From: a virus
DNA: 38,987 nucleotides
Virus record (IMG/VR): IMGVR_UViG_3300047328_000099
Location: 1 to 38,987 of that record
Reading direction: 5' to 3' (one strand)
The translations under genes were made by a program, and so were the position numbers. Numbering within the stretch: the stretch's first letter is position 1; each line of letters opens with the position of its first letter. The notes under the pieces are model-generated. The model made no database searches. It had not been told where the DNA came from and worked only from the letters and a program-made list of their open reading frames with translations. Positions 1-38,987 of the stretch are shown here, in pieces.

Positions 1-1116
1 TCATGCTCTAGCCCTAGAGTTTCTGCGGTTTTTCAGCGTTTCTACTTTGGTCACTTCGGGACTATTCCGGTGATTGGCTGCAAAATCGCGGTCGCTGGCT
101 TCCATCATCGCACGCACGTCATCTTCCAACGCATGGGCGTAGCGGGCCGTCGTCTTGATATCGGTGTGGCCCAGCAGCTTGCTGACTGCCTTCAGATTGC
201 CGGTGGCGCGCAGTGCCCTGGTGCCCGCTGTGTGGCGCAGATCGTGAAAGCGGAAATCGGCAATGCCAGCGGCTTTCAGCGCGCGCTGCCAGTGGCGCGT
301 CCAGCCTTCCTCTGAAAACGGATAGCGTTCGCCGCGCAGCCGTCGCGGTCGATCGGCGCGTGGTGGTGCGGGACGCAGGCAGACATAGGTGAAGACCTGC
401 GCGCATACCCTGGGCTGATTGGCGATCAGCGCAACGAGGCGCGGTGTCAGCGGGATCGTGTGACGCCGACTGCCCTTGGTCGATAGAGTCGCGCGCCCGC
501 CTGCCAGATCAACATCGCTCCAGCGCAGATTGATGACTTCGCTTCTGCGCTGGCCAGTGAGTAGCGCGAATTCGACCACGGGGCGCAGGCTTTCGGGCAG
601 GGCATCGAACAGCTTTTTTTCTTCGTCGCGTGTCAGCTCGCGCACGCGCTCCAGCGGCTCGGTCAGCAGGAGCTTGCCCCAATCAATGGTCGGCACATCG
701 TATCCACGCGCTGCACACCAGCGCCAGACGCGGCGGGCCAGCTCGACTTCGCGATTGACGCTGGCGTTGGCGCGGCCATTCCGCCGGCGAGCGACATAGC
801 GGTCAAATTCACGCAAGGTGATGTCGCCGAGCAGCGCGGATTTGCCCAGCCCTGTAACAAGGCAGCCAAGCTGATATTCGGTGGTCGCTGCCGATTTCAG
901 GTGACAACCCTTCGCCTGCCACCAGACACCGCATGCTTCATCGACCGTGATGGCTGGCCTGGCGTTGTCGCCTAGCGCAACCCGGCGTCGTTGTTCGGCT
1001 TCGAACCGTTCGGCATCGCGGCGCGACGTGCACCTGGTCGAGCCGTGAAAGCGAGCACCTTTCCATTGGAAGTCGTATTGGAAGTACGGGCTTTGCGCGG
1101 GTTTATAGACGGGCAT
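1..1116 (-). CDS. int: Tyrosine-type site-specific integrase
   Basis: 371-aa phage integrase catalysing integration and excision between attP and attB. The N-terminus (about residues 1-45) looks like an arm-type DNA-binding domain, residues 55-150 are SAM-like core binding, and 160-340 are catalytic. The catalytic set is visible: R190 in TGQRRSE, K214, H291-D-L-R294, H317 in LLGH and nucleophile Y326. The stop codon occupies bases 1-3, so the gene is complete and the prophage end or att core should lie just left of the window. It is the last gene of the leftward operon. The N-terminal motif FHGSTRCTSRRDA fits a start at 1116 despite a 145-bp overlap with the preceding excisionase-like gene. 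Confidence 0.97.
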   Translation of the reverse strand: MPVYKPAQSPYFQYDFQWKGARFHGSTRCTSRRDAERFEAEQRRRVALGDNARPAITVDEACGVWWQAKGCHLKSAATTEYQLGCLVTGLGKSALLGDITLREFDRYVARRRNGRANASVNREVELARRVWRWCAARGYDVPTIDWGKLLLTEPLERVRELTRDEEKKLFDALPESLRPVVEFALLTGQRRSEVINLRWSDVDLAGGRATLSTKGSRRHTIPLTPRLVALIANQPRVCAQVFTYVCLRPAPPRADRPRRLRGERYPFSEEGWTRHWQRALKAAGIADFRFHDLRHTAGTRALRATGNLKAVSKLLGHTDIKTTARYAHALEDDVRAMMEASDRDFAANHRNSPEVTKVETLKNRRNSRARA

Positions 1117-1298
1117 GGCGGTTCATCCTGGCGGGCGCGTGACGCGATATAGTCATCACAATCGCCGGGCCGATAGGCGATGATGCGATTCGTGACGGCA
1201 ATGTAGCGGATCAGGCCACGGCGTTTCAGATCACGCAAGGTTCGTTCGCTGATGTGCAGGCGCGCCGCCGCCTCTGCAGGGGTGAGCAATATGGCCAT
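972..1298 (-). CDS. AlpA/MerR-like HTH protein, probable excisionase
   Basis: 108-aa protein whose first 50 residues are a small winged-helix DNA-binding domain of the AlpA/excisionase type (LTPAEAAARLHISERTLRDL, then RRGLIRYIAV). The start at 1298 gives an ATGA overlap with the stop of the preceding gene; an in-frame TTG lies one codon upstream. The last ~48 residues are basic, low in complexity and read across the integrase 5' end in another frame, so they may be unselected read-through. Position next to int supports a role in directing excision or activating int. A plain regulator remains possible. Confidence 0.85.
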   Translation of the reverse strand: MAILLTPAEAAARLHISERTLRDLKRRGLIRYIAVTNRIIAYRPGDCDDYIASRARQDEPPCPSINPRKARTSNTTSNGKVLAFTARPGARRAAMPNGSKPNNDAGLR

Positions 1299-1702
1299 CA
1301 ATCCGGTTCCCCCTGCTCGGCAATCAGGCGACCGATGAAGTCGGCCATATCCATGCGCCCGACGGCGCGGTCTTCGTCGCGGTAGCGGTTGATCAGGCGG
1401 CGCATGATCTGCGCGGCCTTGCGGCCATAGGCGCGCTGATCGGGCGTGCCACGCGTGCCATCGCGCGTGATGCGGGCGGCAATGACATAGCGCGTCAGCA
1501 CGCGGCCGCGCACCGTCTGCCGGTTATTCCAGGCATCCCGGTGGGCTGGGCAGCAGAACAAGGTGCCCGCCTGACGGGGCTTGTGCAGCACGCCGCATTC
1601 GGGACAGGGCCGCTCTGCCCAGACAGGCCGGTTGTCGGGCGGATCGGGTGGACCGCCGTTGTGCCCCATCTGCGGGGAGGCTTGTAACACGTCGCGTGTC
1701 AT
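1298..1702 (-). CDS. Small zinc-ribbon phage protein with MGHNGGPP tag
   Basis: 134 aa when started at 1702, where ATG overlaps the upstream stop as ATGA. The early segment contains MGHNGGPP, a short motif I know from many alphaproteobacterial phage proteins. A treble-clef-like CPECG...FCCPAHRDAWNNR segment follows and probably binds zinc. The C-terminal half is helical and basic (GRVLTRYVIAARITRDG...IMRRLINRYRDEDRA). It sits between the methyltransferase-like gene and xis in the leftward operon. The exact function is unknown; a nucleic-acid-binding role is inferred from the zinc ribbon and basic helices. Confidence 0.8.
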   Translation of the reverse strand: MTRDVLQASPQMGHNGGPPDPPDNRPVWAERPCPECGVLHKPRQAGTLFCCPAHRDAWNNRQTVRGRVLTRYVIAARITRDGTRGTPDQRAYGRKAAQIMRRLINRYRDEDRAVGRMDMADFIGRLIAEQGEPD

Positions 1703-2361
1703 GCGCCTGCCTCGCCTAGTGGCGATGGCAACAGCGCACCCCACTGCGCGGCCATGGCGGCGGCGATGCCGGGATAGGTTTCGCTGCGACGCCGTGCCCG
1801 ATCAGGGCTGGGCGGTTCGCGGTGGCAACGGCTCCATGCCTTGTGCTGCTCGCTGCCCTTCGCGGGCGGTATGAGCATTTTGGTCGGCACCAGATCGGGC
1901 AGCTCGATGAGTTCAAAGCCGGTGTTTTTGAAAAACGGGTCGCCAAAGAAGTAGGGATGAACGAACTGCGTTCTGCCGCGCCCAGTCAGCCGGATCGCCG
2001 CGCCGTGCATGACGGGATTTTCCACTGCGCGCCGGGGTATCTGGCGCGCATCGCGGAGTTGGCGATAAAATGCTGCAGCTTCCTCTAGCGATGCCCAGCG
2101 CGCGGGATTGCGGCCGTTTTCCTTGCGACCACCGATGTAAAGGTGCTTCGCGCCGCTGTTGCACAGCACCGTGCAGGGCGGGTGCATGACGGCCAGCAGA
2201 TCCCAGCCATCGTCCAGATGATCGAGCACATCGCCGCGAATATGGTGGTTGCTGCCATCGTCTGCAGGCTCGATGTCGCACGACCAGGCATCATGCCCCA
2301 GCGCCAGGAAGGCGCGACGGACAACGCCGGATCGTTCGCAGGCGATCAGCACGCGGCCCAT
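1699..2361 (-). CDS. C5-cytosine-methyltransferase-like phage protein
   Basis: 220 aa. The N-terminus MGRVLIACERSGVVRRAF resembles motif I of C5 methyltransferases, followed by an acidic 'DIEP' position, HPPC (C63) where motif IV PCQ would lie, and ENP (114-116) where motif VI ENV lies. It is much shorter than a full C5 enzyme (about 350 aa or more), and a target-recognition domain with motifs IX-X is not evident. Relatives in other phages are annotated only as DNA methyltransferase-like. It could modify phage DNA against host restriction, or use the fold for another nucleotide reaction. The start overlaps the upstream stop by one base (TAATG). Confidence 0.75.
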   Translation of the reverse strand: MGRVLIACERSGVVRRAFLALGHDAWSCDIEPADDGSNHHIRGDVLDHLDDGWDLLAVMHPPCTVLCNSGAKHLYIGGRKENGRNPARWASLEEAAAFYRQLRDARQIPRRAVENPVMHGAAIRLTGRGRTQFVHPYFFGDPFFKNTGFELIELPDLVPTKMLIPPAKGSEQHKAWSRCHREPPSPDRARRRSETYPGIAAAMAAQWGALLPSPLGEAGA

Positions 2362-2846
2362 TATGCCGCCCGCGCCCGCTGCTGGCGCGACCTTGCCCAG
2401 GCGGCGTGATCAGCGGCTTTCCAGATGTGGGGGTAATAGGCACCGTCGGCTACGGGCCGCTGGTGCCAGTGGAGCGCGGCGGCGCGCAGATCGTCCTGGA
2501 TCGCGGCGCTGCTGGTGGGATTGGCGGCGCGGCGCTGGGCGGTGCGCGCGGCGATGGTTGCGGTTTCAGCAAGCAATTCGTCACAGCTCGCGCCGTATCG
2601 TTCGGCATAGTCGGCGGGATCGGGTAGCGCGCGCCCGGCGCTGGCATCGCGCCATTGCGCGGCCAGTGCTGCGGCGATGCGCAGGCGGGCATCAGCGGCG
2701 GCTTGCGTCAGCATGCCTGCCTCCACCTGCGCGGGCAGCTTGTCGCGGCGTTCGGCCAGAATGCTGTCGGCGAACGCGGCCAGTGCATCCCAATCGGTGA
2801 CGCCGGGGGGCGGTGGCGCGGTGCGTGCGAAGGTGAGGCGGGTCAT
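2361..2846 (-). CDS. Hypothetical phage protein, 161 aa
   Basis: The start is placed at 2846 because that ATG forms an ATGA overlap with the DUF4326 gene; the longer upstream reading frame is low-complexity shadow. The first ~20 residues are Pro-rich (APPPPGVTDWDAL), followed by an Ala-rich helical body and a C-terminal segment rich in His and Trp (LHWHQRP, YYPHIWKAADHAAW). I do not recognise the family. Its place between DUF4326 and the methyltransferase-like gene puts it in the phage accessory operon. Confidence 0.7.
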   Translation of the reverse strand: MTRLTFARTAPPPPGVTDWDALAAFADSILAERRDKLPAQVEAGMLTQAAADARLRIAAALAAQWRDASAGRALPDPADYAERYGASCDELLAETATIAARTAQRRAANPTSSAAIQDDLRAAALHWHQRPVADGAYYPHIWKAADHAAWARSRQQRARAA

Positions 2847-3214
2847 CGGTTCACCACGCGCAGCAGAGTGTTGGCGTGGCACCAGGCCGATGTCAGCGGG
2901 CACCAGCATTCGAGATTGCGACCGGACAGGCGGTGGAGCGATGCGAGCAGCTTGATGCGCCAGCGGAACAGCGCAGCGATCTCTGCCTCGCTGAAGCCTG
3001 CGCGCGCCAGCACGAATTGCGTCAGGTGGCCATGCAGCCACGCGTCATAGAGGATGACGCTGCGCTTGTGACCGATCCTGGGCCGCGCATAGAACGGGTT
3101 CTGCCATGGCGTCGGGCGACCAACATAGATCGCGCCCACCGAGCCGCCGCCGGCGCCGCCGCCCACCGAGCCGCCCACCGAGCCGCCCACCGAGCCGCCG
3201 CCGCCGCCGCCCAC
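2843..3214 (-). CDS. DUF4326 domain protein with repeat-encoded start region
   Basis: The body is a clear DUF4326 domain: IYVGRPTPWQNPF near the start, YDAWLHGHL in the middle, and the terminal GRNLECWCPL...CHANTLL, whose C-W-C and C-H residues suggest metal binding. The molecular function of the family is unknown. No ATG is available. Several GTG codons occur, one per 12-bp repeat, so the start could be 3214 or any repeat down to 3139, the last one before the domain. The 5' end overlaps the 3' part of the next upstream gene inside a GC-rich tandem repeat; see findings. The stop overlaps the next gene as ATGA. Confidence 0.8.
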   Translation of the reverse strand: MGGGGGGSVGGSVGGSVGGGAGGGSVGAIYVGRPTPWQNPFYARPRIGHKRSVILYDAWLHGHLTQFVLARAGFSEAEIAALFRWRIKLLASLHRLSGRNLECWCPLTSAWCHANTLLRVVNR

Positions 3215-3711
3215 CGAGCCGCCGCCGCCGGCGCCGCCGCCGCCGGCGCCGCCGCCGCCGCCAAGTCGCCGTGGCCTTCGAGCGCCGCGATGACGCCTTC
3301 GCAGGCATCAACGACCTTTTGCCAATAGGCGGGCTTGGGATCGGGCTGGACGGGCTCCGCTGATGCCAGTGCGTCGCGGACCGTCCTGATCAGGAAGCCG
3401 GTGCGGATGCGATCCCAGGCTGCTTCATCGAGCTTGCCCCAAAGCCGCGCGCGTTTTATCAGTTCGCCGCTGAACCATGGTACGTCATCTGCCGCGATCG
3501 CATCGTCGAGCGTCGGCACGAGATGCGCGAGCCATGGTGGCATCAGATCGGCCGGGCAGTCGCCCGAACCCTTGATATCCGGGCCAAACGCCGCGAGTGC
3601 GCAGACGAGCTCGCGCCCGTCCATCGTTTTGCGCCAGGCATGCTGGATGATGCGGCCTTCGGTGTGTGCCTTTTGGGCGTAGTCAAGACGATCTTGAATA
3701 GTCAGTGTCAC
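3022..3711 (-). CDS. Hypothetical phage protein with Ala/Arg/Trp repeat tail
   Basis: 229 aa from a GTG start at 3711. The first ~150 residues look like a conserved alphaproteobacterial phage family (TIQDRLDYAQKAHTEGRIIQHAWR, GDCPADLMPPWLAHL, WFSGELIKRARLWG). After residue ~150 the protein becomes an Ala-rich run with AARW units encoded by a 12-bp tandem repeat. It then continues as a meaningless out-of-frame reading of the DUF4326 gene. The original stop has probably been lost through repeat expansion or a frameshift. No function can be assigned. Confidence 0.75.
   Translation of the reverse strand: MTLTIQDRLDYAQKAHTEGRIIQHAWRKTMDGRELVCALAAFGPDIKGSGDCPADLMPPWLAHLVPTLDDAIAADDVPWFSGELIKRARLWGKLDEAAWDRIRTGFLIRTVRDALASAEPVQPDPKPAYWQKVVDACEGVIAALEGHGDLAAAAAPAAAAPAAAARWAAAAAARWAARWAARWAAAPAAARWARSMLVARRHGRTRSMRGPGSVTSAASSSMTRGCMAT
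3137..3262. repeat. GCC-rich microsatellite with 12-bp CACCGAGCCGCC units
   Basis: About 125 bp built almost wholly from GCC/GCG triplets with four to five copies of the 12-mer CACCGAGCCGCC, three of them in direct tandem. On the coding strand the unit reads GGC-GGC-TCG-GTG (Gly-Gly-Ser-Val) in the DUF4326 frame and GCG-GCT-CGG-TGG (Ala-Ala-Arg-Trp) in the overlapping frame. Whole-unit expansion keeps both frames open. Each unit also supplies a GTG in the DUF4326 frame. Confidence 0.85.
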
Positions 3712-3744
3712 GGTTCAGTCTCCTGTTGTGAAAGTCATTGGGGT

Positions 3745-3843
3745 TCAGCGCCGGTCGATCGCATCAACGGTGGTGCGCAGGATCGCCCAGGTGGCGAGCG
3801 CGAGCAGCAGCGGCATGGCGAGCGGTTGGAGGGCGGCGATCAT
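3745..3843 (-). CDS. 32-aa single-pass membrane micro-protein
   Basis: Reads MIAALQPLAMPLLLALATWA, then ILRTTVDAIDRR; residues 4-22 can form one transmembrane helix. ATG at 3843 overlaps the stop of the 49-aa gene upstream as ATGA, the same coupling used throughout this operon. That coupling and the hydrophobic profile are the evidence for it being real. Function unknown. Confidence 0.5.
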   Translation of the reverse strand: MIAALQPLAMPLLLALATWAILRTTVDAIDRR

Positions 3844-3989
3844 GGGCGGTGAGCTCGGCCAATCGACAGCTCGACCACGAAGCCCAGCCATTCGACGACG
3901 AAATAGCGTCCATCGGCATCGCCGCCGTCGATGAAGCCGCCGGTCCAACCGCCACTTGCGAAGCGGGGAATGAGGAACCGGCGGATCAT
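3840..3989 (-). CDS. 49-aa small phage protein
   Basis: Reads MIRRFLIPRFASGGWTGGFI followed by DGGDADGRYFVVEWLGF and a short tail. ATG at 3989 overlaps the upstream stop as ATGA, the stop overlaps the next micro-gene as ATGA, and GAAGGG lies about 9 bases upstream of the ATG as a ribosome-binding site. The compact beta-like GGRYFVVEW pattern suggests a folded small protein. I recognise the general look from sphingomonad prophages but know no function. Confidence 0.6.
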   Translation of the reverse strand: MIRRFLIPRFASGGWTGGFIDGGDADGRYFVVEWLGFVVELSIGRAHRP

Positions 3990-4360
3990 GCGCCCAACCC
4001 TTCACGACGAACGGGCAAGGGCATTGTTACAATGCTGTGCGTGTCGGCGGTGCGGACGCTGCGCATCAGCTTTACGTCGGCGCGCGGGGCGTGGCCGGGC
4101 AGCACCTGGGCACCGCCATCGCGCTTGGCCTTGTTCAGCCGGGCCACGGCGGCGACCGAGAGCAGGGCGTGGCCCAGCGCCTCTATGTCATCGGCACTCG
4201 CCAGCGATCGCGCGATGGTGCGCGGACCCTGGCCGGTATCGGCATGCCACGTAACGACAATGCCGCCGCGCGCATCAAGGCCCGGCAGCGCGACAATGCG
4301 CGCATCGGTGATGAAGGGGATTTCTGGCAGATCGACTGCCGGAACGGGGTGTGATGCCAT
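3986..4360 (-). CDS. Hypothetical phage protein, first gene of leftward operon
   Basis: 124 aa starting at ATG 4360 with a GGAG-type ribosome-binding site about 8 bases upstream. The sequence alternates beta and helix segments (FITDARIVALPGLDARGGIVVTW, then DDIEALGHALLSVAAVARLN). The region 98-124 is more basic. It is the first gene after the operator-bearing intergenic region, so it would be the first product of the leftward early transcript. Family and function not recognised. Confidence 0.7.
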   Translation of the reverse strand: MASHPVPAVDLPEIPFITDARIVALPGLDARGGIVVTWHADTGQGPRTIARSLASADDIEALGHALLSVAAVARLNKAKRDGGAQVLPGHAPRADVKLMRSVRTADTHSIVTMPLPVRREGLGA

Positions 4361-4420
4361 GACGGTCTCCGCTTCCGACGCACGACGGCGGAATGCCGGG
4401 GTGCGTCGTTACGGGAAATC

Positions 4421-4437
4421 GTTTAGCTTAACTAAAC
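4421..4437. promoter_or_regulatory. Putative repressor operator (left), 17-bp palindrome
   Basis: GTTTAGCTTAACTAAAC: six-base arms GTTTAG/CTAAAC around a 5-bp centre, in the AT-rich stretch upstream of the leftward operon. Arms and spacing match the site at 5651-5667 in the repressor/cro switch. A degenerate second site (a clean CTAAAC half at 4468-4473 facing GTTTC at 4456) lies 35 bp away, which recalls tandem operators. The matching leftward promoter is within about 4400-4490, but its -35/-10 boxes cannot be fixed by eye. Confidence 0.65.
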
Positions 4438-4533
4438 TTCTGCGACAATGAAAAAGTTTCTCTTATTCTAAACATCAATCGTGAGCTTTGTTTCGATGGC
4501 CCTATCTGCCGCTGCCGCGACTCGTGCCGACTG

Positions 4534-4564
4534 TTGCCCATCGCCTTGAATTAGCTATGCTAAT
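4534..4564 (+). promoter_or_regulatory. Candidate promoter with palindrome for exported-protein gene
   Basis: TTGCCC (4534-4539), a 16-bp spacer and TATGCT (4556-4561) form a plausible promoter 35-40 bp upstream of the 4600 start. A perfect palindrome ATTAGC-TAT-GCTAAT (4550-4564) covers the -10 and would suit a dedicated regulator. It differs from the GTTTAG operator, so independent control is possible. Confidence 0.4.
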
Positions 4565-4599
4565 CCTTGAAGTGAGGGGCTTACTAAGCGGGGGCCGGC

Positions 4600-5268
4600 A
4601 TGACGGATCGGGGTAGTGTTTCGGCAGTTTTATCGCTTGTCACCATATCGGTGCTGGCGTTGCCACTTTCGGTGAGTGCTGCGCCGAAGCCCTGGGATGT
4701 CGCCCGGTTCTCGGCATGCATCGCGCATGGCGGCGATAGTCCGATGGACCCCGATGAAACGCTGACCACAGTTAGATGCGGTGAGGTTGACAAGGTCGAG
4801 CAGTCGCAGGGTGATTTGATGGACCTATACCTTGATAAATCGGTTGCCTTTGTGCGCAACAAGACCGGCGATCGGCGCTGGACCGGGGGGCTACGCTTCA
4901 AGATCAATTATGCGCGCTCGACGACAATTGCGGGCGGCAATGCTTATGGCGGGTTTGCCGACTTCGATCGAATGACGATGCTGTGGCCCGACGGGTTGCA
5001 GGAAATCTCCCTACCGGCGGCCAGCCGAAAAGATAATGGATGCAGCCACATGAATTCCGGTCTGCTGGCGATGACACGCTGCGATTATGAAGAGATGAGG
5101 TTTGTTATCCTGACGCCTGAATTGGCGGCCCGTTTCCGGGCGTTGGCGGCAAATGAAAACGCTCGCCTGAGGGTAAAATTTTTCGCGCGAGATGGTGCCA
5201 CATTTGAAACGCTGATTTCGTCGGCAGAAATCGAAGCGGGGATACAGGCTGTGCTGGCGCGAGCTTAA
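4600..5268 (+). CDS. Exported protein of unknown function, probable moron
   Basis: 222 aa with a Sec signal peptide: hydrophobic residues 8-24 and likely cleavage after SVSA (residue 27). The mature part has four cysteines (C40, C60, C148, C161), enough for two disulfides in the periplasm. The middle contains a beta-like stretch (FVRNKTGDRRWTGGLRFKI). No catalytic signature is recognised. It is the only rightward gene between the leftward operon and the leftward repressor. It has its own candidate promoter and a GGGGG element before the ATG, and its stop overlaps the repressor stop. This placement is typical of lysogenic-conversion genes expressed from the prophage. Function unknown. Confidence 0.75.
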   Translation: MTDRGSVSAVLSLVTISVLALPLSVSAAPKPWDVARFSACIAHGGDSPMDPDETLTTVRCGEVDKVEQSQGDLMDLYLDKSVAFVRNKTGDRRWTGGLRFKINYARSTTIAGGNAYGGFADFDRMTMLWPDGLQEISLPAASRKDNGCSHMNSGLLAMTRCDYEEMRFVILTPELAARFRALAANENARLRVKFFARDGATFETLISSAEIEAGIQAVLARA

Positions 5269-5582
5269 GCCTTTGCCGCTATTTTTGGGGTCTGGGGTTT
5301 GTGTCGAAAGACGCGCTGCGAATCGGCGGCGATACTGATCGCGGCATCTCGAAGCCGTCGCATGCGCATCGCATCCTCCGGGTGCATCAGCAGCTCATAG
5401 GGCAGCACATGAAGGTATAGGGCGATCTGGTTGACGATTTCGCGCGTGTATTGCTGCTGACCGTGCACCAGCAGGCTGACGCGCGCTTTATTCCAGTTGA
5501 GATCGCGCACCAGATCGGCCTGGCGCTTTTGCAGGGTATGAAGCCACTCGGCCAAATACCAATCATACTCTGGATTAGCCAT
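5265..5582 (-). CDS. XRE-family phage repressor (CI-like)
   Basis: 105-aa helix-turn-helix protein. The HTH lies at about residues 18-62 (KRQADLVRDLNWNKARVSLL, then QQQYTREIVNQIALYLHV), followed by YELLMHPEDAMRMRRLRDAA, a tail I associate with sphingomonad prophage repressors. There is no S24 peptidase domain, so SOS induction would need another route. A perfect TATAAT (5593-5588 on the minus strand) ends five bases before the ATG and no Shine-Dalgarno is present, suggesting a leaderless mRNA. It is divergent from the Cro-like gene across an operator. CI-like maintenance of lysogeny is inferred. Confidence 0.85.
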   Translation of the reverse strand: MANPEYDWYLAEWLHTLQKRQADLVRDLNWNKARVSLLVHGQQQYTREIVNQIALYLHVLPYELLMHPEDAMRMRRLRDAAISIAADSQRVFRHKPQTPKIAAKA

Positions 5583-5587
5583 GATGA

Positions 5588-5593
5588 ATTATA
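5588..5593 (-). promoter_or_regulatory. Repressor promoter -10 (TATAAT)
   Basis: A consensus TATAAT reads leftward and ends five bases before the repressor ATG, placing the transcription start at about 5581-5582, on the start codon. The -35 at the 17-bp distance is poor (ACGCTT), which fits a promoter needing an activator such as the repressor itself, as lambda PRM does. Confidence 0.6.
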
Positions 5594-5638
5594 ACCCGTC
5601 GCGCGCTTTGAAGCGTTCGTGATTTTCGAAACGCCGTC

Positions 5639-5668
5639 TTGACACCAGAAGTTTAGAACATCTAAACA
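5639..5668 (+). promoter_or_regulatory. Rightward early promoter overlapping the operator
   Basis: A consensus TTGACA (5639-5644) is followed after 18 bp by TAAACA (5663-5668), with the operator lying across spacer and -10. The start point would fall at about 5675-5676, the A of the Cro-like ATG, so this transcript also looks leaderless. Repressor bound at 5651-5667 would block polymerase. Confidence 0.6.
5651..5667. promoter_or_regulatory. Putative repressor operator (right), 17-bp palindrome
   Basis: GTTTAGAACATCTAAAC: perfect seven-base arms around ACA, in the 93-bp gap between the divergent repressor and Cro-like genes. It shares both hexamer arms and their spacing with the site at 4421-4437, so the consensus is GTTTAG-N5-CTAAAC. 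Position and repetition in front of both early operons support assignment as the immunity operator. Confidence 0.75.
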
Positions 5669-5675
5669 ATATGGC

Positions 5676-5924
5676 ATGACGCTTGATGACTATCTTGGAT
5701 CACCCGCCGCGCTGTCGCTGACAGAGCTGAGCGCGGCGTGCGGCGTTTCGAAAGGAAGGCTCAGCCAGTTGCGCGCCAAAGACGGTAAAGCGCCGCCCGA
5801 TTTTCCGCCCGATCTGGCGCTGCGAATCGAGCGGGCGACAGACGGGTGCGTTGATGCGGCCCTGCTATCCTCCGTCATTCGATCCTCGCGGGCCGCACCA
5901 GCGCGCGAAAGCGCCGCCGCATGA
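5676..5924 (+). CDS. Cro/YdaS-like HTH protein
   Basis: 82 aa. An HTH is visible at LTELSAACGVSKGRLSQLRA (about residues 15-34), followed by the FPPDLALRIERATDG turn seen in YdaS/Cro-type proteins that recognise operators opposite a CI repressor. It is the first gene of the rightward early operon, starting immediately after the operator with no ribosome-binding site. A Cro role (blocking repressor transcription during lytic growth) is inferred from position. The stop overlaps the next start as ATGA. Confidence 0.8.
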   Translation: MTLDDYLGSPAALSLTELSAACGVSKGRLSQLRAKDGKAPPDFPPDLALRIERATDGCVDAALLSSVIRSSRAAPARESAAA

Positions 5925-6157
5925 CCGCCGCCGCGCACCAGATATGCTTCACCTGCCAGCGCGCGCTGTGCGATTGCACCGATGCCGCGTGGCGCGGTGC
6001 AGGGGGCAGCCGGGGGCGCGCCGCATCGCCCCCGGCTGTCACCACCATCGATCTGCCTGCCTATTTCCATAATGGGCTGGGTATCGCGCTGATCGGGCTG
6101 GCAACAGCCGGTAAAGCGCGGCGCGTTACGCACCGCAGCATTGGGGGTGTGGCATGA
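5921..6157 (+). CDS. Small Cys-rich phage protein, 78 aa
   Basis: The N-terminus carries CFTCQRALCDC, a C-x2-C-x4-C-x-C cluster likely to bind a metal. The middle is low-complexity, encoded by a 12-bp-arm hairpin at 6007-6038, and the tail is hydrophobic to basic (GLGIALIGLATAGKARR). The start is ATGA-coupled to the Cro-like gene. Function unknown; small zinc proteins at this position are common in phage early regions. Confidence 0.6.
   Translation: MTAAAHQICFTCQRALCDCTDAAWRGAGGSRGRAASPPAVTTIDLPAYFHNGLGIALIGLATAGKARRVTHRSIGGVA
6007..6038. repeat. Perfect 12-bp-stem hairpin inside the 78-aa gene
   Basis: CAGCCGGGGGCG (6007-6018) and its exact reverse complement (6027-6038) flank an 8-base loop. 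The inner arm CCGGGGGCG recurs in the hairpin at 6695-6719. There is no T-run. It could cause translational pausing or partial termination, or mark a past insertion. Confidence 0.6.
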
Positions 6158-6738
6158 TCGCTCAAGCGGCCTGGAGCAACCAGAACGACATGGGTAACGA
6201 GCAGCGCTTGCGGGCCGTGATGGGTCTTTCCGCCAGCTCGCGGATCGTCGCTGCGACAAGCGGGTCACAGATCACGGCGCGGTCGCTTGGCGGGCTTATC
6301 AACCCAATCGGCGGCGCGGGCGAAAGCGGCGGCAAGCTCGGCGATCTGGGTCGGCGTGATATGCGCGATCAGCGGCGCGCCGCAAAGCTCAAAGGTCATT
6401 CTGCCCTCCGGCTCACCAAATTTTGGAGCGACAACTTCAAAGTGCATTCCGGTGACGGGGTGGGAGAATCCATCGTCTTCCTGCAGGTCGGCGACTGCGC
6501 CGAGAATGGCAACGGCGGTGTCAACAGCGCTTGCGATATCAAGCAGAAAACCGTGGTCTTCGCCATCCATGGTAGCGGTCACGGCGACCATGCCTTCGCT
6601 ACGCGCAACGCGCGGACGGAAGGGGACGTTTTGATATGCTGCAATCATCGGGTTAGCTCTCCAGTCGTTGTGTGCCCTTCGACTGTAGCCGAAGCCGGGG
6701 GCGTCTCAACCGCCCCCGGTGAAGGCGGTGACGCATGA
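6154..6738 (+). CDS. Doubtful rightward reading frame overlapping the antisense gene
   Basis: A 194-aa open frame coupled by ATGA overlaps to both neighbours (6154 and 6735), as a real gene in this operon would be. Most of its length is, however, the codon-aligned antisense of the leftward gene at 6265-6648. In that register it stays open whenever the other gene avoids TTA, CTA and TCA, as GC-rich genes do. Its protein has no recognisable domain. It may be a gene interrupted in frame by the inverted cassette, or a chance frame. Confidence 0.3.
   Translation: MIAQAAWSNQNDMGNEQRLRAVMGLSASSRIVAATSGSQITARSLGGLINPIGGAGESGGKLGDLGRRDMRDQRRAAKLKGHSALRLTKFWSDNFKVHSGDGVGESIVFLQVGDCAENGNGGVNSACDIKQKTVVFAIHGSGHGDHAFATRNARTEGDVLICCNHRVSSPVVVCPSTVAEAGGVSTAPGEGGDA
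6265..6648 (-). CDS. Inverted hypothetical gene within the rightward operon
   Basis: 127 aa on the opposite strand to its neighbours. Composition and codon choice look like a true protein: a beta-like N-terminal half (VAVTATMDGEDHGFLLDIAS), then MHFEVVAPKF and a C-terminal helix (TPTQIAELAAAFARAADW). A GGAG ribosome-binding site lies about 10 bases upstream of ATG 6648, and a candidate promoter (TTGAGA at 6709-6704, 16-bp spacer, TACAGT at 6687-6682) sits in front. It is probably an independently transcribed accessory gene. Family unknown. Confidence 0.6.
   Translation of the reverse strand: MIAAYQNVPFRPRVARSEGMVAVTATMDGEDHGFLLDIASAVDTAVAILGAVADLQEDDGFSHPVTGMHFEVVAPKFGEPEGRMTFELCGAPLIAHITPTQIAELAAAFARAADWVDKPAKRPRRDL
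6695..6719. repeat. Hairpin CCGGGGGCG/CGCCCCCGG
   Basis: A nine-base perfect stem with loop TCTCAAC. The loop contains the candidate -35 (TTGAGA on the minus strand) of the inverted gene. It shares its arm with the hairpin at 6007-6038; together they flank about 650 bp containing that gene. No T-run, so an intrinsic terminator is not indicated. Confidence 0.55.
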
Positions 6739-6959
6739 GCCCCTATGCCGCCAGCAAAGCCGCGTGGCACCGCCGCAACCGTGACCGGCAGGCTGCCGAT
6801 CGGGTGTCGCCCGCCAAGGGGTTGATCTATGCGCACGCTGCGATCGACGTGAGCCATATGCCGCGTGTCGATCGTGATCCGTGCCCGCGTTGCGGGGTGC
6901 GGCGGGATTTTGGCTGCGGGCATCTGGCGCGCGCGCTGACGGTGGGGCCGGGCGTATGA
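6735..6959 (+). CDS. Small zinc-finger-like phage protein, 74 aa
   Basis: A basic N-terminal helix (YAASKAAWHRRNRDRQAADRV) is followed by CPRCGVRRDFGCGH, four potential zinc ligands. The stop overlaps the next start as ATGA. Function unknown; nucleic-acid binding is inferred from the basic helix plus zinc knuckle. Confidence 0.6.
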   Translation: MSPYAASKAAWHRRNRDRQAADRVSPAKGLIYAHAAIDVSHMPRVDRDPCPRCGVRRDFGCGHLARALTVGPGV

Positions 6960-7444
6960 TGCGGCGCGACCTGGTGCTGCCGCCTGACCGGCAGGAACTG
7001 AAGAACAAGAGCCGCGATCTGGTGCGCGCCTTTGGCGGTAGCGATGCGGCAGGCGTGGCGACCGGCAAGCGCCAGCAGACGATCAGCGATGCCACGCTGC
7101 GCAACACCGACCGGTATCTGACGATCGAGGATGTCGCGGTGCTGGAGGATGCGACGGCGGGGCTGGCGGGTCACCCGATCATCACGCGCGCGCTGGCGCA
7201 GCGGCAGGGGTTCGCGCTGGTCGAACTGCCGACCGCGCCGCCCGAAGGCAGTGATCTGCTGCTGTTGCTGGCGGCGCTGCACCAGCAATTCGGCGGCATG
7301 TCGCAGGGGCTGTGCGAGGCGCTGGCCGATGTGATCGTGACGGCGGACGAAGCAGGCGCGCTGCGCCGCCGTTTTTCGCGCGAGCTGATCGACGTTGCGG
7401 TGAAGCTGGATGCGGCACTGGCTGCAATCGAGGGGGCGGGATGA
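6956..7444 (+). CDS. Phage regulatory protein, CII-like
   Basis: 162 aa from ATG 6956 (ATGA overlap; a second ATG follows directly). The layout resembles the phage CII (CP76-type) regulatory family: an N-terminal HTH-like segment (LKNKSRDLVRAFGGSDAAGV, then TGKRQQTISDATLRNTDRY), a central ITRALAQRQGFALVELP, and a helical C-terminus (LADVIVTADEAGALRRRF). Such proteins act as early transcription regulators. The family assignment rests on pattern similarity by eye and is moderate. Confidence 0.6.
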   Translation: MMRRDLVLPPDRQELKNKSRDLVRAFGGSDAAGVATGKRQQTISDATLRNTDRYLTIEDVAVLEDATAGLAGHPIITRALAQRQGFALVELPTAPPEGSDLLLLLAALHQQFGGMSQGLCEALADVIVTADEAGALRRRFSRELIDVAVKLDAALAAIEGAG

Positions 7445-7995
7445 TGGCACCGGGGGGGATTGTCTCCAATGCAGCGGCGCACTTGATTGGTAATGCGCGC
7501 GCTGACCTTGGATCAAGGACGACGATCACGCAGGGTTCGGTTGCGCTTGCAGAATGGCTGGCCACGCAGGACCCGCGCTTTTTGGTGACCGATGACCTGC
7601 ATCGGCTGCTGGCGGGCGTGATACGGCCCGGCGATGCGATGGCGGAATGGCTTGGTGATATCAGCTCCGGCGCGGTCACGACTGCCATGTTCGATCGGGC
7701 ATATACCGGGGAATGGCCGTTTGCCTTTGCGGCAGCGGAATCGGTCGCCGAAGTAACCGCGCCCGATGCAACCGGCGTGCTGGTCGAAATCGACGGGCCG
7801 ATCGGCACCTTGCCGCTGGGGCCGGTGTGGCAGGCGGTGCATGGCTTTGGCAATCAGTTCGCGCTGGTCGGGCCGGGCGTTGCGCTGGTGCTGGACGAAA
7901 CCAATGCCTGGGCGATGCGCGGGGCGCTGACCGATGGCCTGCAGGCGCTGCGGCGGCACCGTGAGCCGGGGCGCGAACCGGGGGCAGCGTCGTGA
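7441..7995 (+). CDS. Hypothetical phage early protein, 184 aa
   Basis: Starts at the double ATG at 7441, coupled to the CII-like gene by ATGA. Mixed alpha/beta (GSVALAEWLATQDPRFLVTDDLH; PIGTLPLGPVWQAVHGFGNQF) with no recognised motif. The basic C-terminus (RRHREPGREPG) overlaps the next gene's GTGA start. Its position between regulatory genes suggests an early function that cannot be named. Confidence 0.65.
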   Translation: MMAPGGIVSNAAAHLIGNARADLGSRTTITQGSVALAEWLATQDPRFLVTDDLHRLLAGVIRPGDAMAEWLGDISSGAVTTAMFDRAYTGEWPFAFAAAESVAEVTAPDATGVLVEIDGPIGTLPLGPVWQAVHGFGNQFALVGPGVALVLDETNAWAMRGALTDGLQALRRHREPGREPGAAS

Positions 7996-8591
7996 TAGCC
8001 AGCGCGCCCATCGTCGCATCCGAATTGCGCGCGCATCACCGTCCGCTGGAGGCAGCGGAGCCGCTGCTGTTGGTCGCCGGTCCCTTTGCCGCGTCGGCGG
8101 ACGCCCTTTCGGCCTGGGTGATGAACGCGGGTGAGGGGCGTCAATGCGTCTATGCCCGCGCGGCTTTGTGCCCGCGCGGCGTGGGCGCGATGGCGCGACA
8201 GTTGATGGCGCAGGGTCTGGTGACGTTGCGTCGCCATCGCCACCATGGTGACGACGGGCAATTCAGTGAGGTGTTTGACTTCAAGGCCCGACGCACAGCC
8301 TTGCGATTTGTCGATGCGCGCCCCGTGGCGACAGGTGATCGCCTGCCGCTGGAGGACCGGCTGCTGCTCGATCTGCTGGTTGACCTGGCCGACCGGGAAC
8401 AGCCCGTGCCCTGCAATAGCGATCTGGCGGCGCGGATCGGCGTGCGCGGCGGCAACCGCGTGTCGAAGCAACTGGCGCGCCTTGCCCACTTCAATTTGAT
8501 CCGCGTGCACCACCCCGAACCGATGGGGCCGGGCATCGCGCTTCGACGGGTCGAAATTCTGGAAACCGGCGCAATGACAGGAGCCGCCTGA
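7992..8591 (+). CDS. Winged-helix DNA-binding protein
   Basis: 199 aa from GTG 7992 (GTGA overlap). The C-terminal half holds a winged-helix-like module: LEDRLLLDLLVDLADREQPV, CNSDLAARIGVRGGNRVSKQ, LARLAHFNLIRVHH, that is helix, recognition helix and wing. The N-terminal half contains a second possible HTH region (GVGAMARQLMAQGLVTLRRHRHH). Candidates are an early transcription regulator or a replication initiator acting with the downstream primase/helicase. The domain call is moderately secure and the role is inferred. Confidence 0.65.
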   Translation: MIASAPIVASELRAHHRPLEAAEPLLLVAGPFAASADALSAWVMNAGEGRQCVYARAALCPRGVGAMARQLMAQGLVTLRRHRHHGDDGQFSEVFDFKARRTALRFVDARPVATGDRLPLEDRLLLDLLVDLADREQPVPCNSDLAARIGVRGGNRVSKQLARLAHFNLIRVHHPEPMGPGIALRRVEILETGAMTGAA

Positions 8592-8788
8592 TGAAACGTC
8601 CGATGGAGCACGTCGGGGGGGGCAGTGGCCCGCGCCATTTGCGGGGTGCCAAGCATGATGACGGGCTTGCCTTTGCGCGGGCGTGGCGCGTGCGCAATGC
8701 GGCGCGGTTCGATGCGCTGTACGGCGCGGAGTCGCCCCGGCTTTGCCGGATGTGTCGTCGCCCCTTTGACGACGGCGCGCCAGCGTGA
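8591..8788 (+). CDS. Small phage protein with CxxC, 65 aa
   Basis: Coupled by TGATG to the winged-helix gene and by GTGA to the next. A Gly-rich start is followed by a basic helical stretch (LAFARAWRVRNAARFDAL) and CRMCRRPFDD, a single CxxC knuckle. Too short to classify. Confidence 0.55.
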   Translation: MKRPMEHVGGGSGPRHLRGAKHDDGLAFARAWRVRNAARFDALYGAESPRLCRMCRRPFDDGAPA

Positions 8789-9117
8789 GCGGTGAAGGCT
8801 TCATCGCGGCGGCACAGCCGGTGCGGCAGCGATCGCGCGCATCAATCAAGGTGACGGCTGCTATCGTCAACGAGCGGGCAGGGGTGCTGGCGCATGCGCG
8901 GTCGTTCTGCGCGGCGCTGGAGCGGCACCAGAGGCGCGGCCGCTATGGCGCGGCAGAGGCGGCGGACATTCGCCGTTCGATCCTGAATTTTGCCAACGAC
9001 ATCGCGATCGGCCTGCACGTCGATGGCGACGATGGCGACGATGGCGGCGTGGTGCGCGCGGCGATGCGGGAAAAGATCAAGGGGATGGAGAATGCCCCGG
9101 AGAAAGACCGTGGCTGA
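8785..9117 (+). CDS. Hypothetical phage early protein, 110 aa
   Basis: GTG start at 8785 in a GTGA overlap. Predominantly helical (VNERAGVLAHARSFCAALER; EAADIRRSILNFANDIAIGL) with an acidic DGDDGDDGG patch and a basic end. Function unknown. Confidence 0.6.
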   Translation: MSGEGFIAAAQPVRQRSRASIKVTAAIVNERAGVLAHARSFCAALERHQRRGRYGAAEAADIRRSILNFANDIAIGLHVDGDDGDDGGVVRAAMREKIKGMENAPEKDRG

Positions 9118-10177
9118 CAAGACCAAAATCGAATGGGCCGACGCCACCGTGAACGCCGTCAATGGCTGCTCGGTCGTGTCGCCGGGCTGCGCTAATTGCT
9201 ATGCGATGCGCCTCGCAGGCACGCGGATGAAGCATCATCCCTCGCGCGCCGGGCTGACCGTGGACAGCAAGGCCGGGCCGGTATGGAACGGCGAGGTTCG
9301 CTTGAGCGAAACCGCGCTGCTGCAACCGCTGGCCTGGAAGCGACCGCGTCGCATTTTCTGGAACGCGCATGGCGATCTGTTCCATGATGCGGTGCCCGAC
9401 GAGTGGATCGACCGGGTGTTCGCCGTCTGCGCGCTGACGCCGCAGCACACGCACATGATCCTGACGAAGCGATCAGCGCGGATGCGGGCGCATCTGTCAA
9501 AAGGGCTGTTATCGTCGTTCATCGCTTCTCGGGTTAGCGCGATCAATCCCAACTTTGACTTTCGGGGATGGCGATGGCCCCTCCCGAACGTCTGGCTGGG
9601 CGTCTCGGTCGAGGATCAGGCGCGCGCCGATGAACGCCTCCCCGATCTGCTGGCGACGCCGGCGGCGGTGCGGTTCCTGTCGTGCGAGCCGCTGCTGAGC
9701 GACCTTGATTTGGAGGACGTGCGGTTTCCAAACGGCGATGGGGATTACTATGGCGTCAATGCGCTGACCGGATCAGGGCACCGAGCCGACGAAGATGGCA
9801 ACACCGACGCTGACCCCTGCGAATACCCGTCTATCGACTGGGTCATCGTGGGCGGCGAGTCCGGCCCCGGTGCGCGACCGATGCACCCCGATTGGGCGCG
9901 CTCGATCCGCGATCAATGCGCCGACGCGGGCGTTCCGTTTCATTTCAAGCAATGGGGGGATTGGGCGCCATCTTTAGACCGCGACAACGACGATCCGGAT
10001 TGGCGGGCCGATTATTCAAACGAATTTGTCGATACCGGGAAGTCCCGCTGGCTTAATCTTGCTGGGGGTTGCGGCTTTCATGGCGATCGCTTTCACGTCA
10101 TGCGCAGGATCGGCAAAAAAGCAGCCGGTCGCCTGCTCGATGGCATCGAGCATAACGGGCTGCCGGGCGGATGCTAG
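9092..10177 (+). CDS. DUF5131 (Gp37/Gp68) three-Cys phage protein
   Basis: 361 aa with ATG 9092 preceded by AAGGGG at a 7-base spacing; an alternative GTG at 9110 gives the usual MADKTKIEW start. Hallmarks of DUF5131: TKIEWADAT...NGC, then the three-cysteine motif C26-x6-C33-x2-C36-Y, FWNAHGDLFHDAVPDEWI, THMILTKR, LPNVWLGVSVED, RFLSCEPLL and WVIVGGESG. The fold resembles radical-SAM-type TIM-barrel proteins and the cysteines may hold an Fe-S cluster. The reaction is not established. In other genomes three-Cys proteins can pair with a TcmP partner; none is adjacent here, the next gene being an MT-A70 methyltransferase. Confidence 0.9.
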   Translation: MPRRKTVADKTKIEWADATVNAVNGCSVVSPGCANCYAMRLAGTRMKHHPSRAGLTVDSKAGPVWNGEVRLSETALLQPLAWKRPRRIFWNAHGDLFHDAVPDEWIDRVFAVCALTPQHTHMILTKRSARMRAHLSKGLLSSFIASRVSAINPNFDFRGWRWPLPNVWLGVSVEDQARADERLPDLLATPAAVRFLSCEPLLSDLDLEDVRFPNGDGDYYGVNALTGSGHRADEDGNTDADPCEYPSIDWVIVGGESGPGARPMHPDWARSIRDQCADAGVPFHFKQWGDWAPSLDRDNDDPDWRADYSNEFVDTGKSRWLNLAGGCGFHGDRFHVMRRIGKKAAGRLLDGIEHNGLPGGC

Positions 10178-10788
10178 ACCAGCTTCCCCTTCGGCATTTC
10201 GGTGCGATCTATGCGGACCCGCCATGGGCGTTCCGCACCTTCTCTGGTGAGACAATGACCCCGCACCGGAGCGCGGAGGATCATTATCCGACGATGTCGC
10301 TGGCCGACATGGCCGCGCTGCCGGTGGGCGATGTGGCGGCGGAGGATTGCGCGCTGTTCATGTGGATCGTCGGCTCTCACCTGACGGAATCGATCGAGCT
10401 GGCGCGGGCATGGGGATTCGAGTTCAAGACGGACGCCTTTTACTGGCTGAAGTCGCGGCTGTGGGATGCGGGCGCTCAGCTGGACCTGTTGACCGGCGAC
10501 CTGGCTGAACCACGCATGGGCTTTGGCTATTGGACGCGCAAGCAGGTGGAACCGTGCTGGTTGTTCACGCGCGGACGGCCAAAGCGCGTGATGAAGGGCG
10601 TTCGGCAAGTGATTGTCGAGCCGCGCCGTGAGCATAGTCGCAAGCCCGATGTCACGCGCGAGCGGATCGAGGCGCTGGTCGCTGGGCCATATCTGGAACT
10701 GTTCGCGCGCACGGCCGCGCCGGGTTGGTCGAGCTGGGGCAACCAGGTGGGCAAGTTCGATACGCCAGTGGTCGAGGCGGCGGCATGA
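10171..10788 (+). CDS. MT-A70 family adenine methyltransferase
   Basis: 205 aa. DPPW (residues 16-19) is the catalytic motif of MT-A70/N6-adenine methyltransferases, with supporting MWIVGSHL, AFYWLK, GFGYWTRKQVEPCWLFTRG, SRKPD and PYLELFAR segments in family order. It is likely to methylate adenine in phage DNA, protecting it from restriction or marking it for replication control. It overlaps the DUF5131 gene by 7 bp, so the two are co-translated. No cognate restriction enzyme is next to it. Confidence 0.92.
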   Translation: MLDQLPLRHFGAIYADPPWAFRTFSGETMTPHRSAEDHYPTMSLADMAALPVGDVAAEDCALFMWIVGSHLTESIELARAWGFEFKTDAFYWLKSRLWDAGAQLDLLTGDLAEPRMGFGYWTRKQVEPCWLFTRGRPKRVMKGVRQVIVEPRREHSRKPDVTRERIEALVAGPYLELFARTAAPGWSSWGNQVGKFDTPVVEAAA

Positions 10789-10804
10789 TCGCCGCCGCCT
10801 CGAC
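10771..10804. terminator. Convergent hairpin, 14-bp perfect stem
   Basis: GTCGAGGCGGCGGC (10771-10784), loop ATGATC, then its exact reverse complement (10791-10804). It spans the stop codon of the MT-A70 gene and lies just before the end of the leftward antitoxin gene. No T-run, but the position between convergent genes and the symmetry suggest a bidirectional terminator. Confidence 0.6.
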
Positions 10805-10808
10805 AGGG

Positions 10809-11231
10809 TCAGGCCATGGCCATGCGCCGCGCCGCCTCTGCCACAAAGGCAGAGCGCGACAATTTGCGCTCGCTGGCAGCCTGGTCGATCAGATCCACGG
10901 TGTTTTCGTCCATCGTCAGATTGACGCGCACGGTACGACCGGCAGGCAACAGCGCCGGAAGCATCATAATCGCGTCGGCGGTCGCAAAATCCTCCGCGAA
11001 GCGCGCGTCATTGCGCACGTCGTTCATCGCGCGCGCTACGGGAATCGTGCCGCCTGCATCGACCAACGCCGCCAGATGACTGGTCAGAATTGTGCGTGCC
11101 TGCGCCACGGCATGATCAAAGTCGGTGGTTTCAATATCGGCAGTGAAGCCGGGGACATCGGGAATGATAAAGCCGAAGCTGTCGGCATCCCTGAAAACAA
11201 TGGTCAAATAAAACATAATATAAATATCCAT
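10809..11231 (-). CDS. hicB: HicB-family antitoxin
   Basis: 140 aa from ATG 11231; an ATG at 11216 is equally possible (GGAT upstream) and gives the usual MFYLTIVFRD start. The N-terminal part is the HicB partial RNase-H-like fold (FGFIIPDVPGFTADIETTDF...AVAQARTIL). The C-terminus is a ribbon-helix-helix DNA-binding domain (TVRVNLTMDENTVDLIDQAA...SRSAFVAEAAR). HicB neutralises HicA and represses the operon. It lies 55-70 bp downstream of hicA, so the order is toxin then antitoxin. Confidence 0.92.
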   Translation of the reverse strand: MDIYIMFYLTIVFRDADSFGFIIPDVPGFTADIETTDFDHAVAQARTILTSHLAALVDAGGTIPVARAMNDVRNDARFAEDFATADAIMMLPALLPAGRTVRVNLTMDENTVDLIDQAASERKLSRSAFVAEAARRMAMA

Positions 11232-11285
11232 AACCAAGTTGATACGTTTCTAATCGATCGCGCGGATCGGGAAATTGGGTGGCGT

Positions 11286-11471
11286 CTAGCGCCACCCGGC
11301 TTCCCTTTCGATTGCCCGCCGCAGCCCCGGTTTGATGTCCTTTCTGGGGTGCGGGACGGTGATGATGTTGGTGTGGTCGGGGTGTTTGAAGTGGTGGTGG
11401 CTGCTCTCGCATCGCACCTCAACCCAGCCTTCCGATTGCAACCGCTTGATGATTTTCGCGCTTTCGATCAT
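11286..11471 (-). CDS. hicA: HicA-family mRNA interferase toxin
   Basis: 61 aa, the normal HicA size. It has the double-stranded-RNA-binding-like fold with the catalytic histidine region SSHHHFKHP and the terminal IKPGLRRAIEREAG helix. It cleaves mRNA independently of the ribosome when free of HicB. A GGGAG ribosome-binding site precedes ATG 11471. As a prophage cassette it can stabilise the element or limit other phages; the role here is inferred. Confidence 0.93.
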   Translation of the reverse strand: MIESAKIIKRLQSEGWVEVRCESSHHHFKHPDHTNIITVPHPRKDIKPGLRRAIEREAGWR

Positions 11472-11487
11472 TCATTTCTCCCGCTTT

Positions 11488-11553
11488 ATGCGCACATAAA
11501 TACACACGTACCGATATTCCGTCAAGAGATAATGCGCATTTATGTGCGCATTA
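11488..11553. promoter_or_regulatory. Probable HicB operators flanking the hicAB promoter
   Basis: A 13-mer ATGCGCACATAAA at 11488-11500 recurs as an exact inverted copy at 11539-11551. The second copy lies in a palindrome with nine-base arms TAATGCGCA (11530-11538) and TGCGCATTA (11545-11553). One site covers the -10 and the other lies upstream of the -35, a good arrangement for autorepression by the ribbon-helix-helix domain of HicB. Confidence 0.65.
11497..11525 (-). promoter_or_regulatory. hicAB promoter
   Basis: Leftward TTGACG (11525-11520), 17-bp spacer, TATTTA (11502-11497), about 25 bp upstream of the hicA start. The -10 is overlapped by the operator half at 11488-11500. Confidence 0.65.
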
Positions 11554-11569
11554 GGTTGCATGCATCGCG

Positions 11570-11782
11570 ATGATGGAGCGCCCGATCACACAGCAAATCG
11601 CGCTGTCGATCGACACGGTGCGGGCGCTGCCTGGTCCGGCGCTGCGGCGCGGGATCACGGTTGGGCAACTGGCGACGCGGATCGTTGAAACGACGGTCGA
11701 TGAACGGATGATCGCGGCGGTGCTGGACGACGGCGTGCGCGATGAAGGCGATGATGACGATGGGCTGGGGGAGTTTGCCTGA
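11570..11782 (+). CDS. Hypothetical small phage protein, 70 aa
   Basis: Starts at ATG 11570, divergent from hicA, and is coupled by TGATG to the next gene. The sequence MMERPITQQIALSIDTVRAL, a helical VGQLATRIVETTVDERMIAAVL segment and an acidic tail (DEGDDDDG) are the visible features. No Shine-Dalgarno is evident. It may be the first gene after the inserted hicAB cassette, with transcription continuing toward replication. Function unknown. Confidence 0.55.
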   Translation: MMERPITQQIALSIDTVRALPGPALRRGITVGQLATRIVETTVDERMIAAVLDDGVRDEGDDDDGLGEFA

Positions 11783-12039
11783 TGCTGCGCAACGCCCGCC
11801 ATCCCTGCCCGGTCAGCTATTGCACGAACGCGCGGCTGCGCTGGATGGCGGTGTGCCCGGCCTGTTACAGGCGGCTGCCGGGCGACATCATAGCCGCATT
11901 TCGCGAAGCGCGGACGCTGCGGCGTGCCGATATGAAGTTCAAGGCAGGCGTGAAAGCGCGCGACTGGCTGAACGCGCATCCGCCAGCGGGGATGACGGGG
12001 CTGGTGGTGTCGTCGGCGCAGGATGGTGCGCCGCCATGA
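11782..12039 (+). CDS. Small zinc-binding phage protein, 85 aa
   Basis: N-terminal CPVSYC...VCPACYRRLP provides a C-x4-C...C-x2-C zinc site, followed by a helical region (IIAAFREARTLRRADMKFKA). It precedes the primase by 131 bp. Function unknown; possibly a replication or transcription accessory protein. The 131-bp gap holds only very short frames. Confidence 0.6.
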   Translation: MLRNARHPCPVSYCTNARLRWMAVCPACYRRLPGDIIAAFREARTLRRADMKFKAGVKARDWLNAHPPAGMTGLVVSSAQDGAPP

Positions 12040-12170
12040 AGTGATTTCAGACATGGCAGCCGTGCTGGCGGGCTTGGGAGAGTCGACCAGTGCGGCCCGC
12101 CGACCCTGACCGGCGGCACAGGGGCCATGAATTGCCGCCACCTGTTTTCCTTTCACCCTGATTTTGGGGA

Positions 12171-13853
12171 ATGTTCGTCTTGTCTCTATCGCCCCAGTTT
12201 CTGGATGAAGTGCGCGGGCGAACGTCGCTGTCGGCGCTGATCGGCGCGTCAATCAAGCTGGTGCGCAAGGGCAGCGAATACAAAGCCTGTTGCCCGTTCC
12301 ATAACGAGAAAACGCCCAGCTTTACGGTCAATGACGACAAGGCGTTCGGGCATTGTTTTGGCTGTGGCTGGCATGGCGATGCGATTCGCTGGCTGACCGA
12401 TTATCGCGGGCTGGATTTCATCGCGGCGGTGCAGGAACTGGCGACCAGGGCCGGGATGGAAATGCCCGCGCCGTCGCCCGCCGCCGCGCAACGCGCGCGT
12501 GCCGTTGCCGATGCCAGCGCGGTGCTGGAGACGGCAGAAGGATGGTATCGTGCGCGGCTGTCGGATGCGCCCGGCGCGCAGAAGGTGCTGGCGGATCGCG
12601 GCGTAACGCCTGCGCTGGCCGAACGCTTTGGCTTTGGGTTTTCTCCTGGGTCACAATCGGTGACAGCGTGCGGTGTGGCGCTGGCCGATCTGGCAGCGGC
12701 GGGCCTGATGGTCGAAACGCCCGATGGCTGGCGCGACCGGTTCCGATTGCGGATCATGATCCCGATTCACGATGCGCGCGGTCGCCTGATCGCGTTTGGC
12801 GGGCGGGCGACGAACGATCGGCAGGACGCGAAATATATCAATTCGCCCGAGGGTGCGCATTTCGACAAGGGGCGCACGCTGTATAATCTGCACCGTGCAG
12901 CACCAATGGCGCGCGTCGCAGGCCGGCTGATCATCGTCGAAGGCTATTTCGACGTGATGTCGCTCGATGCGATCGGCATCGGCGAGGTCGTGGCCCCGAT
13001 GGGGACAGCACTGACTGAAGCACAGCTGGAGCGGGCGTGGCGGGTGCAGGGCTGCCCGATCCTGATGCTCGACGGCGACAAGGCCGGGCGATCGGCCGCG
13101 CTGAAGGCGTGCATGCGGGCAATGCCGATGCTGGGGCCAGATGCCAGCCTGAACATCGCGCTGCTGCCCGAAGGCGAAGATCCTGACAGCCTGGCGCGCG
13201 CACAGGGCGCATCGGCAATCGAGGTGCTGCTGACCGAGGCGGTGCCGCTGTCGCGGTTCGTGTTCGACGCGCTGGTGGAGGCGGGGCCGATCGACACGCC
13301 GGAGGACCGCGCGGGGCTTTGGCAGCGGCTGCAGGCGCTGGCGAGCGAGATAGGCGATGATGAAACCCGCGCGCAATATCTGGCGACCTGGCGCGCGCGC
13401 TTTGACCGCGAGTATGGCGCAGTGGCGTCTGCCGATGACGATCCGCCGGCGTTGCATGCGCTGATCGCGGCAGAGGACGGCGATTATGCCTGGCCCGATG
13501 ACCAGAATGACAGCGAGCGGCGGCTGATCATGATCGTGCAGCGCGTGATCGAACTGCGGCGCGCGCGCGACGAGATCAGCGCGACGATCAAGGACTTGCT
13601 GGCGATGGCAAAGGCAGCGGGGTTTTCCGTAAAGGCGCTGGGCGCCCTGGTGCGCGATATCGAGGCCGATACCGCGCTTCGTGAGGATCATGAAGCGATC
13701 TGGGCGCTGTATCGCCGCGTGCTGGGCGTCAAGGGGCCGATGACCGAGGCGATGCTGCCCAGCCCGGTTGAGGCACGGCGCATCAAGGAATCAACGGCGG
13801 TACAGCGGCGATTGTCGCGGGCGATGGTGATGATCGAGGCGCGGCATGGCTGA
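12171..13853 (+). CDS. DnaG-like DNA primase
   Basis: 560 aa. The N-terminal CHC2 zinc domain has C41-x2-H44 and C62-x2-C65 (CPFHNEKTPSF, HCFGCG). A DnaG catalytic core follows (residues ~140-330) with the toprim motifs EGYFDV and LDGD. The C-terminal ~150 residues are acidic and helical and do not match the DnaB-binding domain of chromosomal DnaG, as expected for a phage primase. It would make RNA primers together with the downstream helicase. ATG 12171 follows GGGG closely; TTG at 12180 is an alternative. The 3' end overlaps the helicase gene by 8 bp. Confidence 0.92.
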   Translation: MFVLSLSPQFLDEVRGRTSLSALIGASIKLVRKGSEYKACCPFHNEKTPSFTVNDDKAFGHCFGCGWHGDAIRWLTDYRGLDFIAAVQELATRAGMEMPAPSPAAAQRARAVADASAVLETAEGWYRARLSDAPGAQKVLADRGVTPALAERFGFGFSPGSQSVTACGVALADLAAAGLMVETPDGWRDRFRLRIMIPIHDARGRLIAFGGRATNDRQDAKYINSPEGAHFDKGRTLYNLHRAAPMARVAGRLIIVEGYFDVMSLDAIGIGEVVAPMGTALTEAQLERAWRVQGCPILMLDGDKAGRSAALKACMRAMPMLGPDASLNIALLPEGEDPDSLARAQGASAIEVLLTEAVPLSRFVFDALVEAGPIDTPEDRAGLWQRLQALASEIGDDETRAQYLATWRARFDREYGAVASADDDPPALHALIAAEDGDYAWPDDQNDSERRLIMIVQRVIELRRARDEISATIKDLLAMAKAAGFSVKALGALVRDIEADTALREDHEAIWALYRRVLGVKGPMTEAMLPSPVEARRIKESTAVQRRLSRAMVMIEARHG

Positions 13854-15480
13854 CGCTGAATATCCGCTGCCGAGCGGCGAGTCCGGTCCTGACATCAGCC
13901 CCGTTCTGTGGCGCGCCAAATGGGACATGAATGACCTGGGCAACGCCCGCCGGCTGGCGGCGATTGCCGAGGGCAAGCTGAAATTTGTCGGCGAGCTGGG
14001 CCGCCAGGGCGAATGGGTGAGTTTCGATGCTCAGCGCTGGTCGATGCGCGACGGCAAGGCGCGCGCGCAGGCGCTGGCGCAGCGTGTGGTCGATGAATTG
14101 ATCGCCGAAGCGCGGGCAATGCGCGATGCGACGAAAGAACAACTGTCCGCCGTGTTCGGCCCGAAATTCACCGATGACATGGCCGATGAACGCGCAGTCA
14201 ATCTCTACAGCTGGGCAATGAAAACGGGCAACAGCGACCGCGCCAGCGGCATGCTGAAGCAGGCGCAGGGCATCACCGATGGCGAAGACCGCTTTCTGAT
14301 GCGCGCCAGCCTGGACGATTTCGATACTGATCCGCTGGCATGGCACTGCCTGAACGGCACGATCCGATTTTTTGAAGGGCCGGAGGGCTGGGCGTTCCGG
14401 TTCGAGCGCGGGCACCGTGCGGCCGATATGTTCATGCAGATGGCCAATGTGGAATATGATGCCAGAGCGAGCGCGCCACGCTGGATCGCACGGCTAGACG
14501 TGCTGCACCATGATCCGGTCGCGCGAACGGCGTTGCAGCGCATCTATGGGATGACGCTGACGGGGTTGGTCTCCGATCAGGCATTCTATGTCTATCAGGG
14601 GCGCGGCGGCGACGGCAAGTCGATGACGAACAGCATCGTCGCCGACCTGCAGGGCGATTATTTCCGATCGACCAGCCCCCAAACCTTTCTGGAAGGCAAG
14701 CAGCGCAACGCGAGCGACCACCAGAGCGATATCGTGCGGCTGCGTGGCGACATCCGCATGGTGGTGTGTGACGAGCCCAAAAAGGGCAGCATCTGGAACG
14801 GCGAGCGCATCAAGCAGGTGACGGGCAGCCTGATCACCGCGCGCGCGCCCAATGCGGTGGAGGAAATCACCTATAAACCACGCTGGAAGCTGATCATCGA
14901 ATGCAACCCCCTGCCGCGCGCGCCCAGCGATGATCGCGGGTTTCGGCGGCGATTCAAACTCTATCCGTGGACTGTCCAGTACGGTGTGACCGAGGGCGTT
15001 GAAGAACGCCCCGAGCATCTGGTGCGGGCCGAATTGATTGCTGAAAAGGCGGGCATTCTTAACTGGATGATCGCGGGTGCAATCGAGTGGCTGCGCACCG
15101 GGGTGATCCCCGAGCCGGAGCTGTCGAAGCGCGCGCTGTCGAGCTTCTGGGCGACGGGCAGCGCGATGGGCGAATGGATCGAGGCGCGGTGCGACCTGAG
15201 CAATCCTGACGCGCAGACCGGCGCGACCGAGCTGTACAACGATTTCAGGCGGTTCTGCCTCGATCGCGGCGACGATGAAGATAAGATCATGAAGCAGACT
15301 GCGTTCGGCAATCTGCTCAACGAGGCGCAGGTTTACGGCGATAAGGACAAGCGGACCGGGCTGAAGGTGCGACTGGGCATCCGGCTGCGCGGGATCGGCG
15401 AAACGCCGCCCGGCGCGGCTGCTGGCTCGCCTGATGATCGTGGCGGCGCGCCTGAAATCGACTGGGATGAGCCGCTATGA
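13846..15480 (+). CDS. Phage SF3 helicase / P4-type primase C-terminal protein
   Basis: 544 aa. The Walker A GRGGDGKSM sits in the superfamily-3 arrangement of D5/P4-family helicases, preceded by the ...YGMTLTGLVSDQAFYVYQ region. It is followed by MVVCDEP (Walker B), the sensor region TARAPNAVEEITYKPRWKLI, and ECNPLPRAPSDDRGFRRRF. The N-terminal ~190 residues carry no primase zinc domain, which the preceding gene supplies. It should unwind the phage origin as a hexamer. The repeat-rich stretch follows directly after its stop and is a natural candidate for its target. Confidence 0.93.
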   Translation: MADAEYPLPSGESGPDISPVLWRAKWDMNDLGNARRLAAIAEGKLKFVGELGRQGEWVSFDAQRWSMRDGKARAQALAQRVVDELIAEARAMRDATKEQLSAVFGPKFTDDMADERAVNLYSWAMKTGNSDRASGMLKQAQGITDGEDRFLMRASLDDFDTDPLAWHCLNGTIRFFEGPEGWAFRFERGHRAADMFMQMANVEYDARASAPRWIARLDVLHHDPVARTALQRIYGMTLTGLVSDQAFYVYQGRGGDGKSMTNSIVADLQGDYFRSTSPQTFLEGKQRNASDHQSDIVRLRGDIRMVVCDEPKKGSIWNGERIKQVTGSLITARAPNAVEEITYKPRWKLIIECNPLPRAPSDDRGFRRRFKLYPWTVQYGVTEGVEERPEHLVRAELIAEKAGILNWMIAGAIEWLRTGVIPEPELSKRALSSFWATGSAMGEWIEARCDLSNPDAQTGATELYNDFRRFCLDRGDDEDKIMKQTAFGNLLNEAQVYGDKDKRTGLKVRLGIRLRGIGETPPGAAAGSPDDRGGAPEIDWDEPL

Positions 15481-15490
15481 CGTGGCTTGT

Positions 15491-15735
15491 TCAACTGTCC
15501 GGTCAACTGTCCGGCGACGTGTCCGGTTGCCTTGCTGGCGGGGTGTTGAGGGTGGCCATAGCGGCGCGAATAGACGGTTTCGGATAGTCGGTAGGACGGT
15601 TGCCGGACAGTTGATCGGACAGTGAAAAAGCCCGGATTTGTGCGGGCTTGGCGATGATCCGGACAGTTGTAGGCTAGGTCGGTAAGCTACATGTGCGCGC
15701 ACACGACTATTACGAAGTTAAGTATAACTGTCCGG
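15491..15735. repeat. Array of seven TCAACTGTCCGG elements, candidate origin
   Basis: Three direct tandem copies on the + strand (15491-15502 and 15503-15514 exact, 15515-15526 9/12). Then, inverted, 15603-15614 (exact), 15615-15626 (imperfect, directly abutting) and 15659-15670 (11/12), and one forward copy at 15724-15735 (10/12). The 267-bp region between 15480 and 15748 holds no convincing gene. It also contains a 12-bp palindrome TGTGCGCGCACA (15692-15703) and the inverted repeat AGTTA/TAACT (15716-15729). Iteron-like spacing next to the helicase gene suggests a replication origin; a regulator-binding array for the late operon is the alternative. Confidence 0.7.
15628..15654 (-). terminator. 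Leftward intrinsic terminator in repeat region
   Basis: AAGCCCG (15628-15634), 8-base loop, CGGGCTT (15643-15649). On the minus strand the stem is followed by a run of T (the AAAAA at 15625-15629 on the + strand), so it terminates leftward transcripts, although no leftward gene is nearby. Confidence 0.5.
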
Positions 15736-15747
15736 GAAGGGATGAAG

Positions 15748-16221
15748 ATGATGGATGGCCTGATGAGCTTCGCCGATGTCGAGCAGCGGTTGGTCGAGGC
15801 GATGCTGATCTGCTGGCGCATGCCCGATCGCGAGCGCGGCTGGATGCGGCTGCGCGCCTACTGGCCCGACGTGTCGGCGGAAGCTGGTGACTATGACGCG
15901 CGCGGCGGCGATCTGCGCAGTTCCGACGTGGCGATCCGCCCGGCCTCGCTGACGCGGGCAGAAGTGGCGGCGATGGAGGAAGCCTTTGGCTGGCTGGACC
16001 TGGTGCCCGCTGCCGATCGCAAGCTGGTGGGCCTGGCGGTGACGGCGCTGGCGCGGGGTGCGGGGCAGATACCATGGCTGAAATTGCGGGCTGCGATGGG
16101 TGTGCGATACGGCGCTGGCGGGCTGGCCAAGCGATATGAACGTGCGATCGGGGAAATATGCCGCAGCGTAAATGGCGGATTTCCTGACGTGCAGCGTGTC
16201 AAGAGGGTAAATCTCGCATGA
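15748..16221 (+). CDS. DUF6362-like phage protein
   Basis: 157 aa. The start is set at ATG 15748, which has GGGAAGG seven bases upstream; in-frame ATGs exist at 15742 and 15751. The N-terminus VEQRLVEAMLICWRMPDRERGWMR followed by YWPD, and the C-terminal LKLRAAMGVRYGAGGLAKRYERAIGEI, match the DUF6362 layout. That C-terminus resembles an HTH of sigma-region-4 type. Such proteins often sit just before the terminase genes, so a late-gene regulator is a reasonable inference but not established. Confidence 0.7.
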   Translation: MMDGLMSFADVEQRLVEAMLICWRMPDRERGWMRLRAYWPDVSAEAGDYDARGGDLRSSDVAIRPASLTRAEVAAMEEAFGWLDLVPAADRKLVGLAVTALARGAGQIPWLKLRAAMGVRYGAGGLAKRYERAIGEICRSVNGGFPDVQRVKRVNLA

Positions 16222-16496
16222 CGAAAATATTGCTAGTCAACATTGCGGCGGTTTTGAGCGTATTTATCGATACGTTGGGATCGACCCATGGCCGCGCCTC
16301 AACATCCTCTCCTGACTTCGCAGCGACACTGGCGGGCAAACGCGCGCTGGCGTCGCTGCGCATTGTCAACCTGGGCAAGGCGCGGGTCCTTCCGGCCCGC
16401 CCGCAGTATACGGGAGCCGAAGGCGCAGGTCGCATGAGTGGGCGGTATTTTCCGTCGGCTGCCGGTCTTAGTTCTGGTTTGGGTTTAGTGCGGTGA
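16218..16496 (+). CDS. Doubtful 92-aa frame between DUF6362 and terminase
   Basis: Open from ATG 16218 (ATGA overlap, GAGGG about 10 bases upstream) to a TGA inside the GTG start of the terminase small subunit. It begins with a hydrophobic stretch (ILLVNIAAVLSVFIDTLG), but the rest is low in recognisable structure and passes through the candidate packaging site. Apart from this frame the 271-bp stretch holds no gene. Confidence 0.25.
   Translation: MTKILLVNIAAVLSVFIDTLGSTHGRASTSSPDFAATLAGKRALASLRIVNLGKARVLPARPQYTGAEGAGRMSGRYFPSAAGLSSGLGLVR
16382..16400. other. Candidate cos/packaging-site element
   Basis: GCGGGTCCTTCCGGCCCGC has five-base arms GCGGG/CCCGC around a pyrimidine-rich centre and sits about 100 bp before the small terminase gene, where lambda-type phages keep cos. 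The assignment is positional; no cleavage data can be read from sequence. Confidence 0.3.
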
Positions 16497-17104
16497 TCGG
16501 GGGACTTGCCGAGCTGGCTTCGCTGCCTGGCGTGCCGTCGGAAACGACGCTGCGTCAGTTGATCCGCGAGAATGATGACTTTCCGGTCATCGAGCACGGC
16601 AAGAATGGGGTCGGATACAAGATTGATTTCACGCTGGCGCTGGGCTGGCTGAAAGCGCGGCGCGACAAAGAGCAGGAAGCGGCGCGCGAGCGGGCCAACC
16701 AGATCCGCCAGTTCGGTCTGGAGCTTGGCCTGGATGCCGGTGAGCATGCGGTCCAGGCCGGGTTGTCGATCGCCGAACGCAAGCATTTGCTGGAAGAAGA
16801 GCTGGTCGCGATCAAGATCGCGAAACAGCGCGGCGAGCTGGTCCGCAAGGATGAAGTCGATGCGGCCTTTGCCGACGTGCTGCTGGTGCTGGCCGAACGC
16901 CAGAGCAGCTTTACCGCGCGGCTGGCGAAGAAGGTTGATCTGCCGCGCGACGTACAGATCGCGATCGACCGCCAGATCGACAGCGACCGTGCCGAGCTGG
17001 CGCGGCTGATGGAGCAAATGGGAAGCGACGGATTGGCCAATGGCGACGGTGATGAGGACGACAACGTCGATCCCGCCCCCGCGCTGGACGATCCCGCCCT
17101 ATGA
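16493..17104 (+). CDS. Terminase small subunit, Nu1/DUF1441-like
   Basis: 203 aa from GTG 16493. The N-terminal ~60 residues form a Nu1-like winged-helix (LASLPGVPSETTLRQLIREN, then FPVIEHGKNGVGYKIDF). A long helix/coiled-coil region follows (KARRDKEQEAARERANQIRQ; ERKHLLEEELVAIKIAKQRG) and an acidic Asp-rich tail ends the protein. Small subunits of this type recognise cos DNA and recruit the GpA motor. It overlaps the large-subunit gene by 65 bp in another frame, an unusually long overlap in the disordered tail. Confidence 0.85.
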   Translation: MIGGLAELASLPGVPSETTLRQLIRENDDFPVIEHGKNGVGYKIDFTLALGWLKARRDKEQEAARERANQIRQFGLELGLDAGEHAVQAGLSIAERKHLLEEELVAIKIAKQRGELVRKDEVDAAFADVLLVLAERQSSFTARLAKKVDLPRDVQIAIDRQIDSDRAELARLMEQMGSDGLANGDGDEDDNVDPAPALDDPAL

Positions 17105-19121
17105 ATCGGGCCGGGCCGTCGTGGCGCGGCTCGCACCGATTATCCGCCCAAGGCGACCGCTGACGGTCAGCCAGTGGGCGCAGGAAAACACCGGGTACGA
17201 TCCCGATGTGATGCCCTGGCAAGTGGAAGTGATGGATGCGCTGTCCGATCCGCCCACCGCCGAAGTCGGGCTGATGGGTCCGGCGCAGGGCGGCAAGTCG
17301 GAAATCGGGCTGAACTGGATCGGCTGGACGATCGATCACGATCCGACCGACATGCTGCTCTGCCAGCCCGACAAGACGATGGCACAGGATTTCGTCGAGC
17401 GGCGGGTCGATCCGCTGATCGACAAGACGGCGTCGCTGAAGGCCAGCCTGGCCCCGGTGGCGAATGCAAACAACATCTTCCAGAAGAAGTTTCGGGGGAT
17501 GCTGCTGACAACGATCTGGCCAGTGGCGGCGCAGTTCGCCGCGCGCCCGATCGCGCGGGGCTGGATCGACGATTACGACCAGATCGACGCCGATATCGAA
17601 GGGCAGGGGTCGGCGGTCAAACTGCTCGATGGTCGCCAGACGACGTTTGAGGGGCGCGATACCAAGTTCGTGTCGTCATCTCCTGCGGACGATGAAGGCG
17701 GCAAGATCGAGGCATTTATTGCCGGGGGCACCGATGAACGGCTGCAACCGGTCTGCCCGTCGTGCCAGGAGCGGTTCGAGCCTGATCTGCTGCGCGATCT
17801 GCGGTTTGATCGCAGCGGATCGCCCGATCAGGCGGAGGCGAGCGCGCACGTTGTCTGCCCGGTCAACGGGTGCGTATTGCCGCCGTCGGATCGGCGCGCC
17901 TTGCTGGCCAGTCTGGCGGGGCTGCCCGCGCATGGTTTTGTGGCGGTCAACGATCGCGCGTCGAAACGCAGGCGCAGTTTCAGGCTGGATGGCTTGCTGG
18001 CGTTCACGAGCTGGCCAAAACTCGCGCGCGAATGGCGGGAGGCTGAAATTGCTTGGGAAACCCGGCAGGATGAAGCCGATCTGCGCACATTCGTGAATAC
18101 GCGCGCAGGCAAGAATTATCGGGCGAAGGCCACCGGCGAAAAGCCGCTGGAGGCGGTCGATCTGGCCAAGCGGCTCGAACCGGGCTGGAAATCGGGCCAG
18201 GTGCCCGCCGGGGTGCGCGTCATCGTCGTTGCAGTGGACGTGCAGCACGATCGGTTCGAAGTGCTGGTGCTGGGCTATGGGGAGAATCTGGAAAGCTGGC
18301 CGATCAGCCGGTACGCGATCGATGTGCTGCCCGATGGGCTGACAACGCTGCGCCCGTTCCGCAACCCGGAACACTGGCAGGTGCTGTTGCCGCTGTTCAC
18401 CAAGGAATGGCGACTGGCGGACGGATCGGGCCGGTCGGTCCCGGCGCTGACGGTGGCGATCGATACCGGCGGTGCCGATCAGGCGGGCGACGACAGCGCG
18501 TTGAAGTTCTGGCATGCGGCGCGGGCGCTGGGCATTCATCCCAGCAGGATCACGCTGCTGAAGGGCGCATCACGGGCGACCGCGCCGCTGATGGCACCCG
18601 CGCAGTTCAGCGACCGCAAGACCGGCGGCGGGGTCAAGCGCAACGGGCCGAAACTGTTTCTGGCGGGTGTGCACAAGATCAAGGGCATTATCGATAACCG
18701 GCTCCGCCGCGACAGCGCCGGGCCGGGCTTCATCCACCTGCCCGAATGGCTGGCCCCGAAACTGGAAGGGCGCGGCGCGGGCCGCGACTTGCAGTATCTG
18801 GAGGAACTGACGGCGGAACGGCTGATCAAGGGCAAATGGCAAAAGCTGCGCCCGCGTAATGAGACATGGGATTTGCTGGTCTATGCCTATGCGGCGATCC
18901 TGCGGCCGCCGTTTGCGCAGAGCCGCGCGCATATGCGCTGGGTGCCCGAAGCGTTCCGGGTGCCCGATCCGATTGAGCGGCTGCCGGGGGCGGTAGTCGA
19001 TGATGATGTGACAGACATGGCACCCGCACCGGCTCCGCTCGCCCCGCGCGCGCGGGCAGAGCCGGTGCGGGTGCCTGCCGCGACGCCGTGGATCGACACG
19101 GGCGGCGGCGACTGGATTTAA
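17040..19121 (+). CDS. Terminase large subunit, GpA family
   Basis: 693 aa, close to lambda gpA. The DNA-translocating ATPase has a Walker A GPAQGGKS (residues 80-87) with GWIDDYDQID downstream in the Walker B region. A zinc-binding insertion is seen as CPSCQ...VCPVNGC. The C-terminal nuclease has acidic residues in VVAVDVQHDRFEV, VAIDTGG and NETWDLLVYAYA. It cuts concatemers at cos and pumps DNA into the prohead. The presence of GpA, gpW and a lambda portal predicts cos packaging. Confidence 0.96.
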   Translation: MATVMRTTTSIPPPRWTIPPYESGRAVVARLAPIIRPRRPLTVSQWAQENTGYDPDVMPWQVEVMDALSDPPTAEVGLMGPAQGGKSEIGLNWIGWTIDHDPTDMLLCQPDKTMAQDFVERRVDPLIDKTASLKASLAPVANANNIFQKKFRGMLLTTIWPVAAQFAARPIARGWIDDYDQIDADIEGQGSAVKLLDGRQTTFEGRDTKFVSSSPADDEGGKIEAFIAGGTDERLQPVCPSCQERFEPDLLRDLRFDRSGSPDQAEASAHVVCPVNGCVLPPSDRRALLASLAGLPAHGFVAVNDRASKRRRSFRLDGLLAFTSWPKLAREWREAEIAWETRQDEADLRTFVNTRAGKNYRAKATGEKPLEAVDLAKRLEPGWKSGQVPAGVRVIVVAVDVQHDRFEVLVLGYGENLESWPISRYAIDVLPDGLTTLRPFRNPEHWQVLLPLFTKEWRLADGSGRSVPALTVAIDTGGADQAGDDSALKFWHAARALGIHPSRITLLKGASRATAPLMAPAQFSDRKTGGGVKRNGPKLFLAGVHKIKGIIDNRLRRDSAGPGFIHLPEWLAPKLEGRGAGRDLQYLEELTAERLIKGKWQKLRPRNETWDLLVYAYAAILRPPFAQSRAHMRWVPEAFRVPDPIERLPGAVVDDDVTDMAPAPAPLAPRARAEPVRVPAATPWIDTGGGDWI

Positions 19122-19138
19122 CCAAGGAACTGATCGGC

Positions 19139-19327
19139 ATGGCCTTTTCAACGGCGGACATCGCGGCCCTCAAGGCCGCGCTGGCGACGGGCGCGCAGCG
19201 CGTGCGCTTCGCCGATGGTCGAGAGGTCTGGTATCGATCGCTTGGCGAAATTCGCCAGATCATCAGCCAGGCCGAAGCTGAGGCGGGCGGCGCGCCGCCG
19301 CGCCAGCATAGTGTGGCGGCCTTCTGA
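19139..19327 (+). CDS. gpW-like head-tail joining protein
   Basis: 62 aa, the size of lambda gpW. The sequence MAFSTADIAALKAALATGAQ, a beta-hairpin RVRFADGREVWYRS and a C-terminal helix ending in a Gly/Pro tail match the family. ATG 19139 follows an AAGGA ribosome-binding site, and its stop overlaps the portal start as TGATG. It stabilises the DNA-filled head before tail attachment. Confidence 0.9.
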   Translation: MAFSTADIAALKAALATGAQRVRFADGREVWYRSLGEIRQIISQAEAEAGGAPPRQHSVAAF

Positions 19328-20850
19328 TGAACGCGATCGACCGGCTGATCAGCTATGTTGATCCGGTGGCGGGCGCGCGCCGGATCGCGGCACGCCGCGC
19401 GCTCGATCTGCACGCCCGCGCCTATGATGCCGCGCGCCGCGATCCGCGCACGCTGAGCTGGCAGGCGGCAGGGTCGAGCGCGAATGCGGAGATCAGCACC
19501 AGTGAGGAAGTGGTGCGCAACCGTTGCCGTTCGCTGGTGCGCGACAATGGCTATGCGCGCCAGATCGTGCAGACGGTGGCCGATCATGTCGTCGGCACCG
19601 GCATCGTCGGCGCGCCGATGGGGGTGCGGGGCCGCAACCTGACGCGGATTGCCGATGGCTGGGCGGCCTGGGTCGATGCATGCGATTTTGACGGTGATCA
19701 CGATCTGAACGGGCTGATGTGGTCGGCGGTCAATGGCATGGAGGAATCGGGCGCGGCGCTGATCCGCTTCCACCGGATGCCGTTCGATGCGACGACGGGC
19801 ATCGCCCCGCTGCGCCTGCAATTGCTGGAGCCTGATTTCATCGACGTGATGAAATACGGGACGACAGAGAGCGGCGGCTTTATCGATCGCGGCATCGAAT
19901 ATGACGCGCTGGGCCGCAAGGTCGCGTTCTGGCTGTATCGCCATCACCCCGGCGATACGGCGCGATTCCGCAACTGGACGTTGGTCAGCGATCGTATCCC
20001 GGCGGACGAGATCGTCTATCTGTATGACAAATTGCGCCCCGGTCAGGATCGCGGCATGCCGCTGATGGCCCCGGCGGTAATGACGCTGCGCGATCTGGAC
20101 GGGTATTTCCAGGCCGAGCTGACGCGCAAGCGGATCGAAAGCTGTCTGGCGGGCTTCATCACGACCGATGAAGCCGACGGGCTACCGATATCGACCGAAG
20201 ATAATCGCGCCAAGGATGGCCTGACCTTCGGCAAGCTGGTCGATCGGTTCGAACCGGGCATGCTGATGCGGCTGCGGCATGGGGAAGATATCAAGATTGC
20301 CACGCCCGCGAATAGTCAGGGCGTCGCCGAATTCGCGCAGATTTACCTCCGCGAGGCGGCGGCAGGTAGCGGCGTGATGTACGAACATGCGACGGGGGAT
20401 TTTTCGAACGTCAATTACAGCAGCTGGCGCGCCGGACATCATGGCTTTCGCCGCCGGATGGAACGCAAGCAATGGCATGTTGCGGTTCACAAGATGTGCC
20501 GCCCGATCATTGCCCGCTACCGGCAGGCCGCGCTGGCAGCGGGGCTGCTGCCGGTGCAGAATTTCGACTGGCGCTGGACGCCGCCGGGATTCATCTCGGT
20601 CGATCCGTACAAGGATGCCCAGGCCGATCTGGCCAATCTGCGCATGGGCAAGGTGACGCTCAGCCAGTTGGTTGAGGAACGCGGCAACGATTACGCGTCG
20701 TTCCTGGCGCAATATGCCGCCGATCTGGCCGCCGCCGATGCGGCGCTGGGCGGTGCGATGTTCGATGGCGATCCGCGCAAGGTGATCCAGGCCAAGGGCA
20801 CTGCCCAGGCTGAGACCGACCCGCCAACCAAAGCTGCTCCGGCAGCCTGA
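19327..20850 (+). CDS. Portal protein, lambda family
   Basis: 507 aa. Typical lambda-gpB-type features: an early YDAARRDPRTLSWQAAGSS, RCRSLVRDNGYARQIVQTVA, PLRLQLLEPDFID, RNWTLVSDRIPADEIVYLYD, RPGQDRGMPLMAPAVMTLRD, and YEHATGDFSNVNYSSWRAG toward the C-terminus. A dodecamer of this protein forms the DNA channel at the head vertex and docks the terminase. Confidence 0.96.
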   Translation: MNAIDRLISYVDPVAGARRIAARRALDLHARAYDAARRDPRTLSWQAAGSSANAEISTSEEVVRNRCRSLVRDNGYARQIVQTVADHVVGTGIVGAPMGVRGRNLTRIADGWAAWVDACDFDGDHDLNGLMWSAVNGMEESGAALIRFHRMPFDATTGIAPLRLQLLEPDFIDVMKYGTTESGGFIDRGIEYDALGRKVAFWLYRHHPGDTARFRNWTLVSDRIPADEIVYLYDKLRPGQDRGMPLMAPAVMTLRDLDGYFQAELTRKRIESCLAGFITTDEADGLPISTEDNRAKDGLTFGKLVDRFEPGMLMRLRHGEDIKIATPANSQGVAEFAQIYLREAAAGSGVMYEHATGDFSNVNYSSWRAGHHGFRRRMERKQWHVAVHKMCRPIIARYRQAALAAGLLPVQNFDWRWTPPGFISVDPYKDAQADLANLRMGKVTLSQLVEERGNDYASFLAQYAADLAAADAALGGAMFDGDPRKVIQAKGTAQAETDPPTKAAPAA

Positions 20851-20860
20851 TCTGGAGACG

Positions 20861-22924
20861 ATGATGACGATTGAAACCGCCTTGCCAGCGGTGCTGGAAA
20901 CGCGCGCCATCGGCATGGTCACGCGCGATCTCGCGATCCGCGCCGAAACCTTCAACGCCGATGCCAACACCGTGGAGGTCACCTTCACCACCGGCGCGCG
21001 CGGCACCCGCTTCATGTGGAGCCGGTTCGATTATGTCGAAGAGGAACTGGCAACCGATGCCAGTAACGTCCGGCTCGATCGGATCAATCGCGGCGGCCCG
21101 GTGCTCAACACGCACCAGAGCTATGAACTTGATAACCAGATTGGCGTCGTCGTGCCCGGTTCGGCGCGCATGGAAGGCGGCGTCGGCATCGCCACGCTGC
21201 GACTGTCGGCGCGTGATGATGTCGCGCCGATCGTCGCGGACATCGCCGCAGGCATCATCCGCAATGTGTCGGTCGGCTATGTCGTCCACACCTATGAAAT
21301 CACTGAAAATGAAGGCCAGCGTCCGCTCTACCGCGCGACCGACTGGGAACCTTACGAGATCAGCTTTGTCCCGATGCCCTTCGATGCCGAAGCGCAGGTG
21401 CGGAGCGGAAACCCCGTGCAGGGCGGCTATCCCTGCATCATTCGCCGACCATCACCGGCAGCCATGGAGACTGATATGACCACTGCATCGCAGCAGCCGG
21501 GGACCGATCCGGCACTTGAAACGCGCATTGCCGATCCGGCACCTGCCCCGGCACCGGCCCCTGTGGCCACGCAGGCAACCGAAAACACCACCGCCGCGAC
21601 TGTTTCCGGCATTCGAACCGCCGTGCGCAATGCCGGACTGGCTGACGATGTCGCTTTCGAACTGATTGAGCGGCACGAAACGACACCGCTGACCCATACC
21701 GCCCTGATGGCTGAAATCGGCCGGCGCTTTGCGGAACGGGATGCGCCAGCGCACACCGTCAGCCGTATCAGTGTCACGCGCGATGCGGGCGATACCGATC
21801 GTCAGGCAATGTCGGACGCAATCGTCCTGCGCATGGCAGGCGGTGATCTGCGGCTTGAAGGCCGCAGCGCTGCGATCCGCACGGCCCTGCTGGCGGGTGC
21901 CGCCACGGAGCGCGACCTGGTCGAGCGCGCAGCGCCATATCGCCATCTCAGCCTGATCCGCATGGCAGAGGAACAGCTGCGCGCCGAAGGCGTCGATTGC
22001 CGGGGTATGTCGCCCGTCGCTATCGCTGAACGCGCGCTGCATTCGACCAGTGACTTCGCCAATCTGATGGGCAGTGGCCTTAACCGTCGCCTGCGCATGG
22101 CGTATGAGGAAAATAACCCCAGCTATCGCCAATGGGCACGCCGCGCACCCAACGCGCCCGATTTCCGGTCGATCGACGTTATCCAGCTTTCGGCGATGCC
22201 CGATCTGCTGAAGGTCAACGAAGCGGGCGAATTCAAATACGGCACGGCGAGTGACGGCAAGGTCAGCTATTCGGTCGTTACCTATGGCCGGATCATCGGC
22301 ATTTCACGGCAGACGCTGATCAATGACGATCTGCGCGCGCTGGAACGGATCACCACCGGCTTTGCCGGATCGGCAGCGCGGCTTGAAAACCGCACTGCAT
22401 ATTCGATCCTGACCGCAAACGCGGCACTGCCCGACAGCGTGGCGCTTTTTCATGCCGCCCATGCCAACCTCGCCGCCAGCGGCGCGGCGATTTCGGTCAC
22501 CTCGCTGGGCGCGGGCCGATCGGCGATGCGCAAGCAAAAGGGACTGCAGAGCGAGGAACTGAACCTTGCCCCGCGCTTCCTCATTGCCCCGACCGCGCAA
22601 GAACAGCTGGCTTACCAGTTCACGTCGAACCAGTTTGTTCCCGCCAAGTCGAGCGACGTGAACGAATTCCGCGCTGGTGGGCGCACCGCGCTGGAACCGA
22701 TCATCGAGGCCGTGCTCGATGGCACGTCGAGCACCAACTGGTATCTGGCGGCGGATAATGCCCAGGTTGATACTGTCGAATATTGCTATCTCGACGGTGC
22801 TGAAGGCGTCCAGATGTCGAGCCGCATCGGGTTCACCGTCGATGGCGTCGAAATGAAGGCCAGCCTCGATTTCGCCGCCGCCGCGATCGACTATCGCGGG
22901 CTTTATTCCAACCCCGGCGCTTGA
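20861..22924 (+). CDS. Prohead protease / major capsid fusion protein
   Basis: 687 aa, starting at ATG 20861 or 20864 (GGAG fits the second better). Residues ~1-190 are an HK97-type U35 prohead protease: LNTHQSYELDNQIG carries the catalytic His, RNVSVGYVV the Ser, and WEPYEISFVPMPFDAEAQV ends the domain. A Pro/Ala linker (PAPAPAPAPVATQATENT) leads through a helical scaffold-like stretch to a Mu gpT-like major head domain (~350-687; ARRAPNAPDFRSIDVIQLSA, RFLIAPTAQEQLAYQF). Fusions of this kind are known; self-cleavage would release the shell protein. No separate capsid gene exists in the window. Confidence 0.92.
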   Translation: MMTIETALPAVLETRAIGMVTRDLAIRAETFNADANTVEVTFTTGARGTRFMWSRFDYVEEELATDASNVRLDRINRGGPVLNTHQSYELDNQIGVVVPGSARMEGGVGIATLRLSARDDVAPIVADIAAGIIRNVSVGYVVHTYEITENEGQRPLYRATDWEPYEISFVPMPFDAEAQVRSGNPVQGGYPCIIRRPSPAAMETDMTTASQQPGTDPALETRIADPAPAPAPAPVATQATENTTAATVSGIRTAVRNAGLADDVAFELIERHETTPLTHTALMAEIGRRFAERDAPAHTVSRISVTRDAGDTDRQAMSDAIVLRMAGGDLRLEGRSAAIRTALLAGAATERDLVERAAPYRHLSLIRMAEEQLRAEGVDCRGMSPVAIAERALHSTSDFANLMGSGLNRRLRMAYEENNPSYRQWARRAPNAPDFRSIDVIQLSAMPDLLKVNEAGEFKYGTASDGKVSYSVVTYGRIIGISRQTLINDDLRALERITTGFAGSAARLENRTAYSILTANAALPDSVALFHAAHANLAASGAAISVTSLGAGRSAMRKQKGLQSEELNLAPRFLIAPTAQEQLAYQFTSNQFVPAKSSDVNEFRAGGRTALEPIIEAVLDGTSSTNWYLAADNAQVDTVEYCYLDGAEGVQMSSRIGFTVDGVEMKASLDFAAAAIDYRGLYSNPGA

Positions 22925-22932
22925 TGCGCCTT

Positions 22933-22961
22933 GCCGCCCGCCGGGATTCCCGGCGGGCGGC
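22933..22961. terminator. 13-bp-stem hairpin after the capsid gene
   Basis: GCCGCCCGCCGGG (22933-22945), loop ATT, and the exact reverse complement (22949-22961). It lies 9 bases after the capsid stop and 26 bases before the cement gene. No T-run, so it is better read as an mRNA 3'-end stabiliser or attenuator adjusting capsid to downstream gene output than as a full terminator. Confidence 0.55.
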
Positions 22962-22987
22962 ACCCCCATTTCGCACGGAGACAGAAC

Positions 22988-23320
22988 ATGAAGAACTTCA
23001 TTCAAGAGGGTGACACGCTCACCCTGGTGGCCCCCTATGACGTGGTGTCGGGGGCCGGTTTGCTGGTCGGGGCGATCTTTGCCATCGCCAGCTATTCGGT
23101 CGTATCGGGCACCAATGTGGAGGGCGCGACCGAAGGCGTGTTCGATCTGGCCAAGGCCACCGGCCAGGCCTGGACGCAGGGGCAGAAAATCTACTGGGAC
23201 AATACCAACAAGGTCTGCACCACCACCGCCAGCGGCAATACGCTGATCGGCGCGGCGACGCAGGCGGCGGCGTCGGGTGATACGGTTGGCCGCGTCTATC
23301 TGACCGGCCAGGTCAGCTAG
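22988..23320 (+). CDS. DUF2190-like capsid cement/decoration protein
   Basis: 110 aa. MKNFIQEGDTLTLVAPYDVV with AGLLVGAIFAIA, GQKIYWDNTNKVCTTTASGN and the terminal GRVYLTGQVS match DUF2190, small beta-rich proteins that bind the capsid exterior like lambda gpD. A GGAG ribosome-binding site is present. Directly downstream of the capsid gene, as usual. Confidence 0.88.
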   Translation: MKNFIQEGDTLTLVAPYDVVSGAGLLVGAIFAIASYSVVSGTNVEGATEGVFDLAKATGQAWTQGQKIYWDNTNKVCTTTASGNTLIGAATQAAASGDTVGRVYLTGQVS

Positions 23321-23409
23321 GCCTCGCTATCCGTCCATCAATCGTCATTCCCGCCGTGTCGCCCGTCCATGCGGTCGGCACGGCGGCAGCCTGTTCGGGA
23401 GAAAAGGGC

Positions 23410-23643
23410 ATGCCTTCTCAAAATATCCGGCTCAACCGCGCCGTCGCGGACAATGCCGGTCTGTTCTGCGATGCCGGATCGGTGCTGACCGTCGGCGATG
23501 ATGCGGTGCCCGGCACGATCTCGTCCGATCGGGCAGCGGCGTTGATCGATCAGTCGGGCGCGGAGCCGCTGCCCTTGGCGATGCCGAAGGCAGCGGTCGC
23601 AGCAGCCAAGTCCGCCACCACCAGCGCCGACGACGCTGGCTGA
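23410..23643 (+). CDS. Hypothetical head-region protein, 77 aa
   Basis: Starts at ATG 23410 after a GGGAG...AAGGG region. The sequence is MPSQNIRLNRAVADNAGLFC with a central ALIDQSGAEPLPLA and an Ala-rich helical tail. Its place between cement and connector genes corresponds to lambda FI-type accessory head genes. No recognised domain. Confidence 0.65.
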   Translation: MPSQNIRLNRAVADNAGLFCDAGSVLTVGDDAVPGTISSDRAAALIDQSGAEPLPLAMPKAAVAAAKSATTSADDAG

Positions 23644-23658
23644 TCGCGGCACCGACCG

Positions 23659-23979
23659 ATGTCGATCTGGGATACGGCGGGCCGCGCGATTGATTGCGTC
23701 TTCGCCGATGACAGCCCGATTCTCTATACCGGCGCGGGCCTTGCCGGGGCTGCCGTTGCGGCGATCCGTTCGGAATTCGCCGCGCCTGATTTTGCGGGGC
23801 CGGGCAAGACGCTGCGCACCATCGTGTACGAAGTCGCAATGGGCGATCTTCCCATGGCACCCGCCAGGGACGATCATTTCGTTCACCGCGACCGGCTGTG
23901 GAGCGTGATCGACATCACCGAACGTGCCGATATCGGCAAATGGGAATTGATCGTCACCGATAATGGCGCGTCATCGTGA
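23659..23979 (+). CDS. Head-tail joining protein, gpFII-like
   Basis: 106 aa. WDTAGRAIDCVFADDSPILY, the RSEFAAPDF region and RDRLWSVIDITERADIGKWE are typical of the lambda gpFII/Gifsy-2 connector family that completes the head neck for tail docking. The size and position before the tail terminator agree. GTGA overlap with the next gene. Confidence 0.82.
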   Translation: MSIWDTAGRAIDCVFADDSPILYTGAGLAGAAVAAIRSEFAAPDFAGPGKTLRTIVYEVAMGDLPMAPARDDHFVHRDRLWSVIDITERADIGKWELIVTDNGASS

Positions 23980-24407
23980 CGACGATCCGCGATCACATCG
24001 GCGATGCGCTGGCGGCCGCGCTCGCCACCGTGCCCGATGTCGCCGAAATCGATATCGAACCCGATGGCGATCCCACCCGGTTCGATGCGCTGGCGCTCTA
24101 TGATGGCGGGCATCAGGTGGTCGAGCGGGAGGCCGGGCTGATCCGTTGTCGTGGCACCTGGACGATCGAAGGCTATGTCACCGGCGGTTCGGGGGCCATT
24201 GCCCGCGCCGCGCGCAACCGGCTCCATGCCGCCGCCGTCGCCGCGATCATGGCCGATGACACATTGGGTGGCCTGGTCGAGCTGGTCGAACCCGAAGATT
24301 TGCGGCTGACCACCGCCACGCTCGCGTCGTCCCGGCGGCTGATGTTCGCCCAGGATATCGCGATCGAATTCACCATGTTGCGCACCAACCCCGCGCTGTC
24401 CGGCTGA
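23976..24407 (+). CDS. Tail terminator, gpU-like
   Basis: 143 aa from GTG 23976. A helical start (RDHIGDALAAALATVPDV), beta-rich middle (IRCRGTWTIEGYVTG), helix AARNRLHAAAVAAIMADDTL and final beta (IAIEFTMLR) match the small alpha/beta fold of minor tail protein U. U caps the tail tube at its final length. The call rests on pattern and synteny. Confidence 0.72.
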   Translation: MTTIRDHIGDALAAALATVPDVAEIDIEPDGDPTRFDALALYDGGHQVVEREAGLIRCRGTWTIEGYVTGGSGAIARAARNRLHAAAVAAIMADDTLGGLVELVEPEDLRLTTATLASSRRLMFAQDIAIEFTMLRTNPALSG

Positions 24408-24436
24408 CCCGGCCAGCGATTGAAAGGAGATAGTAT

Positions 24437-25675
24437 ATGTCCATTGATCCCGTGATGCGGCCCGGCAACGGGTTGCTGCTGATCGCGCTGCAATCAGCCG
24501 AAGACACGATCGCCAGCCCATCGGCAGCGACCGATATCATCCCGTGCGAGAACGACAGCATCTCGTTCAACATGCCGTATAAATATGAAACGGCGGATGA
24601 AGTCAGCGGCAGCTTCGCGTCGGGTGCACCGCTGGTAGTGGGCCAGGCCGCGACGTTCTCGTTCAAGAGCCGGATCAAGGGCGCGGGGCCAGGGGCCACC
24701 TATACCAGCAGCGTCAAGCCGCCGCTCCACGCCGCGCTGTCGGCCTGCGGCTGGCTGGGCGTGTTCACCGCTGCCGTATCGGCGGCGGCGCTGGCAGCGG
24801 GCACCACCAATAGCGCCACGCTCGGCACCGGCTTTGCCGCGACCGCCCAGATCTATCGCGGCATGCCGTTGCTGCTGACGGGCGCTCCGGCGGCGGGCCG
24901 CTTCCCACTGATCACCGACTATACATCGGGCAAGGTCGCGACGCTGGCGGATGCCTATGGATCGGCGCTCACCACGGCCAATACGGCGGCGATCCCGGCC
25001 AACTGGACCTATGCGCCCACGTCGCCCTATGACGCCAGCTCGCGCGCCGCAATGCACCCGGCAGCGACGATCAACTATTATGAAGACGGGCGTCTCTACC
25101 AGTTCATGAATTGCCGCGGCACGGTGGACATGGACGGGGATACCGCCAAGCCCGGCTTCGCCACCTTCAACATGACGGGTATCTTCGTTGGCGTCTTTGA
25201 TGTCGCGGTGCCCAGCAACACCGCCTATCCCAGCCAGTCCGCACCGACGCTGGTACAGGGATCGGGCGTCGCCCCGGCGTTCCAGGTCAACCGGCGCGGC
25301 CTGGCGATCAGCAAATGGTCGCTCAAAAACGGCGGCCAGATCGACAGCCCCGAAGACCCCAACAGCAATATCGGCTTCGGCGCAGGCCAGATTTCCGATC
25401 GCACCTATATGATGGAAATCGATCCGTTGATGACTTTCGTCGCCAACCGCAATTCGCTGGCCGATATTGCCGCGTTCAGCCAGTTTCCGGCGGCGATCCA
25501 GCTCGGTTCGGTGGCGGGCAATCGCGCCTCGATCATGCTGCCGCTGGTGCAGCCGGTCGAAAGCGATCCCGGCACGCGCGGCAAGCTGCGCTCGGAAACG
25601 CTGCGCTTTCAGGCGGTGTCACCGGGGCGCGACAACAGTGGTCGCGATGGCGACATCAGCCTGTGCTTTAGCTGA
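24437..25675 (+). CDS. Tail tube protein
   Basis: 412 aa, longer than lambda gpV. It begins MSIDPVMRPGNGLLLIALQS, a usual opening of tail tube proteins in alphaproteobacterial siphophages, with FSFKSRIKGAG, GTVDMDGDTAKPGFATFNMT and a conserved LRSETLRFQAVSPGRDNSG end. AAGGAGAT precedes the ATG. The extra length may form an outer domain displayed on the tail. Position between tail terminator and G/GT genes supports the call. Confidence 0.88.
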   Translation: MSIDPVMRPGNGLLLIALQSAEDTIASPSAATDIIPCENDSISFNMPYKYETADEVSGSFASGAPLVVGQAATFSFKSRIKGAGPGATYTSSVKPPLHAALSACGWLGVFTAAVSAAALAAGTTNSATLGTGFAATAQIYRGMPLLLTGAPAAGRFPLITDYTSGKVATLADAYGSALTTANTAAIPANWTYAPTSPYDASSRAAMHPAATINYYEDGRLYQFMNCRGTVDMDGDTAKPGFATFNMTGIFVGVFDVAVPSNTAYPSQSAPTLVQGSGVAPAFQVNRRGLAISKWSLKNGGQIDSPEDPNSNIGFGAGQISDRTYMMEIDPLMTFVANRNSLADIAAFSQFPAAIQLGSVAGNRASIMLPLVQPVESDPGTRGKLRSETLRFQAVSPGRDNSGRDGDISLCFS

Positions 25676-25686
25676 TCGGTGTGGCC

Positions 25687-26358
25687 ATGATCCTGACGAC
25701 CACCACCGAAACCATTGCCTATACCGCGCCCTGGCGTACCGATGAGGGCGCGCCGGTCTTCCATCTGCGCGCCGCCAGCGTCATCGAGCGGGGCCAGATG
25801 GAGGCCGAACTGGCCGGCACCTATCGCGCGGGCCGCGTCTTCGGGTTCGATCTGCACCAGGCCTGCCGCGACGGCGTGCAGGCGCTGCTGGCCGATGATC
25901 CCGAAATCGACCGGCTGCTGGCACTGCTCGATGCCGAGTATAATGGTGAAGCCGCCGATATGCCCGATGCCGACAAGCGGCTGCTGGCTGAAATCCGGCG
26001 GGTGCTGGCCGAAAGCTGGCCTGCCTATCGCGATCTGGTCGAACAGGGCGAGCGGCGGCGCGAAATCGCACCGATCGTTGCGTTCCGGCGGTTCTGCACG
26101 GGGATCGATGGAAAGGGCATCACCTTCACCAGGGATCGCGCCGGGATGGTATCCAACGCGACGATGGCGCAGATCGATGCGCTCGAACTGTCGGCGGCGG
26201 GCAGCCGTGCCTATAGCCTGGCCTATGGTGCCGATATGGAAAAAAACTTGCCGCCGCCGTCTGCGTCCGACAGCGGCCCGGTGACTTCCAGTTCGGACGC
26301 ACCGTCGATGGAGGGTGGCAGATCGGCGCGGAAAAGTGGCCGGAAAACCCCCGCATAG
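25687..26358 (+). CDS. Tail assembly chaperone, gpG-like (zero frame)
   Basis: 223 aa from ATG 25687; a GTG at 25681 is an alternative. An N-terminal beta-rich part (TETIAYTAPWRTDEGAPVFH) leads to a long helical body. After codon 187 the zero-frame tail is low-complexity and Ser/Pro-rich (PPPSASDSGPVTSSSD), as in lambda gpG. The slippery heptamer A-AAA-AAC at 26241-26247 is in register, so a fraction of ribosomes should shift into the following frame. It coats the tape measure before tube polymerisation. Confidence 0.85.
   Translation: MILTTTTETIAYTAPWRTDEGAPVFHLRAASVIERGQMEAELAGTYRAGRVFGFDLHQACRDGVQALLADDPEIDRLLALLDAEYNGEAADMPDADKRLLAEIRRVLAESWPAYRDLVEQGERRREIAPIVAFRRFCTGIDGKGITFTRDRAGMVSNATMAQIDALELSAAGSRAYSLAYGADMEKNLPPPSASDSGPVTSSSDAPSMEGGRSARKSGRKTPA
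26241..26247 (+). promoter_or_regulatory. Programmed -1 frameshift site A-AAA-AAC
   Basis: The zero-frame codons are GAA-AAA-AAC, giving X-XXY-YYZ with X from 26241. Downstream, CCGC...GCGG with inner GTC/GAC can form an imperfect stem-loop about 10 bases further on as a stimulator. Position inside the gpG-like gene mirrors lambda G/T. Confidence 0.85.
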
Positions 26359-26537
26359 TCCTGCCATCGTGGATATGGGCGGTGGTCGATCTCTACTTCA
26401 CCTGCCGCCGCTTCATGTCCCCCGTAACGGGGCAGGTGCTGCCTTGTCCCGGGAGCCCCGGCGAACAACCGGCGGCGCTGCTCGATGCGTTTCTGGTGAT
26501 CGACGGCTATCTGGCAGCGGGCAGGCCCGATGAGTGA
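26247..26537 (+). CDS. gpT-like extension made by -1 frameshift
   Basis: In the -1 frame the reading continues without a stop for 96 codons. It holds FGRTVDGGWQIGAEKWPENP, then PSWIWAVVDLYFTCRRFMSP and DAFLVIDGYLAAGRPDE. The WPENP and aromatic-rich helix look like a real domain, unlike the zero-frame tail, and no independent start codon with a ribosome-binding site is seen. The predicted fusion is 283 aa (187 + 96). In lambda, GT links gpG-coated tape measure to tail tube subunits. Confidence 0.8.
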   Translation, partial: LAAAVCVRQRPGDFQFGRTVDGGWQIGAEKWPENPRIVLPSWIWAVVDLYFTCRRFMSPVTGQVLPCPGSPGEQPAALLDAFLVIDGYLAAGRPDE

Positions 26538-27201
26538 CGGCGTCGATCTGTCGTTCGACGCGGCGCAGATCGCCCGCGATGCCGATCGGGTCGTGCGGCG
26601 CTATCTGTCGATCGGCACCGAAGCCGTTGCCGAAACCACCAAAGGGCTGGAACGCAGGCTGGAATCGATCACCCGCGCCGCCGTGCCGGGGGATTTGTGG
26701 AAAGCCTGGAAGTCGCAGACCTTTCCGCGTTCCGGCCCGGCCAGAGACCCGGTTGGCACCGTGTTCGTCAATGGCGGCACGCGATCGAAAGGGGCGATCA
26801 CGTTCTGGACGCAGCCCGGCGCGGTGCGGGGCAAGGCCGGGCAATATCTGGCGATCCCGCTGCCAGCGGCGGGGTCGCGCGGGCGGGGCCGCGATCTGAC
26901 GCCGGGGGAATGGGAACGGCGCACCGGGCAACGGCTGCAATTCGTCTATCGGCAGGGCAGGGCCAGCCTGCTGGTCGCGGTCGGCGGCACGATCAACGGC
27001 CGGTCGGGCGCGTTCAGGCCGCTGACCGGCAGGCGCGTCAGCAAGGGCCGGGGCGGCGACAATCCGCTGGTCGGCGGGGTGATCCCCATTTTCGTGCTGA
27101 TCCCGGTGGTGCCGTTCCGCAACGCCGTGGCGGTTGAACCGCAGGTCGCGGCGGCGGAGCAGGATCTGGTTCGGGTCTATCTGCAAAAGATCGGGCGCTA
27201 G
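26530..27201 (+). CDS. DUF6441-like minor tail protein
   Basis: 223 aa, ATG 26530, overlapping the end of the T-like frame by 8 bp. An N-terminal helical region (VVRRYLSIGTEAVAETTKGL) is followed by WKAWKSQTFPRSG, FWTQPGAVRGKAGQYLAIPL, and C-terminal IPIFVLIPVVPFRNAVAVEP. This matches the DUF6441 / gpZ-like pattern of proteins acting where tail meets head. Precise role inferred from synteny. An intrinsic terminator follows. Confidence 0.75.
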   Translation: MSDGVDLSFDAAQIARDADRVVRRYLSIGTEAVAETTKGLERRLESITRAAVPGDLWKAWKSQTFPRSGPARDPVGTVFVNGGTRSKGAITFWTQPGAVRGKAGQYLAIPLPAAGSRGRGRDLTPGEWERRTGQRLQFVYRQGRASLLVAVGGTINGRSGAFRPLTGRRVSKGRGGDNPLVGGVIPIFVLIPVVPFRNAVAVEPQVAAAEQDLVRVYLQKIGR

Positions 27202-27219
27202 GGCGCGCCCGTAATGTCC

Positions 27220-27247
27220 GCCGCCGGGCCACGTCCGGCGGCTTTTT
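27220..27247 (+). terminator. Intrinsic terminator before the tape measure gene
   Basis: GCCGCCGG (27220-27227), loop GCCACGT, CCGGCGGC (27235-27242), then TTTTT. A classic rho-independent terminator, 18 bases after the stop at 27201 and 21 bases before the next ATG, so full termination would require a new promoter or antitermination for the tail genes. Confidence 0.8.
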
Positions 27248-27268
27248 GTCAATGAAAGGAAGGCGCGC

Positions 27269-30200
27269 ATGGCGGATGTCGATATTGTCGCGCGCCTGCG
27301 CCTGAATGCCGAACAGTTCAGCAGCGAAACCGGCCAGCGCTTTGCCGAGCTGCGCACCCGCGCGCAATCGTCGGCGGCGGAAATCCGGCAAAGCTTTGCA
27401 GGTGCGCTGGGCGAAGTGCAGAAACTGGCGGGCACGGCACTGGTGCTGCCGCGCACCGGCGGCGGGTCGCTCGATCTGTCGGCGGAAATTGCCCAGTTGC
27501 GCGAATCGGCAGCGGCCAGCGACCAAAAGGCGATCGCGCTGCGTGAATTGTCGATGGCCTATACCGCCGCTTCGGCGGCGGCGGGCGTCGATGCCGAAGC
27601 GCAGAAGCTGGAGGCGGACGCCGCCGCCGTCATGTCGCTGGCGGCGGAAAAGGATGCCGCCGCCACCCGTGACCGGATCGTCGCGCTGGAGGCGGTGCAG
27701 GCGGAACTCAACAAGACCGTCAGCGCCACCGAACGATCGACCGCCGCCAACCAGGCCAGCGCGATCAGCGCCGGGCAGCACCGCCAGGGCGTGATCCAGC
27801 TTGGCGAACAATTCCGCCAGTTCGCCACCGAAGTGCAACTGGGCATCAATCCCGTCACCGCCTTCACCCAGCAGTCCGGCCAGGCCGCGTTCGCGCTCAG
27901 CAACATGCAGGGCAAGCTGGGTCAGGTCGGCGCGTTTCTGGCCGGGCCCTATGGCACCGGGTTGCTGATCGGCGCATCGCTGTTGGGCGCGCTGGTGGCC
28001 GAGAATATCAAATTCACCACCGCGCTCGATGACGAGATTGACAAGCTGAAGCAAAGCGCGGCGGCGGAAGATGTCGCGCGCCAGGCCAAGGAACGCTTCA
28101 AGACGACAGAGGAAGGCGTCGCGGCGGCCATCAGGGATGGCACCGACGCGACCAAAAAGTCGATCGAGGCGCAGCGGTCCGCCGCCGAACAGGCCAGCGC
28201 AGCGGCGCGCGAGAATCTGCGCTTGCAGTTTCAATATGAAAACACAACCCTCGCGCAATTGCGGGCGGCCAAGGCGGCGCAGGACATTCTGGCTGGCCCC
28301 GGTATTTCCTCCGAACGCGGCATCGGCGTTGCCCAGCAGGCCGCGCGCGATCAGGCGGCTGCCCTCCAGGCAAAAATCAACGATCAGGCCGAGCTGGTGC
28401 GCCAAGCGAAGGCGCGCGTCGATCAGACCGATATCGATCTGGCAGTCGAACGCGGCAAGCGCGCCGCCGATCCGATCGCGGGGATCAACAAGCAATATGA
28501 CGATATGCTCGACAAGGCAGAGGCAGCCGCGCGCGGCAATGCCAAGCTGACCGCCACGCTTCAGGCGCAGACGACCGCGATCGAACGCAACCGCCAGGCC
28601 GCGCTGGACCGGGCGAAAAAGGATAACCGCCAGCCACCCTCGCTGGGCAGCCAGTTGCAGGCCGAACAAAGCGCCCGTCTGCTCGACAGTGCATCGCGCT
28701 ATCGCGGCCAGGGCGAAGGCACGGGCAACACCGCGCTGCGTGATCTGTTCAAACAGGCCAATATTCCCGTCGATCCCAAGATCACGGCCTGGTGCGCCGC
28801 CTTCGTCAACGCGGTGCTCGCGACCAATGGCCTGCCCGGCACCGGCAGCCTGTCGGCGCGGTCGTTCCTGGGCTATGGCAGCGCCACCGACAAGCCGGAA
28901 CGCGGCGATATCGTCGTCGCGCGGCGCGGCACCGGCAATGAAGGCCATGTCGGTTTTTACGAAGGCACCGATGCCAGGGGCAATATTCAGGTGCTGGGCG
29001 GCAACACCGGCAACCGCGTCGCGACCGAAACCATTGCCCGCGCCGATGTGCTGGGCTTCCGTCGCGCGCCCAGCGCGGCAGACAGCTACAAGGCCGAAGA
29101 AGCCAGCGCCAAGCGGCTGAGCGATCTCAACCGCCAGGCCGCCGACGACATCGCCCGCATCAACGCGCGCTGGGATGAACAGCCCCGCCTGATCGATCAG
29201 GCCCGGCTGCAAACGAATCGGCTCGATGAAATCATCGCCGATCTCGCCAAACAGCGCCCGCCCGGCTTCGAAAAGCTGATCGCCGATGCTGAAAAGGCCA
29301 AAGGTGTCATTCAGGAAGGGCTGAACCGCCCGTTCAAGGATTTTGTCGATAGCCAGCGCGAAAGCGCCGCCATCGAGCAATTGACGCTCCAGGGCCGCGA
29401 TGCCGAAGCCAGCGCGCTGCAAACCGCGTTGCGTCTTCAGCAGCAGGGTGTCGATGTCGATGAAAAGCGCCTCGTTACGATCCTCGCTTTTGCGCAGCAG
29501 CAGGAACGCATCAGCCAGGCACTGGAGGATCAGCGCCGGATCGTCGGCATTTACACCGGTGCGGTCGGGGAAATGCAGCACGGGTTTGAGAGCTTCCTGG
29601 CCGATCTGCGCACCAAGCCCGGCGATGCGCTGAAAAACCTGGGCAACAGCATCCTTGGGTCGTTCACCCATCTGGGCGATCAGTTGCTGTCCAACGCGCT
29701 GTTCGGCGGCATTGATCGCGATGTCGAAAAATATATCCGCCAGATGACGGGGCGGCAAACCCCGGCTGAACTGCTCCAGCAACAGGCGGGCGATGCGGGC
29801 ACCGCGCTGGGCAACAGCGTGGGCGCGGCCAGCAGCGCGCTTGACGATCTGGTGCGGGCATTCCGCAGCGCGACCGATGGCATACGCGGGGCCGGGCCGG
29901 TCAATCCGGTCAGCGATGCGTCGGCGCGGCAGATGCTGACCGGCGGCTTTGACATGAAGGCGGCGAACGACAACGCCGCCGCCAGCAGTGCCGCCGGATT
30001 GCAGGATCTGGTGCGCGGCTATTTGTCGGTCGATCTGACCGGCGGCGCAGGCAAGTCGCTCGCGGGCGTGCCCGATGCGATCGCAAAGCAGGCGGTCAAT
30101 CTGTCGAGCGTCTTTGGCGTCGGCGTCGATCGCTTCGTGCAGAATCTCGATGGCCTTGGCGTCAAGCTGCCCGCCAGTATTACCGGCGCGCTCAAAAAAG

Positions 30201-31543
30201 GGCTGCCCACCGTGTTGCAGGGCATCAGCGCCGGGCAGCTGGGCGGTTCCATATTTTCATCGATCAGCGGCAAGAACGATAACGGCCTCGCGTCCGGCCT
30301 GGGCGGCATCATCGGCGATGTTGCGGGCAAGGCGCTCGGGAAATCGGCCGGCGGATTGCTCGGTAACGTGCTCGGGCCGATCGGTGGGCTGGTCGGGGGC
30401 GTGCTCGGCGGGATTGTCGGCGGGCTGTTCGCACCCACGCCGCGCGCCCAGGCCGGAATTTCGGTCGATAAGTTCGGCTATGTCAAGGCGGGCACCGCCA
30501 GCGGATCGTCCGCCGATCTGCGTTCAGGCGCGTCCACGCTGGCGGGCACCGTGGCCAATACCGTCCAGCAGATCGCCGATCAGCTCGGGGCCAAGGTCAC
30601 CGGCAGTACCGATGTCAATATCGGCATCTACAAGGGTGATTATCACGTCAACGATCATGGCGGCACGATCGGGCAGAAGGGATCGGGCGATGTCAATTTC
30701 AGCGGCGATCAGGCGGCGGCGATTTCCTTTGCCGTGGCGGCGGCGCTCCAGGATGGCATTCTGTCGGGCATCAGCCAGGCATCGCTGAATATCCTCAAAT
30801 CCGGGCAGGATTTGCAAAAGGCCATCACCAAGGCGATGTCGATCGAGGCGATCCCCAAGGATTTGAAAGCCGCGCTCGATCCCGTCGGCGCGGCGATCGA
30901 TACGCTCAACACCAAATGGCAAAAGACCGTCGATGCGCTGAAAGAAGGCGGGGCGACGGCGGATCAGATGGCGCAGGCGCAGCAGCTCTACAATATCCAG
31001 TTGGCCGATACCAAGAACAGCACCGCCAGCGCATCGCAGGCGCTGAAGGATTTTCTCACCAGCCTGAATGTCGGCAGCAGCTCGCCCTATTCGCTGCGCG
31101 ATCAGGAAGCCACCGCCTATGCGCAGTTGCGGCCCTTTCTCGATCAGATCGCGGGCGGGCAGCGCATCGATCAGGGCAAATATCAGACGGCGGCACAGGC
31201 CTATCTCGATGTCGAGCGCCAGCTTTACGGATCGACACAGGACTATTTCAATGCGCTCGACGCTATCCAGGCATCGACCAACAAGGCGATCGCGTCGCTC
31301 GACAATGTCCAGTCGGTATCGCCCGATGTCGCCAGCCCCTTCGCCGAAGCGACCGCGGCCAATACCGGCACCGTTGCCGAAAACACCGCCACCGCCAATG
31401 ATCTGCTGGCCCAGAACAGCGAATTGCTGGCCAATATCGGCGTGCTGATGCAGCAGAATACCGATTATCTGGCGGCGATGGCGGCCAATTCTAACGGCGG
31501 CTTCATCGGCGATGACCGGCTGTTCACCAAGGTGGGTGGCTGA
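27269..31543 (+). CDS. Tape measure protein with CHAP-like amidase domain
   Basis: 1424 aa, setting tail length at roughly 0.15 nm per residue (about 210 nm by the general rule). Long coiled-coil runs occur in residues 1-480 and 600-750, hydrophobic Gly-rich segments around 1000-1060 (LLGNVLGPIGGLVGGVLGG) suit membrane insertion, and the C-terminus is Ala/Asn-rich. Residues about 480-600 form a TIGR02594/CHAP-like hydrolase: ITAWCAAFVNAV with C509, ERGDIVVARRG, and GHVGFYEG with H560. This domain could open peptidoglycan during DNA entry. GGAAGG precedes the ATG. Confidence 0.93.
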   Translation: MADVDIVARLRLNAEQFSSETGQRFAELRTRAQSSAAEIRQSFAGALGEVQKLAGTALVLPRTGGGSLDLSAEIAQLRESAAASDQKAIALRELSMAYTAASAAAGVDAEAQKLEADAAAVMSLAAEKDAAATRDRIVALEAVQAELNKTVSATERSTAANQASAISAGQHRQGVIQLGEQFRQFATEVQLGINPVTAFTQQSGQAAFALSNMQGKLGQVGAFLAGPYGTGLLIGASLLGALVAENIKFTTALDDEIDKLKQSAAAEDVARQAKERFKTTEEGVAAAIRDGTDATKKSIEAQRSAAEQASAAARENLRLQFQYENTTLAQLRAAKAAQDILAGPGISSERGIGVAQQAARDQAAALQAKINDQAELVRQAKARVDQTDIDLAVERGKRAADPIAGINKQYDDMLDKAEAAARGNAKLTATLQAQTTAIERNRQAALDRAKKDNRQPPSLGSQLQAEQSARLLDSASRYRGQGEGTGNTALRDLFKQANIPVDPKITAWCAAFVNAVLATNGLPGTGSLSARSFLGYGSATDKPERGDIVVARRGTGNEGHVGFYEGTDARGNIQVLGGNTGNRVATETIARADVLGFRRAPSAADSYKAEEASAKRLSDLNRQAADDIARINARWDEQPRLIDQARLQTNRLDEIIADLAKQRPPGFEKLIADAEKAKGVIQEGLNRPFKDFVDSQRESAAIEQLTLQGRDAEASALQTALRLQQQGVDVDEKRLVTILAFAQQQERISQALEDQRRIVGIYTGAVGEMQHGFESFLADLRTKPGDALKNLGNSILGSFTHLGDQLLSNALFGGIDRDVEKYIRQMTGRQTPAELLQQQAGDAGTALGNSVGAASSALDDLVRAFRSATDGIRGAGPVNPVSDASARQMLTGGFDMKAANDNAAASSAAGLQDLVRGYLSVDLTGGAGKSLAGVPDAIAKQAVNLSSVFGVGVDRFVQNLDGLGVKLPASITGALKKGLPTVLQGISAGQLGGSIFSSISGKNDNGLASGLGGIIGDVAGKALGKSAGGLLGNVLGPIGGLVGGVLGGIVGGLFAPTPRAQAGISVDKFGYVKAGTASGSSADLRSGASTLAGTVANTVQQIADQLGAKVTGSTDVNIGIYKGDYHVNDHGGTIGQKGSGDVNFSGDQAAAISFAVAAALQDGILSGISQASLNILKSGQDLQKAITKAMSIEAIPKDLKAALDPVGAAIDTLNTKWQKTVDALKEGGATADQMAQAQQLYNIQLADTKNSTASASQALKDFLTSLNVGSSSPYSLRDQEATAYAQLRPFLDQIAGGQRIDQGKYQTAAQAYLDVERQLYGSTQDYFNALDAIQASTNKAIASLDNVQSVSPDVASPFAEATAANTGTVAENTATANDLLAQNSELLANIGVLMQQNTDYLAAMAANSNGGFIGDDRLFTKVGG

Positions 31544-31905
31544 TGCCTGCGCAAAGCGCCGATATCGCCGCCGCCTCGCGCGATGTGGTGGTGGCCGCAT
31601 GGTCCAGCGGCGCGATCGCAGCGCGCTATCCGGGTGCGCGCGACGGATCGACCACGCCCGACGACGGCTATTTTGACAGTATTGCCGATGCGCAGACGAT
31701 CATCGACGCGCGCGGCGCGCTGATCGGCACCGAACGCCGCCGCTTCAATGCGGTGGCGCGGCATGTGCTGTGGCCCGATCTGACAACCGGCATTCCGCAG
31801 GTGCAACTGATCGACAGCGAACAGTCGGTCAGCGGCAATTTCCTGGTCGCGCGGATCGAAATCGATCTGGAGGCCGAAACCACCAGCTATGAATGCTTTG
31901 GTTGA
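31543..31905 (+). CDS. Hypothetical tail protein, 120 aa
   Basis: Coupled to the tape measure by TGATG. Mixed alpha/beta with an aromatic patch (YPGARDGSTTPDDGYFDSIA), then RRFNAVARHVLWPDL and a beta-rich end (NFLVARIEIDLEAETTSYEC). It sits where distal-tail accessory proteins (lambda M/L-like) are encoded, but no family is recognised. The last cysteine is two residues from the end. Confidence 0.65.
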   Translation: MPAQSADIAAASRDVVVAAWSSGAIAARYPGARDGSTTPDDGYFDSIADAQTIIDARGALIGTERRRFNAVARHVLWPDLTTGIPQVQLIDSEQSVSGNFLVARIEIDLEAETTSYECFG

Positions 31906-31908
31906 CCC

Positions 31909-32742
31909 ATGGCAAACGCATGGATCGTCAAGCCGCTGGCCATCGCATCGGCCAGCGCTTCCTCCACCGCGCTTGGCGCGGCGCTGAACGTCAACATCGA
32001 TTATGCCGGAATCATCTGGCAATCGGCGGCGGGTGATACCGCCAGCCTGACGCTTGATCTGGGGGCGGATGTCGCGCTCGATACCATTCTCGCTTTCGGT
32101 CTGGCCGGGGGATTCGCCGCCAGTGCGACCGTGCAGATCGCGCTGGCGACGGCGGCGCAGGGCAGTGGGTTCAGCGGCAGCAACACCGGATCGGGCACGG
32201 GCACCGGCAATTACTGGGCGGTGACGCAGGCGCTGCTGGCGGGCAGTGCGACGCCGGTCAGCGGCAAGGGCGTGATGTTGTGGTCTGCCCCGGCGAGTGC
32301 GGGGCCGCCCGCTGCGGTGCGCTATATCAAACTGTCATTCGCCGGGCTGGGGTCAGGCGCGGCGATCCAGATATCGCGGATTGTCGCGGGCGCGCGGATC
32401 GCGCTCAGCCGCAATTTCAGCTATGGCGGCAATCTGGGCGTCCGCGATCTGGGCGAGCTGACCTTTTCGGCGCGCGGGGCGATGCTGCGGCGGCGCGCGG
32501 CGAAACTGCGCACCATCGCGCTCACCTTTTCCAACATCCGCAAGGATGAAGTCGAGGCGCTGACCAAGCCGCTGCTGGAGCAGATCGGCAATACCGAAAC
32601 GATCGCGCTCGTCACCGATCCCGGCACCGACGCGCAGCGCCAGAACCGCTGCTATTTCGGGCCGGTGGTCGGCGATCTGGGGCAGGTGTGGCGCACATCG
32701 GCATCCTGGGAAGCCAAGATCAATCTGGTGAGCCTGTTCTGA
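31909..32742 (+). CDS. Distal tail-like structural protein, 277 aa
   Basis: The N-terminal 170 residues are a Gly/Ser/Ala-rich beta-sandwich resembling discoidin-like carbohydrate-binding domains (DTASLTLDLGADVALDTILA; RYIKLSFAGLG). The C-terminal 100 residues form a compact domain (RNFSYGGNLGVRDLGELTFS; WRTSASWEAKINLVSLF) seen in tail-tip proteins of alphaproteobacterial siphophages. Likely part of the baseplate or adhesin. The stop overlaps the next ATG. Confidence 0.65.
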   Translation: MANAWIVKPLAIASASASSTALGAALNVNIDYAGIIWQSAAGDTASLTLDLGADVALDTILAFGLAGGFAASATVQIALATAAQGSGFSGSNTGSGTGTGNYWAVTQALLAGSATPVSGKGVMLWSAPASAGPPAAVRYIKLSFAGLGSGAAIQISRIVAGARIALSRNFSYGGNLGVRDLGELTFSARGAMLRRRAAKLRTIALTFSNIRKDEVEALTKPLLEQIGNTETIALVTDPGTDAQRQNRCYFGPVVGDLGQVWRTSASWEAKINLVSLF

Positions 32743-34862
32743 TGGCGGTGCTGGCGCAGATCGACGGCTATGATCCCGTGGGCGCGACGGCAGTGTCGCT
32801 CTATGCGTGCAGTCATGACAGCGCGCCGGTGTGCCATGCCAACGGGCAGACCTGGTGGCCCGTCATCGCCAAGCTGCCGCCGCTGCGTTATGATTTCTTC
32901 GATGGCGGTTTTGGCGCGCAGATCAGCGCGCCGTCATCGTCGCTGTCGTTGCAGATCGAGCCCTGGCCCGATTTCGGGCGCTACATTCTGGCCGAAGCAC
33001 GCCTGCGGCTGTGGACGGGCGACCCGGCGGTATCGTCCACCTGGACGTTGCAGGTCGATGCACGGATTACCGGCCAGCCCAAGATCGCCACCGGCACCGC
33101 GCAGATCGACTTTGCGGCGGATGACCGGTGGCTGGATACGGCCCTGTTGCAGACCTATGCGGGCACCGGCGGCGCGGAAGGCCCTGCCGCGCTGAAAGGC
33201 CAGGTGAAACCGCTGGCGCTGGGCGCGCCGCGCTATGTCGCGGGCAAGCTGATCGACAGCATCAACAGCGTTTTCCAGATATCGGGCTATGGCCCGATCA
33301 ACGGATTTGAATATGCGCTGGAAAAGCTGGCGCGCTTTGCAGCCCCCGTCGCTGATTATGCGTCCTATGCAGCGCTGGTGGCGGCCACCGTTCCCGCCGG
33401 GCGCTGGGCGACCGCCAATGCTGCCGGTATGGCGCGCTTCGGCGCGCCGCCCGCCGGGCAGATCAGCTTTCTGGTCCAGGGTGACATCGCCGGGCCAGAT
33501 GGCTGGGCGCGCAAGCCCGGCCAGATCATCCGCCGGATCGCGTTGCTGGCGGGCGGATCGGGCAAGATCAACGATGCGTCGCTGAACGCGCTCGATACCG
33601 CCCGGCCCTATACTCTGTCCTTATATCTGGATGAGCAGACCACCGCCCGGTCGCTGATCCAGAATATCGCCGCCAGCGTCAACGCGGTGGCGCTGGTATC
33701 GTGGACCGGGCAACTCTTCCTGCTGCCCGTCGCGATCGGCAGCGGCGGCACCGTGCTGGCCACCGACGGCAGCAGCCTGCCCATGGTCGAAAAGATCGAA
33801 CAGATCGACATGGCCGCGCCCTGGCAAAAGCTCGCGATCGATGCCGAACGCGCCTGGACGGTGCATGCGCTGGCCGATATCGCCTTTACCGCGCCGCTGG
33901 TCGATCTGGGCAGCTATGCCAGCGGCACCAGCTATCGCGAAGGCAATATCGTGTCGCTGGCCGATGGATCGCGCTGGCTCTACGTCGCGACGACGCCGAC
34001 CAGCGGCAATATGCCCGGCACCGGCAGCGCGTTCTGGAATATCCTGTCAACGGCGGCGATCAGCAGCTTCAGACAGCCGACGCCCCCCGCCGACGCGGTG
34101 GAAGGCAATATCTGGACCGACCAGAGCAACAGCAACACCCAATATCGCCACAGCGGTTTCGGCATCGCGGTCAACGGCGTGGAGATCACCTTCAACGGCG
34201 CGCAGATGAGCATCCCCTGGCAACTGGTGTCGCTGGGCTGGGCAGCGATCATCGGCACGCCGGTGGCGCTGACCGATGGCCGGGTGGCCGCCGGACTCAA
34301 TCCCGATGGCACTGCCGCGCCCGGCAAGGTCGTCGCGACATCCATGTCGGCGGATATCGTCAACAAGATCGTCAGTGCGGAACAGTCGGGCGTCACCGCC
34401 ACCGATGCGGGCGCGCTGCTGCTGGTGCTGGCGGGCGTGGTGACCAAGAAATCCCAGGGCGGCTATGTCCACCTGATCCTGACCTGCGACCTGACGTTAT
34501 CGACATCGCCCGCGCTGACCAGCGCCATATTATGGGGCATTTTGCAGCGCAGCCCGGCGGGCGCGGCGACGTGGAGCACGATCAAGACCTGGCGCATGGG
34601 GTTTCGCCAGCACCCACTATACGTCCTGTCGCTCAATAGCTCTGATCCCTATTATGGCGTTCACAATCCAGTGGATGCGCATAGCACGGCGCAGTCGGTC
34701 GCCGCGCAATTCATCGACGTGCCGCCGTCTGACGGCAGTTACGATTATCGCTGGCTCGTCTGCAAAACCAGCACGCCCGGCGCAATCACCAGCCCCTCGA
34801 TCGGCGCGGGCGTCGCAACGCAGGCGGCGGGCGTCGCGCTGTCCGTCAAGGTCGCCTCATGA
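32742..34862 (+). CDS. Large tail-tip protein, 706 aa
   Basis: Starts at ATG 32742 (TGATG overlap). N-terminal ~370 residues: beta-rich hub-like segments (LRYDFFDGGFGAQISAPSSS; RRIALLAGGSGKINDASLNA). The middle has SYASGTSYREGNIVSLADGS and WLYVATTPTSGNMPGTGSAF, a chitin/carbohydrate-binding-like repeat common in tail fibres, then PADAVEGNIWTDQSN. The C-terminal 200 residues resemble a fibronectin-like receptor-binding region. Probably the central tail hub or fibre; receptor unknown. Confidence 0.72.
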   Translation: MAVLAQIDGYDPVGATAVSLYACSHDSAPVCHANGQTWWPVIAKLPPLRYDFFDGGFGAQISAPSSSLSLQIEPWPDFGRYILAEARLRLWTGDPAVSSTWTLQVDARITGQPKIATGTAQIDFAADDRWLDTALLQTYAGTGGAEGPAALKGQVKPLALGAPRYVAGKLIDSINSVFQISGYGPINGFEYALEKLARFAAPVADYASYAALVAATVPAGRWATANAAGMARFGAPPAGQISFLVQGDIAGPDGWARKPGQIIRRIALLAGGSGKINDASLNALDTARPYTLSLYLDEQTTARSLIQNIAASVNAVALVSWTGQLFLLPVAIGSGGTVLATDGSSLPMVEKIEQIDMAAPWQKLAIDAERAWTVHALADIAFTAPLVDLGSYASGTSYREGNIVSLADGSRWLYVATTPTSGNMPGTGSAFWNILSTAAISSFRQPTPPADAVEGNIWTDQSNSNTQYRHSGFGIAVNGVEITFNGAQMSIPWQLVSLGWAAIIGTPVALTDGRVAAGLNPDGTAAPGKVVATSMSADIVNKIVSAEQSGVTATDAGALLLVLAGVVTKKSQGGYVHLILTCDLTLSTSPALTSAILWGILQRSPAGAATWSTIKTWRMGFRQHPLYVLSLNSSDPYYGVHNPVDAHSTAQSVAAQFIDVPPSDGSYDYRWLVCKTSTPGAITSPSIGAGVATQAAGVALSVKVAS

Positions 34863-34899
34863 CCGCGCATTGTGCCCCTGACGATCAAAGGATCGCCCC

Positions 34900-36174
34900 A
34901 TGTTAGATGTTGTCAGCCTTACCGATCTGCCCAGCCCGACATCGGGCGACTATCTTTTTGCCTGGCGCGGGATCAATGCCTACCGGCTCAATCTTTCGTA
35001 CTTCGATACGGTCTATGGGAAGCTGTCCGCCGCCAATAGCTGGTCGGGCGTGCAAACCTTCGGCAACGAATTGTTCATCGCCAATTCCTCCGGCTCGGTG
35101 AAGGGTCGCCTGGGCATCGGCACATACACAGGCGATGCCAGCATTCTCGGTTTCGGGCTGGACGGCGGCGGCTCGGTCAACAAGATGTCCTTTCGGCCCA
35201 ATGGTGCGGAAGCGATGCGGCTGGATGACAGTCAGCGTGTCGGGATCGGCACGACTTCCCCCGGTTGCAAGGCGGCGTTCTATGGCGGCGTCTATGAAAT
35301 GGTTGCCGCGACACAGGGCGGGTCGGAAGCGATCGACTGGCCAACGGCGGCACTGTCGCTGCGACGCTTTGACGATTTCTCCAAGATGACGATCCTGCAT
35401 TTCGGGTATGTCAACGACTCCCCGTATCTGACCGACAGCAACGCATCGTGGAATTTCTCGCTTCTCGATGCGAGCGGCACTGGCAACCGAACAACGAGCA
35501 GCAGCAGCACCATACTTTCCCTGCGCGGGCCGGGTGATTTCGTGGTCGGAGCGGGTGCGCTAAGGCCGTATTCCGATAACGCAACCGGTCTGGGCAGCGG
35601 TTCCCTTCGGTGGACGACGGTGTACGCCGCGACCGGTTCGATCAACACGTCCGATGAGCGCGACAAGACTTGGCGCGGGGCGCTGACCGATGCCGAGCTG
35701 GCCGCAGCTAAGCAGATCGCCGCCGAGTTGGGCTTTTACCAGTGGAACGACGCGATCGCGGAAAAGGGCGCGGATGGCGCGCGCTATCACTTCGGCGCGC
35801 GCGCGCAGCGCTGCTTTGCGATCATGGAGCAGCATGGCCTTGATTGGCGGCGCTATGCCTGGTGCTGTCATGACGCGTGGGATGAGATCACCGAAGACGT
35901 TCTTGAACCCGGCAAAAAGACCTTCACCAAGACGGTGCAGGTTGCCGTCGATACGGGTCTTGTCGGCCCGGATGATCAGCCCATTTTCCGGTTTGAGGAT
36001 CAGGAAGTCAGCGAAGAAAAGGACTGGCTTGTCCCCACCGGGGAAAAGCAGGTCACGCGTGCTGCCGGGGATCGCTATGGCATCCGCCCGGATCAACTGG
36101 CGCTGTTCCTGATCGCTGCGCAAGAGGCCCGGCTGGCGGCGTTGGAAGCGCAGATGCCGCAGGCGGCGGCCTGA
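34900..36174 (+). CDS. Tail fibre with S74-type intramolecular chaperone
   Basis: 424 aa, AAAGGA ribosome-binding site. Residues 1-240 are a fibre shaft with FGNELFIANSSGSVKGRLGI and RLDDSQRVGIGTTSPG, repeats typical of trimeric beta-helical fibres. The peptidase S74 domain begins at INTSDERDK: S251-D252 is the expected self-cleavage point. It continues through AAELGFYQWNDAIAEKGADG, FGARAQRCFAIM and the C-terminal GIRPDQLALFLIAAQEARLA coiled coil. The chaperone trims itself off after the trimer folds. Confidence 0.9.
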   Translation: MLDVVSLTDLPSPTSGDYLFAWRGINAYRLNLSYFDTVYGKLSAANSWSGVQTFGNELFIANSSGSVKGRLGIGTYTGDASILGFGLDGGGSVNKMSFRPNGAEAMRLDDSQRVGIGTTSPGCKAAFYGGVYEMVAATQGGSEAIDWPTAALSLRRFDDFSKMTILHFGYVNDSPYLTDSNASWNFSLLDASGTGNRTTSSSSTILSLRGPGDFVVGAGALRPYSDNATGLGSGSLRWTTVYAATGSINTSDERDKTWRGALTDAELAAAKQIAAELGFYQWNDAIAEKGADGARYHFGARAQRCFAIMEQHGLDWRRYAWCCHDAWDEITEDVLEPGKKTFTKTVQVAVDTGLVGPDDQPIFRFEDQEVSEEKDWLVPTGEKQVTRAAGDRYGIRPDQLALFLIAAQEARLAALEAQMPQAAA

Positions 36175-36509
36175 TGGCGCATATCGATTATCTGGGTGCG
36201 CAGGGCGGCGCGCTGGCGCTGGCGTTTGCGCAGGGCTGCGTCGTCACCACGACCGCGCTGTTGGGCGCTGGCTGGTTTCTTTGGAAACTTCTGTTCAATC
36301 CGCGGCTGAAGGAACTGAACGAGCGGCTGGAAGGCGAGCGTATCATGGCGCGCGATGCGATGCGTGAAGAGCGCGATCAATGCTCGCGTCAGATCGAGCA
36401 GTTGCGCGACCGGATCGTTCAACTGGAAACGATGCTCAGCCTGCATGGCAACCCGGCGCTGAAACAGGCGATCAACGCCTGGATGGCGGGCAATCAGGAC
36501 AGGGAATAA
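36174..36509 (+). CDS. Small membrane protein with coiled coil, 111 aa
   Basis: N-terminal ~35 residues carry one transmembrane helix (ALAFAQGCVVTTTALLGAGW), followed by a charged coiled coil (RLKELNERLEGERIMARDAM; QIEQLRDRIVQLETMLSL). Positioned just before the endolysin, coupled by TAATG. Topology suits a holin-associated or spanin-like accessory protein; the function is not established. Confidence 0.65.
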   Translation: MAHIDYLGAQGGALALAFAQGCVVTTTALLGAGWFLWKLLFNPRLKELNERLEGERIMARDAMREERDQCSRQIEQLRDRIVQLETMLSLHGNPALKQAINAWMAGNQDRE

Positions 36510-37054
36510 TGGTGATGACAATCGACGACATTCTGCAGCAGGTGCTGCGGAACGAGGGCGGCTATGTGAATGACAGCCGCGACGCTGGCGGCGAAACCAA
36601 TTTCGGGATCACGATCGCCACCGCGCGCGCCCAGGGATATCAGGGCGCCATGCGCGATATGCCGCGCAGCTTCGCGATCGAGGTTTACCGACGCCAATAT
36701 GTCGTCGCGGCGGGGTTCGATAAAGTCGCCCAGGTCTCGATGCCGATCGCCGCCGAACTGGTGGATACCGGCGTCAACATGGGTACGAAAACGGCCTCCA
36801 CCTTCCTGCAACGTGCGCTTAATGGCCTGAACAATCAGGGCAGGGATTGGCCGGATATGGTGGTGGACGGAATGATCGGCACCGCCACCATCGCCGCGCT
36901 GCGCGCTTTTCTGACGAAGCGCGGCGCGGAAGGTGAGCGGCGGATTCTCGCCTTGCTCAATGCGCTCCAAGGCGCGCGCTATCTGGAGCTGACCGAGGGG
37001 CGGCAGGCGAATGAGGCCTTTCTCTATGGCTGGCTGGAAAGGATTGCCGCATGA
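36509..37054 (+). CDS. Endolysin, GH108 muramidase with PG-binding domain
   Basis: 181 aa. The GH108 signature is complete: NEGGYVNDSRDAGGETNFGI with catalytic E16, then ARAQGYQGAMRDMPRSFAIE and YRRQY. The C-terminal half is a predicted peptidoglycan-binding domain (ELVDTGVNMGTKTASTFLQR; GMIGTATIAALRAF). It cuts the glycan strand of murein during lysis. No signal peptide, so export needs the holin. Confidence 0.93.
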   Translation: MVMTIDDILQQVLRNEGGYVNDSRDAGGETNFGITIATARAQGYQGAMRDMPRSFAIEVYRRQYVVAAGFDKVAQVSMPIAAELVDTGVNMGTKTASTFLQRALNGLNNQGRDWPDMVVDGMIGTATIAALRAFLTKRGAEGERRILALLNALQGARYLELTEGRQANEAFLYGWLERIAA

Positions 37055-37293
37055 ATCTGCTGAAAGACCTTCTCTACACGAAGGGCAATCTTGCGCTGGA
37101 TATTGCCCGCACGTCCGCAATGCTTGGTGTGCTGACGTTTCTCGGCCTTGTGTTGTGGCAGAAATGGACTGGCGAACACGTTGATCTGATCGCGTTCGGT
37201 ACTGGCTGGGGGCTGCTGTGCAGCGGGAACGCTGCCTGGATATATGCACGGCAGACGAAGGAAACGCCGCCTGCATCGGGTGACGGGCAATGA
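37051..37293 (+). CDS. Holin-like two-helix membrane protein
   Basis: 80 aa with two predicted transmembrane helices (LDIARTSAMLGVLTFLGLVL; LIAFGTGWGLLCSGNAAWIY) and a hydrophilic tail. Size and position after the endolysin, with ATGA overlap, fit a holin that forms the membrane lesion releasing the muramidase. No holin family is recognised with certainty. Confidence 0.7.
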   Translation: MNLLKDLLYTKGNLALDIARTSAMLGVLTFLGLVLWQKWTGEHVDLIAFGTGWGLLCSGNAAWIYARQTKETPPASGDGQ

Positions 37294-37757
37294 CCGCCGC
37301 GCACGATCAGCGCGAAACGATCGTCGTCGATGTCGCCTATCCCGATCATGCCCAGCGCACCGAAAGCCCGGAATTCGCGGCGAACAAGCGTACGCTTGTT
37401 ACGAGGCTCGATACGCCGTGTTTTTCGTGCGGCGGCAAGCAGAACCGGGAAGTCCACCACTTCATCATCGAATGGGCGGAATGGGACTTCGCCGATCCGG
37501 ACAAAGTCCTGAAGGCGGCGCATCATTTCGATATCTATGGCTATGCGGCGCAGCTTGGCGACAAGCCAATCGCCAGCCCAGATGATATCCGCAACCTGGT
37601 GGTGATCTGTGAGGGGTGTCATCGCGGGCGTGGCACCGGCATTCACCTGGTGCCGTTCCCGAACTGGATCAGCCAAGTGGTGGCGAGGGCCGGGATCACG
37701 ATCCTGAAGCCGGTGGCGGGTACGGCGCAACCGACCAGCGCGGAGGACGGGCAATGA
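37290..37757 (+). CDS. HNH-like nuclease in the lysis cassette
   Basis: 155 aa. CFSCGGKQNREVHHF and NLVVICEGCHRGRGTGIH give the C-x2-C, H-H, N and C-x2-C-H layout of HNH nucleases with a zinc site, separated by a ~50-residue insertion. It is translated by coupling (ATGA at both ends) between the holin-like gene and the i-spanin. HNH proteins assist terminase cleavage in many cos phages, but those usually lie beside the terminase; here the role is open. Confidence 0.7.
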   Translation: MTAAHDQRETIVVDVAYPDHAQRTESPEFAANKRTLVTRLDTPCFSCGGKQNREVHHFIIEWAEWDFADPDKVLKAAHHFDIYGYAAQLGDKPIASPDDIRNLVVICEGCHRGRGTGIHLVPFPNWISQVVARAGITILKPVAGTAQPTSAEDGQ

Positions 37758-38218
37758 GCCTCATCGGTGCCGCCGAACAAGCCGCAGAGACTGCCGTCGG
37801 CGCGGCGATCCCCGGACTGGGCTGGGCACGGCTAGCGCTCAAATTCGCGCCCTACATCGTGATCGCGCTGCTGGCCGGTGCGTTGCTGCTGACCCGCGCG
37901 CGGCTCGATGCGGTGCGGCAGGCTGACAAGCTGGCCGAACAGACGCGGCGGGCAGATGCTGAGGAACAGAAAGCGGCCTGGGCCGATGGCATCGCGCATG
38001 CGGCGCAGGATTATGCCCAGCGCCTCAGCGACCGGCAGCCCATCATTCTTCACTCCAAAGACACGGTGACACAATATGCGCAAACTCCCGCTGGCCGCGT
38101 GCCTTGCCTTGCCGCTGACCGCGTGCATGGGATCGACCAACTGGACGAAGGGCTTGCCGCCGCCGCCCGCCACGTCGCTGGCCCCGTGCCTGATCCCGCC
38201 AGCGCACCGGCAAAGTGA
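37754..38218 (+). CDS. i-spanin (Rz-like)
   Basis: 154 aa. One N-terminal transmembrane helix (YIVIALLAGALLLT, about residues 34-48) is followed by a long charged helical periplasmic part (RLDAVRQADKLAEQTRRADA) and a short flexible tail. The Rz1-like lipoprotein gene starts inside it in the +1 frame, the hallmark of Rz/Rz1 pairs. Together they fuse inner and outer membranes in the last step of lysis. Confidence 0.82.
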   Translation: MSLIGAAEQAAETAVGAAIPGLGWARLALKFAPYIVIALLAGALLLTRARLDAVRQADKLAEQTRRADAEEQKAAWADGIAHAAQDYAQRLSDRQPIILHSKDTVTQYAQTPAGRVPCLAADRVHGIDQLDEGLAAAARHVAGPVPDPASAPAK

Positions 38219-38348
38219 CGGATCGGCCACATCGGCGGATTCGGAAGCGTCGATCCGGGAGGCGCATATTGAAATCGATGCCTGCGAGGCGAAGCGCCGC
38301 CAGTTGGCGGATGCATGGCCGAAGGACAAGAAGGGCCGGAAGCGCTAA
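38076..38348 (+). CDS. o-spanin (Rz1-like lipoprotein)
   Basis: 90 aa with a lipoprotein signal: MRKLPLAACLALPLTAC, lipobox LTAC with acylated C17. A Pro-rich stretch follows (KGLPPPPATSLAPCLIPP), a usual Rz1 feature. It starts within the i-spanin gene and extends 130 bp past its end. The C-terminal half (EASIREAHIEIDACEAKRRQ) forms a helix that can pair with Rz. The stop overlaps the stop of the convergent leftward micro-gene. Confidence 0.85.
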   Translation: MRKLPLAACLALPLTACMGSTNWTKGLPPPPATSLAPCLIPPAHRQSDGSATSADSEASIREAHIEIDACEAKRRQLADAWPKDKKGRKR

Positions 38349-38440
38349 CGCGCGACTACCCAGATAACGACGGCGGCCAGCATCAGCGCGACCACCAGCA
38401 TCCCCTCGATTTCAATCGCCGTTGGCGGACGCAGCTTCAC
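38345..38440 (-). CDS. 31-aa membrane micro-protein
   Basis: Reads from GTG 38440 and is dominated by a single transmembrane helix (GMLVVALMLAAVVIWVVAR). The GTG overlaps the stop of the upstream leftward gene as GTGA, matching the coupling style elsewhere. Too short for family assignment. Confidence 0.45.
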   Translation of the reverse strand: MKLRPPTAIEIEGMLVVALMLAAVVIWVVAR

Positions 38441-38706
38441 GGTTGCGGCCCGATGCGCAGGCAGTAATCGATCGCGGACTGCGCAGCCTTGGCCAGCGCC
38501 TCAGCCTCTGTCGCGCCCGCACCGCCCCAGCGCGGCGTCGCGCCGATCGGCTTCCAGTTCGCATCGAAATAGCCCGCCTGTACTTCGGCCTGCCAGGTGC
38601 CGTCATCGCGCCGGGCAGTGCGACATCGATAGCGCCACGGCCACCGCCAGCCTGGATCAGCGGCCATGGCATCGAGCGCCGCGATAGGATCGGTCAGGGT
38701 TCCCAC
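38437..38706 (-). CDS. Hypothetical protein at the right end, 89 aa
   Basis: GTG start at 38706, overlapping the HTH gene by 13 bp. Compact alpha/beta: WRWPWRYRCRTARRDDGTWQ, FDANWKPIGATPRWGG, then helix EAEALAKAAQSAIDYCLRI. It resembles small dsRBD-like/HicB-like proteins in secondary structure only. Function unknown. Confidence 0.6.
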   Translation of the reverse strand: MGTLTDPIAALDAMAADPGWRWPWRYRCRTARRDDGTWQAEVQAGYFDANWKPIGATPRWGGAGATEAEALAKAAQSAIDYCLRIGPQP

Positions 38707-38930
38707 AAATCACGCCCACCCAGCACGCGCTCGCTGACGCGGAAATACTGCGCCAGTTTCAGGCGATCGTCCTCGTGCAGCCGTTGCGGCGTGCCGCGAT
38801 AGATGAACTGGTGCAGATAGGCATCATTGCGCCCGATCATGCGCGACAGGCTGGCCAGGCTTTCGCCGTACCGACCGACCAGATCGGCCAGGGTACGGCG
38901 GGCATCGTCGGGTGCGGACTGGGTGATCAT
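38694..38930 (-). CDS. HTH regulator resembling the N-terminus of S24 repressors
   Basis: 78 aa from ATG 38930; the frame is also open to the window edge, so a longer version starting outside cannot be excluded. RYGESLASLSRMIGRNDAYL, then HQFIYRGTPQRLHEDDRLKL and AQYFRVSERVLGG, match the DNA-binding half of sphingomonad S24/LexA-like repressors. It stops where the peptidase domain would begin. It is either a stand-alone regulator or a truncated repressor. Leftward, with two small coupled genes downstream. Confidence 0.72.
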   Translation of the reverse strand: MITQSAPDDARRTLADLVGRYGESLASLSRMIGRNDAYLHQFIYRGTPQRLHEDDRLKLAQYFRVSERVLGGRDLWEP

Positions 38931-38987
38931 GCGGCGATCATTGCCGGATCGGCGGCTGTAGGAAAGCCCCGTCTGTGGCGAACACAC

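Follow-up and report, generated by a model that had tools for sequence, protein, structure and literature searches.

Iteron origins that lie downstream of the gene for a self-loading helicase have been described in several mobile elements. In phage P4, the cis-required replication region (crr) is located directly after gene alpha and carries converging 8-bp type 1 repeats (GGTGAACA) spaced 9 bp apart. Its helicase, gp-alpha, has a C-terminal winged-helix origin-binding domain (1ka8), and this domain and RFX1 are winged-helix proteins of one kind (PMC10516667). The origins of staphylococcal SaPIs likewise follow the helicase gene directly, and it is the C-terminal domain of the helicase that reads them, while the staphylococcal SCCmec helicase Cch2, which is of the D5_N type, and its C-terminal domain bind specifically to direct repeats downstream of its own gene; in both cases the iterons are short (PMC7581432). 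Two GenBank phage records annotate origins at exactly the corresponding place, directly after a D5-type primase gene: a rep_origin at 32208-32717 in Lactobacillus phage A2, with the word ACGGGAGGA in converging copies, and a 302-bp origin plus phage inhibitory sequence in Streptococcus phage Sfi21, with AGTAACT repeats 9 bp apart. Finally, the archaeal plasmid pRN1 has an essential non-coding element just downstream of its primase-helicase replication gene (PMC4234260).

Here, we analyzed a 38,987-nucleotide stretch of viral DNA (IMG/VR virus record IMGVR_UViG_3300047328_000099; hereafter, the window), in which a 261-bp gap (15481-15741) separates a D5/SF3 helicase gene from a DUF6362-like gene. 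We conclude that this gap is very probably the replication origin of the phage, that it is an iteron origin of the P4/D5-helicase class, and that it is read by the neighbouring helicase. The window origin would therefore belong to the already known kind described above, and, like P4, SaPI and SCCmec, it has its repeat array immediately past the helicase gene. It differs from each of these systems in detail. In P4, the crr repeat unit is present twice, a separate ori lies at a distance of ~5 kb, the word and core are different, and primase and helicase form one protein, whereas the window phage encodes a separate DnaG-type primase. SaPI and SCCmec are Gram-positive genomic islands with other words, A2 and Sfi21 are low-GC phages with AT-rich cores and other words, and the pRN1 element is not an iteron array but a stem-loop.

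A repeat array fills the gap downstream of the helicase gene

The gap contains no plausible gene. The helicase stop is at 15480, the array begins ~11 bp past it, and the next gene starts from ~15742, which agrees with the original prediction of a non-coding block right after the helicase gene. Within the gap we found ~10 copies of the 9-bp word CGGACAGTT in both orientations, five exact and five degenerate. Sites were read in the CGGACAGTT register with a profile built from the two closest relatives (loci L023 and L024, whose helicases are 72% and 65% identical to that of the window); eight of them score at least 8.8, and two additional degenerate sites, at 15517 and 15571, come from alignment to the same two relatives. 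An outer left block on the minus strand consists of exact iterons at 15493-15501 and 15505-15513, and these are followed by the minus-strand degenerate iteron CGGACACGT (7/9) at 15517-15525, whose position is conserved in both relatives. Plus-strand sites are located at 15571-15579 (TAGACGGTT, 6/9, with a corresponding site in L023), 15581-15589 (CGGATAGTC, degenerate), 15593-15601 (AGGACGGTT, degenerate), 15604-15612 (exact), 15616-15624 (CGGACAGTG, 8/9) and 15660-15668 (exact), the last of which forms the left edge of a core. An exact minus-strand iteron at 15726-15734, beside the start of the DUF6362-like gene, forms the right edge. All sites from 15581 onward were assigned by the profile.

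The array had originally been described as seven copies of the 12-mer TCAACTGTCCGG, and it is real but larger, the degenerate sites at 15571, 15581 and 15593 having been missed. Its regularity had also been overstated. The 12-mer is exact at 15491 (+), 15503 (+) and 15603 (-), so that two of the three claimed tandem copies at 12-bp spacing are confirmed, while the third (15515, CGACGTGTCCGG) matches at only 8/12 positions. Among the other claimed inverted copies, that at 15659 (-) has 1 mismatch and that at 15615 matches at only 9/12, and the forward copy at 15724 (+) is present with 2 mismatches.

None of 3000 shuffled versions of the gap reached five copies of any 10-mer, and the array score of the gap (34.7) is above that of each of the 95 remaining 400-bp tiles in the window (maximum 27.1), which together exclude a chance origin of the array. 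The 10-mer that recurs, AACTGTCCGG, occurs five times in the gap and not once in the rest of the 39 kb. Short iterons in tandem and inverted orientation, a feature of P4/D5-type iteron origins, are thus present above chance. Furthermore, iteron positions are 64% invariant relative to L023 and L024 compared to 23% for spacers (p = 1.6e-10), in an alignment that itself prefers similar stretches. The second inverted repeat of the original prediction, AAGCCCG/CGGGCTT, is also present. It forms a weak minus-strand hairpin within the array (15628-15649), with a short T run after it on the minus strand, and alignment revealed that it is not kept in L023 or L024. Scanning the gap for promoters, terminators and Rfam families returned nothing useful, with no promoter-like or terminator-like site, and GC skew across the window has no turning point at the gap.

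Arrays occupy the same place in related phages

Our comparison covered 80 IMG/VR loci that encode homologous helicases, together with the records of nine named phages. Of 87 non-identical loci, 78 had a higher score over the 400 bp past the helicase stop than in any of the sampled control tiles, and arrays lie in the same place in most relatives, whichever gene comes next. A search for the array beside orthologous helicases had been proposed as a check, and its outcome leaves the origin reading standing. The words differ between loci but share a grammar (i.e., NGGANRGNT, a mostly 9-bp period and converging arms). When the words of 79 loci are brought into a common register, their average is [CTG]GGA[GCA][GA]G[TAG]T, and 192 of the 386 same-strand neighbours within 20 bp are spaced 9 bp. 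Many loci (e.g., L057 and L073) have a near mirror-symmetric set of twelve sites.

Some observations count against the origin reading. The clade formed by the window, L023 and L024 departs from the common pattern in that its spacing is mostly 11-12 bp and not 9 bp, and the window core is edged by single exact iterons where other loci usually have two or three per arm. No array was detectable in L065, L071, L077, L080 or L091, and in phage RR1-A the array is displaced two genes further on.

Microcystis phage Mae-JY28 (L010, PP438420.1) resembles the other phages here: an array of TGGAAGGGT separates its D5-type helicase gene from one for a DUF6362-like protein. The cyanobacterial host on record for this phage may merit checking. 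A second contig with two close repeat copies (L008) was set aside because it carries a 15-bp-period repeat without helicase context.

The repeat word tracks the C-terminal winged helix of the helicase

The gene upstream of the gap (13846-15480, + strand) encodes a D5-type SF3 helicase of the phage/plasmid primase P4 family C-terminal type (Pfam D5_N, E = 3e-13; NCBIfam TIGR01613, 133 bits, above the cut-off of 108.7) and a predicted origin-binding initiator. Its AlphaFold model (pLDDT 88.9) places a winged helix at approximately residues 457-515, with a predicted recognition helix (484-493) and a wing (498-510) that includes strands 498-500 and 507-510. Among solved structures in the PDB, the whole model comes closest to the SaPI5 primase-helicase (Z = 29.4 over 398 residues, rmsd 5.9). 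Taken alone, the C-terminal domain gives modest matches to the DNA-binding domain of RFX (Z = 8.6) and to 1ka8, the origin-binding domain of P4 (Z = 7.7). On the basis of this model, the helicase is predicted to bear a C-terminal winged-helix origin-binding domain. As a single-sequence query, the window helicase found no relatives in viral contigs or in the genome contigs scanned, and a three-sequence alignment found none in genome contigs either, so no bacterial host can be named from the genome-contig scans.

Across loci, the repeat word tracks the C-terminal winged helix of the helicase and not the DUF6362-like neighbour. Word similarity correlates at 0.54 with sequence identity over helicase residues 430-530 and at 0.58 with that over residues 476-520, compared to 0.40 for the AAA core. 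In Mantel tests, which remove shared ancestry only in part, the partial r with each region controlled for the other was 0.40 for residues 430-530 (permutation p = 0.001) and -0.09 for the AAA core. A second test set of 37 representatives with <60% identity corroborated these results, with a partial r of 0.39 (p = 0.0005) for the winged helix given the AAA core. In this set, the best 25-column block was residues 484-511, a peak that corresponds to the predicted recognition helix and wing. Two results count against this assignment: the AAA core retains a small partial correlation of 0.16 (p = 0.01) on the 37 representatives, and a block near the helicase N-terminus (residues ~113-157) likewise correlates with the word. 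Mutual information was unconvincing, with 7 of the top 20 columns at residues ≥430, where 89 of the 407 columns lie. The predicted winged helix held 10 of 25 columns (p = 0.0004), a count made after the first list had been seen and weaker than the partial Mantel tests.

An alternating tract lies in the core between converging iterons

The core of the window array is bounded by the iterons at 15660 (+) and 15726 (-) and contains an 18-nt alternating purine-pyrimidine tract, TACATGTGCGCGCACACG (15688-15705), which is the longest such run in the 39-kb window. Within it is a 12-bp perfect palindrome, TGTGCGCGCACA (15692-15703), as had been reported originally. Relative to L023 and L024, the tract is 78% invariant compared to 23% for spacers (p = 7e-6), again in an alignment that itself prefers similar stretches. 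Beside the tract is an AT-richer stretch (15704-15733) that is a candidate unwinding element: GC is 0.41 over 15704-15735 compared to 0.64 for the window, and the best 24 bp are 75% AT, with more AT-rich DNA elsewhere in the window.

In 73 loci, converging sites enclose a core (median length 65 bp), and 51 of these loci have at least two sites per converging arm. The median alternating run was 11.5 nt in cores and 6 nt in control windows of the same loci. The core run reached p < 0.05 in 46 of 70 loci and was longer than the best other spacer of the same gap in 63 of 69. The P4 crr has no comparable alternating run (judged by eye) and the A2 core carries TATATATA instead, which makes the tract a feature of part of the class. 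SaPI and SCCmec origins have an AT-rich core, and we know of no CG-alternating tract in it. A literature search gave no description of an alternating tract in such origins, although its coverage was limited and this is weak evidence of absence. This conserved and possibly Z-prone tract between the arms is the less expected result of our analysis.

A model for origin function and its alternatives

The candidate origin of the original prediction is supported by the same-place arrays in relatives, by the annotated origins of A2 and Sfi21, by the P4 crr, and by a repeat word that follows the helicase C-terminal domain. We propose that the helicase encoded immediately upstream would bind the CGGACAGTT iterons via its C-terminal winged helix, and that helicase rings would assemble on both sides of the core. 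The core DNA would open where the alternating tract lies beside AT-richer DNA, and the helicase would then unwind outward while a neighbouring DnaG-type primase (12171-13853, + strand), its likely partner, primes synthesis.

The repeats could instead be operators for a regulator of the downstream packaging (late) operon, which the original prediction had considered the main alternative. The DUF6362-like protein would be one such regulator (15742-16221, + strand, with its start codon at 15742, 15748 or 15751; phrog_6836, E = 6e-24; Pfam DUF6362, 22.7 bits, under the 31-bit cut-off). The last iteron abuts the start of this gene, TerS and TerL come after it, and a DUF6362-like gene is found within 2.2 kb in 30 of 90 loci; however, the remaining 60 have none, and most of these still carry the array. 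Across 26 loci that have such a gene, the word correlates at 0.82 with the helicase C-terminus and at 0.27 with DUF6362. Once the helicase is controlled for, DUF6362 has a partial r of -0.20 (p = 1.0), so the word does not change with this regulator. Individual proteins behave accordingly: the DUF6362-like protein of the window is 66% identical to that of L029 (word CGGCGGGTT) and 57% identical to that of L090 (word TGGAAGGAC), while its counterparts in L023 and L024, which have the same word as the window, are only 36-38% identical to it. Because the word does not track the DUF6362-like neighbour, which by covariation is not the repeat reader, we consider a late-operon regulator array very unlikely.

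Many origins use a separate initiator, and if the gap is an origin of this type, some other protein of phage or host could read the repeats and load the helicase. A winged-helix protein encoded at 7992-8591 had been suggested as a candidate, for which we found no family match, and the correlation of the helicase N-terminal block with the word also speaks for a separate reader. We nonetheless regard this as very unlikely, because the covariation peak falls within the helicase itself, on its predicted recognition helix and wing, and because repeat recognition by SaPI Rep and Cch2 is reported to go through their C-terminal domains (PMC7581432). It would be extremely improbable for the array to act chiefly on the helicase operon or on copy number (e.g., by titration or transcription control) and not in starting replication. 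The hairpin at 15628-15649 and the inhibition of phage in trans by the Sfi21 origin segment (PMC6356513) are consistent with such a role, but the absence of promoter-like or terminator-like sites from the gap and of the hairpin from L023 and L024 argues against it, and converging arms with a special core are hard to explain by regulation alone.

If these gaps are replication origins read by their helicases, then a simple rule locates the origin: look just after the D5-type helicase gene. To our knowledge, most temperate phages from the environment have no mapped origin. Such gaps would also supply compact origins for mini-replicons. Covariation of the word with the C-terminal domain offers a testable recognition code and bears on which phages share or block each other's replication, and the conserved alternating core raises the concrete question of how these helicases open double-stranded DNA. 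Tentatively, we suggest that, in high-GC phages, origins that use helicases of this class might share an undescribed element, a long alternating (possibly Z-forming) tract between converging arms that acts as a strand-opening trigger when two helicase rings load, and that the word and the winged-helix recognition surface might co-evolve as a readable code setting replication incompatibility between phages.

Other features of the window

The sole exact copy of CGGACAGTT outside the gap lies within the helicase coding sequence (14141-14149, - strand). The DnaG-type primase has a C-terminal GapR-like DNA-binding domain (residues 450-519), and this fusion is not unique to the window phage, as one PHROG family spans both parts. 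A simple GCC/ACCGAGCCGCC tract at 3140-3262, over a minus-strand reading frame (3022-3711), is possibly slippage-prone. The 687-aa protein encoded at 20861-22924 matches the head-protease/major-head family phrog_4523. Lastly, an integrase gene is found at the left end of the window (1-1116, - strand), which suggests that the phage is probably temperate.
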